Of a stretch of DNA of 50,531 nucleotides, positions 1-50,531 are shown in pieces (positions within the stretch are counted from its first letter, which is position 1; each line of letters starts with the position of its first letter). Source of the stretch: a virus; the IMG/VR virus record IMGVR_UViG_3300037247_000784, positions 1 to 50,531 of that record; one strand, 5' to 3'. A model generated the notes under the pieces. It was not told the origin of the DNA and made no database searches. It saw only the letters and a list, made by a program, of their open reading frames with translations. The translations under genes and the position numbers were made by a program.

Positions 1-157
1 CGGACTTGTGGCCGCAATGATGCACCTGCATGAGCGGGATGCGGGGGATGACAACATCATCCTGTACGAGTCTGATGACTCAACAGTCCTGGCTACAGTC
101 CCGATTACAAAGGACAGCGGCCTCGACCCCATCAAGAAGGTAGACCCGCCGGCCTAA
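1..157 (+). CDS. C-terminal end of an unidentified protein (partial)
   Basis: An open frame enters from the left edge and ends at TAA 155-157, giving 51 visible residues that finish in KKVDPPA. The segment is acidic in the middle (ERDAGDDN). No family is recognisable from this fragment. It lies directly upstream of small membrane-protein genes on the same strand, so it probably belongs to the end of the structural or lysis cluster. Confidence 0.6.
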   Translation, partial: GLVAAMMHLHERDAGDDNIILYESDDSTVLATVPITKDSGLDPIKKVDPPA

Positions 158-167
158 GGAGAACGCT

Positions 168-272
168 ATGGGTGGCTTCGGACTCGCTTCGTGGATGTAC
201 TACTGGCTCGATGGCAAGGCGGCCGCCGCTGTCGGCGCAGACCGTAGGCGGATACTAAACCAAGCGACATAA
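168..272 (+). CDS. 34-aa small protein
   Basis: ATG at 168 is preceded by an AAGGAGAA ribosome-binding site overlapping the end of the previous gene. The product has an aromatic, weakly hydrophobic N-terminal half (SWMYYWL) and a basic C-terminal half (DRRR). It could be a small membrane-associated lysis or virion peptide, but no family is recognised. Confidence 0.5.
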   Translation: MGGFGLASWMYYWLDGKAAAAVGADRRRILNQAT

Positions 273-281
273 TGGTATAAT
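273..281 (+). promoter_or_regulatory. Extended -10 promoter for a leaderless transcript
   Basis: TGGTATAAT is a perfect -10 hexamer with the extended TG element. It ends six bases before the ATG at 288, so transcription would start at or next to the start codon. No ribosome-binding site is present. The same arrangement occurs at 43060-43068, which supports it being functional. Confidence 0.55.
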
Positions 282-287
282 AAAACC

Positions 288-491
288 ATGCGTGAACAAC
301 TCGTCCGAGGACTCTTCTCCGCCCTAGCCGGCGTGGTGTTCGCCGCGACTTCGGCTGAATGGGCCCTCTGGGCTATTGAGCAGAAACGCTACTGGAAGCT
401 GCTTCCGTCGGCCTTCCTCGCCGCTCTCTGCACGTTCGAGGGCGCTCAATGTTGGAAAAGGGTTGACAAGCTGATAGAGGAAGTAGTCTAG
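288..491 (+). CDS. Small membrane protein, holin-like candidate
   Basis: This 67-aa protein has a hydrophobic segment at about residues 8-29 and a second at about 38-52, with charged ends. That pattern fits a small inner-membrane protein such as a holin, but no holin family is recognised. It overlaps the next gene by one base (TAG/GTG) and has no leader, following the promoter at 273-281. The location beside another membrane gene and near an endolysin on the opposite strand is what suggests lysis. Confidence 0.55.
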   Translation: MREQLVRGLFSALAGVVFAATSAEWALWAIEQKRYWKLLPSAFLAALCTFEGAQCWKRVDKLIEEVV

Positions 492-730
492 TGGCTGACC
501 AATTCGACCGCATAGAGAACGACATCAAGGAGCTGCGGGCGTGGGCCGCTCGACACGAAGAGAGGCATGGGGATGATGCCGACATGCTTCAGCTCGTCTT
601 GACTCACCTCAACACGCATACCAAGAACCATCACGGACGCACCTCAGAAATGAAAAGGACGGCGAGCATTGGAGCCATACTCGCCGTCCTCGCCGCCATC
701 GCAGAAGTCATCAGGCAGTTCGTCCTCTAG
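491..730 (+). CDS. XhlA-like membrane protein (lysis candidate)
   Basis: The 79-aa product starts at GTG 491, overlapping the previous stop. It has a charged amphipathic N-terminal region that may form a coiled coil (about residues 5-55) and a single C-terminal transmembrane helix (about 59-79). This is the topology of XhlA-type haemolysin/holin accessory proteins, which act with holins at the cytoplasmic membrane. The assignment rests on topology and context only. The stop codon overlaps the stop of the convergent gene at 727. Confidence 0.5.
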   Translation: MADQFDRIENDIKELRAWAARHEERHGDDADMLQLVLTHLNTHTKNHHGRTSEMKRTASIGAILAVLAAIAEVIRQFVL

Positions 731-1056
731 TCGACAGTCTCCCCCTTTGGAGGCCCCTCCTCCGCCTCTCCTGTTATCTCCTCTTCCGTCGGCTCCGGTG
801 CCTCCTCTGTGACGCCCGCCTCCAATATGATTGCTATCTGCTTCTCCCGTTGTTCCACCTGGACTCGCAGAGCGTCCCGCTCCATCGTCAAGTCCCCAAT
901 GGTGGCCCGTGTCTTTGCCAGAAGCGCATTGAGGTCGAGACCCATAGGAGCAGTAGCCTGCGCCCGCGCCACAGTTCGCTGGGCTTTGGTCACTTCACGC
1001 TCTTCGCGCCGGCGAGCAGCGCGGCCACTCGGGTCGCTATTCGGTTTCTGAGACAT
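727..1056 (-). CDS. Coiled-coil protein, function unknown
   Basis: This 109-aa protein has a very basic N-terminus (RRREER), a central stretch with coiled-coil character (about 45-80) and an acidic, proline- and glutamate-rich tail. It is the last gene of the long leftward block and meets the rightward lysis-like genes tail to tail. It overlaps the preceding Nmad1-like gene by 20 bases. No family is recognised. Confidence 0.6.
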   Translation of the reverse strand: MSQKPNSDPSGRAARRREEREVTKAQRTVARAQATAPMGLDLNALLAKTRATIGDLTMERDALRVQVEQREKQIAIILEAGVTEEAPEPTEEEITGEAEEGPPKGETVD

Positions 1057-1564
1057 TAGTTACCTCCTGGGTCTCCTCATAGAGGACGAGACCGATAATG
1101 GCGTACACCGCCAAGTCGCGGAAGCTGTCTTCGACCGCCTCATTTGCGAGTTCGCCGTAACGGGCAAACTTCTGGAGGCGCCGTAACTTATCAGTGGCGC
1201 GGATAAGTGCGCCTACCCAAGGGTCTACTCCCCACTCTTTACTCCCCCGAACATTGGCGAACGGGTCAGCAGCAGTCCCGTAGTCCTTCTGTTTTTTATC
1301 ATGAAGTGCCCCTAGCTCGTTGAGGATTTCGTGGAATCGGGGACTCCCGTGACGGGGCGCTTCTTCAACCTGAAGTACGATGTCGCCAGGTGCCGCATCC
1401 GCTTCCTCAGCGTGACCGCCCGGACAGTCGTCGCCTACGAAGTGGTCAAGGCCCATAAAATCCCTACAGCCGACGGGAGCGTACTCCGGGGTCAGTATAA
1501 TAGGGGGCATACAGTATTCGCAGCCCCCGGTAAGACCACAATGGACGGGGCATTGTAAGGGCAT
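1037..1564 (-). CDS. DUF1599 / nucleotide-modification-associated domain 1-like protein
   Basis: The second half (about residues 80-165) carries the pattern of the DUF1599/Nmad1 family: a KKQKDYG motif, then a conserved glycine-tryptophan stretch, an RATDKLRRL helix and a hydrophobic C-terminal helix with DLAVYAIIG. The family is linked by genomic context to phage nucleotide or DNA modification. The N-terminus has four cysteines (C5, C9, C15, C18 by count) that could bind zinc. The start ATG 1564 follows a GGGGGTACTA ribosome site. Nearby nucleoside-deoxyribosyltransferase-like genes support a role in nucleotide metabolism, but the reaction is unknown. Confidence 0.65.
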   Translation of the reverse strand: MPLQCPVHCGLTGGCEYCMPPIILTPEYAPVGCRDFMGLDHFVGDDCPGGHAEEADAAPGDIVLQVEEAPRHGSPRFHEILNELGALHDKKQKDYGTAADPFANVRGSKEWGVDPWVGALIRATDKLRRLQKFARYGELANEAVEDSFRDLAVYAIIGLVLYEETQEVTNVSETE

Positions 1565-1597
1565 TAGTACCCCCTAATGGTTGCTAATTTCCTGCTG

Positions 1598-2590
1598 CTA
1601 AGCACTCGCAAGGTTTCGTACCTCCTGTTCCATGTCGTTCAGTAGTTCCGCCATCCGCTCCAGGAACGCGCCGGCGTGCCGGTCGATGGCTCCACCACTT
1701 TGGTTGTGCATGGTAATATGGGTCTCCAAGGCACCCTGCACTTCCCGTAGGGTCTCCTGGAGCTTCACTATCTGGTTCAGGGAGTGGTAGCCCCGGTGTC
1801 GTATCGTCTGGAGGGGAACCTCTCCTACCGGCCAGATTGGTACCTCAAGGGTACCATCCTCCACACTTCTAAGGCGGTCATGTAGACGAGTAGCCGCGGC
1901 CGCGCCGCCGGCCAACATATCGTCAAGGCGCTGCTTCAGCTCGTTGTACTCTTCTGTTGGCATGTGGTCACCTCCTCCGAATCCAATGAGTTCGGGGTGT
2001 ACGATGGTGTTACGGTCGACGAACTGCCCACAGATGTGGGTTCCGCCCGACCATTGTTCGAGAGCGACCTGCTCTGGTGTCCAGCCTCCGAAGGGTAGGG
2101 AGGCGAAGTCCACGTCGGGTTGCCCATCCCAAAAGGCGTTCCATAGAGGAACCCCTACGCGGGCCAGCAAATCGGAATTCTTCGGGCGGATGTAGTTCAC
2201 CCAGGTGTTGTAGTTTGCGTAGATAACGGCCAGCTTCCCCATGGCCTGGACACGGACTACCGCGTCATGAACGGCGCCGGCCATGATGCCCGGTACCTCC
2301 ACGTCAATGGCAACGAACTTCAGTGCGGCCCAAAGGTCGTCTGGTACTCCCTGGCGCGCCAGGTTGACGTATGTGGCCCCGGGCATGGTAGAGCCTATGA
2401 CGATATACGCCGCGGTAGCTAGGTGTTTCTGCTGAGCGTTCCGCAAGCTGCGGATGCGGTACTGGGGCTGCTGCGGCCCAGTGCGGGGGAGGGCTAGCAA
2501 ACACTGTACGAACAGAGGCCACCCATTATCCTTCAGGCACCGTGCCTCTGCCCGGGTGAGGAGGTCGTAACTGCTGTCGACGGCTCTCAT
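1598..2590 (-). CDS. Endolysin, glycoside hydrolase family 25-like
   Basis: Residues 1-210 resemble GH25-type lysozyme domains, which cleave the MurNAc-GlcNAc bond of peptidoglycan. The early DSS motif, the catalytic-type D96-x-E98 pair in a hydrophobic strand, the VIYAN strand, and an LWNAFWDGQP segment followed by ALEQWSG and VDRNTI all fit that fold. Residues about 215-330 form a charged helical tail likely to be coiled coil rather than a usual cell-wall-binding repeat. No signal peptide is visible, so export would need a holin; candidates are at 288-730. The start is ATG 2590, preceded by AAGGAG about 12 bases upstream. Confidence 0.75.
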   Translation of the reverse strand: MRAVDSSYDLLTRAEARCLKDNGWPLFVQCLLALPRTGPQQPQYRIRSLRNAQQKHLATAAYIVIGSTMPGATYVNLARQGVPDDLWAALKFVAIDVEVPGIMAGAVHDAVVRVQAMGKLAVIYANYNTWVNYIRPKNSDLLARVGVPLWNAFWDGQPDVDFASLPFGGWTPEQVALEQWSGGTHICGQFVDRNTIVHPELIGFGGGDHMPTEEYNELKQRLDDMLAGGAAAATRLHDRLRSVEDGTLEVPIWPVGEVPLQTIRHRGYHSLNQIVKLQETLREVQGALETHITMHNQSGGAIDRHAGAFLERMAELLNDMEQEVRNLASA

Positions 2591-2591
2591 A

Positions 2592-3017
2592 TCACAGGAA
2601 CTCCTTTAGTGTTTGTATCAAGTCATCTGGATGGAAGAACACCTCCCGAGCAAATTGGTACATCACGTCCCAATGAGTAGGCTCTTCAGGGAAAAGGACG
2701 AAACCGGGCTTGCCTTGTCCAATGAGGTACCCCAGCTCGAGATGGCCGGACTTCCCAGCAGGTAACAGTAAGACCCCAAGGTCGGAATCATTCAGGTTGC
2801 GAAGGTCGAACTGGTAGATGTTCACGGCTGACCGGCCATAGAGGGCCACTCTATAGTGCCGCCCGCGGGTCTCCTCATAAGCCTGCCAGCATTCATCTGC
2901 CCTTTCACCAGCCCCAAACCACTCGTCGAACACATCGAAGCCCAGCGCCCGTATTTGGTTCCCCAGCAGAGGGACTTCCGGGTTCTTCAGAGAACCGATG
3001 AGATACAGCTTTTTCAT
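2592..3017 (-). CDS. Nucleoside 2-deoxyribosyltransferase-like protein
   Basis: The 141-aa protein has the layout of the nucleoside 2-deoxyribosyltransferase superfamily. It has an N-terminal YLIGSL strand, a GFDVFDEW segment, a middle AL...A...D region, then SDLGVLLLPAGKSGHLELGYLIG, where a glycine-rich turn and a glutamate normally position the sugar. These enzymes exchange bases on deoxynucleosides or hydrolyse them. It sits beside a second, distantly related member (3201-3596). Exact substrate cannot be told. Confidence 0.7.
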   Translation of the reverse strand: MKKLYLIGSLKNPEVPLLGNQIRALGFDVFDEWFGAGERADECWQAYEETRGRHYRVALYGRSAVNIYQFDLRNLNDSDLGVLLLPAGKSGHLELGYLIGQGKPGFVLFPEEPTHWDVMYQFAREVFFHPDDLIQTLKEFL

Positions 3018-3019
3018 GG

Positions 3020-3208
3020 TTAGGGCTTCACTAGCGGGCCGTGAACCTCTAAGGTGAGGCTTCCCAGGGGGATTCTGAAGGAGTTGTGGTAGAACGCCGC
3101 GTCCTTGTCGCCGGAGGTGTGTGTCCTCTCCAGCGCGGCGAAGTTCTTCAGCGCTTCCTCCAGGGCTTTGTACTCATCGTATGTTAGACGAACGTAAATG
3201 TCAGTCAT
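3020..3208 (-). CDS. 62-aa hypothetical protein
   Basis: The start ATG 3208 was preferred over longer frames because upstream sequence in this frame is the antisense of the neighbouring gene and a GAGAGG-type ribosome site precedes it. It overlaps the preceding gene by eight bases. The product is a small mixed alpha/beta protein with no recognisable motif. Confidence 0.6.
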   Translation of the reverse strand: MTDIYVRLTYDEYKALEEALKNFAALERTHTSGDKDAAFYHNSFRIPLGSLTLEVHGPLVKP

Positions 3209-3596
3209 TGGGTGGTTCCTCTCTCCACCACTGTGTGAGGTCATCAAACGTGTCGGCGTAGAAGGTAGGGATTTGGTGCTCCCACGCAAACTTCTCCTCC
3301 GCCCGGGCGCCGGCGCTGAGAGGCCACCCCGGTAGGAGGAAGAGTGCCCTTGCAGCAATGAGGATGTTCAAGTCCATCTCCAACCAGAAGCCGGCAGGCA
3401 CATCGGGGGTGATGACTTCAAAGTGAGCGCTGTTCAGGTGTGGGCAGAAAAAGGGTATCCCTTCCCGGGCAAACTTCGCCGCCCATTTGCGGGCTTCGTT
3501 GATGTTGGAGTCGACTGCGAAGTATTCAGAGTGGTCGTGGGTACCCTGTGGCCCACGATAGGGGCCGGCAATATACACAAAGCCTTCCATTTTCAA
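3201..3596 (-). CDS. DUF4406-type nucleoside deoxyribosyltransferase-like protein
   Basis: Residues 6-120 match the DUF4406 branch of the deoxyribosyltransferase superfamily. It has the YIAGPYRGP strand-turn, then NINEARKWA, FFCPHLNS, FWLEMDL and a LLPGWPLSAGARAEE segment whose glycine/serine/glutamate pattern forms the active site in relatives. The start is TTG 3596, well spaced behind GGAGG; an ATG lies two codons in. Together with 2592-3017 it suggests the phage remodels deoxynucleosides. Confidence 0.7.
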   Translation of the reverse strand: MKMEGFVYIAGPYRGPQGTHDHSEYFAVDSNINEARKWAAKFAREGIPFFCPHLNSAHFEVITPDVPAGFWLEMDLNILIAARALFLLPGWPLSAGARAEEKFAWEHQIPTFYADTFDDLTQWWREEPPND

Positions 3597-3649
3597 GGGC
3601 TACACCTCCTCTCCCAGTATAACACACCCTAACGCCAGACGTTACACCC

Positions 3650-4837
3650 CTAGGTGCGCTTAATGGTGTTGATTTGGCGGACTTCCTCCCGGGTAGCGAG
3701 GTGCACCCGGTGGCGGTGGGTGATGCCCTTTCTCGGGTGGATGAAGAAGACCTCCTGGCTGGGCCGGTTGGCCCGCGGCCGGCGCATCCGTAGTGCCAGC
3801 AGCGAAGGCCCGACGAAGCAGCCATTGGAGATGATGTCCCCGTCAATTTCGGCTTCATCCTCAGTGGCGGTGTGGTGGTGGCCCAGCACCATGTAGGGAA
3901 TGACCCTCCCCACGATGCTGTTTGTCGCCAACTTAGTGTCGAGAGCCCCGGTGTAGGTCGCACGGAGGTTCACGCCATCACCATGTCGGAGGTAGAACTC
4001 CCACCCCAGGATGTCTACCAACATGAAGAATGCGGGACTGATGTCGAACGTGAAGCGCCCTGGCACCGCAGCCTCTACTCGTGCTGCAATAGTCTGCCAG
4101 GCCATCAGCTCGAAGTTATCGGGGTCGAAGCTCTCCTTTTTTGAGCTGGACAGGCGCCCGTGGTTGCCGAAAACTTTATAAATGTGTACCTTCTCGAACC
4201 GCTGGAGGAAGGAGACCAAGACCTCCGTCATGTCTTCGACAAAACCCAGGTACTGGAAGTAGGCAGAAATCTCCATCTGGAGCGCCTGGGTCGGGAACAT
4301 GTGACCATTCCCCTCCATGTCGTCACCGAGAGCGAGGATGTGGAGCTCTGGGACGGGCATGAGGGCCTGCATCATCTGGGTGAACCGTAGGACACCATCC
4401 CTCCAGTCGAGGAGCCGGTAACGGGCCGTGGCGACATCGTACCCACCGATTCCCCCCGTCACCTGTGGGTCTACCTTCCCACCAAAATGGTAGTCAGAGA
4501 AGCAGGCAACGGCGTGCTGGGGGGTATCGAATCCCATGTCCTCAATGGCGGTTGCCACCACCTTCTCCGGCGGCGCCGGAAGCGGGATGCGGTCGTGGAG
4601 GTACTGGTCAGCGACCTCCCGGAACTCATCGGGGCTCATGGGCTGCCCGTTGACCTTATCCGTCCGGTGGTCTTGCACGCCGTTCCTCGTGCGGTAGGCC
4701 GCTCGAGCCGCCTCTTTACGGTGCGCGTCGCTACAATACTTTGACCGAGGACGGGACGGCTCACTGCATGTGGGAAGGGCACAAAGCCTGGCACCGGTGA
4801 CGGCTGCCTTCATTGTCTTCCGGGAAACTCGGGCCAT
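3650..4837 (-). CDS. Calcineurin-like metallophosphoesterase
   Basis: The 395-aa protein carries the ordered metal-binding motifs of the metallophosphoesterase fold: FSDYHFGG (about 113-120), GDDMEG (about 168), GNHGR (about 220) and LGHHHTA (about 320). These coordinate two metal ions and hydrolyse phosphoesters, often nucleic acid in phages. A cysteine/histidine cluster at residues 18-40 (C-x4-C, then C and H) may be a small zinc finger. It is separate from the Mre11/SbcD homologue at 14273-15283, so the phage has two such enzymes. The substrate is unknown. Confidence 0.8.
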   Translation of the reverse strand: MARVSRKTMKAAVTGARLCALPTCSEPSRPRSKYCSDAHRKEAARAAYRTRNGVQDHRTDKVNGQPMSPDEFREVADQYLHDRIPLPAPPEKVVATAIEDMGFDTPQHAVACFSDYHFGGKVDPQVTGGIGGYDVATARYRLLDWRDGVLRFTQMMQALMPVPELHILALGDDMEGNGHMFPTQALQMEISAYFQYLGFVEDMTEVLVSFLQRFEKVHIYKVFGNHGRLSSSKKESFDPDNFELMAWQTIAARVEAAVPGRFTFDISPAFFMLVDILGWEFYLRHGDGVNLRATYTGALDTKLATNSIVGRVIPYMVLGHHHTATEDEAEIDGDIISNGCFVGPSLLALRMRRPRANRPSQEVFFIHPRKGITHRHRVHLATREEVRQINTIKRT

Positions 4838-4839
4838 TG

Positions 4840-5289
4840 CTACTTCTCCTTCTTACCGAAACGTGGGTCATTGGGCAGAATCAAGTCCGGTTTCCCACCA
4901 GTACCCTTCTTCGGGAGAATCAATCCAGATTCGGTTTTCTGCTCGCCCACCAACGGGGGGTACCGGTGGACAAGGGTGATTTCAATAGTGTCGGGCGTGT
5001 CCTTGGCCGGCCTTATCTCTAGGCCGAGCCCCTGGGCTAGAACGGACACCATTGCCGTCCGCACCTCAGGAGGAAGGGTATTGAGCGCATCGGCCCAGTA
5101 CCCCACCATCAAGCGGCCGTTCCCGTGAGTGAGTTCCAGGAGAATGGCGCGCATCAGGTGTGCCCATGCCTCCCACTCGGTGGGCTTCTTCACCTCAAAC
5201 GTCCGGTCGGCGTGTGGGTGCCAGGACGTGGCGGGTACGTGCATGTTGACTCGGAACGTGGGTTGCTTACGTTCACACTTTGGAGGCAT
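4840..5289 (-). CDS. 149-aa hypothetical protein
   Basis: The gene lies two bases from the metallophosphoesterase gene and overlaps the upstream gene by 17 bases, so it is part of the same operon. The product has a predicted alpha/beta core and a flexible lysine- and proline-rich tail. No family is recognised. Confidence 0.6.
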   Translation of the reverse strand: MPPKCERKQPTFRVNMHVPATSWHPHADRTFEVKKPTEWEAWAHLMRAILLELTHGNGRLMVGYWADALNTLPPEVRTAMVSVLAQGLGLEIRPAKDTPDTIEITLVHRYPPLVGEQKTESGLILPKKGTGGKPDLILPNDPRFGKKEK

Positions 5290-5458
5290 CGAGTATCTCC
5301 AGTTCGTCGAAGTAGAACGACCACAAGGAGCCGTCCTTGAAGCGCACTTTGAAGTGCTCTTGGCGGGTGCCGCGGAATTTCACCTCCACCACCTCCCCTA
5401 TGACGCCGGGCTTCACGGCCCTATAGGGTGACCCTCGCACCTTTACCTTCGCTAGCAT
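5273..5458 (-). CDS. 61-aa beta-rich hypothetical protein
   Basis: The short product is basic and strand-rich, with a VIGEVVEV turn like those of small SH3-type barrels. No specific family is recognised. It overlaps the following gene by 17 bases. Confidence 0.55.
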   Translation of the reverse strand: MLAKVKVRGSPYRAVKPGVIGEVVEVKFRGTRQEHFKVRFKDGSLWSFYFDELEILDASKV

Positions 5459-5459
5459 T

Positions 5460-5747
5460 CTAATTCATGTAAACTATACTAGTGTGAGCGGCTTCTTGTG
5501 CCCCGGGTGGCCCCCAAAACAGCCCATAAACGTGGGCCGGGGTGTCCAATTCCGTGTCCTTACCCGGCCGCACTGAGCCTTCAACGACGCCCACCAGCTC
5601 GAAGGGAGCAAAACCCACCTGCACCTCTTGGCCCTCCACATGGACAGTTTTATGAATGTGTGGGATGCGCGTGTGCTCCAGCCCACACTGGGCACAGGTG
5701 TGTGGGGGGTACAGCTCCAGGAAGCGGGACTTCAGTTCGTCACTCAT
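5460..5747 (-). CDS. 95-aa protein with CxxC pair
   Basis: ATG 5747 was chosen because it overlaps the upstream stop in an ATGAGTGA junction; a TTG three codons earlier is an alternative. A C-x2-C pair followed by histidines near residues 15-30 could bind a metal. The remainder is strand-rich. Function is unknown. Confidence 0.55.
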   Translation of the reverse strand: MSDELKSRFLELYPPHTCAQCGLEHTRIPHIHKTVHVEGQEVQVGFAPFELVGVVEGSVRPGKDTELDTPAHVYGLFWGPPGAQEAAHTSIVYMN

Positions 5748-5955
5748 GAGCGTCAAGCCACTCTTTCCAGGACTCTGCTAGCCGCCCGTTGTCAACTAGG
5801 AGTCGGGCTACCCTCCTGTGAAGACGCATCTCTTGACGGTTACCCTCTGAGACGGCCCAGTCGGGGCTGAAAAGCTCCTTGAGTAAGTCTAACGCCTCCG
5901 TCACTTTAGCCTCAAGGTTGGCAACAAGCTGTGTCTCCCCGTGGTGCTCACTCAT
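5740..5955 (-). CDS. 71-aa helical hypothetical protein
   Basis: ATG 5955 overlaps the upstream stop as ATGA, which decides the start. The protein is predicted to be almost entirely helical, with charged residues, and has no recognised motif. Confidence 0.55.
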   Translation of the reverse strand: MSEHHGETQLVANLEAKVTEALDLLKELFSPDWAVSEGNRQEMRLHRRVARLLVDNGRLAESWKEWLDAHE

Positions 5956-6185
5956 CCCCCGTATGCCCGCCCCTCCGCAACTATCTCGGCACAGCAAACG
6001 AGCTCCTTAGCCAACTTGCGGGCCTGTGCCTCCGTGAGGTCGACGAAGATGCGAACCTCAGGTGGCAGCTTCCCATTAGGGCCTTTGGAGCCGGTCGGGA
6101 CAGCAATGAGTAGACCAATTAGAGCGGGAACATACCGGTTGTTTCCTACTCTCCGGTTCTGGGAAATCTCAACGTCAATTTTCAT
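5952..6185 (-). CDS. 77-aa hypothetical protein
   Basis: The gene starts at ATG 6185 behind a GAGGTGCGG site and is coupled to the next gene by ATGA. It has an N-terminal strand (KIDVEIS), a hydrophobic strand (ALIGLLIAV) and a helix rich in alanine and lysine. No family is recognised. Confidence 0.55.
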   Translation of the reverse strand: MKIDVEISQNRRVGNNRYVPALIGLLIAVPTGSKGPNGKLPPEVRIFVDLTEAQARKLAKELVCCAEIVAEGRAYGG

Positions 6186-6198
6186 ATCCGCACCTCCT

Positions 6199-6705
6199 CT
6201 AGTCGTGGCCCAGCTTCCGAGGCAGGAACTCCTCCAGCCACTGCGTCTTCAGCTTACACTCCGGGCACACCAAGATGACGACTACCGTCTCCTTCAGCTC
6301 CTGGCGTCGGCTCTCGGTGATGTCGTCGATGTTGACTACGCTCACGCTCTCTTGCTGGTAGATTTCCCACATGGTGGTCTCGCCACCCACCACAGTCATT
6401 GTACCACACCGCTCGCAAGGGAGTCCACTATCAGGGCCTCCATGCAGTTGGTCGAGTTGGTCTGGTTCCGTGGGTGGGGCTTCACGACCCTCCATCTTGA
6501 GGTAGACCACGTTGGGGTCAGCGTCGTCATCCTGCCCCGCTGGGTCGTGCCCGAGCTTCCACCTGTGTTGGCGCTGAACCCTGCGTGGGTCTCGGGCGAG
6601 GTCGCGCTTCTGTTGCTCAAGTGTGCGCTCCTGGGCCTCCTGGTAGCGACGCGCGCGCTCCTCGGCCTGTTTTGTCTGGTCTTCGTGGGAAGGATGGCAG
6701 GTCAA
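6199..6705 (-). CDS. Zinc-ribbon protein with charged N-terminal helix
   Basis: Residues 1-50 are a strongly charged, probably helical region. Residues about 95-155 contain two C-x2-C pairs (CERC and CPEC) about 45 residues apart, the layout of a zinc ribbon. The start is taken as TTG 6705 after AGAGGA, since no in-frame ATG lies near it. Function is unknown; zinc ribbons usually bind DNA, RNA or protein. Confidence 0.55.
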   Translation of the reverse strand: MTCHPSHEDQTKQAEERARRYQEAQERTLEQQKRDLARDPRRVQRQHRWKLGHDPAGQDDDADPNVVYLKMEGREAPPTEPDQLDQLHGGPDSGLPCERCGTMTVVGGETTMWEIYQQESVSVVNIDDITESRRQELKETVVVILVCPECKLKTQWLEEFLPRKLGHD

Positions 6706-6710
6706 AATGC

Positions 6711-6920
6711 TTATTCCTCTAAGTTCAGCTGTTCCGTCTTGTGTAATTCCTCCAGGGGATATGCTCTCTCAAAGGCGAGGAAACCACACACCAACCGAGT
6801 GCACCATAGACGACCCATCGAATTTACCCAAAGCGTGGGTTCATGGCACATGGGGCACTCATACAAGAAGGTAGGGTCTAGTGCCTCTAGCGCTTGCTGG
6901 TACTGCTCTCGGTTACTCAT
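6711..6920 (-). CDS. 69-aa zinc-binding-like protein
   Basis: A CPMC pair near residue 22 and a C-x4-C pair near 40-45 suggest a single zinc site. ATG 6920 overlaps the stop of the polymerase-like gene as ATGA, so translation is probably coupled. No family is recognised. Confidence 0.55.
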   Translation of the reverse strand: MSNREQYQQALEALDPTFLYECPMCHEPTLWVNSMGRLWCTRLVCGFLAFERAYPLEELHKTEQLNLEE

Positions 6921-8149
6921 TCTACGCTCACCTTCGGTTCCAAGGATACCACATCCAGCGGGTTGTTAAGCGTCCCCAACTCCTCGAGTTGTCGTTGCCA
7001 CTCCATAGGCTCCTCCTTAGTGTACCCTACAATAGTGGCTCTTAACCAGTGATTGTACTTTGACTGTGACGACGGGACGAGCCAATGCTGCTCGCTCCCC
7101 ATGTGGATGATGGAGGCCACCACGACATCCAGCAGGTCATTTACCGAACCCATAATGACGAAGTGCAGGAGCTCCTCCGGCCTCAGGCCCCACGGGGAGC
7201 GGCGCCCGTACATCGTCATGGTCTTGCGGGCTGTGGCGAACTGGTCGGTCAGCCGGATGAGCCCCAGGCGGAGATTCGGGAGGTTCTTGTCCACCCGGGA
7301 CGCTTTGATAAGCTGGAGGGACTCCGGCATGACGGCCGCCCAGTCGGGGTAGTACGTGCTGACGAGCTCCTCGCTCTCTCCACAGACCATCCACAAGAGG
7401 AACGCCACCGCCGCCTTCGAGTCAAGCTCCAGGTAGCTAGCGAACTCCTGCATGGGGCTCCTGCCCTCCTGGAGCCAGCGGGTAAGGGTAGGGTCGCGGG
7501 TGTAGTGGGCCAGAACCTTGAACAGGAGCCAGTCGTAGGTGAGAGTCCAACGACCCCAGCTTTTTATTTCGTCCGGGGTGCCCCGCATAATAGCCGTGTC
7601 GACCTGAGCGTTGTGGCGCACCAGGGGCATCCCCACCTCTCGGTAGAAGCGGGGGGCTTCTAGCGCCATCCCAGGCCCCACCACCGCACAGTCCAGTGCG
7701 TCCTTGAGGGGTGATTGGTCTCGGGCGACAGCCCGTCCCGTTGCGTACTCCAATGCGCCCATATCATGCACTACGTTAGAGAGCAGGGCGTTGCGGTCGT
7801 ACCCCCCTAGCCATTCGTCCAACGCCCCCATGAGCCGGCCAGTATCACGAGTAACGAGGGCGGGTGCTGTCCGCTCGGTTGTGAGGGCCTTACCCAGCAC
7901 GCTCTGGACGATGGGTTGGGACGTGATGGGGGGCCAATCGCGCATCATGAGGAGCCAGCCCTGGGCCTTCGTCGCTAGAGCCAGCTCGTTACGGGAGACG
8001 GCGATACCTACCGGAGTCTTGTCCACCTCTCCCCCCAGTACCTGAAGCCATTCCCCAAATTCCAGTAAGTCTTCTGGGGTCTGGACTACTCGGTGGGGCC
8101 ATCCTTGGAACCGTTCTTCGGCCGGCCCACCTGCTTGGTAGGGCGCCAC
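6917..8149 (-). CDS. Degenerate family A DNA polymerase-like protein
   Basis: Parts of this protein align by eye with exonuclease-polymerase proteins but lack catalytic residues. The segment TPEDLLEFGEWLQ at the start of the conserved part looks like the entry to a 3'-5' exonuclease domain. The stretch TYDWLLFKVLAHYTRDPTL mirrors polymerase motif A, with the metal-binding aspartate and the glutamate replaced. MYGRRSPWG and a later VIMGSVNDLL helix resemble the fingers-to-palm connection. The place of the motif C HDE has GYT. It could be a structural or regulatory partner of the active polymerase. The start is uncertain: GTG 8149 is proposed because the frame further upstream, open to 8383, reads as shadow of the 8086-8388 gene. 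A -1 frameshift from that gene is also possible. Confidence 0.5.
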   Translation of the reverse strand: MAPYQAGGPAEERFQGWPHRVVQTPEDLLEFGEWLQVLGGEVDKTPVGIAVSRNELALATKAQGWLLMMRDWPPITSQPIVQSVLGKALTTERTAPALVTRDTGRLMGALDEWLGGYDRNALLSNVVHDMGALEYATGRAVARDQSPLKDALDCAVVGPGMALEAPRFYREVGMPLVRHNAQVDTAIMRGTPDEIKSWGRWTLTYDWLLFKVLAHYTRDPTLTRWLQEGRSPMQEFASYLELDSKAAVAFLLWMVCGESEELVSTYYPDWAAVMPESLQLIKASRVDKNLPNLRLGLIRLTDQFATARKTMTMYGRRSPWGLRPEELLHFVIMGSVNDLLDVVVASIIHMGSEQHWLVPSSQSKYNHWLRATIVGYTKEEPMEWQRQLEELGTLNNPLDVVSLEPKVSVE

Positions 8150-8388
8150 ACCTGGTACATCTCCACCCACGCCCTCTTCTGTTTGGGCGTCACTACCGCC
8201 TCCCCGCCCTCCTCCTCGATTAGGTCGGCTAGGGCTATCATGTTCATCAACTGCACCAGGAACTTCTGGAGTTTCTGCTGCATCGTGTACTCGCTCTTCA
8301 GATAATTGTTGCGCGCCCAGTTCAACCGGGTGCTGGCGGTTGGCCACTTGTTTGGGTCGCTGTCGCCGTCTGCGTTTTGCCATGTCAT
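8086..8388 (-). CDS. 100-aa helical protein overlapping the polymerase-like gene
   Basis: ATG 8388 is preceded by GGGAGATGCG, a good ribosome site. The product is helix-rich and ends in a basic tail. Its last codons overlap the open frame of the polymerase-like gene, which is in the -1 frame relative to it. The recognisable part of that neighbour begins almost exactly at this gene's stop. No family is recognised. Confidence 0.55.
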   Translation of the reverse strand: MTWQNADGDSDPNKWPTASTRLNWARNNYLKSEYTMQQKLQKFLVQLMNMIALADLIEEEGGEAVVTPKQKRAWVEMYQVWRPTKQVGRPKNGSKDGPTE

Positions 8389-8398
8389 CGCATCTCCC

Positions 8399-8635
8399 TT
8401 AGAGGCCGGCTTGGTCTGCGGGTAGCTTCCTGAACTGGAATCCACCCTTCTTCACCAGGGTGGCGAATGCGGAGCCGATGGAGTCGGCGAACATGAAGTC
8501 CAGCACTACGTCCCCCGGAACTGCGTCATATTCGTAGAAGCTATCTTCCCCGAACTGGACGACCAGCCGGGCCGTCTCCCGCTCGTACTTCACGGACAAT
8601 AGTGCTTGTGAGACTACCGGTAAAAACTTAGCCAC
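8399..8635 (-). CDS. KTSC domain protein
   Basis: The 78-aa protein consists of one KTSC domain. It has an SQALLSVKYE start, an LVVQFGEDSFYEYDAVP strand pair and a DSIGSAFATLVKKG segment near the position of the lysine-threonine-serine-cysteine-like signature. KTSC domains occur in phage and bacterial proteins and as tails of larger enzymes; their role is thought to be nucleic-acid or protein binding. GTG 8635 follows GGAGGTGCCTC. Confidence 0.75.
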   Translation of the reverse strand: MAKFLPVVSQALLSVKYERETARLVVQFGEDSFYEYDAVPGDVVLDFMFADSIGSAFATLVKKGGFQFRKLPADQAGL

Positions 8636-8672
8636 GAGGCACCTCCTTTCCTTACCTAGAACGCCCGGAAAC

Positions 8673-8975
8673 CTATTGTGTTACACTCGGGTTTTCAGAG
8701 GGGAACAGCTCCTCAAGCTCGGCGAGGGTGTCGTCGCCTACAACGTAGCTGATTTGGTTCTCCTCAATCAGTTCGGGCGGGCGGGCCGCAAGACTGACTA
8801 ACAATGCCCGTTGTCGCTTGAGTGCTTTTACCGCACCTATGGCCCAGCGCAGGATGTCCTCGTACCGGCACAGAGCGTCCTGACAGGACGCGCAAGGTTC
8901 CTCACATGCGATGCACGCACAGTCAGTATCGAAGCTTGCCAGCAGCGCCTTGGCCCTGTCAATGCTGTCTTTCAT
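8673..8975 (-). CDS. 100-aa cysteine-rich protein
   Basis: Residues 18-37 hold a dense cysteine cluster (CACIAC, then CASC and C), enough for one or two zinc ions, followed by an alanine-rich helix and an acidic tail. ATG 8975 overlaps the upstream TGA. No family is recognised. Confidence 0.55.
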   Translation of the reverse strand: MKDSIDRAKALLASFDTDCACIACEEPCASCQDALCRYEDILRWAIGAVKALKRQRALLVSLAARPPELIEENQISYVVGDDTLAELEELFPSENPSVTQ

Positions 8976-9586
8976 CAGTCATCCTCCTGAGGGTCAACCT
9001 CATGGGCCTCCCCCTCCACCACGTCGGGGCCGGTAAGGGGCGGCACCTCCTCCTCAATAAGGCCCAAGTTGAGAAGGTCACGGCGACTCTGTTCCGAGAT
9101 TTCCTTGCCCGCGTTGTGCATGGAGAGGGCCATTCTTTGTCCCAGTGTTAGGTGGGTAATGATGGCCTCACCCTCGAGCCTCCGCACGTCCTTCAAGTGG
9201 CCCTGGGCCTTCATCATCATCTCAACGATGCGGGCCTGGACGGTCTGGTTCTCCACGTCCACAGTGAACTTCTCACCGCAGCCGGGGCACTTTACCGGAA
9301 TGGGTTTCACACCGTGCATCAGCCGGCGGATGGCATCCGGCAGTTCCTCCTCCACACCCTTGAGCCGCTGGGCAACAGCCTCATGGACGCTGCCAATCGT
9401 CTCGTCGTAGGCTTTGCGGAAGGCTTCCTCTTCCCGGTGCCAGCGCGCGATGCGCCGGTTCGAGAGACCTAGGACTCTACGCGCTTCAGCCTCAGTACCA
9501 GTCTCAGCGTACTTCTGGAGGTACTCCCGCTGAGCAGGGAGCAGGCCGTCTGGCCCACGGGTAATGGGCTCCTTACCTCTAGTCAT
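8975..9586 (-). CDS. HTH protein, terminase small subunit-like candidate
   Basis: Residues 17-55 form a helix-turn-helix of the kind found at the N-terminus of phage terminase small subunits: YLQKYAETGTEAEARRVLGL followed by a recognition helix NRRIARWH. Residues about 90-110 hold a zinc-ribbon pair (CPGC). The rest is helical with an acidic tail. Terminase small subunits bind the packaging site and recruit the large subunit, which here lies 37 kb away on the other strand (46326-48110). That separation makes the assignment tentative; a transcription factor is the alternative. Confidence 0.5.
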   Translation of the reverse strand: MTRGKEPITRGPDGLLPAQREYLQKYAETGTEAEARRVLGLSNRRIARWHREEEAFRKAYDETIGSVHEAVAQRLKGVEEELPDAIRRLMHGVKPIPVKCPGCGEKFTVDVENQTVQARIVEMMMKAQGHLKDVRRLEGEAIITHLTLGQRMALSMHNAGKEISEQSRRDLLNLGLIEEEVPPLTGPDVVEGEAHEVDPQEDD

Positions 9587-9804
9587 TGGGTACCTTCAGC
9601 GAATCCCTCAGCGTGGCCCTCCTCGAAGGACTCCGTGGCTACCGTGTCCTCGAGGAATTCTATAAGGCGTTCGACTTCGCGCCAGCAGTCCCCTATGGTA
9701 GGGCCAGAGCCCCCACCAGCGCCTCGGGATTTTCTGTCCCCGGCCGCGAGTAGCCTCTCAATAGCTTCAATAAGGTCTCGTCGTGGGTCTCTGACAATCG
9801 GCAT
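9583..9804 (-). CDS. 73-aa hypothetical protein
   Basis: ATG 9804 follows GAGGAGGACTAT, a strong ribosome site. The product has a helical start (DLIEAIERLLAAG), a glycine-rich linker and an acidic helical end. It overlaps the HTH gene by four bases. No family is recognised. Confidence 0.55.
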   Translation of the reverse strand: MPIVRDPRRDLIEAIERLLAAGDRKSRGAGGGSGPTIGDCWREVERLIEFLEDTVATESFEEGHAEGFAEGTQ

Positions 9805-9814
9805 ATAGTCCTCC

Positions 9815-9964
9815 TCAAGGGTGTCCGTTGCGCCAGAAGGTGACCCATCCTGCCAGAATGGAAAGCTTGTACCACACACGGGCCTTTAACCCATCCTCTT
9901 GGGGACACGACCCGGGCCAGTGACGCCGGCCGCAGACAATGTGCAGGGGTGGTGTGTGCTCCAT
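9815..9964 (-). CDS. 49-aa hypothetical protein
   Basis: ATG 9964 overlaps the TAA of the preceding gene, which supports translation by coupling. The product is rich in tryptophan, histidine and proline, with two cysteines. No function can be proposed. Confidence 0.4.
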   Translation of the reverse strand: MEHTPPLHIVCGRRHWPGSCPQEDGLKARVWYKLSILAGWVTFWRNGHP

Positions 9965-10158
9965 TATTTCCCCTGCTCCTTCTCTATGAATTCCGTCATG
10001 TCTACCCGCCAAAAAATGCGCCTATCGCCAACCTGGATAAGAAAGGTAGGAGCCGTACAGTAAGCGACAACCTGGCCCTCGTGTATGGTCATGCCTGGCC
10101 CTATGCTGTTGAAGCAGCGCACCTTCCTCCCAATACTTTCTTGTGGGTGGTTACTCAC
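9964..10158 (-). CDS. 64-aa hypothetical protein after the polymerase gene
   Basis: GTG 10158 lies behind GGAGGTACATA and overlaps the last codons of the DNA polymerase gene, so a longer frame running into that gene was rejected. The product is strand-rich (VAYCTAPTFLIQVGDRRIFW), like a small barrel. No family is recognised. Confidence 0.55.
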   Translation of the reverse strand: MSNHPQESIGRKVRCFNSIGPGMTIHEGQVVAYCTAPTFLIQVGDRRIFWRVDMTEFIEKEQGK

Positions 10159-12802
10159 TATGTACCTCCAAATCTCCAAAACTCCTCCCGTATTGTACCT
10201 CCACAGGGATGGCCCACGCAAGTCGCTTGCCCGATGATAGGATGGTGTTGCGCGCCACGTCCTCCCATAACTCCTTGATGGCGGCCCCAGCCACTTCAAG
10301 CCGGTCTTCCGGGGCGTAGGACATAAGACTGTCGTGCATTTCGAGCACAGGTTCAATGTACGACGCCAACTCCCTCTCAGTGGCGATGTGCGCTAGAGAA
10401 TGGAGGTCATGTGCCCCACCCTGGATGGGCATGTTGTATCCCTGGCGGATGGCCCCCTCCAAGTCCCCACGGTACCTTAGAGCCGCCAAGAGGGGCACCT
10501 CAGCGAAGTGTCGCCGGCGCCCAAAGCGGTTAGCGACCGACCCATCCCGGAACATCTCTTCACGAATGCGGATGAAGTACGGCCCCATCGAAGGGAAGAC
10601 GTACTGTACATAGTGCGCTAGGAGGGGCGATGCCTCCTCCTTCGAGCATCCTAGACGTTGCGCAGCGCCTTCAGCCGTCAGACCGTAGTTCATACCAAAA
10701 ACGAAGGTCTTACCGCGGTCACGCACGTCCTTGTATTTGTCCCTCCAGTCTTCCAGGGAAATAGTCTCGTCCACAATTTTCTGGGGAAACTTACTGGAGA
10801 CCCCTAACTTACAGAGCTCCCGGGCGACGTAGGCATGGATGTCATTTCCCTCCATCAGCAACTGGAGGAGTGTCTCATCCCCCGTCTCATACGCCATGAC
10901 CCAGACCTCCGCCTGGCTCCAGTCGGCGTTGAGTAGCCCGTAGCCCGGAGGGGCGCCTAGCATAGCGCGGAGGGCGTCCTCGGAGTGGATGTCGTATTCA
11001 TCGGACTGAATCTCCACCTCCTTGGGTAGATTCATAAGGTTGGGTTCTTCGCAGGCGAAGCGCCCAGTGGCGGCGCGCGCGGAGTTCCAACGAGCGTGGA
11101 TTCTGCCATCAGCACGGATGTGGGTACGGAACCCCCCACCCTCACCCCCGTCTAAGTAGGTACTCGACAGCTTCTCATCAGTACGGATGTCGATGAGTAG
11201 GGGAAGGACAGGGTGAGGCGCCCTCTCGTTCAGCTCCCTTAGGGCAGCGGCCGATGTTTTGGCGTGGGCAGGGGTGCAGGGGCTACTCAGCTTCCGGCAC
11301 TTGTCGCACTCCTTGACAGCCCCGTCGGTTACTTCATTGGTTAGGGGGAGCCCCAGGTCTTCAAAGACGAGCTTCTGGACGTGCTGGTAGTGCGTGGGGT
11401 GCTCCACCACCCGACCTACCGTCTCATTCAACTCCTCCTTCTTCTCCTTTAGGTGCGCCTTGTAGTACCGGCAGAGCTTGTCGAAGGCTTCTTGGTCGAT
11501 GTAGACACCCCGCTCCTCCAGTTTCGTAGCGCAGCGGATGAGGGGGATGCTGATGTTTTTGTACACCCAGTCGGTTCCTTCGTCCTGCACTTTGGGATGG
11601 AGCAAGGGGACAAGAGTCTGCACCACATCGACATCCGCTCCTCCGTATTCCCACAATTCCTGGTCGGGTACTGTCCACATTCGGGATTTCATTCCAACCA
11701 GCGCCGCTTCGTAGTACGGAATATCTGTCCAATAGGCGGTGAGTGCCGTGAGGTTAGCAGGGCTCACCTCCGACAGAAGGGAGGAGAGCAGCCGGGTGTC
11801 GTGCCGCACGTTGTTGACGTAGAAACCAAGGGCAGTCCTGACTGTCACTACTGCCTCGTCAGGCCGGCGCTCCAACATCCGTAGGTCGAACCCGATATTC
11901 TGTCCCGCCTTAGGCTTGTCGGAACGGAGGATTTCGTCGAGGATAGCGTAGACCTCTTCAAACTCGGCGTCCGGCCAGTAGGGGACGGGACACCACTCCG
12001 TCTCCGGCACTTCCTTGCGGTTCTTACCCCGCCCCTTCGTCTTCATGACGGTGCGCTCACCCCGGTGGAGAATAGGAACACTGTAACCCACTCCCTCCCG
12101 GGGGGAGAAGCTCACACACAGTAGCTCAGAGTCCATCCATGAAAGTCCCGTCGTCTCCGTATCGAGGGAGAAGAACTCTACATCTGGCCCAAGTAGGATG
12201 TCCCGTAGTGCCCGCAGCTCCTCCAGGGTGGTGATGCCCATGTAGGAACCCAGCGATTCGTCGGCGCCCCCGGCGTCAGCAATGCGCTTGGCCTTACGGA
12301 AGTGGGAGATGACCAACGCCACCTCCCGCCAATTTCCGCGCATTATGTAGCTTGGATGGTACGTGCAAATTATCGGTATGCCCGGGAGCTCGTCGTTGTA
12401 CAGAGTGAAGCCCATTACCGAGCCGACTGTGACGCCCGGGCGGTAGAGGGAACGGATGGCGGCGCCTCCCAGCGCCACGATGACTGTAGGGTTGAGCTCC
12501 CGCAGCTCCTCAATGAGGTGCGGGTGGCAGGCATCCACCTCCGCCGGCTTGGGGTTCCGCTTGCCCCAGCAGCGTGTGGCGTTGGTGTGGAAGACCTTGT
12601 ACTGGTCGATGCCGGCCGCCCACTGGATGACGTGCAGCACCCGGCCGGCCTTACCCACAAAGGGCCGGTTCTTCTCGTCCTCAAACTGTCCCGGCCCCTC
12701 GCCCACGAATGCTATCTTAGCGTCCCTGACTCCGGCGCCCTGGACAATACGGCGCCTCGTTTTTACGAGGGCGGGACAGCGGGCACAATCACGAGTGGTC
12801 AC
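10151..12802 (-). CDS. Family A DNA polymerase fused to Fe-S uracil-DNA glycosylase
   Basis: The 883-aa protein has three enzymes in a row. Residues 1-165 are a family 4-type uracil-DNA glycosylase: four cysteines at 6, 9, 78 and 92 match the iron-sulphur ligands, GEGPG 34-38 with ED 41-42 matches motif A, and HPSY 149-152 matches motif B. Residues 205-395 are a 3'-5' exonuclease (DTE 214-216, GQNIGFD 300-306, YGGAD 386-390). Residues 415-883 are the polymerase: motif A aspartate 627 and glutamate 632, motif B R694, K698, F702 and Y706, and motif C HDS 823-825 where most relatives have HDE. A CDKC insert near 500 may bind zinc. It is presumably the replicative polymerase, with uracil removal or sensing attached. 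GTG 12802 overlaps the upstream TGA. Confidence 0.92.
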   Translation of the reverse strand: MTTRDCARCPALVKTRRRIVQGAGVRDAKIAFVGEGPGQFEDEKNRPFVGKAGRVLHVIQWAAGIDQYKVFHTNATRCWGKRNPKPAEVDACHPHLIEELRELNPTVIVALGGAAIRSLYRPGVTVGSVMGFTLYNDELPGIPIICTYHPSYIMRGNWREVALVISHFRKAKRIADAGGADESLGSYMGITTLEELRALRDILLGPDVEFFSLDTETTGLSWMDSELLCVSFSPREGVGYSVPILHRGERTVMKTKGRGKNRKEVPETEWCPVPYWPDAEFEEVYAILDEILRSDKPKAGQNIGFDLRMLERRPDEAVVTVRTALGFYVNNVRHDTRLLSSLLSEVSPANLTALTAYWTDIPYYEAALVGMKSRMWTVPDQELWEYGGADVDVVQTLVPLLHPKVQDEGTDWVYKNISIPLIRCATKLEERGVYIDQEAFDKLCRYYKAHLKEKKEELNETVGRVVEHPTHYQHVQKLVFEDLGLPLTNEVTDGAVKECDKCRKLSSPCTPAHAKTSAAALRELNERAPHPVLPLLIDIRTDEKLSSTYLDGGEGGGFRTHIRADGRIHARWNSARAATGRFACEEPNLMNLPKEVEIQSDEYDIHSEDALRAMLGAPPGYGLLNADWSQAEVWVMAYETGDETLLQLLMEGNDIHAYVARELCKLGVSSKFPQKIVDETISLEDWRDKYKDVRDRGKTFVFGMNYGLTAEGAAQRLGCSKEEASPLLAHYVQYVFPSMGPYFIRIREEMFRDGSVANRFGRRRHFAEVPLLAALRYRGDLEGAIRQGYNMPIQGGAHDLHSLAHIATERELASYIEPVLEMHDSLMSYAPEDRLEVAGAAIKELWEDVARNTILSSGKRLAWAIPVEVQYGRSFGDLEVHSE

Positions 12803-13158
12803 TGAGGGCGCTTCCTCATCAAGTTAAACCAGCCCACTTCCATTACTATGTACGTCTGAGCGCCCTTCCCACGCCCAGGCTTTGTTCTGAGGACAACCAT
12901 TGGAATAGGGCGGTCGCTGCTACCCAAACGCCGAAGCTCCTCTGTGGCCAAAGTCGCCTTGCCAATTTGCTCCATTCCCTCCACGAGGTAGTCAGGCACA
13001 CCCGAACGGTGCTTGACCTGAGCAATGTACCCATCACACAACACGTCTACATCCCCCGGGCCGTGCCACTCACCGGCGTGAAGGCGCCGCCCCCCGAGGA
13101 TGCGCGCTACTTCGCGCTCTGCTTCCTTTGACTGGGCGACTGTGCTACGTTTACTCAT
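12799..13158 (-). CDS. Holliday junction resolvase-like PD-(D/E)XK nuclease
   Basis: The 119-aa protein shows the nuclease core of archaeal Hjc-like and phage resolvases: a glutamate in the first helix (SKEAEREVARILGG), GPGDVDV with the metal-binding aspartate, and QVKHR as the E/QxK element, here with glutamine. Such enzymes cut branched DNA during recombination and before packaging. It sits between the polymerase and Rad50-like genes and overlaps both by four bases. Confidence 0.7.
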   Translation of the reverse strand: MSKRSTVAQSKEAEREVARILGGRRLHAGEWHGPGDVDVLCDGYIAQVKHRSGVPDYLVEGMEQIGKATLATEELRRLGSSDRPIPMVVLRTKPGRGKGAQTYIVMEVGWFNLMRKRPQ

Positions 13159-13826
13159 GCTCTGTCCTCCTTTGAGCTCTTGAGTTGCTCCACCCGTCCG
13201 CCCGGGTGTACCATGTATGCTACATCAGCGGCGTCCAGGAGTTCATCCTCATGCGCAGTAAACAGCATCTGGAAGTTGAGGCGCCGGGTGGTTTCCTGCA
13301 ACATAGCACACAGTGCCGGGCGGAGGTCTGCACTGACTTGACTGAAAGGCTCATCGAGCATCAACAACGGACGCATCGCTGGCCGGCCTGAGAGCGCCAA
13401 CAGCAGCCGTAGCAGCACTGCCAGCACCTGGGCTACCGAACCGCCCTTTGCGCCCTTAATCCTTGTCCGTAGACCATCGGTAATGAGGGCGATGTCCATG
13501 CTGGCAGCACCTCTCTTCTTGGTGGATTCTAGGACAACCTCCATCTTCTTGTCGAACACAGCACTCAGACCCTGGCTCCCCAGGGCCGCCAGTGCCTGTT
13601 CGTAGCGGCCGCGCCAAGTGTTCTCCAATCGGTCGAGAACATCTCCGGCCTTTACCTTTATGTCCTTACGGGCTGCTAGCTCCGTCTTCTGCTGCTCGTG
13701 GGTCTGCTGCTGGGCTTCCAGCATCGTGGCCTGTCCCCGCCACTCACTGCACCGCTGGTGGATGGAGGACAGGGCAGACCGGAGCTCGCTAACCCCCGTG
13801 CTAATCGTCTGGGTCTGTTCGTCCAC
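13155..13826 (-). CDS. Rad50/SbcC-like ATPase, C-terminal half (split gene)
   Basis: The protein carries only the C-terminal ABC half of a Rad50/SbcC ATPase. A coiled-coil start is followed by the signature region KGGSVAQVLAVLLRL (about 128-142), the Walker B LLMLDEP (about 155-161) and the switch histidine in FTAHEDE (about 195). There is no Walker A; that lies in the product of 15405-16388. The two halves would have to pair, as the lobes do in Rad50. GTG 13826 with AGAGGG upstream is preferred; a TTG sits one codon earlier. It overlaps the preceding coiled-coil gene by 26 bases. Confidence 0.8.
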   Translation of the reverse strand: MDEQTQTISTGVSELRSALSSIHQRCSEWRGQATMLEAQQQTHEQQKTELAARKDIKVKAGDVLDRLENTWRGRYEQALAALGSQGLSAVFDKKMEVVLESTKKRGAASMDIALITDGLRTRIKGAKGGSVAQVLAVLLRLLLALSGRPAMRPLLMLDEPFSQVSADLRPALCAMLQETTRRLNFQMLFTAHEDELLDAADVAYMVHPGGRVEQLKSSKEDRA

Positions 13827-14058
13827 CAATACCCTCTACTTCCGCTCTGATGCCCACCAACGCTTCCGCCACGTCATCCATTATGTGGTTAGCTTCGGAG
13901 TTGAGCTGTGTCGGGTCAATGCCTAGGTTCTGTGCCTCTTCCTCCAGTTTGACGAGCTCCTCTTGGGCACTCTCCTGCTGACCCTCTAGCTTGGTCAAGT
14001 CCATACGTGCAGACTCAATGTCTTTCCGCAACTGGTCTACGGTAGGTGTGACACTCAT
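13801..14058 (-). CDS. Coiled-coil protein, probable middle piece of the split Rad50
   Basis: The 85-aa product has a heptad-like charged helix (about residues 6-42: VDQLRKDIESARMDL and a following LEEEAQ segment) and a second short helix. It is placed between the cysteine-rich gene and the Rad50 C-terminal half, where the coiled-coil arm of an intact Rad50 would be encoded. It overlaps both neighbours. Reading it as the arm fragment is inference from sequence type and position. Confidence 0.6.
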   Translation of the reverse strand: MSVTPTVDQLRKDIESARMDLTKLEGQQESAQEELVKLEEEAQNLGIDPTQLNSEANHIMDDVAEALVGIRAEVEGIGGRTDPDD

Positions 14059-14276
14059 GACCCCCCCTCCTCCAGCTTGACGATGACGAGCTCCCCTGGG
14101 GCACTCTCCTGATGAACCTCTATCTCCGCATGGTCATGGTCTTCCTTTGCGCAGACGCAACAGATGTCCAATTCGCATTGGGGGCAGGGCGTCAGGCATT
14201 CGGCACAGAATTCCCCCTGGCACCAACCACACTCTACCATTACATGCAGACAGGATTCACATGTCATACTAGTCAC
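14055..14276 (-). CDS. Cysteine-rich zinc-binding protein
   Basis: Within the first 45 residues there are about twelve cysteines in CxxC-type pairs (CESC, CGWC, CAEC, CPQC, CCVC), like a RING or double zinc-ribbon protein. A histidine/acidic tail follows. It lies between Mre11 and the Rad50 arm fragment and is coupled to both by four-base overlaps, so a role in that complex is possible but unproven. Confidence 0.6.
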   Translation of the reverse strand: MTSMTCESCLHVMVECGWCQGEFCAECLTPCPQCELDICCVCAKEDHDHAEIEVHQESAPGELVIVKLEEGGS

Positions 14277-15283
14277 GACTCTACCTCCTCGAGAAGACGT
14301 TGAACTTCCGCTTTTACTTCAGGCTCGATGTCCCCGAGCTCCGCCAGAAGCTCGGGGATAGAGAGCTCGTCAGCCCTCAGCCCCTCACCCAGCATGTCGA
14401 CGAACTGGCTGATTTCATCCGCTGGTAGGTCAGGAGCATCCTCCGCCTCCCGCTTCCCGAACACCTCGAGTGCCGGCGCCACACCCGGGAGCGGCACCTC
14501 CTCCACCGTTAGACCTGCCGCATCAATGTTGACCACCAGCACCTCTACCGTGCGGGCATAGGAGGCTATGTCACGCCGCGTCCGTCCGATACTCCCGGGG
14601 TTGGCGAAGAGGGTCTTCCCCACTTGCACCACCCCTAGGCACTCATGAAGGTGGCCCGAGATAAGTAGGTCATACTCCTCAATGCCCGGTATCTTGTCAA
14701 CGTTGACCCAAGGGTACGGCCGGCTGTCGCCAGGGCCTACGATAGAGCCGTGGGCCAGACCGATGACCGGTCGTCTAGGGGCAGCCTTCTCCATACGCGC
14801 TCGTTCCTCTTCGATGAGGCTGTAGTACGAAGGGTCAGTCTGCCCGTCATGTACGCCCTCGGCCGCGGCATTGTATGGGCGAGGAACAACCCAACACTGA
14901 GAACTCTTGTCTCCCTCTTCAATGCAGAGCTCCATCTCCAGTAGGAGGTGCACCGCCCCAGCCTTCTCCAGTGTCCCTAGGGGCTGGCGGGACAGACTCT
15001 CCAGCCCATCGGGGCCAAGGTCGTGATTACCTGGCACGACGTAGACCGGGCAGGGGAAACGTTTGAACGCCGTGATGAGCTGTTGGCGCAGAGCGTCACT
15101 CACTCGGTTTGACTGCTTGACGTGCAGGATGTCACCGGTTCCCAGGGCGTACTCCACTTTGTATTTCTCACAGAGCTGGGCAATAGCCTCCAGCTTGTTC
15201 AGGATGGTGTGCATGTAGTCATCCACCCGGCCCCCAGGTGGCCGGTCAGCAATATGTAGGTCGCCGAAGAAAAGTAACCTCAT
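14273..15283 (-). CDS. sbcD: Mre11/SbcD-like nuclease subunit
   Basis: The protein carries the Mre11/SbcD metallophosphoesterase motifs in order: GDLH (7-10), GTGDILH (48-54), PGNHD (84-88), then LAHGS, SGHLHE and the C-terminal cap region. With Rad50/SbcC it opens and trims DNA ends and cuts hairpins; in phages (T4 gp47 type) it serves recombination and host DNA processing. ATG 15283 after GGAGGAACG was chosen over an upstream ATG that lies inside the preceding small gene. Its ATPase partner is encoded in separate pieces on both sides. Confidence 0.88.
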   Translation of the reverse strand: MRLLFFGDLHIADRPPGGRVDDYMHTILNKLEAIAQLCEKYKVEYALGTGDILHVKQSNRVSDALRQQLITAFKRFPCPVYVVPGNHDLGPDGLESLSRQPLGTLEKAGAVHLLLEMELCIEEGDKSSQCWVVPRPYNAAAEGVHDGQTDPSYYSLIEEERARMEKAAPRRPVIGLAHGSIVGPGDSRPYPWVNVDKIPGIEEYDLLISGHLHECLGVVQVGKTLFANPGSIGRTRRDIASYARTVEVLVVNIDAAGLTVEEVPLPGVAPALEVFGKREAEDAPDLPADEISQFVDMLGEGLRADELSIPELLAELGDIEPEVKAEVQRLLEEVES

Positions 15284-15408
15284 CGTTCCTCCAGGAAACA
15301 GATTTCGCATTTGCCTGTACATCCAGCAACCCGTTCCCCAGAGAGGTCACAGCAGAGACAAGGCCGAAGCCACCGTAGAAACCGTCGCCACCACCGAAGG
15401 GGGTTCAT
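15280..15408 (-). CDS. 42-aa cysteine-rich peptide between Rad50-N and Mre11
   Basis: ATG 15408 overlaps the stop of the Rad50 N-terminal half as ATGA, and the TGA overlaps the Mre11 start in the same way, so it is coupled at both ends. The product has a basic aromatic start (RWWRRFLRWLR) and six cysteines (CLCC, then C-x3-C-x2-C), enough for one zinc ion. It may be a detached zinc-hook-like element, which is speculative. Confidence 0.6.
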   Translation of the reverse strand: MNPLRWWRRFLRWLRPCLCCDLSGERVAGCTGKCEICFLEER

Positions 15409-16388
15409 CCTCCACACTCCTTATGGCTTAGCAACCCATTGCAGATAACACAGATACCAGCATTAATACAGGCTGAGTTGAGCTGCACTTGGAAACTTTC
15501 CAGCGCCTCCTGGTGGTCGGCGTGGCGCTTCCCTAGGTTGGCTATTAGGCTCGTGACCTCGGGGAGGCGCTGGGATAGGAAGTGACCGCGGGCCGCCACC
15601 TCTAGTGCGTCGGACGATACCTCCAACCGTTTAAGCAGGGCCGGCACATCTACGGCCGTGGCTCGGGAGTGCACCTCCGCCATCTTGTCAGCCAACTCCC
15701 GAGACCGGCTCGCTAGAAGGATGTTGTCTTCTATAGTTTTTAGGTTCGCCTCCGCCTCACCCACTTCGCCCTCGATGGCTTGATAGTCCGGCAGCTCCTC
15801 GAGGCGCACCTCAATATCGGCGAGGGCAGTGGCCGCTTCCTCCGCGCTCCGCCGGGTCTGGTCTAGCTCCTTCTTGCACAGCATCTGGGCCGACACCACC
15901 ATGTCCAAGCGGGTTGCCTTCCCAAGGATACGGGCTCTCTTGCTCCCAGTCTCCCAAAGGATAAATGGCGCGTCGTGCTGGTCTGAGAGCTGGGGGGTAA
16001 GCTCGGTGGTAGGGTCAACCTCAATACGCCCAATGCCCAGGTACGCCGCCACCTCCTCTGGTACAGCTCCTCCCGTCTTGGTGAACTCTCTCTCAGGGTT
16101 GCTGTCCGTCATGCGGTAGCACCCACCCTTACCCTTATCCTTCCAATACTCAATAGTGGTACCATCCCCGAAGGTGAGGGCTACTTCTATTTTCTTGGCG
16201 CCGTGCCGGATGTCGTCGTCTGAGGCGTCGTTGAGGAAGGCCGCGCGCATGGCGCGTAGGACAGCACTCTTCCCCGCGTCTCCGGGGCCAACCAGGACGT
16301 TCAACTGCCCAAGGTCGAGAGTAGCATCTTCCAGGCTTTGGAAGTTCTGAATCCTGATGGTCTTGAGAGGGACGTATACGGAGGTCAT
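15405..16388 (-). CDS. Rad50/SbcC-like ATPase, N-terminal half with CxxC end (split gene)
   Basis: Residues 9-60 are the N-terminal ABC lobe: IRIQNFQSLEDATLDL strands and Walker A GPGDAGKS (about 34-41). A coiled coil follows (about 160-300). The protein stops at a CVICNG motif and a further cysteine, the place and type of the Rad50 zinc hook. No Walker B or signature motif is present; they are in 13155-13826. ATG 16388 overlaps the upstream stop as ATGA. Confidence 0.82.
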   Translation of the reverse strand: MTSVYVPLKTIRIQNFQSLEDATLDLGQLNVLVGPGDAGKSAVLRAMRAAFLNDASDDDIRHGAKKIEVALTFGDGTTIEYWKDKGKGGCYRMTDSNPEREFTKTGGAVPEEVAAYLGIGRIEVDPTTELTPQLSDQHDAPFILWETGSKRARILGKATRLDMVVSAQMLCKKELDQTRRSAEEAATALADIEVRLEELPDYQAIEGEVGEAEANLKTIEDNILLASRSRELADKMAEVHSRATAVDVPALLKRLEVSSDALEVAARGHFLSQRLPEVTSLIANLGKRHADHQEALESFQVQLNSACINAGICVICNGLLSHKECGG

Positions 16389-16636
16389 ATCCGCCACCCC
16401 AGCCCTAGAAGAGCGGCCTCAAGTTCCCACTCCCGCTTCTTCTCTTGGAGAATGAGCTCCATCTCGGCCGCACGCAACTCCCCGTCGCGCATGTCCTGCT
16501 TCCTGAGGTGCATCGCCACGCACAGCCACAATGGGCCACGTTCTAGGCTGATGAGGCGGGCTGTTGGCTGTAGGAGACAGCTCGATGAGGCTGACGGGTA
16601 GAACTCGCACTTATGATTCGGGTGGTGTCTAGTCAT
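16385..16636 (-). CDS. 83-aa helical hypothetical protein
   Basis: The N-terminal part has histidines and two cysteines, and the C-terminal part is a charged helix rich in glutamate (ELRAAEMELILQEKKREWE). It is coupled by ATGA to the Rad50-N gene. Function is unknown. Confidence 0.55.
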   Translation of the reverse strand: MTRHHPNHKCEFYPSASSSCLLQPTARLISLERGPLWLCVAMHLRKQDMRDGELRAAEMELILQEKKREWELEAALLGLGWRI

Positions 16637-16869
16637 GCGGCGTCCTTCCCCTCCTCAATAGTGGCCAAATCTGCGTCCCGGTCTTCTATGACGGCTGGGT
16701 ACTCCGTAGGGTGTTCAATTGCGTTCAAGGCTGTGAGGATACAGGCCCGGCAGATGCGCACATCCACATTACTATTTATCCCACACTGGGTTGTACGGAG
16801 GTGTATGGTTGGTAGGGTGCCAGTACAGAACGCGCAATCTGGGCGTGCTATCGTATCGCTAGTCTTCAT
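16633..16869 (-). CDS. Small zinc-finger protein
   Basis: Two cysteine pairs, CAFC near residue 12 and CRAC near 40, are spaced as in ClpX-type C4 zinc fingers, followed by an acidic helix. ATG 16869 overlaps the end of the recA gene by 11 bases. Function is unknown; it may bind DNA or a recombination partner. Confidence 0.55.
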   Translation of the reverse strand: MKTSDTIARPDCAFCTGTLPTIHLRTTQCGINSNVDVRICRACILTALNAIEHPTEYPAVIEDRDADLATIEEGKDAA

Positions 16870-17893
16870 GATGTCCTCCTTGTAGGATTTCCCGGAGGGC
16901 GTCTAACATCGCTGGCTCTTCGGTCAGCTTCCCCTCTACTGCATCACGTCGGAAGGGCTTCCCGTCCCCAAACTTATACCATCCACCGCTGTAGGTCACC
17001 ACCTTCTTCTCCATAAGTACGTCGAGGGCAGAGGTGAAGAAGTCGGGGCCGATGGCATCGTAGAAGTCAAACGTCCGGCGGAAGTCCTTGCGGCGGCAGT
17101 CTTTACAGTCCGGGATGGTGCAGCCAGCAATGCGGGTATCAACTAACGTCGCCATAATGACGTGCCCAATAGGGCTGTTGGCATCTTCACCGAACTTCTT
17201 CTGTACGTCCAACTTGATGACCGTCATAGCGGCGTGGCCCAGAGGGTCTCTCCCCAACCAATGGTCTTCGGGCTTGCCCCATTTACCCAGACTGATTTTC
17301 TGCCGGGGCTGGGTGGTGATGACTAGACCGATGCGCTGCCGGTTCACTAGGTTGGTCAGGACTCGAAGCTCTCGCCTTATGAGGAGGGATTGGGCGCCCA
17401 ATGACAAATTCTCTGCCTTCGCCTCCTTCTCCAGGGGGGCGCCGGCGATGGAGTCCACAACGATAACGATATGGTCGTCCTCCTCCAGCACCTCTCGCGC
17501 GGCACAGATGAGCTCCTTTACCCCCTGAAACAGCTCCTCTAGGGTATCGGGCTGCGCAACAATGAGAGTGTCGAGGTTGATGCCCAGCTTCTGTGCCCGG
17601 TCAAAGTTGAGCCTACCCTCCGTGTCGAAAATGACCGCCTGGCCCCCTTGTGCCTGGCACTCCGCCAGGATGTTGAGGCAGATGGTACTCTTGCCAGCAC
17701 CGTAGGCCCCAACTATGACGGTGATACCCCCCAGGGGGATACCGGGCCGACCAATAAGGTAGTCTAGTGTGGGACAGCGGGTGGAGACGTAGCCTGTAGG
17801 CTCAGCGATGATGGCGCCCTCCCGCCCTACCTGTACAGTCAGCTCGGAATCCCCCTCTTGGAGGCGCTTGATGACGGCCTTCGGGTCTGTCAT
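16859..17893 (-). CDS. recA: RecA/UvsX-type recombinase
   Basis: The 344-aa protein has the RecA core: Walker A GAYGAGKST (62-70), the catalytic glutamate in FDTEG (89-93), Walker B VVDS (145-148), and a strand ending in TTQPRQK that corresponds to the DNA-contact loop region. An unusual CTIPDCKDC cluster near residue 260 may bind zinc. It forms filaments on single-stranded DNA and drives strand exchange. Neighbours (ssDNA-binding protein, Mre11, Rad50) complete the recombination set. Confidence 0.88.
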   Translation of the reverse strand: MTDPKAVIKRLQEGDSELTVQVGREGAIIAEPTGYVSTRCPTLDYLIGRPGIPLGGITVIVGAYGAGKSTICLNILAECQAQGGQAVIFDTEGRLNFDRAQKLGINLDTLIVAQPDTLEELFQGVKELICAAREVLEEDDHIVIVVDSIAGAPLEKEAKAENLSLGAQSLLIRRELRVLTNLVNRQRIGLVITTQPRQKISLGKWGKPEDHWLGRDPLGHAAMTVIKLDVQKKFGEDANSPIGHVIMATLVDTRIAGCTIPDCKDCRRKDFRRTFDFYDAIGPDFFTSALDVLMEKKVVTYSGGWYKFGDGKPFRRDAVEGKLTEEPAMLDALREILQGGHHED

Positions 17894-17909
17894 TGTATTC
17901 GGTCGCTAC

Positions 17910-18896
17910 CTACTTCTTCACCTGAGTCGCCCGTAGCCTCTCGAGCGCATCTTTAGGGTCGGTCTTCGGAGGAGCCTTAGCAGCCCTAGGGTTTTCCGGC
18001 GCCTCTTCCGGCTCCGCGGCAGTCTCCTCTTCTGTCGGGCTGGGTTCCGTAGCCTCTTCTTCCTCCTCTGCACCACCGAACCGGCTCTTGGTAGCGACCG
18101 GAGCTGTGGCCTGAGGTGTAGTCTCTCCAGGTGTGGCGGCGGGCAGCATCATGGCGCCTGTAGCCCGGCCCTCCATAAGGGCAACCATCTCACTCGGCTC
18201 AGAGACAGCCACTACCTCTGGTAGGTCGATGAGGCCCTCCTCAAGGAGCTCTCCCGTGCCGGGAAAGGGGCTTGGGTCGGCCACCGAGAACTTCATGCGT
18301 AGCATCTTCTGCTCGCCCGTTTCGGTCTTGAAGGTCTCCTCCTTCGCCTTGATGAGCAGGTCACGCCCTGTTTCGACGTGCGAAAGGTCACCGTACTTCT
18401 CGAAGAAGTAGAAGAGTGGTAGCTCCGACTCCTCGTCCGGGTCGTATGCGGTGTCCCGCTTGCCTAGGAACTGGAGCTGATTGAGTCCCATGAGGAACAC
18501 CTTATCCTCCGCCAGGTTACCGTCCTGGTCAATACGCACGACATTCAGGAACGTGCGTATCGCGGCCCGGAGGCGCCGTGCCCCCTGCTCGTCCCCACCT
18601 TCCTGGAGCTGCCAGCGCAGTTGGCAGACGGGGCACTCACCCACGCCGGCCTCCTTCGGGCAGACGGCCATCCGGTTGTTAGGCCCTAGGTAGTGCACAG
18701 GCACGATTTGGTAGGGGTTCGGCCACTCGGGGCGCTTCGGACAGATGCGCCGGTAGTTCGTGACGTACTTCTTTGGGTCGGACTCCAGCTTATCCCAGGG
18801 CTTCCCCGAGGTCTGGAGCTCCTCGATGAGGGCACGGGTCGCCTCTGTGTCGATGTCCGATGCCCAGCCACTCAGGTCACTCTTAGTCTTAGGCAT
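17910..18896 (-). CDS. Single-stranded DNA-binding protein, gp32-like
   Basis: The 328-aa protein has an N-terminal basic region, a central DNA-binding-type core with a zinc site (H near 68, then CPKEAGVGECPVC), and a long flexible tail rich in alanine, proline and glutamate, ending in a basic stretch. This is the architecture of T4 gp32-type proteins, in which the acidic tail contacts polymerase and helicase. It sits between recA and primase. ATG 18896 follows GAGGAGGTACATCTAA. Confidence 0.72.
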   Translation of the reverse strand: MPKTKSDLSGWASDIDTEATRALIEELQTSGKPWDKLESDPKKYVTNYRRICPKRPEWPNPYQIVPVHYLGPNNRMAVCPKEAGVGECPVCQLRWQLQEGGDEQGARRLRAAIRTFLNVVRIDQDGNLAEDKVFLMGLNQLQFLGKRDTAYDPDEESELPLFYFFEKYGDLSHVETGRDLLIKAKEETFKTETGEQKMLRMKFSVADPSPFPGTGELLEEGLIDLPEVVAVSEPSEMVALMEGRATGAMMLPAATPGETTPQATAPVATKSRFGGAEEEEEATEPSPTEEETAAEPEEAPENPRAAKAPPKTDPKDALERLRATQVKK

Positions 18897-18967
18897 TTAG
18901 ATGTACCTCCTCTTGTATAATGTCTATCCAGAAAGAGTGGGTAGTGTCTTTGGTACAAACAACCGAA

Positions 18968-19014
18968 GACCCCCAACCATCAAACAAGATTCCAATGGGC
19001 ATTGATTGGGGGTC
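18968..19014. repeat. Inverted repeat in the primase-SSB gap
   Basis: The 159-bp gap between the primase and SSB genes contains a perfect 9-bp inverted repeat, GACCCCCAA (18968-18976) and TTGGGGGTC (19006-19014), separated by 29 bases. On the minus strand it lies after the primase stop and before a TATACA-like -10 close to the SSB ribosome site. It could be an RNA stem that separates the two genes or a protein site; no U-run follows. Confidence 0.45.
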
Positions 19015-19055
19015 ACTGCGACCCACCTCACCGCAGGTGTCACAACGGAATATGA

Positions 19056-20042
19056 CTATGTATCGCACCGATGCACCTCTTTCTGACTCTCAATTCCGTA
19101 GTCCATTTCTACCGGCTTGGCTGTGTCGAGTGCCTGCCGTATTTCCGTAGGTGATGCCGAGCCCGGGTCGGTACCTTCAGGGAGGTTGGCAATTGAGACC
19201 TGGAGCATATCGTAGGTCAGCTCCCGGGCCTCCTTGATAGCGGCTTCCCGACCGGCATCGTCCGCATCTCCTAAGATTACAACGCGCTCGGGCTTCAAGC
19301 GTTTCACTAGGCTCCTTTGGAGCTCGGTGAGGTGCGCGCCTAGGGTCGCCACCGTTTCTCGGTAGCCCACTTGCCACATGTTGATGGCATCAAAGACACC
19401 CTCGACCAGAATGATATTCCGCCAGTAGGCTCGTTCCTTGTAGAGTGTATCGTACCCAAATAGGGCGCGGCTGGCCTGGCTACCCGGGGGCATCAGCACC
19501 TTCTTCTTCTCTTCCGCTATCCAGGTGCGGGCCACAAAGGTGCGAAGCTTACCCTGCGTATAGACGGGGACGATGACACGGTAAGCATAAGGGCCAGTCA
19601 AGCAGAAACCTATACCTAGTACCACCGCTTGGCGAAGGCCTATGTTCCTTCCCTCCTCCAGGTACCAGACAGCCCCTCCCCCGTGGGAATCGGGGGTCAT
19701 GTCAAGAGTTAATGGACGGAACTCCGAGGGTAGCTCCACTGTAGAAGGGGGCGCCGGCCGGGGGACGGTGACCGCGGCGCGCTTCTTCCCCTGGAGAATG
19801 ACGCGCTCCAACACAGTGGCCTCATTGAAGTTCAGCTCGCACACGGTGATAAGGAGGCGTCGTAGTGAGCCCCGCTCGTTACACACGAAGCAGATGAAGC
19901 CCCCGTGGTCGGTGGAGATGTAGAGCTTGCGCGCCTCGGAGAAACATAGGGGGCAGGCCATCACCAGCTCGGTGCCCCCCTCTACCAAGTCGACAGTGAA
20001 GCCGGCGCTCTCTATTGTGCTGATGAGTGCTTGGATGTTCAT
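19056..20042 (-). CDS. DNA primase (DnaG-like, TOPRIM)
   Basis: A zinc ribbon at residues 30-54 (CPLC and CFVC) is followed by a TOPRIM domain with EGVFD (214-218) and DADD (259-262), the metal-binding motifs of DnaG primases. At 328 aa it is shorter than bacterial DnaG and lacks a clear helicase-binding C-terminal domain. It would make RNA primers at the fork with the helicase encoded just upstream. Confidence 0.82.
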   Translation of the reverse strand: MNIQALISTIESAGFTVDLVEGGTELVMACPLCFSEARKLYISTDHGGFICFVCNERGSLRRLLITVCELNFNEATVLERVILQGKKRAAVTVPRPAPPSTVELPSEFRPLTLDMTPDSHGGGAVWYLEEGRNIGLRQAVVLGIGFCLTGPYAYRVIVPVYTQGKLRTFVARTWIAEEKKKVLMPPGSQASRALFGYDTLYKERAYWRNIILVEGVFDAINMWQVGYRETVATLGAHLTELQRSLVKRLKPERVVILGDADDAGREAAIKEARELTYDMLQVSIANLPEGTDPGSASPTEIRQALDTAKPVEMDYGIESQKEVHRCDT

Positions 20043-20287
20043 GAGACCCTCCTCAGGTGTGGAGCATCGCGCCAGCGTAGGTTTCGGTAGAGTATAGCGA
20101 GCTCGTGCTGACAGCGCTTACAGGTGGGATGTAGAGCCCCCTTGGAGTGGGGTATGAGGTACCAATACCCCTGTACAGTAACACCACACAGTGTTCTCTG
20201 CGCCCCCTGAGTGGCATGGCGCTTCCGGTGGGCCTGCCAGTGAGGGCCGTTAGTGATGAGGCTTAGGCCAGTGGGTCTGGGTCTCAT
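20039..20287 (-). CDS. 82-aa basic protein between helicase and primase
   Basis: ATG 20287 overlaps the helicase stop and the TGA overlaps the primase start, both as ATGA, so all three are translationally coupled. The product is very basic and has a C...C-x2-C...H pattern (LCGV, CKRCQH) suggestive of zinc binding. It may be a replication accessory protein, by position only. Confidence 0.55.
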   Translation of the reverse strand: MRPRPTGLSLITNGPHWQAHRKRHATQGAQRTLCGVTVQGYWYLIPHSKGALHPTCKRCQHELAILYRNLRWRDAPHLRRVS

Positions 20288-21582
20288 TCCAGCGAGCCCC
20301 TTTCTGGGAAGTAGTCGAATCCGGGCCAACCCTTAGCCCCCCGTCCGAACTTCGTAGTGTATCGCCACCACTGTCCCTTCGCCCCGTGCTGCGAATCCTT
20401 CAGCACCGATAATTTCACGAGTGGCGCCAGGTAGTAGTCCTCCTCCTCCCGGGATTGTGAAACGGCGACGCACAACGTTGACCGCTGCACCTTTTTAAAG
20501 CTGTCTCCGATGTGCCGGAGGTTCACTCGTGCCCGCTCCACCGACTCCCGGTTTAGCTGAACCGAAGTCCAAACGGGTTTGTTCATGCCGTGGCAAATGT
20601 CCAATAGAATGTCCGAGTACACCTCACCTTGCGACAGATACAGATTAGGGTAGTTCTGGCGGGGGGAAATGTCGTCCGCACTGTCCAATAGTACCAGGTC
20701 AACATCGTCCTCTTCCAACCGGTGCCGCAGGTCGCTAACAGTACGCACCCCCTCCTCAATCACCACACTCCCACGGTCAGTCACCCCCCAGCGTTCCCGG
20801 CGGGCTATCAGGTCGTCCGCCAGGGTGTCGGGGTTGAGGTCTTGTTTTGGCTTCTCGAAGAGCGCCATCAAAATGCGCTCCCCAATCTGGAGACGGCTCA
20901 ACTCGTAGGTGAGGTAGAGGACGCGCCTGTTCGCCCTGTATGCCGAGGCTGCAAGGTAGCATAGAAACATCGACTTGCCTAGGTTGGTGGGGCCAGCGAT
21001 GATGGCCAGGTCACCCGGCTGCACCCCACCCTCCAACGCTTCGTCGATAAGGTCGATGCCCAGGGGGATAGGGGCGTCTCTCCAACTAGTGGGACGGCGC
21101 GCGCGGATGATGTCGCCCAACGTGTCGCTCGGGGTTATCTCGATGGGCTCCTCCCGCTCCTCACCCGTCACCTCTCGCAATCCCAGGAGCTCGGAGAAGG
21201 CACCGCTCCGGTCGCCGGCGACAAGAGCAGCGCGGGCTCTATCGAGCGCCATCCCCACATGGTAGCTCTGAATCCATTCCTCCGCCGCCTCCCATGCGGT
21301 GGGACGACTGGAGTCGGTGATGGGATAGGCGGACTGGATGTCGAGGAAGATTTGCCGGTAGTCCTTATGTAAATCCTCGTCCTCGATGGCGCCGTCTACC
21401 CAGTACAAAAACGAGGGCCAGTCCATGAGCTGGTGGTGGGCATCCCAGTGCTCAAGAGCGGACGCCAGCAGGAACCGTGTTGGCCCCTTAGGGAGCGACT
21501 CGGGGACAAGGGCGTGCCTCCACTTATCCAGGAAGGTGGGGTCAGACAGCACCAGGGACATGGCCCAAAATAACCCTGTCAT
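20284..21582 (-). CDS. dnaB: Replicative DNA helicase, DnaB-type
   Basis: The 432-aa protein has an N-terminal helical domain (about 1-110), a linker, and a RecA-fold helicase domain with Walker A GPTNLGKSM (197-205), the YLTYELS strand with the catalytic glutamate (about 223-229), and Walker B LVLLDSADD (296-304). A WTSVQLNRE strand and a late KDSQHG/RYTTKFGRG segment stand in for the DNA-contact and arginine-finger motifs. ATG 21582 overlaps the preceding small gene as ATGA, which decides against a longer open frame. Confidence 0.85.
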   Translation of the reverse strand: MTGLFWAMSLVLSDPTFLDKWRHALVPESLPKGPTRFLLASALEHWDAHHQLMDWPSFLYWVDGAIEDEDLHKDYRQIFLDIQSAYPITDSSRPTAWEAAEEWIQSYHVGMALDRARAALVAGDRSGAFSELLGLREVTGEEREEPIEITPSDTLGDIIRARRPTSWRDAPIPLGIDLIDEALEGGVQPGDLAIIAGPTNLGKSMFLCYLAASAYRANRRVLYLTYELSRLQIGERILMALFEKPKQDLNPDTLADDLIARRERWGVTDRGSVVIEEGVRTVSDLRHRLEEDDVDLVLLDSADDISPRQNYPNLYLSQGEVYSDILLDICHGMNKPVWTSVQLNRESVERARVNLRHIGDSFKKVQRSTLCVAVSQSREEEDYYLAPLVKLSVLKDSQHGAKGQWWRYTTKFGRGAKGWPGFDYFPERGSLE

Positions 21583-21725
21583 AGGCGTTGGTACAAGTAG
21601 TTGTGACTCGCAGTCCAATGTTTGGGGCAGAATCCGCAGCTCACACAGACGTTCCGAATCCCACACTTCACACAGCGCATCAACCGCGACATCTTGTGCT
21701 TCATGGGCTTCATGGGCTTACGCAT
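21579..21725 (-). CDS. 48-aa zinc-ribbon peptide
   Basis: The frame runs from ATG 21725 to TGA 21579 and overlaps the helicase start. A basic N-terminus is followed by CVKC, CVSC and a further C-H pair within 25 residues, a compact zinc-finger pattern. The tight coupling to the helicase gene suggests it is expressed, but its role is unknown. Confidence 0.55.
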   Translation of the reverse strand: MRKPMKPMKHKMSRLMRCVKCGIRNVCVSCGFCPKHWTASHNYLYQRL

Positions 21726-21975
21726 CGCGTTTCAGCTCCTCATGCAATTCGTCCCAATCTAAGCAGGGGGTTAAGCGCTCTGTAAAGGCCAGTTTCCGTG
21801 CTCTGACCTCCGATTCAAGATTCTCGATGGTGCCCTTCTGTTCTATTACCTTTACCTGTAGTTCTTGAATCGTCATCTCCCCGCGTATGACGGCAAAGGT
21901 AAGTGCGTCAATACGCGGGTCTTTTGTGGCCAAAGGTTTCGACCAGGGCCAGAATCTACAAAGGAAATTATCCAC
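21718..21975 (-). CDS. 85-aa coiled-coil protein
   Basis: After a short aromatic start the protein forms one long charged helix (about residues 25-85), consistent with a coiled coil. It overlaps the next gene by eight bases. Function is unknown. Confidence 0.55.
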   Translation of the reverse strand: MDNFLCRFWPWSKPLATKDPRIDALTFAVIRGEMTIQELQVKVIEQKGTIENLESEVRARKLAFTERLTPCLDWDELHEELKRDA

Positions 21976-22159
21976 GTTTCAGCTCCTGTTTCATAGCCGG
22001 AAGCGCGAGCGGTTCGGGCGTATCCGTCACCTCCCGGTAGTCCGTACACTCGATAGCGTTGAACTCATCAATCCACCACCTATCCGAGAGTTCGACCAGG
22101 GCGTCCAACCCCTCATCTATATCTTCAAGGGTGAGAGCGGCCCTAGTGGGCTCATTCAC
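21968..22159 (-). CDS. 63-aa acidic hypothetical protein
   Basis: The product is acidic and partly helical and ends in MKQELKRG. The next upstream gene ends in the related MKQELTRE, mostly because both coding ends contain the ribosome site for the following gene. No family is recognised. Confidence 0.5.
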   Translation of the reverse strand: MNEPTRAALTLEDIDEGLDALVELSDRWWIDEFNAIECTDYREVTDTPEPLALPAMKQELKRG

Positions 22160-22502
22160 GGGTCAACTCTTGTTTCATGGTCGGCACCAGACTAGCAAAA
22201 ATTGAGAAATGCCGGGGGTCGTCCCGGAGCCTGTCCCCGTGGTCAAGGAGGAAGTGGAGGGCCAGCTCCTGAAGCTCCTCGAGCGTGTACTTCTTCAGCA
22301 GCGACTGGATGACGCGGATACCCTGAGGCTCCGCCACCCGGTAGACGTAGGGGATGCCCATCCGCCCGCACTGTTCCCGCCACCAGTTCATGAACCGCGT
22401 ATGGGAAGCCACCTCCTTCTCCGGCAGCGCCGGCAGGTTGGCGTCCTCCCTTACCAGCAGCAGATAGCGGTGCCCGCCGTCACTCACCGTGAGGCTTTTC
22501 AA
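22152..22502 (-). CDS. Possible replication accessory protein
   Basis: TTG 22502 is eight bases behind GGAGG and overlaps the upstream TGA, so it is preferred to GTG codons further out. The 116-aa product has an N-terminal strand pair and a helical C-terminal half with a YTLEELQELALHFL and HFSIFASLVP pattern often seen in phage proteins next to DnaB-type helicases. A helicase-loader role is a guess from location. Confidence 0.5.
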   Translation of the reverse strand: MKSLTVSDGGHRYLLLVREDANLPALPEKEVASHTRFMNWWREQCGRMGIPYVYRVAEPQGIRVIQSLLKKYTLEELQELALHFLLDHGDRLRDDPRHFSIFASLVPTMKQELTRE

Positions 22503-22720
22503 TTCGCGGGGCCTCCGCACGCAATACACTCACCACTAGTTACCCCAGCGCCACAGCAGGCACTAGACTCTAGGTGAGCAGCGGGAACGTGGGTGAACCC
22601 AGAGATGTCGTTCGCCGTACAGTCGTCACAGATGAAAGCCTTGCACCCAAAACAGAAGTTCTCATCGTCCACGTTCTTCCCGCAACCAGTGCAGGGGCCT
22701 TGTGTAGGTTCTTCAGACAT
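22499..22720 (-). CDS. 73-aa zinc-ribbon protein
   Basis: Cysteine pairs CTGC, CFGC, CDDC and CIAC indicate two zinc sites. Its TGA overlaps the TTG start of the next gene. ATG 22720 has a leader with GGAGGTGTATCC. Function is unknown. Confidence 0.55.
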   Translation of the reverse strand: MSEEPTQGPCTGCGKNVDDENFCFGCKAFICDDCTANDISGFTHVPAAHLESSACCGAGVTSGECIACGGPAN

Positions 22721-22746
22721 GGATACACCTCCTCAGGTTGTTTAAG

Positions 22747-23277
22747 TTACTTCTTAGCCTTATCAGTCTTCTTCCGGCAGCCCCGACACTCCGTCTCCTC
22801 ATTAAGCACTCCGCACTTGATACAGAAGGTATGGGTGTACTCCTCCAACGAAACGGTGTACCGGTCTTCTCCCGTCCCCTCGTCCACGTCCTGGAACCAG
22901 CCGTCGCCCACCTGGAAGAACCGCGTGTCCAATGTCTCACCCTTGGTGTCCAGCAGGGCGAAGATGATGGGCGCCGGAGGCTCGCAGCGCTGGCAGTCGT
23001 AGACCGACTCGAAGTGGGGAAGGGAGACGTTCCCGTCCCGTAATAGGGTAGTCGTGCCTCGGTAAATGGGCTTCAGCTTCTCTGGCTGGAAGTACCCACC
23101 GCACCCCGCACACACGCTGTACATGCGGCTCACGGGGGGAGGCGGGCCTACGCTGCAAGCGTTTGTCAGCAGCTCTTGGACAGCGGCGGCACCGCCAGAT
23201 GGTGCCTTTACGTTTGCTATTGCGTCTTTTATGGCCGCCCGCCTCGGCGTGAAGAACCTGCTGAATGGGTTACTCAT
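22747..23277 (-). CDS. Zinc-finger protein, 176 aa
   Basis: Two zinc ribbons are visible: CAGC near 56-59 paired with CQRC near 95-98, and CIKC near 152 paired with CRGC near 166. A basic helix starts the protein and a lysine-rich tail ends it. It may bind nucleic acid, but no family is recognised. Confidence 0.6.
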   Translation of the reverse strand: MSNPFSRFFTPRRAAIKDAIANVKAPSGGAAAVQELLTNACSVGPPPPVSRMYSVCAGCGGYFQPEKLKPIYRGTTTLLRDGNVSLPHFESVYDCQRCEPPAPIIFALLDTKGETLDTRFFQVGDGWFQDVDEGTGEDRYTVSLEEYTHTFCIKCGVLNEETECRGCRKKTDKAKK

Positions 23278-23311
23278 GATGCACCTCCATTGAACTCGGT
23301 CGGAAGAACGC

Positions 23312-23794
23312 TTACCTACTCTGTTTAAATTCTACCACACCCGTGAGGCCGGCCGCAACCTGTCTGTCAAGCCGCTGGGCCTCTATCTCCGCCACCAACT
23401 CGGAGCCGAAGATGTGGCCTGGTGCTACAAGGCGGAGGTGCCAATAGAGCCGCTCCTTCTTTAGGGTGAACCCGGCCTCCCTACCCTTCGTACCGTTACA
23501 CCCCTTGCAGCTCCACACCAAGTTATCAAACGCATAGTCCTCCCCACCGTTACACCTCGGCACCACATGGTCGACCTCCTGCCCCTGCTGACCGCAGTAC
23601 CGGCACCAGCCCCTATCCCGCAGCTTAATGAAGCCCCGTACCTTCTGCCGTAAGCGTGCACGGGATAGGGGCGGCCCCCGGCGCCGTCTTCTCTCCTTAG
23701 AACCTGGAGGTCGGGCTTTCGGACAGCAGGGAATGAACTGCGGCTGCGTCTGGTATTTGTGACCTTCGGTACAGTACCGATGTGTTGTCTCCAT
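23312..23794 (-). CDS. HNH endonuclease
   Basis: The central region has the HNH layout: CRYC, then VDHVVPRCNGGEDYAFDNL with the catalytic histidine and asparagine, and CKGCNGTKG. HNH nucleases in phages act as homing nucleases or assist packaging. An N-terminal extension has further cysteines and a strongly basic patch. ATG 23794 shares an A with the stop of the upstream membrane gene (TGATG). No intron or other mobile context is visible. Confidence 0.8.
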   Translation of the reverse strand: METTHRYCTEGHKYQTQPQFIPCCPKARPPGSKERRRRRGPPLSRARLRQKVRGFIKLRDRGWCRYCGQQGQEVDHVVPRCNGGEDYAFDNLVWSCKGCNGTKGREAGFTLKKERLYWHLRLVAPGHIFGSELVAEIEAQRLDRQVAAGLTGVVEFKQSR

Positions 23795-24057
23795 CAACCC
23801 TCCCCATAGAGCAGCCGCTGCACACCTACCGTTGCCCACGCTGCCCCATTCACCAAACCCATTGTCGCGGCGTACCACAGCCCGAGCGAGGAGTAGGCGA
23901 GGAGAGCCAGCGTGAGGGCGGACAGATTGAGCCCGACGGTCGTCAGGGGGATGGTGGTCTTCCGCACCCGGTACTGGTGGTAGAGGGTGGGGAGGAGCGC
24001 CGCGGTAAAGATGAACGCCATGACGCTGAGGATGTGGTCAGCATGTGCTTCAATCAT
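23794..24057 (-). CDS. PQ-loop/SemiSWEET-like membrane protein
   Basis: The 87-aa protein has three predicted transmembrane helices at about 10-28, 38-57 and 60-80. The first ends in LLPTLYHQY, resembling the proline-glutamine loop of PQ-loop proteins. That is the size and topology of bacterial SemiSWEET transporters, which work as dimers to move small sugars. It is unusual in a phage replication region. Alternatives are a superinfection-exclusion or lysis-related membrane protein. Confidence 0.5.
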   Translation of the reverse strand: MIEAHADHILSVMAFIFTAALLPTLYHQYRVRKTTIPLTTVGLNLSALTLALLAYSSLGLWYAATMGLVNGAAWATVGVQRLLYGEG

Positions 24058-24178
24058 CAGTTTCTCCTTGGAAGTAAGCAGGCCACTTTAGTAGCTCCCG
24101 GGCCAGCATGTTGAGGTGGAGGCCCAACACCAAATGAAAGTCCACCCATACCCAGACGAGGAGGTAAAGGAAGTTCAT
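24050..24178 (-). CDS. 42-aa membrane peptide
   Basis: ATG 24178 overlaps the upstream stop as ATGA. The first 25 residues form one hydrophobic, tryptophan-rich helix (LYLLVWVWVDFHLVLGLHL), followed by a short acidic tail. It lies next to the PQ-loop-like gene and may function with it. Confidence 0.5.
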   Translation of the reverse strand: MNFLYLLVWVWVDFHLVLGLHLNMLARELLKWPAYFQGETDD

Positions 24179-24453
24179 AGTGACGCCGCCTGACGTGCGA
24201 GAGCCATCCTCACCGCCTCCTGGCTGGCCGATGAAGCTAGGATGTACTGCTTCAGTTCTTCCCAACAATCTTTTTCGTGCGCATTATGGAACCACGTCAG
24301 GCGCCCCTCTGTGAACTCGATTGCAACAGCTTTATGTGGGATTTCGCAGGTGAGACGGCAAACACCGCAGAGCTTGCCGTGTGCCGCCACCAGTGCCTCG
24401 TACCGTCGCTGTAGCAACTCTAGCTTGCTTAGTACAACAGGGTATCCAGGCAT
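24175..24453 (-). CDS. 92-aa hypothetical protein
   Basis: A CGVC pair with another cysteine close by (about 29-36) and an H/C region near 60 suggest one zinc site. The ends are helical. No family is recognised. Confidence 0.5.
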   Translation of the reverse strand: MPGYPVVLSKLELLQRRYEALVAAHGKLCGVCRLTCEIPHKAVAIEFTEGRLTWFHNAHEKDCWEELKQYILASSASQEAVRMALARQAASL

Positions 24454-24454
24454 C

Positions 24455-24727
24455 TCAGTCGTCCTCCACGGAGAGAAGGAAGTCCACCACCTGCTTCACC
24501 GCCTCCCGGTCTAACACGATTTCCTCAAACTCATACTCCCTACCTCGGAGGATGGTGAAGACCATCTTGAACCGCTCCACCCACCGGCTCACGAAGGAGC
24601 TTTGTCCAGCATAGAATGAGGCAATGAAGGTGGAGAAGTACACCCAACCATCGTCCTCATCCAGGTGAAGAGACAGTGCGCAATGGTCACCGATCACACA
24701 TGCAACGATACATCTAGGCTTAGTCAT
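24455..24727 (-). CDS. 90-aa hypothetical protein
   Basis: ATG 24727 lies inside the end of the preceding gene (eight-base overlap). The protein is a mixed alpha/beta fold with an acidic C-terminus. Nothing identifies its role. Confidence 0.5.
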   Translation of the reverse strand: MTKPRCIVACVIGDHCALSLHLDEDDGWVYFSTFIASFYAGQSSFVSRWVERFKMVFTILRGREYEFEEIVLDREAVKQVVDFLLSVEDD

Positions 24728-24908
24728 CTTGCACATCCTCCTTACAGTGTACGTGACGAAGGGATGTCCCGTCGTGGCCGGTGTAACTCCACTTCACGTA
24801 ATCGCCAAAGTGGAGGGGCCTTCGACATTCGTGACAGGTGGTGAACCTTTCATTTTGGATGTGAACGAGCTCCACTCCGTCCATGGTCACACGCTCTACT
24901 CTAAACAT
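24720..24908 (-). CDS. 62-aa zinc-binding-like protein
   Basis: The product has a CHEC pair and a later H-x-H-C, a compact C2HC-type arrangement, between strands. It overlaps both neighbours by eight bases. Function is unknown. Confidence 0.5.
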   Translation of the reverse strand: MFRVERVTMDGVELVHIQNERFTTCHECRRPLHFGDYVKWSYTGHDGTSLRHVHCKEDVQDD

Positions 24909-25089
24909 TTTGTGCCTCCTTCAGGCTTATCTCCCACCCACAAACCGTGCACCTGCACGTCAGAGCGGGTGTGAAATCAAAAACGCGGTACACACGGCAG
25001 ATGTTACAGAGCCCCACCGTCTGCCCCGGCTTAGGCATCAGCCTCTTCCCTCTTGTGTCTGGTTTCTCACGTCTGATGGGGAAATCCAT
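24901..25089 (-). CDS. 62-aa zinc-ribbon peptide
   Basis: CNIC and CTVC pairs are separated by about 18 residues, a short zinc ribbon. It is the first gene leftward of the repeat-rich gap at 25090-25343, so its promoter probably lies in that gap. Confidence 0.5.
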   Translation of the reverse strand: MDFPIRREKPDTRGKRLMPKPGQTVGLCNICRVYRVFDFTPALTCRCTVCGWEISLKEAQNV

Positions 25090-25119
25090 TGTACCTCACT
25101 AGGTAGTTTAGGGGCAAAA

Positions 25120-25344
25120 GGGTTGTGAGGCACCTAGGGTTTTCGCTTGTTTTGCTGTACCCATTCCTTCTCCTTACTTGCACTGCTAATGAAAGGTGCC
25201 TCACAATGGGTTGTAGCTTACAACACATTTCCGCCACCTCCCCAAGTGCGAAAACGGTTGTAGGCTACAACCCATTGTGACCCACAACCCATTATAAACC
25301 CATTGTGACTCACACCCAATACTTAGTGACGCACAATGGGTTTT
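25120..25344. repeat. Iteron-like repeat cluster 1
   Basis: This 254-bp gap without genes is filled with copies of ACAACCCATTGT. Perfect copies lie at 25203-25214 (inverted) and 25267-25278, and near-perfect copies at 25284-25295, 25296-25307 and 25333-25344. The 17-bp unit TTGTGACCCACAACCCA at 25275-25291 and a variant at 25302-25318 match the tandem units of cluster 2 (37569-37742). A GTGAGGCACCTAGGG block (25125-25139) is shared with cluster 2 and recurs inverted at 25195-25206 in part. Such arrays act as replication origins or as operators; which applies here is not known. Confidence 0.75.
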
Positions 25345-25658
25345 CATACGTTGGGCTCCGGTGGCGGGGCGTCCTCGACAAGGAGGCGGCGCGCATCGGC
25401 CTGGTCAACCTCGACAACCTCGGGGGTCATTGGGGGCTCGACCACGGCGACCGGCTCCGGCGCCCAGATGTAGATAGCCATTAGGCGCTCACCGGGGGCC
25501 TCAGCCCGGATGTAGACGATGCCCGCCTCCTCCAAAACCCCACCCTTCTCCAGTGCCTCAATGATGGCCTCCGTCAGGCCGGCCGCTCCGAGTTCCCCAG
25601 CGAACCCTACCTCAAGCGTGAGGCGTTGCGTTACCGTCTCGATACGTCGTGACTTCAT
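25344..25658 (-). CDS. 104-aa hypothetical protein
   Basis: The product has an N-terminal strand, a helix (LTEAIIEALEKGG), a second strand pair and a proline- and acid-rich tail. It is coupled to the upstream gene by ATGA and ends right at repeat cluster 1. Confidence 0.5.
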   Translation of the reverse strand: MKSRRIETVTQRLTLEVGFAGELGAAGLTEAIIEALEKGGVLEEAGIVYIRAEAPGERLMAIYIWAPEPVAVVEPPMTPEVVEVDQADARRLLVEDAPPPEPNV

Positions 25659-25831
25659 TGCTGCACCTCGTCAAGTTTCTGTTGCAGCACGTCGGCGATG
25701 CGCCCTATGATGCTGTGGAGATGGAACATCTTTTTGCATGAACAAAAGTACGTGACCTTTCCATCTTTATACCCTATCTCTCGAAATGTGTCCCAAGGGT
25801 GCCCAAAGACTTGGTGCCAGAGCTTCTTCAT
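25655..25831 (-). CDS. 58-aa hypothetical protein
   Basis: ATG 25831 follows GGAGGTAGCACC and overlaps the upstream TGA. A C-x-C pair with nearby histidines (CSCKKMFHLH) might bind metal; the end is helical. No family is recognised. Confidence 0.5.
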   Translation of the reverse strand: MKKLWHQVFGHPWDTFREIGYKDGKVTYFCSCKKMFHLHSIIGRIADVLQQKLDEVQQ

Positions 25832-26103
25832 GGTGCTACCTCCTTCGAGTGTACGCACTGGCAGAACTCCTCACAGGCACATGGCTTGGCTGGTGGGAGT
25901 GGGCAGCAAGTGTGGCAGGCATAGGGGCCGTCCCAGGACGCTTGCAGCCCGGGTAAGGGCCAAATGCTGGCGAGGATACGGCTGGCCGCGTAATTGTACA
26001 TGTCTGACTCTCCCTGAAGAGCCCGGGTGCATGGGGTACAAGTCAGCCCCTCAAACCGGCCGTCCGCTGAACGATTGGGACAATACTTCACAAGACATTT
26101 CAT
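25828..26103 (-). CDS. 91-aa cysteine-rich protein
   Basis: At least ten cysteines occur in pairs (CPNR, CTPC, CHTCC, CACEEFCQC), pointing to several zinc sites. It is coupled to the helicase gene by ATGA. Confidence 0.5.
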   Translation of the reverse strand: MKCLVKYCPNRSADGRFEGLTCTPCTRALQGESDMYNYAASRILASIWPLPGLQASWDGPYACHTCCPLPPAKPCACEEFCQCVHSKEVAP

Positions 26104-27497
26104 GATACTACCTCCTCGATGTTGACTTCTGTTACGTTGTAGGCGGGCTGTTCGGTGTACGTTTGGAGCCGGCGCTTAGCGTGAGCTCCCAACCACTTCC
26201 CCCTGTCGAGGAAATCGAAGACGAAAATTCTTTCCTTCCCGCCGGCGACCCTCATGCCACGCCCCACCCTTTGAACCGTGAGATGTGGCGCCTTCCCTCC
26301 CCCTGCCAGTATGAGCGACTGAATCTGGGGTAAATCCAAGCCCTCGTCCGCTATTTTTGATGCCACCAGAACCTTGAGTGTTCCTCGACGTAGTGCCGAC
26401 CACGCTTCCTGGCGTGTGCTGGTGCTGGCGTCCCCCGCCACGAATTGAGTACCGAGCTCCCGGGCCAGGTACTCTCCGTGTGCTAGGCGCTCCACCAGGA
26501 TGACGACGGGCTCGGGCAGTGAACGGGCTAGCCGCACTATCATGTCATTACGGGTGTAGTTGTCCACGATGCCGCCCTGTACCGCCATTGTCCAGTCCTT
26601 GTAGGTGACGGGTGAGGGCTTCAGGCGAATCATGAAGACATCCGCCGGCACTAGGTGGCCCCGCTCCGCTAGTTCCTCGGTGCCCACTTGGTGTACTGTA
26701 GGCCCAAGCCAGCTCGCTACCTTGAAGAACGTCTCGGGGTCAGCCTCCTTGTATGGGGTGGCAGAGTAGCCATAGCGCCAGCGAGCCGACCAGAGCTGAG
26801 CCATCACCTTCTCATAACTCTTGGCAGGCAAATGATGGCACTCGTCAACATGCACCTGGCCTATCTCCTCCCGTAGCCACCTCTGTACGTCCGTCACTCC
26901 CTCCTTGAGGCGCATGTAGAGGGTCTGAAAGGTGGCGATGGTGATGACCTGGGGCTCCCACAGTCCGTCACCGATGACTCCGATGGTCTCCTTACCACAG
27001 CCGAGTGTCTTCATGAAACGCTCCGCCGTCTGGTACATCAAGTCCTTACGGTGCACCAGCACCAGAGCCGGCCGCCCGATGCGGCGGGCCAGCTCCACAC
27101 ATATCTCGGTCTTACCGGCCGCCGTTGGGTGATGAATCACCCCCCGCTCTGCGGTGAGTGCCCGGTCGATGGCCTCCAGTTGGTGTGGTCGGAGCTCCAC
27201 GTTGCTCCGAAGACCTGCGAGCTGGGTATCCCGGGGTAGGGGTTCCGGTCGCTGGTCGTCCACCTCTACCCTGATACCTTCTCTTGCCAGCCGCGCGATT
27301 AGCCACGGCACCAGCCCCGCGGCGAAGCGTCCTTTGGCCCGCATCAAGTACACTGTGCCATCCCAGCCGCCAAGACGATGGGCCTTCGTAAACTTATACC
27401 CGTGCTGCGTGTAGGACATGACCTCTCGCGCCTGGAACACATTAGGCCCGGAGAACTGAGCCCAGGTATTTGTGAGTGTGATGGTGTTACGACCCAA
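26100..27497 (-). CDS. SF2 DNA helicase, UvsW-like
   Basis: The 465-aa protein has a small N-terminal domain (about 1-95) and two helicase lobes. LRPHQ (102-106) matches the Q motif, PTAAGKT (124-130) motif I, DECHH (218-222) motif II, SATP (245-248) motif III, and VQRVGRGMR near 415 motif VI. T4 UvsW has this order and unwinds branched recombination intermediates and origin R-loops. TTG 27497 is placed seven bases behind GGAG; no ATG is near. Together with the resolvase and the RecA set it completes recombination functions. Confidence 0.82.
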   Translation of the reverse strand: MGRNTITLTNTWAQFSGPNVFQAREVMSYTQHGYKFTKAHRLGGWDGTVYLMRAKGRFAAGLVPWLIARLAREGIRVEVDDQRPEPLPRDTQLAGLRSNVELRPHQLEAIDRALTAERGVIHHPTAAGKTEICVELARRIGRPALVLVHRKDLMYQTAERFMKTLGCGKETIGVIGDGLWEPQVITIATFQTLYMRLKEGVTDVQRWLREEIGQVHVDECHHLPAKSYEKVMAQLWSARWRYGYSATPYKEADPETFFKVASWLGPTVHQVGTEELAERGHLVPADVFMIRLKPSPVTYKDWTMAVQGGIVDNYTRNDMIVRLARSLPEPVVILVERLAHGEYLARELGTQFVAGDASTSTRQEAWSALRRGTLKVLVASKIADEGLDLPQIQSLILAGGGKAPHLTVQRVGRGMRVAGGKERIFVFDFLDRGKWLGAHAKRRLQTYTEQPAYNVTEVNIEEVVS

Positions 27498-27573
27498 TCT
27501 GGTTCTCCATGTGGCACTTACACCGGCACTTGCGGGATGGATTGGTGCGACAGTTGCGGCAGTGCTTGGTCAT
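27487..27573 (-). CDS. 28-aa cysteine-rich peptide
   Basis: A short frame, ATG 27573 to TAA 27487, is coupled by ATGA to the upstream gene and overlaps the helicase start. It encodes a basic peptide with five cysteines (CRNC and CRCKC). Its last codons carry the helicase ribosome site, so it may serve mainly as a coupling leader. Confidence 0.4.
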   Translation of the reverse strand: MTKHCRNCRTNPSRKCRCKCHMENQIGS

Positions 27574-27716
27574 GACCCATACCCCAACACGTCAACTCCA
27601 AAGAAGGCAAGGATGATGCCTCCGTAGACCGTCACCAGCACCGTGCCGACAACGAGCAAGCCCACTAGGTTGGCTAGGAAGCGGCGCTGGCGTGCGTGTA
27701 GGTCATTCCTGCTCAT
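27570..27716 (-). CDS. 48-aa one-helix membrane protein
   Basis: A basic N-terminal segment (about 1-13) precedes one long hydrophobic helix (about 14-40). ATG 27716 overlaps the end of the upstream gene and the TGA overlaps the next ATG. Positive-inside topology would leave the N-terminus in the cytoplasm. Confidence 0.5.
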   Translation of the reverse strand: MSRNDLHARQRRFLANLVGLLVVGTVLVTVYGGIILAFFGVDVLGYGS

Positions 27717-27951
27717 GGTATACTGCCCCCCACACTCGGGTGCTGTCTAAGTTCACGTGGGTGATGCGGACGCTGCCTGCCCGCTCCATTGCTTTTAGGT
27801 CTCGCTGCACTGTAGCAACCGTCACGAAGGTGCGTTGGTACTGTGCCAGGTAGGAGCGAAGCTGTCTTGCCGTCTCGGTGTGGCCCTCTCCAAACCGGTC
27901 GAGGATAGCCCCCCGCCGGGCGCGCTGGTCTTTGGTAAGGCTACGAGTCAT
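27703..27951 (-). CDS. Winged-helix DNA-binding protein
   Basis: The 82-aa protein has three helices and a wing: LDRFGEGHTETARQLRSYL, then TVATVQRDLKAMERAG as recognition helix, and an RITHVN...RVWGAVY beta wing. It is probably a transcription regulator. The next upstream gene (27953-28123) encodes a second, shorter winged-helix-like protein. Confidence 0.6.
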   Translation of the reverse strand: MTRSLTKDQRARRGAILDRFGEGHTETARQLRSYLAQYQRTFVTVATVQRDLKAMERAGSVRITHVNLDSTRVWGAVYHEQE

Positions 27952-27952
27952 G

Positions 27953-28123
27953 TTACGCCTCCTGGGAATACGATAGGAGCCCTTCTTGGCTCAGCTCTTC
28001 AAACGCTGCGCGGATGGCGGTCTTGCTCGACCGCAGCACGCGGACAAGTTCTTCCATGACCACATTGTCACCGTCGGCCCGGCGCCGGAGGTAGGTGTAC
28101 AGGCTGTATGCGACGGGGCTCAT
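27953..28123 (-). CDS. 56-aa HTH-like protein
   Basis: The frame ATG 28123 to TAA 27953 is coupled to the upstream gene by ATGA and lies one base from the next ATG. Helices in YSLYTYLRRR, EELVRVLRSS and KTAIRAAFEELSQEG resemble a winged-helix core without its wing. A regulatory role with the neighbouring winged-helix protein is plausible. Confidence 0.5.
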   Translation of the reverse strand: MSPVAYSLYTYLRRRADGDNVVMEELVRVLRSSKTAIRAAFEELSQEGLLSYSQEA

Positions 28124-28419
28124 GTTAGTAGCGCATCATGCTCGCAGTAGTGTGACTCGTGGGGGCCACTTGGTAGCTCGCACTGACACTGGTCTTTCTT
28201 GTAGGGACACCTATCGTCCCTCACTCCTCGCAGCACCTCAGCGGCCTTCTCCTCGCCCATCTTGCCCAGGTTCTCCGCCGCCACCTTCAGTGCCAGGTCT
28301 ATCCCATCTTTCAGGCCACGATTGTACCACTGGGATGCTACGCTCTCACGGGGTGTGGCAACGAACGGTAGCCTCTGGAGCCACACGAAGGGTGCTATTA
28401 GGCGGTACCACAGTGCCAT
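28120..28419 (-). CDS. 99-aa hypothetical protein
   Basis: ATG 28419 shares a base with the upstream TGA. The N-terminal 18 residues are hydrophobic and could anchor in the membrane; the C-terminal part has a C-x5-C-x-C cluster and histidines that may bind zinc. No family is recognised. Confidence 0.5.
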   Translation of the reverse strand: MALWYRLIAPFVWLQRLPFVATPRESVASQWYNRGLKDGIDLALKVAAENLGKMGEEKAAEVLRGVRDDRCPYKKDQCQCELPSGPHESHYCEHDALLT

Positions 28420-28502
28420 CACTCGGCGTCCTCCTCGTCTTCGGCCGAGACGCGGTAGCTCGTGATGAGTACCTCATGCCATTCAACAATGTAAGTCTTC
28501 AT
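28419..28502 (-). CDS. 27-aa DpnD/PcfM-like peptide
   Basis: A short frame starts at ATG 28502 behind GGAGGCGAAAC. It reads as KTYIVEWHEVLITSYRVSA plus an acidic end, resembling the strand pair of the small DpnD/PcfM-type proteins but truncated. It is coupled to the next gene by TGATG. Confidence 0.4.
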   Translation of the reverse strand: MKTYIVEWHEVLITSYRVSAEDEEDAE

Positions 28503-28619
28503 GTTTCGCCTCCTTTTAGGGGGGAAGGTGAGGGCCTTTCACCCTCTCGGTGGTCTCGTCCGGCAAACTCAGTACCTGCCACTCCCACCCTATACTATAA
28601 CGTACTGACGTGGCGGCTG
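28503..28619 (-). promoter_or_regulatory. Leader region with hairpin and possible -10
   Basis: The gap holds a leftward ribosome site (GGAGGCGAAAC), a short hairpin (GAGGG and CCCTC arms around 28530-28550) and a TATAGT-like -10 on the minus strand at 28594-28599 with no clear -35. It probably starts transcription of the genes to its left. Confidence 0.3.
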
Positions 28620-29759
28620 TTACCGCAGCCCTAGAGGGGCGTGCTTCTGCCCTTTGGCTCCGCTAAACTTCTCAACCTGCCCGAACATCTCGGCGAGGGT
28701 CTGCGGGCCGGCCGAAGCTGGGTTCTTTTGGCCCTTGGTCTTGAGCCAGGTGTTCGCCTCCTCTTCTGTGAAGGGCTTGAACTCAATCTCCGAGGCGCAG
28801 CGTCCCGGGCGTGCCACTGCTGGGTGCATCTTCTTGAGGGGCTCGTTCGTGGTGACCAGCACTAGAACCTTTAGTCCCTGTCCAATGAGCCCATCGGAGA
28901 GGTTCAGCATCCGTGACAGCCCTTGTCCTGTGAGTCCTCGGGCGTCCTCGGTCAGCAGCTCCCCGGCATCCTCAAGGATGAGGAGACGCCATAGTGTGCC
29001 GTCCTTAGTCAATTTGTGTGGTGTCCCCGTTGGGTCTCTGACGGTTTGACTTGTAAGGACGCCCATCATGTAACTCCCCGAGCCGAAGAACGCTTCGGGG
29101 TCGATAATGCAGTCCACTTCACACCACTTGCGCCAGTGTAGGGCAAGGGCTCTGATGGCGAAGGTCTTCCCCGTTCCCGGTGGGCCGTGCCATAGAAGTA
29201 GCTGCCCCCCGTGTGCCGGCTCGAAGCCGCCCATTACTGCGGAGAGGCCCTGCGCTGTTGGTGGGCTGTAGTTCTCGGCAATCGTACCCCAGGCGGGTAC
29301 GGTAATTGTCCGGCAGACCTGGGTGGCGCCGGCTGGCCCCAACATCCAGAACTTCATGATGACAGACGTGTCGTCGGGGGGTGCCGCCACTGGGTAGATG
29401 GTAAGTAGCTTCTTCATCAAATCACTGGCCTGCTTGGGCTCAGGGGAGGCCATGCCCAGCAGGGCGTTCACAGACCCCTGTGGGCCGACGCCTACATAGA
29501 GAATAGTCTTGTCCTCTACTCGGGCAAACAATTCTGTTGCCACCTGTCCTGTGTTGACAAACAACTCTGTAGCCAGCCCGCGCATCTCGTCAGTGCCCCA
29601 CCCGTTGACCCGTGCCTTCTCGAAGTCGGTACTCCAGTTATTTCTGATGAGGGAGCGGAACCCTCTTCGGACGAACTCATCTACGAACTGGCTATGTAGT
29701 ACCTCGCTCACTGCCACATCGGTCGTTGCGAAAAACAAGTCTCTTTTCAAGTCGGTCAT
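28620..29759 (-). CDS. AAA+ ATPase with unknown N-terminal domain
   Basis: Residues about 1-180 form an unidentified alpha/beta domain. Residues about 185-340 are AAA+: Walker A GPPGTGKT, Walker B LLILEDA (with ED rather than DE), a sensor VTTNEP and an arginine-containing ARPGRCASEIE segment typical of AAA+ proteins. The Walker A Lys and Thr are intact, so ATP binding is likely. Its order resembles classical AAA unfoldases or remodelers rather than a helicase loader. No partner gene is evident nearby. Confidence 0.75.
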   Translation of the reverse strand: MTDLKRDLFFATTDVAVSEVLHSQFVDEFVRRGFRSLIRNNWSTDFEKARVNGWGTDEMRGLATELFVNTGQVATELFARVEDKTILYVGVGPQGSVNALLGMASPEPKQASDLMKKLLTIYPVAAPPDDTSVIMKFWMLGPAGATQVCRTITVPAWGTIAENYSPPTAQGLSAVMGGFEPAHGGQLLLWHGPPGTGKTFAIRALALHWRKWCEVDCIIDPEAFFGSGSYMMGVLTSQTVRDPTGTPHKLTKDGTLWRLLILEDAGELLTEDARGLTGQGLSRMLNLSDGLIGQGLKVLVLVTTNEPLKKMHPAVARPGRCASEIEFKPFTEEEANTWLKTKGQKNPASAGPQTLAEMFGQVEKFSGAKGQKHAPLGLR

Positions 29760-29777
29760 CCTGTGTTCCTCCCTCCT

Positions 29778-29924
29778 CTAACGCTCTGTGTTACCAATGA
29801 CCCGCCGGTGCCTCCAGCACTTCTGTGGCCCGCTCACACAGAGCCACAGCCCCCGGTACTGCCGACAGAGCCGGGTGGTGCGGCAGCCGTCGCACCTGCG
29901 TAGCTCCTCCTCTTGCTCAGTCAT
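29778..29924 (-). CDS. 48-aa zinc-binding peptide
   Basis: ATG 29924 follows GGGAGAAGCC. The peptide has CDGC and two more cysteines (C20, C29) plus C36-W-R-H, consistent with one zinc site. It is 18 bases upstream of the AAA+ gene. Confidence 0.5.
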   Translation of the reverse strand: MTEQEEELRRCDGCRTTRLCRQYRGLWLCVSGPQKCWRHRRVIGNTER

Positions 29925-29934
29925 GGCTTCTCCC

Positions 29935-30027
29935 TCAGTCTAGGTACAGCATAGCACCCCACCCCACGGGGCAGGCCCAGTGAGTGTCGAGGTGCCAGCG
30001 GAACAGGTGCGGTCGGAGCATAGTCAT
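29935..30027 (-). CDS. 30-aa peptide
   Basis: ATG 30027 overlaps the TGA of the preceding zinc-ribbon gene as ATGA. The peptide is rich in tryptophan and histidine, with one cysteine. Only coupling supports it. Confidence 0.35.
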   Translation of the reverse strand: MTMLRPHLFRWHLDTHWACPVGWGAMLYLD

Positions 30028-30161
30028 GGTTTTTCTACCCTTGTGCCCTGGCAGCGGGGGCAAATTATCCCTCCCCGCGCGTGCTCCCAAAAGCGGTTTT
30101 TCTTCACTACGCCTTTCCCCCTGCAACGTCTACATGGGGGGCGTGTATTCGCCTTGCTCAT
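30024..30161 (-). CDS. 45-aa DnaJ-type zinc-finger peptide
   Basis: ATG 30161 and TGA 30024 both overlap neighbours as ATGA. The peptide contains CRRCRGKG and CPRCQGT, two CxxCxG repeats like the zinc-binding repeats of DnaJ or small RNA-binding finger proteins. Function is unknown. Confidence 0.55.
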   Translation of the reverse strand: MSKANTRPPCRRCRGKGVVKKNRFWEHARGGIICPRCQGTRVEKP

Positions 30162-30640
30162 GTTACCTCCTCAAACGCGGCGCATGTTGGGCAGGGGGTG
30201 GCGTTGGGCCACAGGTCGAGGCCCTGGCGCTGGTAACATGGTAGGATGAACGCCGACGGGCAGGGGATGATGCCCCTGGCGCGTAAGGCGCACCGTTCGC
30301 AGTACGCTCTACGAGCAGTGGTGCTCATTGCTACGGCATCTCCCGGGCAGCCCCGCATGGAGCACCCCCCCAGTCCCGCCTTCGATTCCGGGTCGAAGTA
30401 CCCCCGGTCAAAGGTCAGCAGCCTCACCTCCTTGCGGGGTGGGGGGCTGTGGCCGGTGCACACAAACAGATGGTAGGCCGGCGCCGTCTCGCTGAAGCCC
30501 CTGTATTGGGTGGCTCCCTGCCCCTTCTCATGGTTGTGCATTAGGTCAAGGGGCCGGTTGTTTAGGCTCTGGTAGCCCCGGATAACCGGCTGCTTGCGCC
30601 TCAGCGTCTGAAACGGGTCAATCGTCTTTTGCTTCTCCAT
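30158..30640 (-). CDS. 160-aa zinc-binding hypothetical protein
   Basis: ATG 30640 was chosen because GGAGGGCTGCG precedes it. Cysteines near 92-97 (CSMRGC), 112-115 (CERC) and 149-152 (CPTC) may bind zinc. The first third is basic. No family is recognised. Confidence 0.5.
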   Translation of the reverse strand: MEKQKTIDPFQTLRRKQPVIRGYQSLNNRPLDLMHNHEKGQGATQYRGFSETAPAYHLFVCTGHSPPPRKEVRLLTFDRGYFDPESKAGLGGCSMRGCPGDAVAMSTTARRAYCERCALRARGIIPCPSAFILPCYQRQGLDLWPNATPCPTCAAFEEVT

Positions 30641-30845
30641 CGCAGCCCTCCTGTTCATGCACTGCCCGCAACATGGTTGGGTACATGTCTAGGGCCTGGT
30701 AGTAGACCCCTCGTAGGTGCACATAGGGCGTGCCGTTTGGTACTCCTACCCCAAATGAGATTGGCTCTCCTCCAATGCTCCCCGTTCCTAATTCCTCCTT
30801 GAGGAACAGTGCGTTCGTCTCCTTGACCTCAATTGTTATCCGCAT
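30618..30845 (-). CDS. 75-aa hypothetical protein
   Basis: The product has an N-terminal strand (RITIEVKETN), a middle strand pair and a C-terminal helix. Both ends overlap neighbours. Nothing identifies its function. Confidence 0.5.
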   Translation of the reverse strand: MRITIEVKETNALFLKEELGTGSIGGEPISFGVGVPNGTPYVHLRGVYYQALDMYPTMLRAVHEQEGCDGEAKDD

Positions 30846-31266
30846 TCTCCACCTCCCTGAAGCTCCTCTTGTACTCGCCCTTTGGGATGAGTGCCTCTAG
30901 CTTCTTCGCCCGCTCCCATGCCTCACCGTCAACGCGGGGGGCGAGGAACCGGCCTATCTCCTGGCGGTCTTCGTCGATGGCAATGAGCCCCACCAGGCGG
31001 TCGGCCTCTACGCCAACGATGTCGCCATGACGGAAGGCGATAGCGACCGTTGCCACTGGTTCCGGGTCGCTGTTCGCTTCGAGGGCTATGGTGTATCGGT
31101 CGCCGCTCTTGTGTAGGGTATCGTAGGCGTGGCGAGCCCCGCAGTCAACGCAGACCACACACTCCATGATGGTGTCGTCTTCTACGACGTATACTCCGTT
31201 CTCGTCAATTCGGTATTCCTGGGCCATCCGCATGACGAGAGGCCCCCCGCACGCTTTACACTGCAT
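30829..31266 (-). CDS. 145-aa zinc-ribbon protein
   Basis: ATG 31266 is preferred because sequence upstream in this frame is shadow of the 31256-31450 gene. CKAC (3-6) pairs with CVDC (about 38-41) as a zinc ribbon, followed by a strand-rich domain and a basic end. No family is recognised. Confidence 0.5.
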   Translation of the reverse strand: MQCKACGGPLVMRMAQEYRIDENGVYVVEDDTIMECVVCVDCGARHAYDTLHKSGDRYTIALEANSDPEPVATVAIAFRHGDIVGVEADRLVGLIAIDEDRQEIGRFLAPRVDGEAWERAKKLEALIPKGEYKRSFREVENADNN

Positions 31267-31450
31267 CTTCCGCCTCCTCATCGAAGGGTACCCACACCCA
31301 TGCCTGGACGTAGACACCCGTCACCATGGGTATTGCTAGGGACACCCAACTTATCTCGGCCTCCCCATCTATCTCCACCTCACCGTCGAACTGGTACAGC
31401 TCGCGCGCCTTCTCCCGTATGTCCTTGTCCGGGCTCTGTGAGTTTACCAT
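31256..31450 (-). CDS. 64-aa acidic protein
   Basis: ATG 31450 follows AGGAGGTGCAAT, and a promoter-like element lies just upstream at 31469-31500. The product is acidic, with a strand-rich C-terminal half. No family is recognised. Confidence 0.5.
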   Translation of the reverse strand: MVNSQSPDKDIREKARELYQFDGEVEIDGEAEISWVSLAIPMVTGVYVQAWVWVPFDEEAEDAV

Positions 31451-31468
31451 ATTGCACCTCCTATCTCT

Positions 31469-31500
31469 AGTATCGGCACGCCGGCCGAAACCTTTAACCC
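31469..31500 (-). promoter_or_regulatory. CCGATACT promoter-like element (copy 1)
   Basis: On the minus strand CCGATACT lies 20-35 bases before the ribosome site of the 31450 gene. An upstream GGTTAAAGG takes the place of the GGTTCAG box found in the other copies (33463, 34639, 35542, 37354), with the same spacing as the 34639 copy. The upstream box here also resembles a sigma-28 -35. Confidence 0.45.
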
Positions 31501-31742
31501 CAGAAGTCAAACGCTAGGTGCCCGACCAGCGCCCCTAACGTGATGACCTCCCACCATGCCTCCTTGACACCCCCCCTTACTCGGTCGCACTTGAAGCATG
31601 TTGTGGTTGGTGACCAATGGCCCGCTTGGAAGTGTTCGAGCCTGAGTACCTGCACCATCCGTCGTGCATCTGTCAGCAGGTGAAAGAAGAGGAACGCGCC
31701 GGCTAGTAGAATCAGCCCGTCAGTCAGTGCCGGGATGTACAT
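31494..31742 (-). CDS. 82-aa membrane protein
   Basis: An N-terminal hydrophobic helix (about 7-23) and a C-terminal one (about 65-80) flank a cytoplasmic-type segment with a C-x2-C pair (CFKC). ATG 31742 follows GAAGGAGGAACCCA. Confidence 0.5.
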   Translation of the reverse strand: MYIPALTDGLILLAGAFLFFHLLTDARRMVQVLRLEHFQAGHWSPTTTCFKCDRVRGGVKEAWWEVITLGALVGHLAFDFWG

Positions 31743-31947
31743 TGGGTTCCTCCTTCGTCACAGGGCAACTAAAGACAGGCTGCACCTCCTCTTTCGTCAC
31801 GGGGCAACTGCACTCAGCGCCGCAACAGCAATTGTCAGCTCGCCCGCAGGTCTGGCAGCGTGGCAGCTCACGGTCGGGTTGTGGCACCACCTGGCGGATG
31901 AAGGGCAACTGCCTTACGGGGCAGTGCCCGTACCTTGCGTTAGTCAT
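31720..31947 (-). CDS. 75-aa cysteine-rich protein with internal repeat
   Basis: The protein has CQTC, then a CCCGAECSC cluster, and a duplicated CPVTKEE segment (two copies about 13 residues apart) encoded by near-identical DNA, so a recent tandem duplication is likely. ATG 31947 overlaps the upstream stop. Confidence 0.45.
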   Translation of the reverse strand: MTNARYGHCPVRQLPFIRQVVPQPDRELPRCQTCGRADNCCCGAECSCPVTKEEVQPVFSCPVTKEEPNVHPGTD

Positions 31948-32252
31948 CGACCTCCTCCTTCCTCCTCCTCCTTAGCCTGTTGGATGGCGGCGCGGCTTTG
32001 CTCTGCGCGGTTACGGGCGCGTCCAGCATCAAGCCGTCCAGCCCGCTCACCGCTACCTAGTAGTACCTCCATGACTTCCTCTCGGAACGAGACCTCGCGC
32101 ACCAGCGCCTCAATCAGCGCGGGCGCGGCCTTGTGCAGTCGGCATTGTGTGAACGTTGCGATACCGTTCTGCCATGTCAACCTACAGCCGCATTGCATAC
32201 TGGCGGCAGGTAGCTCGCTGCCTACAGTGAGTCCCGTTATCGTGCCTCTCAT
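31944..32252 (-). CDS. 102-aa hypothetical protein
   Basis: The N-terminal half is strand-rich with C-x-C, and the C-terminal half is a charged helix ending in a run of glutamate and glycine. It is coupled to both neighbours by ATGA. No family is recognised. Confidence 0.5.
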   Translation of the reverse strand: MRGTITGLTVGSELPAASMQCGCRLTWQNGIATFTQCRLHKAAPALIEALVREVSFREEVMEVLLGSGERAGRLDAGRARNRAEQSRAAIQQAKEEEEGGGR

Positions 32253-32596
32253 CTCTCCTCCAATTCCTCCTTGCGGTGCTGGATGTCCTCGTATAGTGCC
32301 TCTTCGATTAGCTCGTAGATGTTAGCCGCTGCGATGTTGACGGGCGTGGGTGTGCCATCGAACGCTGGCCCGCACTCAGGCTCTCGCAGCGATACGTTGT
32401 GGTCGCTGGCTGCCACATCGAGAACGTCGGTATTGTAGACTGGTACGCAACCGTCCGCAATCTCATGCAGCGTGCCGTCATAGTTGGGCTGGTCGAGGAA
32501 CGCCGCTAGTCCGTCGTCGTCCCAGTCCTGGCCCTTGATGTAGTCGGCTAGCTCCTCAAGCGCCATGTCTATTCGGCCTTGTAGCGTCTCGGTCAC
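32249..32596 (-). CDS. 115-aa acidic protein
   Basis: GTG 32596 follows AAGGAGGCGACAA, so a longer frame extending into the upstream gene was rejected. The product is strongly acidic and mostly helical. No family is recognised. Confidence 0.5.
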   Translation of the reverse strand: MTETLQGRIDMALEELADYIKGQDWDDDGLAAFLDQPNYDGTLHEIADGCVPVYNTDVLDVAASDHNVSLREPECGPAFDGTPTPVNIAAANIYELIEEALYEDIQHRKEELEER

Positions 32597-32607
32597 TTGT
32601 CGCCTCC

Positions 32608-32757
32608 TTACCCTGTCTTCCAGATTTCGGTGCCGTGCGGTAGACGGCCTACACCCAGCCATTCACGCACCCATTGTTTTGCTGCTTCAAGGGATGGTGC
32701 TTGGAATGGCCCGCAAGCGTAGAATTCGCCCCGAAGTTTGACACTCCAGCGTTGCAT
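32608..32757 (-). CDS. 49-aa hypothetical protein
   Basis: ATG 32757 is the first in-frame start after an AGGAGGACTAGGAAAG leader. The peptide has the pattern WSVKLRGEFYACGPF plus an AAKQWVREWLG helix, like a tiny alpha/beta domain. No family is recognised. Confidence 0.5.
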   Translation of the reverse strand: MQRWSVKLRGEFYACGPFQAPSLEAAKQWVREWLGVGRLPHGTEIWKTG

Positions 32758-32795
32758 CTTTCCTAGTCCTCCTCTCAGTAGGCCCAAATGAGGGT

Positions 32796-32814
32796 CGATA
32801 TACCCGCTATATCG
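32796..32814. promoter_or_regulatory. Operator-like palindrome
   Basis: CGATATA and TATATCG are perfect 7-bp inverted arms separated by CCCGC. The palindrome lies about 40 bases upstream of the 32757 start codon, in a 77-bp gap. It could be a repressor site or an AT-rich promoter core. Confidence 0.4.
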
Positions 32815-32834
32815 CCCGCCCCTCAGATTCCCGG

Positions 32835-33008
32835 TCAACCCGTATCGACCGCCTGGGGCATCGCTACGTCCTCAGGTGCCCACCCTGTAGGGTTGCACCG
32901 GGGACACATCTGCACCTTGACCGTGTGGTGGTCATGGCGGGCTGTTAGCGACTGGCGCTTGCGCAGCCCGTAACCCCTGTCACGCTTCGCTGTCTTCGTC
33001 TTAGGCAC
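32835..33008 (-). CDS. 57-aa basic protein with CxxC
   Basis: GTG 33008 overlaps the upstream gene by eight bases. The first 30 residues are very basic, and CPRC sits near 35-38 with histidines at 25-28 that could complete a zinc site. A nucleic-acid-binding role is possible. Confidence 0.45.
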   Translation of the reverse strand: MPKTKTAKRDRGYGLRKRQSLTARHDHHTVKVQMCPRCNPTGWAPEDVAMPQAVDTG

Positions 33009-33264
33009 GGTGCGCCTCCCTCGCTACTCGCCCGTTGGAGCTGACACGGATTGTCAGCTCCTTCGTCTCCGGCCCGAAGGTGAACAGAAAGTATCGGTCG
33101 CCGCGCGTCACTTTGAGCCAGCCACCGCCCTCCCTGTTCATATTGCACTGGCTGAACGTCCGCCACGTATTAGCCTCCCCCCGCGCACCCTCTGAGCCTA
33201 GACGGTGCTCGCTCTTGGTGCGCACGCTGTCGTACCCGTGGCACTTAGCAATCGTCGCTGCCAT
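33001..33264 (-). CDS. 87-aa hypothetical protein
   Basis: ATG 33264 follows AGGAGGACAACA. The second half is strand-rich (WLKVTRGDRYFLFTFG and a LTIRVSSNG strand). No family is recognised. Confidence 0.5.
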   Translation of the reverse strand: MAATIAKCHGYDSVRTKSEHRLGSEGARGEANTWRTFSQCNMNREGGGWLKVTRGDRYFLFTFGPETKELTIRVSSNGRVAREAHRA

Positions 33265-33439
33265 TGTTGTCCTCCTTACCAAAGGTGCACTTTAGGCACA
33301 ACACGCCTATGGGTGTTACCTCTGCCCGCCCGCCGCACCCCCCACATGTAATGTAACGGTGCTCGGAACAGGGAATGGTGGGTGCCCTGTCTCCGCTGAC
33401 GTACTGGCACCCACAAGGGATGGTCTGTAGCTTTTGCAC
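33245..33439 (-). CDS. 64-aa zinc-ribbon protein
   Basis: GTG 33439 follows GAGGAGGTGCGTA. Cysteines in C-x-C (9-11), CGGC (about 32-35) and CLKC (about 47-50) suggest two zinc sites. A promoter-like element lies just upstream (33463-33492). Confidence 0.5.
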   Translation of the reverse strand: MQKLQTIPCGCQYVSGDRAPTIPCSEHRYITCGGCGGRAEVTPIGVLCLKCTFGKEDNNGSDDC

Positions 33440-33462
33440 TACGCACCTCCTCTCTACTCTAC

Positions 33463-33492
33463 AGTATCGGCACATCCGGCCGCCACTGAACC
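33463..33492 (-). promoter_or_regulatory. CCGATACT promoter-like element (copy 2)
   Basis: Minus-strand GGTTCAGT is followed after 15 bases by CCGATACT, and the ribosome site of the 33439 gene lies just downstream. The remaining gap (about 33493-33609) is GC-rich and shows no gene. A 13-base inverted hairpin with GCAGCGG/CCGCTGC-type arms near 33560-33580 is possible but weak. Confidence 0.5.
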
Positions 33493-33609
33493 CCTAGCCT
33501 CGATGCAACGGCCGGCGCAGCGCATCGGCCCGTAGGCTCCCTTAAACTAGAGGCCCAGTGGCGGCAGGGCGTACCCCGCTGCCTTCCCCTGCTGCACTCC
33601 TTGTGCAGC

Positions 33610-33813
33610 CTATGGTATGAGGTCATATCCCTCGATGAACCCGCCGTCCCGTAGGTCTTGGAGTGCACCGACAAGCTCCTCGTGGAGCAATCCCCGCGCG
33701 TCATGGACACGGGTGACGGCAGGCCCGTCGCCGCCCAACTCTCGCCGTAGCCGTATTGCCTGGGTTTTAGTTTGGTGAACCCTCAATCTGAACGTGTGCT
33801 CCATTACCTCCAT
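33610..33813 (-). CDS. 67-aa hypothetical protein
   Basis: ATG 33813 follows GAGGTGAAGC; a second ATG is three codons in. The protein has a basic strand at the start (TFRLRVHQTKTQ) and a C-terminal helix. No family is recognised. Confidence 0.5.
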   Translation of the reverse strand: MEVMEHTFRLRVHQTKTQAIRLRRELGGDGPAVTRVHDARGLLHEELVGALQDLRDGGFIEGYDLIP

Positions 33814-33823
33814 GCTTCACCTC

Positions 33824-34078
33824 CTATGCTACGTCGCCCGCTTCACGCAACGCCCGCTCAGCAGCTCGCAGCAACAGCCGGCCCAGCGCGTGTTGGGGGC
33901 TGCCCGTATCCTTCAGGTACACGATGGCCCGGTCTAGTGGTGTGTCCGTCACCTCCGCCACCAGAGCATAGTCCATCAGCCCCGGCTTGTCGAGTACCTT
34001 CCAGCCTAGAGCGTCGGCTAGCTTTAGGGCTTTGTTACGGATGGTGCTGTACGATACCGCGCACTTGTGCTCGCCCAT
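33824..34078 (-). CDS. 84-aa helical protein, HTH-like candidate
   Basis: The N-terminal segment YSTIRNKALKLADALGW could be part of a helix-turn-helix, and the C-terminal third is an arginine/alanine-rich helix. ATG 34078 follows GGAGGTAGGAC. Function is unknown. Confidence 0.5.
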   Translation of the reverse strand: MGEHKCAVSYSTIRNKALKLADALGWKVLDKPGLMDYALVAEVTDTPLDRAIVYLKDTGSPQHALGRLLLRAAERALREAGDVA

Positions 34079-34088
34079 GTCCTACCTC

Positions 34089-34415
34089 CTACTGTACCGG
34101 CTCGTCTTCGAGAAGCGTGTGGCTCAGGTACACGGCCCTCTGGTCTAGCCGTTCCTTCACCGTGTTTCGTAGGTAGTGGAGCACCGGGTCATTGGCCACC
34201 CCCTCGAAGCCGAGCAGGTACACCCTCACCTTCTCGTACTGTATGGTGTCCCCGTTGTCGTAAGCGCCGTGCCCGTCGTAAGACGTGAAGCCCCCGAAAA
34301 GCCGTATTAGGTTGCGCTCTAGTCTCCCCAGGCGTCCCCGGTATGTTGCGGGGGATAGGTCGCTTCCCTTGTTCGGGGCCAGCGGTACTACAAGCCGCGC
34401 CTCGATGTGCTTCAT
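34089..34415 (-). CDS. 108-aa hypothetical protein
   Basis: The protein has an alpha/beta pattern with a starting strand (IEARLVVPLAP), a helix (LGRLERNLIRLFGG), a second strand (KVRVYLLGF) and a final helix. It overlaps the upstream gene by four bases. No family is recognised. Confidence 0.5.
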   Translation of the reverse strand: MKHIEARLVVPLAPNKGSDLSPATYRGRLGRLERNLIRLFGGFTSYDGHGAYDNGDTIQYEKVRVYLLGFEGVANDPVLHYLRNTVKERLDQRAVYLSHTLLEDEPVQ

Positions 34416-34618
34416 TCTTTCCCCTTTCTGGAGCCCCTCTCGTGGCCCTCGAACGCAGTCTGCGCCATGGCCTTGGCAGCGTGTACTTGCCTTCGGGCCG
34501 CCTTGATGTGCTCTAGGACGTTACCAAGGGGTCGCTGGCCCCGACAATACCTCTCTGCGCTGTCTAGCCACGAGTCGGTGCAGCGCAGCACGTCCCGAAG
34601 ATAGCTTCCTGAGGCCAT
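34412..34618 (-). CDS. 68-aa basic helical protein
   Basis: ATG 34618 follows GAGGGTGAAAAC, immediately after promoter-like copy 3. The product is helical and basic, ending in RGSRKGKE. No family is recognised. Confidence 0.5.
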   Translation of the reverse strand: MASGSYLRDVLRCTDSWLDSAERYCRGQRPLGNVLEHIKAARRQVHAAKAMAQTAFEGHERGSRKGKE

Positions 34619-34638
34619 GTTTTCACCCTCCTGCTCTA

Positions 34639-34669
34639 AGTATCGGTACGAACGCCCCTACTCTGAACC
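34639..34669 (-). promoter_or_regulatory. CCGATACT promoter-like element (copy 3) with inverted repeat
   Basis: Minus-strand GGTTCAGAG and CCGATACT are 16 bases apart, upstream of the 34618 gene. The upstream box is one arm of a perfect 13-bp inverted repeat (34657-34669 with 34726-34738), with a GCCCCG/CGGGGC pair inside it. The repeat may mark a regulated or ancestrally duplicated promoter. Confidence 0.5.
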
Positions 34670-34753
34670 CCTAGCGCCCCGTGCCCAATAACCATTAGCG
34701 GGGCAGTTAGCGGCCTGATGCCAGAGGTTCAGAGTAGGAGCGTCCCTACACCC

Positions 34754-34837
34754 CTACCCGTCTCGCCGCCTCAGCGCCAGTAGTGCGGGGCCAAACCCCA
34801 GCACCACCAGCAGGATAAGTGCCAGCCTATCCCTCAT
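34754..34837 (-). CDS. 27-aa membrane peptide
   Basis: The frame ATG 34837 to TAG 34754 encodes a peptide with one hydrophobic helix (LALILLVVLGFGPALLAL) ending in RRRDG. Size and topology match the peptides at 35216-35302, 37437-37520 and 46219-46329. Confidence 0.45.
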   Translation of the reverse strand: MRDRLALILLVVLGFGPALLALRRRDG

Positions 34838-34839
34838 TG

Positions 34840-35076
34840 CTACGCCTGCTTCCCTGTGCCGGGCTTGCGTGGGGGGTATGGTTCTAGTCCCCTATCGACA
34901 AACCAGTCGAATACGGATGTCATCACCTCTGCTTCTTGTAGCAGAATGATGATACCGTTGGCCTGGCCTGTAGCGAAGGCGTGTCGTAGCCCCTTCACTG
35001 TGTCGGCCCTCAATTCGGCCAGCTCGCGCGCCGCCGCTCTGTCGTTATCGGCCTTGATTTCGTCTAGTCCCTTCAT
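34840..35076 (-). CDS. 78-aa helical protein
   Basis: ATG 35076 follows AAGGAAAGGTAGAGC. The product is helical and charged for two thirds, with a hydrophobic helix in the middle (GIIILLQEAEV). No family is recognised. Confidence 0.5.
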   Translation of the reverse strand: MKGLDEIKADNDRAAARELAELRADTVKGLRHAFATGQANGIIILLQEAEVMTSVFDWFVDRGLEPYPPRKPGTGKQA

Positions 35077-35079
35077 GCT

Positions 35080-35190
35080 CTACCTTTCCTTTCGGTTCGT
35101 CTCCCAGCCGCAATTCCGGCACCGATACCATGTCAGACGGCCCAGCGCCCCCAGTAGCACTAAAGGGCCACCGCACATTGGACACCCCAT
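35080..35190 (-). CDS. 36-aa zinc-ribbon peptide
   Basis: The frame ATG 35190 to TAG 35080 encodes CPMCGG, a leucine-rich turn and YRCRNCGWE, a minimal zinc ribbon like those of transcription or ribosomal fingers. It ends just upstream of the 35076 start. Confidence 0.55.
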   Translation of the reverse strand: MGCPMCGGPLVLLGALGRLTWYRCRNCGWETNRKER

Positions 35191-35215
35191 ACTTGCCCAT
35201 CCTCTCTACTAGCTG

Positions 35216-35302
35216 CTAGGTACGCCAGCCCCAAAGGGTGCGTACCGTCCAGATGACTGATAGGCACCAGACAAAGCCCCAAAGGGCTTGACCCTCTAGC
35301 AT
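35216..35302 (-). CDS. 28-aa membrane peptide
   Basis: ATG 35302 follows GGAGGGTCTACA. The peptide is a single tryptophan-rich hydrophobic helix (ALWGFVWCLSVIWTV) with a short basic end. Role unknown. Confidence 0.45.
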   Translation of the reverse strand: MLEGQALWGFVWCLSVIWTVRTLWGWRT

Positions 35303-35313
35303 TGTAGACCCTC

Positions 35314-35520
35314 CTACTCTATGAATGCTTCCCAGCATCCTACCGTACAGAATGGCCCCGCTTGTTCTGAGTGCCCTGGGGTGTACACCCTATCATCGGC
35401 CCAGAAGTAGACGAATCTTCCATCTTGCCCACAGAATAGGCAAGGGGCCGCAGGGTACACTTGCTCCCGCATGAGTGTTGACCGCCTGAATGGGTCGCGC
35501 CGTAGCTGTATCGTCGCCAT
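35314..35520 (-). CDS. 68-aa zinc-binding-like protein
   Basis: ATG 35520 follows AGGAGGTACACGAAT, downstream of promoter-like copy 4. CLFC and a later C-x3-C (FCTVGC) fit a treble-clef-like or TRASH-type zinc site. The rest is basic at the start and aromatic in the middle. Confidence 0.5.
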   Translation of the reverse strand: MATIQLRRDPFRRSTLMREQVYPAAPCLFCGQDGRFVYFWADDRVYTPGHSEQAGPFCTVGCWEAFIE

Positions 35521-35541
35521 ATTCGTGTACCTCCTACTCTA

Positions 35542-35570
35542 AGTATCGGCCGTTCGCCCAAAGTCTGAAG
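35542..35570 (-). promoter_or_regulatory. CCGATACT promoter-like element (copy 4)
   Basis: Minus-strand CTTCAGAC and CCGATACT are 15 bases apart, followed by TAGAGTAGGAGG before the 35520 gene. Confidence 0.5.
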
Positions 35571-35611
35571 GGCCAACCGGAAGGGTCAGCCCCTCACATC
35601 TTAGGCGATGG

Positions 35612-35830
35612 CTAGTCCCGCACTACAAGGTCAGTGTAGACTACGAGTACTTTCGGGCCGTCGGTTGCAAGGAGTACTTCTCCGTACTTAAAGGCTACCA
35701 TTCCCAATCGTCCAGACCGGCCTGCAAGCGCGCCCCGGGTGATGCACACAGTCTTTCCTTGTTGGTACTTCCAATAATTATCGTATGTGCGCTCGGTGGT
35801 GCAACAGCTCCTTGTGCGATCGTATCGCAT
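35612..35830 (-). CDS. KOW-motif small protein
   Basis: ATG 35830 follows AAGGAGGTGAAAAAG. Residues about 25-50 (GKTVCITRGALAGRSGRLGM) have the KOW pattern of NusG C-terminal domains and ribosomal L24/L26, followed by strands LLATDG and VLVVYTDL that complete a small barrel. KOW domains bind RNA or the transcription/translation machinery, so an antitermination-type role is possible. Confidence 0.55.
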   Translation of the reverse strand: MRYDRTRSCCTTERTYDNYWKYQQGKTVCITRGALAGRSGRLGMVAFKYGEVLLATDGPKVLVVYTDLVVRD

Positions 35831-35846
35831 CTTTTTCACCTCCTTT

Positions 35847-36092
35847 CTAGGTTAGGGTTACTAGCTCTGGCTTCACCGCCAACGCCAGGTCGAAGGCCGG
35901 CGCTAGACTACCGGACAGTAGGGCGCCGGAAGCAAACGGGTGGAATTGGCGCTCCGCCCCACAAGTCTTGCACTCTCCCCGCAGATTCCCTCTTGTGCAG
36001 CGGGGAGTGTACAGCTCCCCGTCCACCTCACCGTCACCCCTAACGCGGGACTGAGTAGCGGGCTCAATCGTCCATACGTGTCGGTGCTTCAT
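35847..36092 (-). CDS. 81-aa hypothetical protein
   Basis: A C...CKTC cluster near residues 32-44 with histidines may bind zinc; the C-terminal third is hydrophobic (SLAPAFDLALAV). It is coupled to the upstream gene by ATGA. Confidence 0.45.
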   Translation of the reverse strand: MKHRHVWTIEPATQSRVRGDGEVDGELYTPRCTRGNLRGECKTCGAERQFHPFASGALLSGSLAPAFDLALAVKPELVTLT

Positions 36093-36376
36093 GCTTCGTT
36101 CCTCTCTATCGTTCGGTGACAGTCAGGGCATGGCCCATCGTCAACCTCCCAACAGGTCGGGCACTCAGGAGTGCTTGTATCCTTGTCCCTCTCTGCTATC
36201 TGTCGCCCAGTCGCCCGAAGGTAGGCATCTAGGGCCATCGCGTCCCGCTCCAACCTCGCCACCTTATCCGCCAGGGCAATCAGCTTCGTGCTTCCCAGCA
36301 CATTGCCCAGACGGGCGAGCTCCGTTGCAACGGGTGGCATGCGGCGCAGCGTCCGCTTGCTCCTACGTGTTGGCAT
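36089..36376 (-). CDS. 95-aa helical protein with zinc-binding end
   Basis: A very basic start (RRSKRTLRR) precedes a long helix (about 20-65) and a CPTC...CPDCH cluster at about 72-87. DNA or RNA binding is plausible. Confidence 0.5.
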   Translation of the reverse strand: MPTRRSKRTLRRMPPVATELARLGNVLGSTKLIALADKVARLERDAMALDAYLRATGRQIAERDKDTSTPECPTCWEVDDGPCPDCHRTIERNEA

Positions 36377-36391
36377 GGTCTATGCCCCTTT

Positions 36392-36514
36392 CTAACGCCT
36401 CAATAGGTTGCAACACGCTTTCATGTCGCACAGATGCTGCTTATGGCCTTGCCATAGAACGACACAGGCGAACCCTCTGGGGCATCGCTCGCGGCAAACG
36501 TACTTCATTGTCAT
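36392..36514 (-). CDS. 40-aa cysteine-rich peptide
   Basis: ATG 36514 follows AGGAGCTAGTGCC and TAG lies at 36392. Six cysteines and a histidine pair in 40 residues suggest a zinc-bound peptide. No family is recognised. Confidence 0.45.
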   Translation of the reverse strand: MTMKYVCRERCPRGFACVVLWQGHKQHLCDMKACCNLLRR

Positions 36515-36518
36515 GGCA

Positions 36519-36806
36519 CTAGCTCCTGTACTTGCAATTCCCCCTAGTATTCGACATCGTGTGGCCGTGCTCTGTAGAGTGGCAGACCTTAGTAGTCTCC
36601 AGTGTCGCCAGTATCACGCGGGCGTCGGGGTTGAGCTCCTGTATCCGGCCCCGAACCTCCGCCCCGGCCATTGCTTCAAGGTAGGGCGTCGGGACAGTAT
36701 CCGTACCAAACAATTCGATGATTCGCTCGGTTTCAGGCCCGCCCCATTGCGACATCCATTGCCCATCGACTACCTTCAGGGTTATCGTGGTCTGGTGCTC
36801 ATTCAT
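36519..36806 (-). CDS. 95-aa hypothetical protein
   Basis: The protein begins with strands (TTITLKVVDGQW) and a helix containing RIIELFG, and later another strand (ARVILATLETT). ATG 36806 follows AAAGGGAGTAGA. No family is recognised. Confidence 0.5.
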   Translation of the reverse strand: MNEHQTTITLKVVDGQWMSQWGGPETERIIELFGTDTVPTPYLEAMAGAEVRGRIQELNPDARVILATLETTKVCHSTEHGHTMSNTRGNCKYRS

Positions 36807-36849
36807 TCTACTCCCTTTCTACTAGGTGAGGTACGCGGGGAGCGAGGGG

Positions 36850-37056
36850 CTAACCCTCTCGCCCCCTTACCACCTCAAGGGCTTCAATGACGGTTAGGAG
36901 TAGCCCTTGTCGGGCCAGCCCCCGGTCGAAGTGTATGGCGGCACCGTCAAACACTTCGTCGGCCGTTGGCAGCCAGACTTCGCCCTCCTTGCTATTATCA
37001 ATGCCGATAATGGTCTGGACGGTTCCATTATCGTCCGTTACTGTGACTAGGGCCAT
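36850..37056 (-). CDS. 68-aa hypothetical protein
   Basis: ATG 37056 follows GGAGGTAACGGAA. The protein is strand-rich first and ends in a hydrophobic helix (GLLLTVIEALEVV). No family is recognised. Confidence 0.5.
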   Translation of the reverse strand: MALVTVTDDNGTVQTIIGIDNSKEGEVWLPTADEVFDGAAIHFDRGLARQGLLLTVIEALEVVRGREG

Positions 37057-37169
37057 TTCCGTTACCTCCAATGTGAAGCTGGGCGGTCTAACCACCCGCT
37101 CCCCACGTGCCTCAATTCCTTATTCTGTTGTGAAGGTGCTTCGGGCCACTTATGGCCCCTACTTGAGGA

Positions 37170-37325
37170 TTAGGCGTGGCGAGAGTCTAGTTTGCCTTTG
37201 CACGGGCCATCCCGCTCTGTTCCGTAGCGTGTGATGAGCCAATGAATCGTCCCATCACACTCGATGCGATGGCTACTCCCAGTGCTAACGACTACTCGCC
37301 GGTTAGCTGTTCCCATATCGACCAT
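37170..37325 (-). CDS. 51-aa hypothetical protein
   Basis: ATG 37325 follows GGGAGATGCG and promoter-like copy 5; TAA ends at 37170. The product is strand-rich (RRVVVSTGSSHRIECDG) with two cysteines. No family is recognised. The 113 bp between its stop and the next gene hold nothing further. Confidence 0.45.
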   Translation of the reverse strand: MVDMGTANRRVVVSTGSSHRIECDGTIHWLITRYGTERDGPCKGKLDSRHA

Positions 37326-37353
37326 CGCATCTCCCTTGACCCTTCCTAGCTTC

Positions 37354-37383
37354 AGTATCGACCACTCTGTACGGGGCTGAAGG
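37354..37383 (-). promoter_or_regulatory. Promoter-like element (copy 5)
   Basis: Minus-strand CCTTCAGC and TCGATACT are 15 bases apart, about 30 bases upstream of the 37325 start codon. One base of the core differs from the other copies (T for C). Confidence 0.45.
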
Positions 37384-37436
37384 GTTCTGCGGGGTTATTT
37401 TTGGGTCAATATTGTACCTTTACGTTAGGGTGAGGG

Positions 37437-37520
37437 TCAGACCCATGCTAGGACGATGGCAATGATGGCCACGCTGGTAACGAAAGCCAGCAGCCACCCA
37501 AGAACTACTTGTTCGGTCAT
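37437..37520 (-). CDS. 27-aa membrane peptide
   Basis: ATG 37520 follows GGGAGGTACAG. After TEQ the peptide is a single hydrophobic helix to its end (VVLGWLLAFVTSVAIIAIV). It is one of four peptides of this type in the window. Confidence 0.5.
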   Translation of the reverse strand: MTEQVVLGWLLAFVTSVAIIAIVLAWV

Positions 37521-37568
37521 TCTGTACCTCCCTTCACCCATCCTAACGCCCTAAACCCCTAGTGTGTT

Positions 37569-37742
37569 ACAACCCATTGTGGGTCACTAGGGGTTTCTGC
37601 CCCGCGCGCGGGCTACAGTCCGGTAAACCCGTTGTCACTCACAACCCATTGTGAGGCACCTAGGGTTTAGGGCGTTGAGAGGGGCGTAGTGGTGGGCTAA
37701 TACGTTGTGAGTCACAACCCATTGTGACTCACAACCCATTGT
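37569..37742. repeat. Iteron-like repeat cluster 2
   Basis: The core ACAACCCATTGT occurs four times without mismatch (37569-37580, 37641-37652, 37714-37725, 37731-37742). Near the right end two 17-bp units, TTGTGAGTCACAACCCA and TTGTGACTCACAACCCA, stand in direct tandem (37705-37721 and 37722-37738), and a third variant is at 37632-37648. Each unit contains a TTGTGA-n-TCACAA palindrome. A GC palindrome CCCGCGCGCGGG lies inside at 37601-37612. The stretch 37521-37934 encodes no convincing protein. Tandem units of this length are typical of replication initiator sites but also of repressor operators. Confidence 0.8.
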
Positions 37743-37811
37743 ACCTGACTACACATTGTTGCTGGCCTTGCGCGTCATAAGCGCGCGTAGGTTCGGGCTC
37801 AGTCGGCTTGT

Positions 37812-37891
37812 GCTGGTACGGGTATGGTGTGGGATGATGTGGTATGGTGCTGGACGGTGACGTTGGTATGGTGTTGGTGGGATGTGGTGGT
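37812..37891. repeat. G/T-rich imperfect repeats
   Basis: Three copies of GGTATGGTG (37821, 37841, 37865) lie in an 80-bp plus-strand tract that is almost free of C. It separates iteron cluster 2 from the MmcB-like gene. On the minus strand the tract is C/A-rich. It might be a strand-bias or unwinding element, or only low-complexity sequence. Confidence 0.55.
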
Positions 37892-37934
37892 TAGACCCCG
37901 CAGCCGGCGAGTGATAAAATGGAAAATAGGGAAA

Positions 37935-38522
37935 TTACGCACAGATGCTCCCACTGTAAATTGTGCGCTCCTTCTCCCTTGCCACCACCCTACCGCACTC
38001 CTCCTCCTTCCACCGGTAGTGACTGAGGGAATTAGGCAGGCAGTAGTCGTGTTCCGAGTGCCAAGTAGCTCTGTCCGACAGCCGGTGCTTCTCGTAGACG
38101 GTGAGGAGCTTCTGGTTTGCCCGCCCCACCATAAGCATCCGCTTGTCGTCGCCCATCCTGCACGTAGATGCTCGCCGGTGGCAGTGAACGACGAGTCGGT
38201 CATTCACTTCCCGTACTTCTAACAGTCCAATTCCTTTGTCCAGCTCCCTAGGGTCGATGAGTCCCTGGGGTGTAGCAATATAGAAGAGGTCGCACCACTC
38301 TCTATACCGGCCGAACTTCTCTTTCCCTCGTAAAAAGTCGGTTCGTGATGCCTTGGCCTCTATGATATAGAAGCTGTTGCCTTTTGGTACCCAACCTAGG
38401 ACATCGACCCTTAGCCTCTTCTCTGTCCAGGAGTTCGCTAGCTCGGTTTCTAGTAGTGGTATCTTTTGGAAGGGAATGTGCAGCCAGTCTGCGGCTGCCT
38501 GCGCAATATCGTCGTGGGTCAT
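37935..38522 (-). CDS. MmcB-like DNA repair nuclease-fold protein
   Basis: ATG 38522 follows GGAGGTGTATC. The core (about residues 35-125) has RVDVLGW with the metal-binding aspartate, IIEAKASRTDF as the ExK element, a GKEKFGRYREWCDLFYIAT helix-strand, and GIGLLEV. This is the layout of MmcB-family proteins within the PD-(D/E)XK fold, linked to DNA damage response in bacteria. It is the first gene of the leftward block at the divergent junction. Confidence 0.7.
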   Translation of the reverse strand: MTHDDIAQAAADWLHIPFQKIPLLETELANSWTEKRLRVDVLGWVPKGNSFYIIEAKASRTDFLRGKEKFGRYREWCDLFYIATPQGLIDPRELDKGIGLLEVREVNDRLVVHCHRRASTCRMGDDKRMLMVGRANQKLLTVYEKHRLSDRATWHSEHDYCLPNSLSHYRWKEEECGRVVAREKERTIYSGSICA

Positions 38523-38561
38523 GATACACCTCCATAAAGAGTATAGCACATGGGGCCGCCC

Positions 38562-38590
38562 TTGACACCGGCGCCCCGGCCTGCTACTCT
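38562..38590 (+). promoter_or_regulatory. Rightward promoter TTGACA-17-TACTCT
   Basis: TTGACA at 38562-38567 and TACTCT at 38585-38590 are 17 bases apart, before the ribosome site of the 38610 gene. The TTGACACCGGC start is shared with 38906 and 40483. A TATACT on the opposite strand at 38540-38545 suggests a divergent leftward start for the MmcB-like gene. Confidence 0.7.
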
Positions 38591-38609
38591 GAGATTAGGA
38601 GGTGTGCCA

Positions 38610-38909
38610 ATGTCCACTAGAAACTACTGTACAGCCCGCCAAGACGTTCATTCCTGTCATTATGAGTGGGACTACGGCGCACACCCGGGGGATGCTACCG
38701 ACCACGAGTGCCACTGTGAATACGGATGGGTCGACCAGCGGTATCAGAAGTCTCAGAGGCCCCAGTTAGCCTACATCGTTGAAGAAGGGGCTTGGAACTT
38801 CTCAGTGGCTCTTTACAACGCAATTGAGATAGGCCCAGCACTCAACATCTGGTTTGGCCGCCGGGGGATTCATCTTCCCTTCCGATGGCGTCCCTGGAAG
38901 AGGAGTTGA
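38610..38909 (+). CDS. 99-aa hypothetical protein
   Basis: ATG 38610 follows AGGAGGTGTGCCA. The N-terminal half is rich in histidine and cysteine (C, HSCHYEW, HECHCEYGW) and may bind metal; the C-terminal half is aromatic and basic. It is the first rightward gene. Confidence 0.55.
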   Translation: MSTRNYCTARQDVHSCHYEWDYGAHPGDATDHECHCEYGWVDQRYQKSQRPQLAYIVEEGAWNFSVALYNAIEIGPALNIWFGRRGIHLPFRWRPWKRS

Positions 38910-38934
38910 CACCGGCCCCCTAGGATGCTAGGAT
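38906..38934 (+). promoter_or_regulatory. Rightward promoter TTGACA-17-TAGGAT
   Basis: TTGACA at 38906-38911 overlaps the stop of the preceding gene; TAGGAT at 38929-38934 follows after 17 bases. The start TTGACACCGGC is the same as at 38562 and 40483. Confidence 0.65.
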
Positions 38935-38951
38935 ACCTGTGGAGGTACATC

Positions 38952-39227
38952 ATGACTGACACAGCAGCCTGGCTGGAGGAGTTGGTGGCGGCGCATGAGC
39001 GTTTCGATACAGTTGAGTTCTTAGTTGGCGATGCAGCGAAGGTAATGGTACTCGAAAATAAACGGATGAAGCGGGAATTAGCCCTCACCCTGGCGGCTGC
39101 GCTGCGGGCGCTGGAGGAACTGGTGGATGTGACGAGCAACTTTGACGTGGACGAGGAACGCAACGCTGGTCGTGCCGTCCTCGCCCAAGCCGACAAGCTG
39201 CGGGAAGTCCAGGAGGTGCCGATATGA
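38952..39227 (+). CDS. 91-aa helical protein
   Basis: ATG 38952 follows GGAGGTACATC. The product is a mostly helical acidic protein with an alanine- and leucine-rich centre (LALTLAAALRALEELV). It overlaps the next gene by four bases. No family is recognised. Confidence 0.55.
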   Translation: MTDTAAWLEELVAAHERFDTVEFLVGDAAKVMVLENKRMKRELALTLAAALRALEELVDVTSNFDVDEERNAGRAVLAQADKLREVQEVPI

Positions 39228-39640
39228 AGCCAATCTTCCAGACACGGTTTGGTGGCCCGAATGACCCTGTAGAGAAGCAGGGAAATTGCTTCGCGGCGTG
39301 CGTGGCCTCATTGCTCAATATTCCTTTGAAGGATGCCGATACGTACCTGGAGGGACTAGCCACGCCCGGGGCGGTCGAGACAGGGTGGTGGCGGGCTTTT
39401 GTTGCTTGGTGCGGTGAGCGCGACCTGGTGCCCTTGTACTTGACGTTGGGGGACAAGGCGACCCCCGAACAGTGCGCCTATGGGAAGCCCGGTCTGCGGT
39501 ACATTGCATGTGGTCAGAGCCCGCGTGGTCTGGGGCACTCGGTGGTCTACCTGGACGGCGAGCTGGAACATGACCCCCACCCACAGGGAGGCGGGCTGGT
39601 CAGCGTAGACGCCTATGTGGTGCTGGTGAGGAAGTCTTAG
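39224..39640 (+). CDS. Cysteine-peptidase-like protein
   Basis: The 138-aa protein has a GNCFAACVASLL helix with a cysteine where papain-like and peptidase C39-like proteins keep their nucleophile, a later GHSVVYL strand with a histidine, and HDPHP that could give the third residue. This pattern occurs in small phage proteins of unassigned substrate. Activity is inferred from the cysteine-histidine-aspartate order only. Confidence 0.5.
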   Translation: MKPIFQTRFGGPNDPVEKQGNCFAACVASLLNIPLKDADTYLEGLATPGAVETGWWRAFVAWCGERDLVPLYLTLGDKATPEQCAYGKPGLRYIACGQSPRGLGHSVVYLDGELEHDPHPQGGGLVSVDAYVVLVRKS

Positions 39641-39642
39641 AA

Positions 39643-39825
39643 ATGAGGAATCTGCTCTTCTGCCCTAGATGCATAGTAGAGCTCATCCAGGCGTCTTCTG
39701 TGCGGATGATGCGGTGCCCCGACTGTAGGGAGCTGTATTCGCCCGACCGGTGCTCCTCGGACAACCAGCCTGGAGCTCGTTGCCAACTGCCAGCGGGCCA
39801 CTATGGGCCACATTTTTGGGATTAG
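39643..39825 (+). CDS. 60-aa zinc-ribbon protein
   Basis: CPRC (7-10) and CPDC (25-28) form a short zinc ribbon, and further C and H residues near the end could hold a second ion. It starts two bases after the preceding stop. Confidence 0.55.
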   Translation: MRNLLFCPRCIVELIQASSVRMMRCPDCRELYSPDRCSSDNQPGARCQLPAGHYGPHFWD

Positions 39826-39832
39826 GTGCCTT

Positions 39833-39967
39833 ATGGCCTTACTTACTGTAACCTGTGTGACTTGTGAGCAGGTATTGACGAACGGTCGGTGTACAAATGA
39901 GTTATGTCCTGGCTACGTCCCGAGGGATGACGATGAAGACGAAGACCCTGAACCGTTGGAGGAGTAG
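39833..39967 (+). CDS. 44-aa cysteine-rich acidic peptide
   Basis: ATG 39833 to TAG 39967. The peptide has CVTC, C20 and C25, then a run of acidic residues (RDDDEDEDPEP). Weak AGGTG precedes the start. Confidence 0.45.
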   Translation: MALLTVTCVTCEQVLTNGRCTNELCPGYVPRDDDEDEDPEPLEE

Positions 39968-39969
39968 CG

Positions 39970-40059
39970 ATGAAGCAACATACTCTCTCTAAGGACTGTT
40001 GGTGTAGGCCAAAGGTTGTTCAGGTCAGAGCAAGAAAGGAGGTGAGCAAGAGTGTGTAG
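39970..40059 (+). CDS. 29-aa basic peptide
   Basis: ATG 39970 follows GGAGGAGTAGCG and the frame overlaps the next GTG. It is basic with C-x-C. It may mainly couple translation to the next gene. Confidence 0.35.
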   Translation: MKQHTLSKDCWCRPKVVQVRARKEVSKSV

Positions 40060-40210
40060 TATCCGTGTAGGACGTTACCGGCGTCCACAGTCCGTTGGCT
40101 GGGCGGGATGGATTGAGCCAGAAGACCTTTCGTGGATTGCCTTCATCGACCTTGAGGGTTCTCCAGTCTTCTTCCTCAACCGCGACTCGAAGACGGGCGG
40201 TGTCCGTTAG
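40052..40210 (+). CDS. 52-aa hypothetical protein
   Basis: GTG 40052 lies nine bases behind GGAGG. The product has an aromatic centre (VGWAGWIEPEDLSWIAFIDL). No family is recognised. Confidence 0.5.
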   Translation: MCSIRVGRYRRPQSVGWAGWIEPEDLSWIAFIDLEGSPVFFLNRDSKTGGVR

Positions 40211-40263
40211 GGTGCCCAGGTTTGTGGGGGGATGACCCGCAAACCAAAATTAGGAGGTGTTTC

Positions 40264-40500
40264 ATGGACACGACAGGACTAGACCGTGGGTATGCCAGTG
40301 TTCGGGCGGAAGAGGATACAGTTGAAATCGACCTACTGGACGACGATAGGGCGATTGGCGTCACCTTCGTCCAGTCGGAGGTTGGCGAGCTCGTTGATGG
40401 GAAATGGTGTGATGCCCCCTCAGCCCTTACCCTAACCATGTCCCACGCGCTTGCCCAGGCTCTGCTCAAGAAGCTCCTGGTCTTGACACCGGCTTCCTAG
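40264..40500 (+). CDS. 78-aa hypothetical protein
   Basis: ATG 40264 follows TAGGAGGTGTTTC. The acidic N-terminal half has strands (SVRAEEDTVEIDLL) and the end is a helix. The last codons contain the -35 of the next promoter. Confidence 0.5.
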   Translation: MDTTGLDRGYASVRAEEDTVEIDLLDDDRAIGVTFVQSEVGELVDGKWCDAPSALTLTMSHALAQALLKKLLVLTPAS

Positions 40501-40511
40501 CCCGCTACACT
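40483..40511 (+). promoter_or_regulatory. Rightward promoter TTGACA-17-TACACT
   Basis: TTGACA at 40483-40488 and TACACT at 40506-40511 are 17 bases apart, with the TTGACACCGGC start seen in two other promoters of this block. It serves the 40561 gene. Confidence 0.68.
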
Positions 40512-40530
40512 AAGATTAGGCCCGGAGCCA
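40512..40530 (+). repeat. Left arm of a 19-bp inverted repeat
   Basis: AAGATTAGGCCCGGAGCCA here recurs exactly inverted at 41007-41025. The arms bracket the 40561-41001 gene. The right arm overlaps the end of the leftward gene at 41018. The mRNA from 40512 through 41025 could fold its two ends together. Confidence 0.75.
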
Positions 40531-40560
40531 TGAGCCCGAGAGCTACGAAAGGAGCAGAAA

Positions 40561-41001
40561 ATGACCAAAATACTCGCTCTACTCACCTTACAAGTCGAGG
40601 CTATCAAACGGGTGACAAACACCCCCGGTGTGGCCATTCGCGCTTATGATACGCTCGCGCCCATAAACGAAGGCACGGCATCCATCTTCTTCGAGATGCT
40701 GGCGTCGGAGGCGCCGCGGGCGGGAGATGTACTCACCATTACTGTAGAGACGCAGCGCACCCCCGCGGAGGCGGCCCAGACGGTAGTTACCCGGCTCTTC
40801 TGCCCTGATTGTAAGGCTGAAGTACGCGGTGTCACTGAGGGTGGTCTGCCTGTACAGTTCCTGAGTGGGCGGTTCCCGCACAAGGGCGATTGCCCTGGTG
40901 ACGGCGATATTTGGACACAGCTTTACGCGTGGAAGGGAGACGACACGCCTCCCTCTTTTGACGAAACAGACGCCGTACCTGACAGTACGCCGACAGAGTA
41001 A
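40561..41001 (+). CDS. 146-aa protein with zinc-binding region
   Basis: ATG 40561 follows GAAAGGAGCAGAAA. Residues 1-75 are strand-rich; CPDC (about 82-85) with H106 and C110 would bind zinc; the tail is acidic. It is bracketed by the 19-bp inverted repeat and meets two leftward genes tail to tail. Confidence 0.55.
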   Translation: MTKILALLTLQVEAIKRVTNTPGVAIRAYDTLAPINEGTASIFFEMLASEAPRAGDVLTITVETQRTPAEAAQTVVTRLFCPDCKAEVRGVTEGGLPVQFLSGRFPHKGDCPGDGDIWTQLYAWKGDDTPPSFDETDAVPDSTPTE

Positions 41002-41017
41002 GGCCCTGGCTCCGGGC

Positions 41018-41299
41018 CTAATCTTCCGGCTCAGACGGTAGTTGGGGGTGTTGGTGGCGACCAATTGGCTTCCAGTCGACATCCGTGCGGTCAATCATCT
41101 TTTTGTGGGCCTTCAGTGCCCGTTGTTCCCGGCTGGCGCCGGTACCACCCTTCACGATGAAGTAGGGGGCGGAAGGGCGCCAAAAGCCCATATGGGGGCC
41201 AAACGGACACCAGGACACCTTAGGTACGTCGTCTCCGAAGGGGACGTTCACCTCGAACTCTAGGCCGTGTGCTTCGCAGAAGTATCGCTGTGTGGCCAT
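41018..41299 (-). CDS. 93-aa zinc-binding-like protein
   Basis: ATG 41299 shares bases with the upstream TAA. YFCEAHGLEFEV, then a C and H in the next 25 residues, fit one zinc site; the rest is basic. It is one of only two leftward genes in the rightward block. Confidence 0.5.
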   Translation of the reverse strand: MATQRYFCEAHGLEFEVNVPFGDDVPKVSWCPFGPHMGFWRPSAPYFIVKGGTGASREQRALKAHKKMIDRTDVDWKPIGRHQHPQLPSEPED

Positions 41300-41490
41300 T
41301 ACCACTCCCAGTCCACGTAATACTCCCCGCAGCTACACACGCTGTACGGGTAGTGCGTTTCACAGACTTTGGTCACCTCTAGTGGGGGGTGCTCAGGGCT
41401 ACCGTCATGGTCGGTCAGACATACTTGCATTGGCAGCAAGTGCCTGAGGGTGTGGGCGTAAGGTGGAATCTTAATAGTTACCCGGGGCAT
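41299..41490 (-). CDS. 63-aa zinc-binding-like protein
   Basis: The start is ATG 41490. Cysteines near 24, 43, 52 and 54 and nearby histidines fit a single zinc site. Expression is from the minus-strand promoter at 41511-41539. Confidence 0.5.
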   Translation of the reverse strand: MPRVTIKIPPYAHTLRHLLPMQVCLTDHDGSPEHPPLEVTKVCETHYPYSVCSCGEYYVDWEW

Positions 41491-41510
41491 GTGATGCGCC
41501 TCCTGTCTCC

Positions 41511-41539
41511 AGGATAGCCCTTGTGCACCGGTTTGTCAA
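41511..41539 (-). promoter_or_regulatory. Leftward promoter TTGACA-17-TATCCT
   Basis: On the minus strand TTGACA (41539 to 41534) and TATCCT (41516 to 41511) are 17 bases apart, ahead of the AGGAGGCGCATCAC leader of the 41490 gene. It overlaps the opposing promoter of the noncoding RNA. Confidence 0.68.
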
Positions 41540-41550
41540 CCCGCTATAAT
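41521..41550 (+). promoter_or_regulatory. Rightward promoter of the noncoding RNA
   Basis: TATAAT at 41545-41550 is a perfect -10; TTGTGC at 41521-41526, 18 bases upstream, is a weak -35. It is interleaved with the leftward promoter, so the two probably exclude each other. Transcription would start near 41557. Confidence 0.62.
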
Positions 41551-41556
41551 GTGAGA

Positions 41557-41931
41557 GCCGTGGTTAAGTGCACCTATCGGATGTGGGGTGCCGGCCTGTA
41601 CAGCCCGCGGCGCAAGGATGCGCGGGGCTGCCGACGTGCTCGCGGGTGAGACGGCGGCAAGACCTCCTCACCCAATACACTAGCGCAAGGATGCAAGGCC
41701 GCCTAGGGTGGGCCTCAAAACCCCCCTAGGATGGTCTTCATACGCAAGGACGCGCCGGTACAGCGATTGGTGCGGTAGATTGGCTTCCCGGGAGTCTGGG
41801 TGGGAGCTGGCCGGCATTACCCTGGCGCTTAAGCAAGTGCTGAACCGCTAGGGTTGCCCCCCTGGGGTCGTGAAGTTGACCACCCCAGGCTAACGACGTG
41901 GGAGGGAAGCACCTCCCACGTTGTTCTTTTT
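41557..41931 (+). ncRNA. Structured noncoding RNA, possibly a CsrA-type decoy
   Basis: About 375 bases lie between a TATAAT promoter and a strong intrinsic terminator, with no credible coding frame or ribosome site. Five GGAYG elements occur at 41579, 41616, 41689, 41729 and 41748, and three share CGCAAGGA(T/C)G. The first is displayed in a hexaloop, GCGC-AAGGAT-GCGC (41610-41623), inside an outer AGCCC/GGGCT-type stem. The last is CGC-AAGGAC-GCG (41743-41753). Other stems are CCTAGGG with CCCCTAGG (41702-41730) and CCTGGGGT with ACCCCAGG (41861-41889). GGA in hairpin loops is how CsrB/RsmZ-type RNAs bind CsrA/RsmA. That role is inferred; a ribosome-binding decoy or a new phage RNA class are alternatives. 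Confidence 0.62.
41892..41931 (+). terminator. Intrinsic terminator of the noncoding RNA
   Basis: A 14-bp stem (41892-41905 with 41912-41925, one G-U pair) closes the hexaloop GAAGCA and is followed by CTTTTT. It is the clearest rho-independent terminator in the window. Confidence 0.88.
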
Positions 41932-41942
41932 AACCTCGACCC

Positions 41943-41972
41943 TTGACCTCCTAAGCCGGCGCCCGCTATAGT
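41943..41972 (+). promoter_or_regulatory. Rightward promoter TTGACC-18-TATAGT
   Basis: TTGACC at 41943-41948 and TATAGT at 41967-41972 are 18 bases apart, right after the terminator and before the GGAGG of the 41993 gene. This isolates the noncoding RNA as its own transcription unit. Confidence 0.68.
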
Positions 41973-41992
41973 GTAGATAGGAGGATTACACT

Positions 41993-42319
41993 ATGCCCCT
42001 TAGACCAAAGCCCAAGTTCACATATCCGTTCGCCGACACTCCTACGCCTTTTGACGTTACGCTGGCGGTAGCGGCGACGGCTGAAGACCTGGTGGCGGTT
42101 CCGGGGAGCAAGAAGGGTCGTACCCTGTCCCTGATAAACGAGGGGCCGGGGTCTGTGGCCCTCGCTTTCGACGCCACCGCTACAGCCTCTGACCTTCTAT
42201 TGGAGGAGGGCGATGCCTACGATGAGCGCGACCTCGAAATCAGCACCAACATCTCATTCATCAACGTGACGGCCGGACAGACCCCGCGAGTGCGTGGTAT
42301 ACTCTGGAGTGGTGACTAA
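41993..42319 (+). CDS. 108-aa beta-rich protein, possibly virion
   Basis: ATG 41993 follows TAGGAGGATTACACT. The sequence alternates short strands (TLAVAATAEDLVAV and RTLSLINEGPGSVAL), like small beta-sandwich head or tail proteins. It has its own strong promoter. No specific family is recognised. Confidence 0.55.
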   Translation: MPLRPKPKFTYPFADTPTPFDVTLAVAATAEDLVAVPGSKKGRTLSLINEGPGSVALAFDATATASDLLLEEGDAYDERDLEISTNISFINVTAGQTPRVRGILWSGD

Positions 42320-42470
42320 GGTGCCAATCCGTCCTCCCCAGAACCCTTCTCGGAGAATGCTGGCAGCTCTGCTCTTACCTTCCTGGTTGCAGATGCAATC
42401 AAGCCCAACGGGAAGCATCGCTTCATTGAAGGAGGGGCTAAAAGCACTGGAGAAGGCGCTGGAGGACTAA
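42312..42470 (+). CDS. 52-aa hypothetical protein
   Basis: GTG 42312 overlaps the preceding TAA by eight bases. The peptide has a short hydrophobic centre (MLAALLLPSWLQM) and a helical charged end. Support comes from close packing only. Confidence 0.45.
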   Translation: MTKVPIRPPQNPSRRMLAALLLPSWLQMQSSPTGSIASLKEGLKALEKALED

Positions 42471-42471
42471 G

Positions 42472-42660
42472 ATGGACTGGTGGATGTTCCATTCCGTGGG
42501 TGATGACCAGTGCGAAGCCTGTGCCGTCCCCCCGGTGCCCTGCGAGGAGTGCGGCGAGGGTCTAGTGCATATCCACTTTGTAGGGTCTCTGGAGGCGCTG
42601 GAGGGCCGCTGCGACGCCTGTCAGAAAGCCGAAGTGCCGGCTCCGGCCGCGGTAGACTAG
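42472..42660 (+). CDS. 62-aa zinc-binding protein
   Basis: Cysteine pairs CEAC, CEEC and CDAC indicate one or two zinc sites; the start has an aromatic DWWMF. ATG 42472 lies one base after the preceding stop. Confidence 0.5.
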   Translation: MDWWMFHSVGDDQCEACAVPPVPCEECGEGLVHIHFVGSLEALEGRCDACQKAEVPAPAAVD

Positions 42661-42671
42661 GAACATACTTC

Positions 42672-43067
42672 ATGGACGCCCCACGTTGGGCTCGAAACCT
42701 CCTCAAGAGGATAGCGGCGGACTACGCTGTACATGAGCCCGCTCTACACTGGCGAAACCGCCGGCGCCCCGACTGGTCTTCGGCTGGAAGTTGCGCCTTA
42801 GACTGTACGACCGTGACGGTGACGGCCGGCACGGACAAGATGGACAGCCGGATTACACTTGTCCACGAGATGGCCCACCAAATCCTACTCTGTACAAAGT
42901 CGTGGTACCGTGGAGAGCACTCGGCCCCGTTCTACGCTTTCCTCTGGACACTCTTTCGGCGCTACCGTGTTTCAATGCGGGCTGCGCTGGAAAGTGAGGC
43001 GGAGCATCACCGAAAAACCGTTCTGTCTACCTACCGCAATGCAGGAGGCCGCCTAAAGGTGGTATAA
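42672..43067 (+). CDS. SprT-like zinc metallopeptidase
   Basis: The 131-aa protein has TLVHEMAHQILL, the HExxH zinc and catalytic motif, and GEHSAPFYAFL about 20 residues later, providing the third histidine, as in SprT/SPRTN-type enzymes. SPRTN relatives degrade DNA-bound proteins; phage roles are unknown. ATG 42672 was chosen because upstream sequence in this frame is shadow of the previous gene. The TAA stop lies within the TATAAT of the next promoter. Confidence 0.75.
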   Translation: MDAPRWARNLLKRIAADYAVHEPALHWRNRRRPDWSSAGSCALDCTTVTVTAGTDKMDSRITLVHEMAHQILLCTKSWYRGEHSAPFYAFLWTLFRRYRVSMRAALESEAEHHRKTVLSTYRNAGGRLKVV

Positions 43068-43068
43068 T
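43060..43068 (+). promoter_or_regulatory. Extended -10 promoter for a leaderless transcript
   Basis: TGGTATAAT ends six bases before ATG 43075, exactly as at 273-281, so the mRNA would start at or beside the start codon. A weak GGAGG lies farther upstream inside the SprT-like gene. Confidence 0.55.
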
Positions 43069-43074
43069 GGCTTT

Positions 43075-43809
43075 ATGGCCGCTGACATTCATGGGTTCCG
43101 TGTTTGGGCATATTCCGGCTGTCTGAGGACAGGCCAGCCCTGCCTCCGCGGGCAGGCGGGTCAGCACCTACACTCCCGGGTTCAGAAAGCAGCGGAGTGT
43201 GAGGGTATCTCCGGCGCGGTGTGGATGACGGAGACGGCCCGTGAGCGCCTGAAGGCGCGAGGAGCGGGTGGGGACAAGATTCCCCATAAGGAAGCGGCGC
43301 CAAACTACGACTGCACGTGTGGTCACTACTTCTACCGTACCCTCAAGGATGCTGGGGTAAGTGACGGTAGCGCCTACGCGCATGTTACCTGCTTGGAGCG
43401 TACCATGCTGCACACAAGTGGCGGCCGCACGACCCAGTACTCCGTTGATTACCTGCTGGCGCCGACACGGGGTGGCCAGAAGGTGTACGTTCCAATTTCC
43501 GACATGGCCCAGGGCCAGCCCGCTTCCCCCATGCCGTCATGGGGGCCTTATGGGGCCTACGCTATCGGTATGGGGATGGTGGTGGAGCGCGACCAAAAGG
43601 AAGTCCTGGAGGAGATTGCCCTTAGCCTAGGAATCCCCATCTTGGAGAAGGACGACCTCAGCGGTTGCCCAGTGTGCCTTGTTACAAATGACTGGCGGGA
43701 AGAGAGGGAAATCACCTACCACATGAAGCGCGACTGGTTTGGTGAGGGCTACAAGCACCACCAGCTCGAACCAGGGCGGGAGTTCCCAGGGGAGGTGGAT
43801 GATGAGTAG
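43075..43809 (+). CDS. 244-aa hypothetical protein
   Basis: The protein has a basic, glycine-rich N-terminal half with a C-x-C-x-H motif (DCTCGHYFYRTL) and later CPVC with H residues (about 202-220). A helix (EVLEEIALSLGI) lies between. No family is recognised. It follows a leaderless-type promoter. Confidence 0.55.
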   Translation: MAADIHGFRVWAYSGCLRTGQPCLRGQAGQHLHSRVQKAAECEGISGAVWMTETARERLKARGAGGDKIPHKEAAPNYDCTCGHYFYRTLKDAGVSDGSAYAHVTCLERTMLHTSGGRTTQYSVDYLLAPTRGGQKVYVPISDMAQGQPASPMPSWGPYGAYAIGMGMVVERDQKEVLEEIALSLGIPILEKDDLSGCPVCLVTNDWREEREITYHMKRDWFGEGYKHHQLEPGREFPGEVDDE

Positions 43810-44089
43810 GAGAATAGGGAAGCCACTCACGGAAGTTGTGGGCAAGCCCCGGGTTCTGCCCAAGACCCTCCCTATGCCGGCGCCCATACCGGAGAAGGTG
43901 CCGGAAAAGGAGAAGGTACCGGTAGAGGTGGGGGCGCCTGCGGAGAACGTCATCCACCGAGTGGCGTCTTTCCTCGGTGTGCCAGATGCGTGGGTCGCCA
44001 CGAAAATACTTGACATTGCTGGCCGCATTGAACTACTATTAGACATGGGGGCGCTAGGAAAGAAGCAGCGCATTCGCTACCGGTCTTAA
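43802..44089 (+). CDS. 95-aa proline-rich protein
   Basis: ATG 43802 overlaps the preceding stop. The first half is rich in proline, lysine and glutamate, and the second half is helical (VIHRVASFLGVPDAW and IAGRIELLLDMGAL). Its end overlaps a tRNA-like sequence at 44047. Confidence 0.5.
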   Translation: MSRRIGKPLTEVVGKPRVLPKTLPMPAPIPEKVPEKEKVPVEVGAPAENVIHRVASFLGVPDAWVATKILDIAGRIELLLDMGALGKKQRIRYRS

Positions 44090-44137
44090 TTGGCCGCGGT
44101 GCTGCCAACGTGGGTTCGATACCCACCGCCTCCACCA
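44047..44137 (+). tRNA. tRNA/tmRNA-like remnant
   Basis: The 3' part is convincing: a T arm GTGGG-TTCGATA-CCCAC, acceptor strand CGCCTCC, A and CCA. GGGGGCG 91 bases upstream pairs with that acceptor strand with one G-U. The middle fails: no normal D arm, and the best anticodon-like stem (CGGTC/GGCCG) has a six-base loop. The 5' portion lies inside a coding gene. The ends resemble those of tmRNA. It is probably a degenerate or 3'-only copy, not an active tRNA. Confidence 0.4.
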
Positions 44138-44142
44138 AAAAT

Positions 44143-44232
44143 GTCAGCGCGTCGGAGATGGGGAGCCGAGCCAGTCCGTAAAACTGGTGGCCCTTGTGGT
44201 CTTAGGAGGTTCAAATCCTCCCGCTGGCACCA
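44143..44232 (+). tRNA. tRNA-Tyr (GTA)
   Basis: All arms fold: acceptor GTCAGCG/CGCTGGC (one U-G), D arm TCGG/CCGA, anticodon stem CCAGT/ACTGG with loop CCGTAAA, a 17-base variable region that pairs (GGCC/GGTC), as expected for a bacterial tyrosine tRNA, and T arm GGAGG-TTCAAAT-CCTCC, with encoded ACCA. The base before the anticodon is C rather than the near-universal T. Confidence 0.8.
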
Positions 44233-44239
44233 AACACGC

Positions 44240-44310
44240 GCACCGGGCTCTGGGAGCAGGTAGGTCTCCAAAACCTACCGTTCGGAGTTCGATTCTTCGA
44301 CGGTGCGCCA
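44240..44310 (+). tRNA. tRNA-Trp (CCA) with short D arm
   Basis: The anticodon arm TAGGT-CTCCAAA-ACCTA and the following CGTTCGGAG-TTCGATT segment closely match tryptophan tRNAs. Acceptor GCACCGG pairs with ACGGTGC except the last pair, the discriminator is G as usual for Trp, and CCA is encoded. The D arm is reduced to GCTC-TGG-GAGC, giving only 71 bases in all. It may be functional or a decayed copy. Confidence 0.65.
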
Positions 44311-44331
44311 CAAAAACCCGTTGTCCCTCAC

Positions 44332-44361
44332 TTGACATTACATCCCGCCACCCTCTATACT
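44332..44361 (+). promoter_or_regulatory. Rightward promoter TTGACA-18-TATACT with repeat upstream
   Basis: TTGACA at 44332-44337 and TATACT at 44356-44361 are 18 bases apart. Directly upstream, 44314-44325 reads AAACCCGTTGTC followed by CCTCAC, almost identical to a repeat of iteron cluster 2 (37625-37636). A protein binding the repeats would therefore touch the -35 here. Confidence 0.7.
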
Positions 44362-44383
44362 ACAGAAGGAGGGGAGTTTGCTT

Positions 44384-44743
44384 ATGCTCGACCACTATAT
44401 ATTCCGCACCGCCCTGCTCGACATCTCGGAAGACAATGATTTGACAGAGCCCGTCCGCATCCTGGGCTACGAGGTCGTTGCCATCGCCATGCCTGCGGCG
44501 CTTAACCCAAATGGCAGCAGTGAGATGACCTTCCAGGTTGACCCTGGGGATGGAGTCTACCGGGCGCTCGCGGACGATTCCAATACGGCCCTCACCCTTA
44601 CTAATATCACGCAGGGACAGGTCGCTCAGGTACAGGAGCAGAAGCCTCCAATTGTGGGGGTTAATTTGAAGCTCGTACTATCATCTGCTGAGACCGCGGC
44701 TGACCGCACGTTCCTTGTCTTATTGAAGCAGCTCCCGAGCTAA
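44384..44743 (+). CDS. 119-aa beta-rich protein, possibly virion
   Basis: ATG 44384 lies behind GAAGGAGG; a TTG six bases earlier is also possible. The protein is strand-rich, with conserved-looking turns (VDPGDGVYRAL), like small capsid-decoration or tail proteins. It opens the packaging and structural gene block and has its own strong promoter. Confidence 0.55.
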   Translation: MLDHYIFRTALLDISEDNDLTEPVRILGYEVVAIAMPAALNPNGSSEMTFQVDPGDGVYRALADDSNTALTLTNITQGQVAQVQEQKPPIVGVNLKLVLSSAETAADRTFLVLLKQLPS

Positions 44744-44753
44744 GGAGTCCGCC

Positions 44754-45203
44754 ATGCCTTGTAGCTACGACCACCAGGGGGCGCAAATAAGCACCCCGGC
44801 CCGAGACCTCAACATCCAAACTCCCGCTGCTCAGGCGACGGGGACGGCCAATCCTCCTATCCCCGCTGACCACGCGCAGCAGACTCCTGAGTTCCTTCAG
44901 AAGCTCATCAAAGAATTGAACGACCTCCGTAACCAGCAGAGCGAGCTCTACGCCAAGATGTACCGGCCAGCGTCCCCTTTGGGGGGCCGGCCGAAGAAGT
45001 CCTACCAGCCACCCTACGAGGTGCAGGAGGAGTACCGGCGCCAGGACGAGGAGTTCGACCGGAAGATTTATGCGCTTAAGGGTCAAATCCAGGAACTGCG
45101 GACGCTGCTGGCTCGGAAGGTACAGCCGGAGCCGGAACTCGGAAAGATGCCTGGCCCCACGCAGCCACCCTCCCCTGAGCCCGCGGAGGCTAAGCGTGCT
45201 TAG
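44754..45203 (+). CDS. 149-aa coiled-coil protein
   Basis: A helix near 48-72 (FLQKLIKELNDLRNQQSELY) and a second near 95-122 (EYRRQDEEFDRKIYALKGQI) suggest a helical hairpin. The ends are rich in proline and alanine. Possibly a virion or packaging accessory protein. ATG 44754 follows AAGGAGTCCGCC. Confidence 0.55.
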   Translation: MPCSYDHQGAQISTPARDLNIQTPAAQATGTANPPIPADHAQQTPEFLQKLIKELNDLRNQQSELYAKMYRPASPLGGRPKKSYQPPYEVQEEYRRQDEEFDRKIYALKGQIQELRTLLARKVQPEPELGKMPGPTQPPSPEPAEAKRA

Positions 45204-45423
45204 CGACAGAACTCCGAAGCGTGGGGCTGGCTGGAGTATTCCGCCATTCAGCCCGAAGGCTTGGGACGCACTGACCGAGACGATGGCGAGGAACCAGGCA
45301 CTAGCGTTTGGCACAAGCTTTGAGGAGGAGTACGAGGGCCTCGTAAGACGGGGCTACGCGCGCAAGCGTCAATCCTTCCTAGGCCGGATAAGGGGGATAC
45401 TGCGGAAGGTTAGGACTCTTTAG
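45196..45423 (+). CDS. 75-aa basic protein
   Basis: GTG 45196 follows CGGAGGCTAAGC and overlaps the preceding TAG. The protein has a helical centre (FEEEYEGLVRRGYARKR) and a very basic end. A longer frame beginning inside the previous gene was rejected. Confidence 0.5.
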   Translation: MLSDRTPKRGAGWSIPPFSPKAWDALTETMARNQALAFGTSFEEEYEGLVRRGYARKRQSFLGRIRGILRKVRTL

Positions 45424-45642
45424 TTGGCCGGAACGACCGACACGCTACGAAGCTCCGAGTCCGTCCCCGATAAACGAAAGGTACGGAGTGTGGCTGACCA
45501 TAAAGAGCGGCGTCGGAAGCTCAATAAGATGAAGATGACGGTCAGCGCGAAGATTAGCAAGCTGCGTCATGAAGGGCGCCCTCAGAAGCAAGCAATCGCA
45601 ATAGCAATGAGCATGAAGCGGCGAGGAGAACTGAGGAAGTAG
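45424..45642 (+). CDS. 72-aa basic protein, DUF6496-like
   Basis: The C-terminal half (KISKLRHEGRPQKQAIAIAM) has the small basic helix-turn pattern seen in many phage proteins near terminase genes, sometimes catalogued as DUF6496. Start is TTG 45424 directly after the previous stop, with GTG 45490 as an alternative. DNA binding is plausible. Confidence 0.5.
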   Translation: MAGTTDTLRSSESVPDKRKVRSVADHKERRRKLNKMKMTVSAKISKLRHEGRPQKQAIAIAMSMKRRGELRK

Positions 45643-45682
45643 ATGATTTGGGCGAGAGACCTACCCTAGGGGGGAAGTAGCC

Positions 45683-46180
45683 ATGCCCATTGGTTTTGGG
45701 CCACAGGTCAGGGCGCAACGACTTCTCCGCCAGGGCGCGGGGTTGATGCCCGGCCCTTCTGTTCCGGTGTCCACACGGCGTCCAGAAATCCAGGCCCTGT
45801 TGAACCTCCAGTTGGGGGCGGGGATGATTACGGAGTCTCAGTTCCAGACGGCACTGAGCGCCCCGCCAGCAGCGCGTCCGTCCGCTTCTGTACAGGCGCC
45901 TGTTGCTACTCAGGGAGCAGCCCCTCTTGGCGCGCCCCTGACTGGTCGCGCGCGTATTCGGGCGCGCCAGCGGGAGTGGCGCGAACAGTTTCTCCCGAGG
46001 GGCATGACGCGGGGTCGGTTTGAGACGACGAGTAGGTTGCAGCAACAGCAGGAATTAAGAGGGACGCCCGGGACGACCCGGGCTGGTGCCGAAGCTCGGC
46101 GACGTGTAGGCCAGAGGGAGACCTTGCGAGGGATGACTAGGGCTCAGGCTCAGGCCGAAGCGCGCGTTGGTTTCTTCTAG
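45683..46180 (+). CDS. 165-aa low-complexity basic protein
   Basis: The protein is rich in arginine, glutamine, alanine and proline, with a helical QALLNLQLGAG segment and an arginine-rich second half. ATG 45683 follows GGGGGAAGTAGCC. It may be a DNA-binding or virion-internal protein. Confidence 0.5.
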   Translation: MPIGFGPQVRAQRLLRQGAGLMPGPSVPVSTRRPEIQALLNLQLGAGMITESQFQTALSAPPAARPSASVQAPVATQGAAPLGAPLTGRARIRARQREWREQFLPRGMTRGRFETTSRLQQQQELRGTPGTTRAGAEARRRVGQRETLRGMTRAQAQAEARVGFF

Positions 46181-46218
46181 GAGGCTAGTCGTGTACAACG
46201 TAGAGGAGGGCGACCCTC

Positions 46219-46329
46219 TTGGACTGGCTAACCCTTCTGGTCGTCGTGAACATTTTCGATACGATGTGGGGTCTCTTTCTTCTGGCCTGGTGGCTTGGCT
46301 GGCGCAGGCGTAACGGGAGGCCACAATGA
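46219..46329 (+). CDS. 36-aa membrane peptide
   Basis: TTG 46219 lies behind GGAGGGCGACCCTC, and the TGA overlaps the terminase ATG as ATGA. The peptide is mostly hydrophobic (DWLTLLVVVNIFDTMWGLFL) with a basic end (WRRRNGRPQ). Another frame, GTG 46191 to TAA 46313, has a good ribosome site too but reads less like a protein. Confidence 0.4.
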   Translation: MDWLTLLVVVNIFDTMWGLFLLAWWLGWRRRNGRPQ

Positions 46330-48110
46330 CTGAGCTTTCCACTGCCCGGAGACTAGAAGAGAACCTCTTCGACGACCCCAACGTCCAGCGAATCTTCTTC
46401 GGCGAAACCCCGCAGGACGAGATTGACTGGATTGAAACTCTTCTCAGTATCGACTCAGAGCAGGGTAAGGTCGTCAAGTTCCGTCTCTACCCCCAGCAGG
46501 TGCAAATGGCTCACAACAAGACGGGGCGTGACCTTACGGTCAAGGGGCGCCAGACCCGTGCGTCTTCGTACATTTTGGCGAAGAACCTGCGGCGGATGGT
46601 GACACACTCGGGTCTGAAGTGCCTGGTGATGACTCAGAAAGACCAGGTTACAGGGACGTTCCGCGCGCGCATTAAGCATCACTTAAAGGACTTGGAACAG
46701 CACGGCTTCCCCTTCGCCCTTGGTCTCGATAACGACGATGAGTTGGAACTCACCGATACAGGCTGCCGTTTCCTGTTTGGTTCGGGGGAGGAAAAGTCGG
46801 GAACTGGTAGGGCATACAGTGCACATATAGCTCATTTGTCTGAGTTTGCTTGGTGGCCGGGAGACCAGGCCCGCGTTCTCATTGGGGGCATCACTCCTTC
46901 CGTGCCGGGGCCACCTGCTGGGTGGATGGATATTGAGTCGACGCCCAATGGTGCTGAAGGCCAGTTCTATGACATGGTGATGGACTCCAAGACCTACAAT
47001 CAGCAGTCCCGGTGGTCGACACACTTCTACCCGTGGTGGTTGGAGCCCCGCTACCGCGCCGGCACCACACCCGGGTGCGACGTGCCCTACACCGAGCAGG
47101 AGTGGGAGGGCCTCCTCCAGAACTTCAACCCGACTGTGGAGGAGGAGAAGCTCATGGATGAGTACGACCTTGATGTGGGTCAGATTATGTGGCGCCGTGT
47201 GCGGAAGTCGGAACAGGATAAGACCGATTCCCCCTTCCTTCAGGAGTACGTGGAGACCTTGGAGGGTTGCTTCCTGACGGCCGGTGGGAGCTACTTCGCT
47301 ACCCAGGAGGGTATCAACCACCTGGAGCAGTACCGGCAGACGGTCAAGCCACCTAAGGAAATTGTGGAGAGCGTGCCGGGGAGCTCAGTGGGCTTCATGG
47401 GGGCTGGCCTCCACGTCTGGCAGCGCCCCCAGCTTGGGCGCCCCTACGCCGTCTGGGTGGACTGCGCCGGCGGCGGTCTTGACGAGGGGGCGGACTACAC
47501 TGCTATCATCGTGCTGGACTGCGCCGATATGTTCGTTGCGGCTAGGCTGGCGGTTAAGGTAGCGCCTCAGGAGGCGGCACCGATGGCGGTGGCAATTGCT
47601 AAGTATTACAACAACGCCCTGCTGGGGGGGGAACGCGACGCCTACGGCTCCGTCTGTGTGGCGAAGGTTCAGGATATTGGCTATAGGAACCTGTGGTTCT
47701 TCATTGAGCCTGGTCAGTCGATGAGCATCAAGAAGCCCATCCAAGACCCGTGGGGCCACCCCACCCAGATTCGCCAGCACATCTTGAACGCGCTCCGTGA
47801 GAAGGTGTTCTCCGGTCTCTTCCACACCTCTGATGCCTGGGGTGTACAGCAGATGGGAGCATTTACGTGGCAGAAGGTAGCGCAGAAGCGCCACGGGCTC
47901 AAGGAGGCGGGGAAGGGTCAGAAGGACGACCTTGTGATGTGTTACGCCGGACTCTGCTACATTGCACCAGCGGCGGCCGCACGGTACAATGCAAAGCAGG
48001 GGCGCTCAATAGGCCCTATTAAGGAGAATGAGATAATCACGGTCGGGCCTCATGGACTTGTGCAAGACCGACGAATGGCCGGAGCCCTACCGTGGCCTTG
48101 GTTGAAATAG
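46326..48110 (+). CDS. terL: Terminase large subunit
   Basis: The 594-aa packaging ATPase-nuclease has KGRQTRAS (about 74-81) as a deviant Walker A with R in place of the usual K, a coupling strand CLVMTQKD, and HLSEFAWW with the Walker B/catalytic acidic pair. An RNase H-like nuclease follows: VDCAGGGLDEGADYTAI (about 379-395) and a late KDDLVMCYA giving the last acidic residues. It translocates DNA into the prohead through the portal, encoded next but one. Confidence 0.9.
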   Translation: MTELSTARRLEENLFDDPNVQRIFFGETPQDEIDWIETLLSIDSEQGKVVKFRLYPQQVQMAHNKTGRDLTVKGRQTRASSYILAKNLRRMVTHSGLKCLVMTQKDQVTGTFRARIKHHLKDLEQHGFPFALGLDNDDELELTDTGCRFLFGSGEEKSGTGRAYSAHIAHLSEFAWWPGDQARVLIGGITPSVPGPPAGWMDIESTPNGAEGQFYDMVMDSKTYNQQSRWSTHFYPWWLEPRYRAGTTPGCDVPYTEQEWEGLLQNFNPTVEEEKLMDEYDLDVGQIMWRRVRKSEQDKTDSPFLQEYVETLEGCFLTAGGSYFATQEGINHLEQYRQTVKPPKEIVESVPGSSVGFMGAGLHVWQRPQLGRPYAVWVDCAGGGLDEGADYTAIIVLDCADMFVAARLAVKVAPQEAAPMAVAIAKYYNNALLGGERDAYGSVCVAKVQDIGYRNLWFFIEPGQSMSIKKPIQDPWGHPTQIRQHILNALREKVFSGLFHTSDAWGVQQMGAFTWQKVAQKRHGLKEAGKGQKDDLVMCYAGLCYIAPAAAARYNAKQGRSIGPIKENEIITVGPHGLVQDRRMAGALPWPWLK

Positions 48111-48122
48111 TAGGTTGAGGGG

Positions 48123-48323
48123 ATGAAACACACTTGTCCTGACTGTCAGTGTCCTTCCGACGAGCTTTGTGAGGGGCCTCACTGTACGCACGGTGCCGGT
48201 GACGGAACGGAGTTCTGCTGTCGCTGCGAATACCGTTACAGCCTAGAAGCCGGCTGGGTTAGTGGTAACGATTCGGTGTCCTACCCGCCTCCGGGGTGTA
48301 AGTTACGGCTTTTGGTGACCTAA
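48123..48323 (+). CDS. 66-aa zinc-binding protein
   Basis: The first 38 residues contain about nine cysteines and two histidines in CPDC, CEGPHC and CCRC groups, enough for two zinc ions. It lies between terminase and portal genes; similar small finger proteins occur all over this genome. Confidence 0.55.
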   Translation: MKHTCPDCQCPSDELCEGPHCTHGAGDGTEFCCRCEYRYSLEAGWVSGNDSVSYPPPGCKLRLLVT

Positions 48324-48325
48324 AT

Positions 48326-50314
48326 ATGCCACCTCCAGTAACGGCAATGATTCGAGGAGCAAATCAGCTTGACGACCTGAAGAATGCTCTATTGACGCGC
48401 CAGAGGGAGCTAACTCTATACTGGCGGCCGCTCAATCTCCGACAGAATTACTGGGCGCAAATGTACTTGCTTCTGGACGTGCTTCAGCGGAGTAAGCCGC
48501 TCGGAGTCGCCCGGAGGTTCGTCTCGAACGCGCCCCGCACCGCTGTGGATGCGGCAAGGTCAATCCTCACCCGTAATCCGGTCGTCTGGCGCATCCCCCT
48601 TAGGGGAGCTGAAGATGAGAACCAGGAGAAGCGCCGTAGTGTAGGGCGTATCGAACGCACCCTCGAGGGATTGGGCTACGACATGGACGAACTCTTTGGG
48701 ATGCGCAACCAGATGCCCCTCTGGATGCAGGTTGTCGACCAGGCGTTAATTCGCGGCATGATTTGGGGTAAGTTTCACGTTACTACTGAGGCGCTCAAGT
48801 ACCGTCGCTCGCCCCTTATGGCGGAAATCTACGACTCCCGTTTGGTCTATCCCCACACCGACCAGTGGGGGCTGAACCATGTCCTCATTGAGAAACCCAC
48901 AACCCTGGGTGACCTGGTGGCGAGCTACCCGGGAGTCTACCAAGACTTTGCAGACAAGCCGAGTTATAACCCCAATACACCAGCCCTGAAGTTGGAGTTT
49001 TGGAGTAATGACCGCGGCGAGCGGAAGGGTATTACCGCTGTACTGGGTACTGTGGGTTCGCCCGTGTCAGTGGGGGGTTTCACAGACCTTTCGGCTGGGA
49101 ATACAATGGGTAGTGACGCCCGCTGGCTCGTCCCGCCGTTCTTTCACGGCTATACTTACGACGAGCTCCCTGTTGTGGGGGTACCGGTAAATGGCGTGCA
49201 CATTCAGTATAAGCCTCCCATATCCTCTCCCCTGGAAGAACGCCTCCAGGAGCGGGCCGACCTGCTGTCGATGGAAGCACTAAATTGGTATGGCCCGGCT
49301 TCTCAGGTAGCGGAGATTGGGCGTTCCATCCTGAGCGCTGTTGAGGAGCAGGTTCCTCAATACAATGAGCTGGTTGCCACCGTATTTCAGCATTTAACCC
49401 AAGAGACCTACGACACAATGGTCTTCAAGACGCCTAGCGGTGAACTACCGGAGTTTGAGCGCGGTATTGGGGCGCACATCGCACTGACACCTCAGGAGTC
49501 GGTGGAGAGGTTGGTGCCGACGCCTATTTCTACAGACGCCTACCGCTTGATACAACTTCTGGAGGAGGAGCGGGAGAAGGGTGTTCTCTCAAACATCCTC
49601 CAGGCGGTGACGCCCAACCTGGCGAGTGGCGTCTTACTCCAACAGATTCAGCACGCAGCTTTGAGCTCGCTAGACCCCTATTTGAGCGGCGTCCGGCAGT
49701 TCGGGGTGCGCATGGGTACGTGCATCCTAGCTCAAATGCAGAAGGCGGCGCCCATTATCGGCGCCTTTGAGCTCCAGGCGGCGACGCCTAAGAAGACCTG
49801 GTTCACCATTGAGTTCGACCCGCGCACGGAGCTGGACGCCGGCCGTCATTATCGCCCGGTTCCGGTGATGAAGCCGGCTCTGCCGGATGACCTGACTGTC
49901 CGCATGACGGCCGCGCGCATGGCGCTCGACCCGCGCCGGCCGATGCTGTCGCTGATGACCGTCCTTGAAGACATCATCATGGTGGACGACCCGATGGCGG
50001 AGACCGACCGCATCTGGGCTGACCTGGCCGAACAAGACCCTGTTATTATTTTGGAGCAGATGGCCCAGTCACTGGAGCGTCACGGTGAGATGGAAATGGC
50101 CGCCCGTATCCGCCAACAGGAATTTGCAGCTAAGTTCGTGGAGGAAGCTAAGATGCGGCAGCTTACAGGCTCCACTCCTGGGCGTGAAGGCTTCAAGGTG
50201 CCCGGGCCTGAATCAGGGCCTCTCAGTCTCAGCACCCAGAGAACGGGTACAGAGCAACCCCAACCCACTGGCGCGGAGGGTCTCGGGGCTATGGGCGAGC
50301 GGACGGGGGTATAA
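48326..50314 (+). CDS. Portal protein
   Basis: The 662-aa protein follows terminase, is of portal size and has the helical N-terminal wing (residues 1-90 with RRFVSNAPRTAVDAARSIL), a central alpha/beta stem region, long helices later and a disordered glycine/proline-rich C-terminal tail. Portals form the dodecameric ring at one head vertex. The call relies on size, composition and location, since portal sequences are poorly conserved. Confidence 0.75.
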   Translation: MPPPVTAMIRGANQLDDLKNALLTRQRELTLYWRPLNLRQNYWAQMYLLLDVLQRSKPLGVARRFVSNAPRTAVDAARSILTRNPVVWRIPLRGAEDENQEKRRSVGRIERTLEGLGYDMDELFGMRNQMPLWMQVVDQALIRGMIWGKFHVTTEALKYRRSPLMAEIYDSRLVYPHTDQWGLNHVLIEKPTTLGDLVASYPGVYQDFADKPSYNPNTPALKLEFWSNDRGERKGITAVLGTVGSPVSVGGFTDLSAGNTMGSDARWLVPPFFHGYTYDELPVVGVPVNGVHIQYKPPISSPLEERLQERADLLSMEALNWYGPASQVAEIGRSILSAVEEQVPQYNELVATVFQHLTQETYDTMVFKTPSGELPEFERGIGAHIALTPQESVERLVPTPISTDAYRLIQLLEEEREKGVLSNILQAVTPNLASGVLLQQIQHAALSSLDPYLSGVRQFGVRMGTCILAQMQKAAPIIGAFELQAATPKKTWFTIEFDPRTELDAGRHYRPVPVMKPALPDDLTVRMTAARMALDPRRPMLSLMTVLEDIIMVDDPMAETDRIWADLAEQDPVIILEQMAQSLERHGEMEMAARIRQQEFAAKFVEEAKMRQLTGSTPGREGFKVPGPESGPLSLSTQRTGTEQPQPTGAEGLGAMGERTGV

Positions 50315-50327
50315 CGGGAGGTGTAAT

Positions 50328-50486
50328 GTGAGAAACGTATATATCCGATTTGTGGGTCAGGCCCGGAGTGGTGCCTGGTTCATCGGTGATTTCGAGGTGG
50401 GCTTTTGGACAGGCCGCATTATCTGGCTTCTTCTGAGGCACTTGGGTCAGCAGACCCATGAGGAGTACCATAGTGTCGACGCCTAG
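50328..50486 (+). CDS. 52-aa hypothetical protein
   Basis: GTG 50328 follows GGGAGGTGTAAT. The peptide has strands (VYIRFVGQARSG) and a hydrophobic stretch (RIIWLLLRHLG). It overlaps the next GTG by 14 bases. Confidence 0.5.
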   Translation: MRNVYIRFVGQARSGAWFIGDFEVGFWTGRIIWLLLRHLGQQTHEEYHSVDA

Positions 50487-50531
50487 TGAGAGGGCAGACC
50501 GCCTTATCGAGCAGCTATTTGCTCGTAGGCT
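50473..50531 (+). CDS. Start of a gene cut by the window edge
   Basis: GTG 50473 follows GAGGAGTACCATA and the frame stays open to the edge (19 codons, charged and helical: SERADRLIEQLFARR). By position after the portal it may be a head-maturation or scaffold gene, but this cannot be seen. Confidence 0.4.
   Translation, partial: MSTPSERADRLIEQLFARR

Follow-up and report, generated by a model that had tools for sequence, protein, structure and literature searches.

A noncoding RNA of a tailed phage, predicted to be transcribed from its own promoter at the start of the rightward (packaging) operon, represents a real new family of independently transcribed, modular and structured phage RNAs, as deduced from transcription signals and comparative sequence analysis. 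Two of the seven family members carry arrays of the 10-mer GCAAGGAYGC, which resembles the sites recognized by CsrA. An accessory function of these arrays in titrating CsrA on an otherwise structured phage RNA is the best single mechanism that we can offer, and it is put forward tentatively. The RNA was detected in a 50.5-kb IMG/VR virus record, which has a length of 50,531 nucleotides and is referred to as the window.

The window encodes a family A DNA polymerase, helicases and a RecA/UvsX-like protein, along with a TerL protein (46326-48110) that was recognized by a weak profile match and 24% tblastn identity to annotated terminases. The predicted TerL and replication genes mark the window as a tailed dsDNA phage. 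Since its close relative G001 (IMGVR_UViG_3300043220_000070), whose TerL protein is 93% identical, comprises 75.6 kb with repeated ends, the window probably covers only part of its genome, about two thirds of one of this size. The first and last ~126 bases of G001 are identical, which indicates a circular or terminally repeated genome of ~75.4 kb. Close DNA relatives were absent among named phages, no csrA gene was present in the 12 phage records of the group, and the GTDB species genomes contained no TerL relative at the search sensitivity used. A search for the host by means of the replication proteins gave no answer. The tRNA-Trp (CCA) gene at 44240-44310 in the rightward operon yielded its best phage matches with Streptomyces phages, and these were weak (85% over 72%). 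CsrA is generally scarce in actinobacteria, and an actinobacterial host, if this were the case, would put the idea of a CsrA decoy in trouble.

The noncoding RNA is located at the junction of a leftward gene block and the rightward operon, with TerL following ~4.4 kb downstream. The first-pass annotation had described an isolated transcription unit with a TATAAT promoter, about 375 noncoding bases, a 14-bp terminator with a U-run and a new promoter thereafter, and all of these elements were confirmed:

41522-41550, plus strand: promoter of the noncoding RNA, with the weak -35-like box TGTGCA (41522-41527; three of six positions fit), a 17-nt spacer and the TATAAT box (41545-41550)
41557-41931, plus strand: structured noncoding RNA of ~375 nt, with a predicted start at ~41557 and a predicted end at ~41931
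41892-41931, plus strand: intrinsic terminator, consisting of a 14-pair stem (41892-41925) followed by CTTTTT
41943-41972, plus strand: promoter of the next rightward operon, TTGACC-18-TATAGT
41993-42319, plus strand: gene for a 108-aa protein with no assigned function, located 3' of the RNA in the window, G001, L003 and L011

No convincing open reading frame was found between the promoter and the terminator of the RNA. Short reading frames starting from the ATG in GCAAGGATGC were rejected, as AAGG directly abuts the start codon, the third copy of the motif has ACG instead, and the frames are not conserved. The region 41557-41931 thus has the appearance of a noncoding unit that is transcribed on its own, in line with the earlier reading as an autonomous phage RNA. 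Independent transcription and termination, as expected of RNAs of the Csr/Rsm type, are predicted here from promoter and terminator signals. The predicted fold of the RNA has a free energy of -187 kcal/mol and is more stable than that of shuffled sequences (z = -3.9).

Relatives were gathered via TerL and the downstream 108-aa protein, and six phage genomes from IMG/VR proved to have a counterpart unit at the equivalent position, giving a family of seven with the window. A short transcription unit 5' of the rightward operon is accordingly present in G001 (across the contig ends), L004 (identical to L012), L005, L003, L011 and L008, and the relative L014 has no RNA at the corresponding place. 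Upstream of the RNA, G001, L003, L004, L005 and L011 also have a TATAAT, TATAGT or TATACT box with a spacer of 17-18 nt, and TTG-type -35 boxes occur at 17-18 nt from the TATA boxes in most family members. Local alignments yielded 81% identity over 79 nt and 71% over 153 nt between the window and G001, as well as 86% over 71 nt between G001 and L004. The modules of the other members showed identities of 77-78% (G001/L004 with L003), 78% (L004 with L011), 80% (L003 with L011) and 77% (G001 with L008). Such alignments with common modules join all members of the family except L005, which is linked by its position, its promoter, a GCTAACG...CGTTG end recognized by inspection and the 10-mer. Three modules were delineated in the window RNA:

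41743-41818, plus strand: third copy of the 10-mer with a GCCGG...GCCGGC helix, common to G001 (81%)
41820-41853, plus strand: hairpin CCCTGGCG...CGCTAGGG, common to G001
41857-41891, plus strand: hairpin CCCCCCTGGGG...CCCCAGGCTA, common to G001, L004 and L011, with a compensatory replacement of a G-C pair by A-U among the relatives

The indels in the common modules are of non-triplet length, an argument against a coding function. The 3' hairpin varies among the relatives from CCTGGG/CCCAGG to CCTAGG/CCTAGG. A module common to G001, L004 and L003 is composed of two ten-pair helices and a C(UACG)G loop, and all 20 pairs are kept in each of the three sequences (60 of 60 cells), two of them being altered on both sides. 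Sliding of the partner strand reduced the pairing to 37-58%. The covariation score of these sequences, which are only three in number, was matched by 127 of 500 shuffles, and the case for this structure therefore rests on the slide control and on stability. A three-way junction is common to G001 and L008 (z -3.4 in L008). Compensatory changes, non-triplet indels and a stable fold, the hallmarks of a structured noncoding RNA, are thus all observed. The earlier annotation had proposed to check its reading by covariation; compensatory changes were found in the helices of the family and not around the GGA loops, and the closing GC pairs of these loops are uninformative because they never vary.

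Further features were noted in the course of the comparison. The junction takes the form GGYCAGUGAUA-hairpin-U-CCC..GGG-UAGCUGGCC at L008 2071-2118 and L030 217-171 (minus strand), and one of its helices shows a compensatory change. Another conserved core, ACAGCCACGAAC ... GGTGGGWACGTGGAGAGTAAGC, is shared with 80% identity over 69 nt by two relatives that lack the GGA motif (L003 4174-4240 and L011 1720-1787). In G001, a 242-aa open reading frame lies between a window-like promoter region and the noncoding RNA (L030 1150-360, minus strand), and the RNA has a second TATAATGTGA promoter, an arrangement that suggests an insertion plus a duplication of the promoter module.

The first-pass annotation had counted five GGAYG elements within about 175 bases of the RNA, three of them sharing a longer motif, and both statements hold true. 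The window RNA contains exactly five GGAYG sequences (starting at 41579, 41616, 41689, 41729 and 41748) in a span of 174 bases, compared with 0.97 expected (P about 0.001), and three of them are part of GCAAGGAYGC:

41579-41583, plus strand: extra GGATG
41612-41621, plus strand: GCAAGGAYGC copy 1, GCAAGGATGC, with AAGGAU predicted as a six-base loop closed by C-G
41685-41694, plus strand: GCAAGGAYGC copy 2, GCAAGGATGC, for which no loop is predicted
41729-41733, plus strand: extra GGATG (AGGATGG)
41744-41753, plus strand: GCAAGGAYGC copy 3, GCAAGGACGC, conserved with G001, L004 and L005

The three copies of GCAAGGAYGC compare with 0.0012 expected under a first-order model (Poisson P 3e-10), a value that carries the caveat that the pattern was picked after it had been seen in the window RNA. 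This caveat is removed by L005, since its RNA independently repeats the 10-mer with five exact copies (0.0028 expected, P 2e-15). In both RNAs, GCAAGGAYGC is the most repeated 10-mer. The copies of L005 lie in dissimilar, non-homologous flanks, and it is therefore the 10-mer itself that is kept. In the alignment of copy 3 from the window, G001, L004 and L005, GCAAGGA.GC is invariant, with a mean column identity of 63% for the whole alignment. The shorter motif CAAGGAYG, for which dinucleotide shuffles predict 0.01 occurrences per such RNA, is present in three copies in the window and six in L005, once each in G001 and L004, and not at all in L003, L011 and L008. This distribution indicates that GCAAGGAYGC is an added element kept or spread as a 10-mer and not part of the RNA core, as far as the compared sequences tell.

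Neither of the two RNAs contains the 10-mer in reverse orientation, and the spacing of the copies is 59-73 bp in the window and 57-89 bp in L005. A common orientation and spacings in this range would also suit direct-repeat binding sites (iterons) for a DNA-binding protein that lie within a transcript by coincidence. Such a DNA-level element is quite unlikely, as all copies fall within the stretch that is transcribed, from promoter to terminator, their spacing is irregular, and the motif of the single-copy relatives adjoins conserved RNA modules with compensatory changes. An action of the transcript as base-pairing (antisense) small RNA or leader-type regulator, with incidental repeats, is improbable to a lesser degree; it agrees with the RNA having its own promoter and terminator and with the variation of the modules between relatives, but the RNA is highly folded and leaves few open stretches, and the repeats exceed chance by far in two members.

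The earlier annotation had assigned at least two of the sites to hairpins with a loop of six bases and a closing GC stem. When the full-length RNA was folded, the C-AAGGAY-G loop proved robust for copy 1 only, the probabilities being 0.98, 0.04 and 0.02 for copies 1, 2 and 3, with unpaired fractions of the GGA triplet of 1.00, 0.60 and 0.73, respectively. Copy 3 formed the six-base loop only as an excised fragment (-3 kcal/mol), and native flanks did not favor this loop over shuffled flanks (P 0.18-0.30). A reading of the GCAA of the motif as a GNRA tetraloop fits G001 and two copies of L005 but not the other copies and was rejected by inspection. That loops do not form above the level of shuffles, together with the lack of the motif in three of the seven members, would be expected of functionless repeats arising by chance or by neutral duplication in a GC-rich structured RNA. 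This explanation is highly improbable in view of the P values obtained for two separate RNAs and of the dissimilar flanks, which oppose the copying of longer units.

The 10-mer was compared with the sequence requirements of CsrA, for which SELEX yielded RUACARGGAUGU as the consensus, the GGA lying in a hairpin loop (PMC4347634), and with the Csr/Rsm consensus CANGGANG (PMC6849547). Every copy fits CANGGANG and also the CARGGAUG core of the SELEX consensus, save for a C in some copies. Three CANGGANG sites are present in the window RNA (0.11 expected) and seven in that of L005, with none or one in each of the five other members. The N position is A in all copies, which is stricter than the Csr consensus demands. 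The base 3' of GGA is always C or U and never G, which bears on the proposal that the RNA acts as a ribosome decoy or regulator, its AAGGA loops binding the anti-Shine-Dalgarno sequence of 16S rRNA by base pairing. Five anti-Shine-Dalgarno bases are indeed complementary to AAGGA, and the motif occurs in multiple copies; the G needed to extend the pairing to AAGGAGG is nevertheless always missing and the conserved GC on both sides is not explained, so that this proposal is very unlikely. The window RNA shows no overall excess of GGA triplets (9 vs 7.6 expected, P 0.32), and their number amounts to 25 vs 18 expected in the L005 RNA (P 0.017) and to 22 vs 14.8 expected in the Escherichia coli CsrB control (P 0.005), in which GGA is 80% unpaired. 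The decoy proposed by the first-pass annotation is thus favored by the consensus fit and by the larger array of L005, and it is weakened by the absence of a match to a Csr/Rsm family, the siteless members, the single robust loop and the lack of a GGA excess.

CsrA titration is not the core conserved function of the family, because three of the seven members have no site and two have only one. The RNA may have another core job, for example in assembly or packaging or in the regulation of late genes in their operon, and GCAAGGAYGC may dock another phage or host protein or form a tertiary contact. This explanation, which is somewhat doubtful and about as probable as titration, agrees with the position of the RNA at the start of the rightward operon ahead of TerL, with the retention of the remaining modules in the motif-less members and with an invariance of the motif (GC on both sides, A at the N position) that exceeds the needs of CsrA. 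The RNA is, on the other hand, not essential for the group, as L014 manages without it; no phage RNA-binding protein was identified; and a copy number of one to six is more in keeping with a titration site than with a structural module.

In the titration mechanism that we infer, the tailed phage would transcribe a group-specific modular RNA at the start of its rightward operon, and the RNAs of the window and L005 would have gained C-AAGGAY-G arrays in which GGA is offered to a host protein of the CsrA/RsmA type. If the sites are bound, and if the binder is CsrA, several CsrA dimers might be held at once, and the consequence of binding would be a lowered level of free CsrA during infection and the relief of CsrA-repressed host or phage mRNAs. 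A broader reading, in which the RNAs form a phage family of CsrB-like decoys, some members of which evolved arrays of CsrA sites to reprogram the carbon metabolism of the host or to relieve CsrA repression during infection, is considered doubtful.

Searches for known RNA classes and for further members were carried out with Rfam 15 and IMG/VR. The whole window contained no Rfam family at the gathering cut-off, the region 41400-42000 gave no Csr/Rsm family at E values up to 10, and a match to an unrelated known class, which would have spoken against a decoy, was likewise not found. The candidate ctRNA_pGA1 was rejected, as it reached 22.6 bits vs a cut-off of 45 and covers only the 3' hairpin and the terminator. 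An exact 22-mer had no match in IMG/VR, and scans with the conserved 3' hairpin and with the neighboring protein revealed no phages beyond those already found. Motif-array pattern scans of IMG/VR yielded, among the matches listed, mainly coding repeats, tRNA copies and one CRISPR-like array (L175 2148-3885, a viral contig with many repeats containing CAAGGATGCTCAGCTCCTTATAAGATTGAGAC); L005 was the sole member of the RNA family among them, beside a group of leader arrays in Pseudomonas prophage and R-tailocin loci:

L050 3766-3980; L072 3963-3876, minus strand; L105 197-290; L074, L079, L110, L122 and L141: leader arrays
EU982300.1, about 1808-2024 (L163): leader array

These loci contain three to six CA(N)GGA(N)G sites between the gene for a PrtR-type repressor and com/holin genes. 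The matches listed include 19 distinct arrays, in which the N position is occupied by A, U, G or C, most sites retain the closing GG/CC stems, several hairpins are closed by GG...CC, and GGA is 71% unpaired. No Rfam family was assigned to them. The Pseudomonas hosts of such prophages and tailocins have RsmA, and the arrays look like RsmA/CsrA-binding leaders by their sequence pattern. They resemble the window RNA in being phage-derived and in repeating CAAGGAYG within GC-closed stems, but apparently represent a 5' leader and not a separate RNA, vary at the N position and show no other similarity. The CANGGANG hairpin array is clearer in these leaders than in the window RNA, and the independent occurrence of nearly the same CA(N)GGA(Y)G hairpins there counts in favor of the titration mechanism. 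If the sites of the window RNA bind CsrA, then, together with the Pseudomonas leaders, it would be a recurrent strategy of phage RNAs to titrate CsrA/RsmA or to make use of it.

No report of a phage RNA that titrates CsrA was found in the open-access literature searched, which misses most subscription journals. The packaging RNA of phage phi29 is a structured phage RNA, as is the window RNA, which also has a terminase gene downstream and for which a packaging role is a rival idea. Phages are known to carry csrA genes, with 30 such phages listed (PMC7366521), an indication that the Csr system is a target of phage interference, although these genes encode a protein and not a decoy RNA. For the E. 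coli small RNA McaS, as few as two sites suffice to bind CsrA (PMC4347634); like the window RNA, McaS combines few CsrA-type sites with an otherwise structured RNA, but it is encoded on the chromosome and is not known to be related in sequence. The decoy RNAs CsrB and CsrC of E. coli and RsmX, RsmY and RsmZ of Pseudomonas likewise have their own promoter and terminator and repeated CANGGANG sites, some of them in hairpin loops, and CsrB is of similar length (369 nt). The window RNA differs from CsrB and RsmX/Y/Z in being phage-encoded, in lacking an Rfam match and a general GGA excess, and in its number of sites, with 18 in CsrB (PMC4347634) vs three in the window and six in L005; moreover, the family has large double-stranded modules unrelated to those of the Csr RNAs, and some relatives are siteless. 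Whether a decoy or not, the RNA adds a new structured family, clearly marked by its position, its promoter and its terminator, in a group of phages to which no named phage is closely related. If its sites are real, it would be a phage-encoded variant of the Csr decoy RNAs, and by binding CsrA the phage would turn the decoy logic of its host to redirecting central metabolism.
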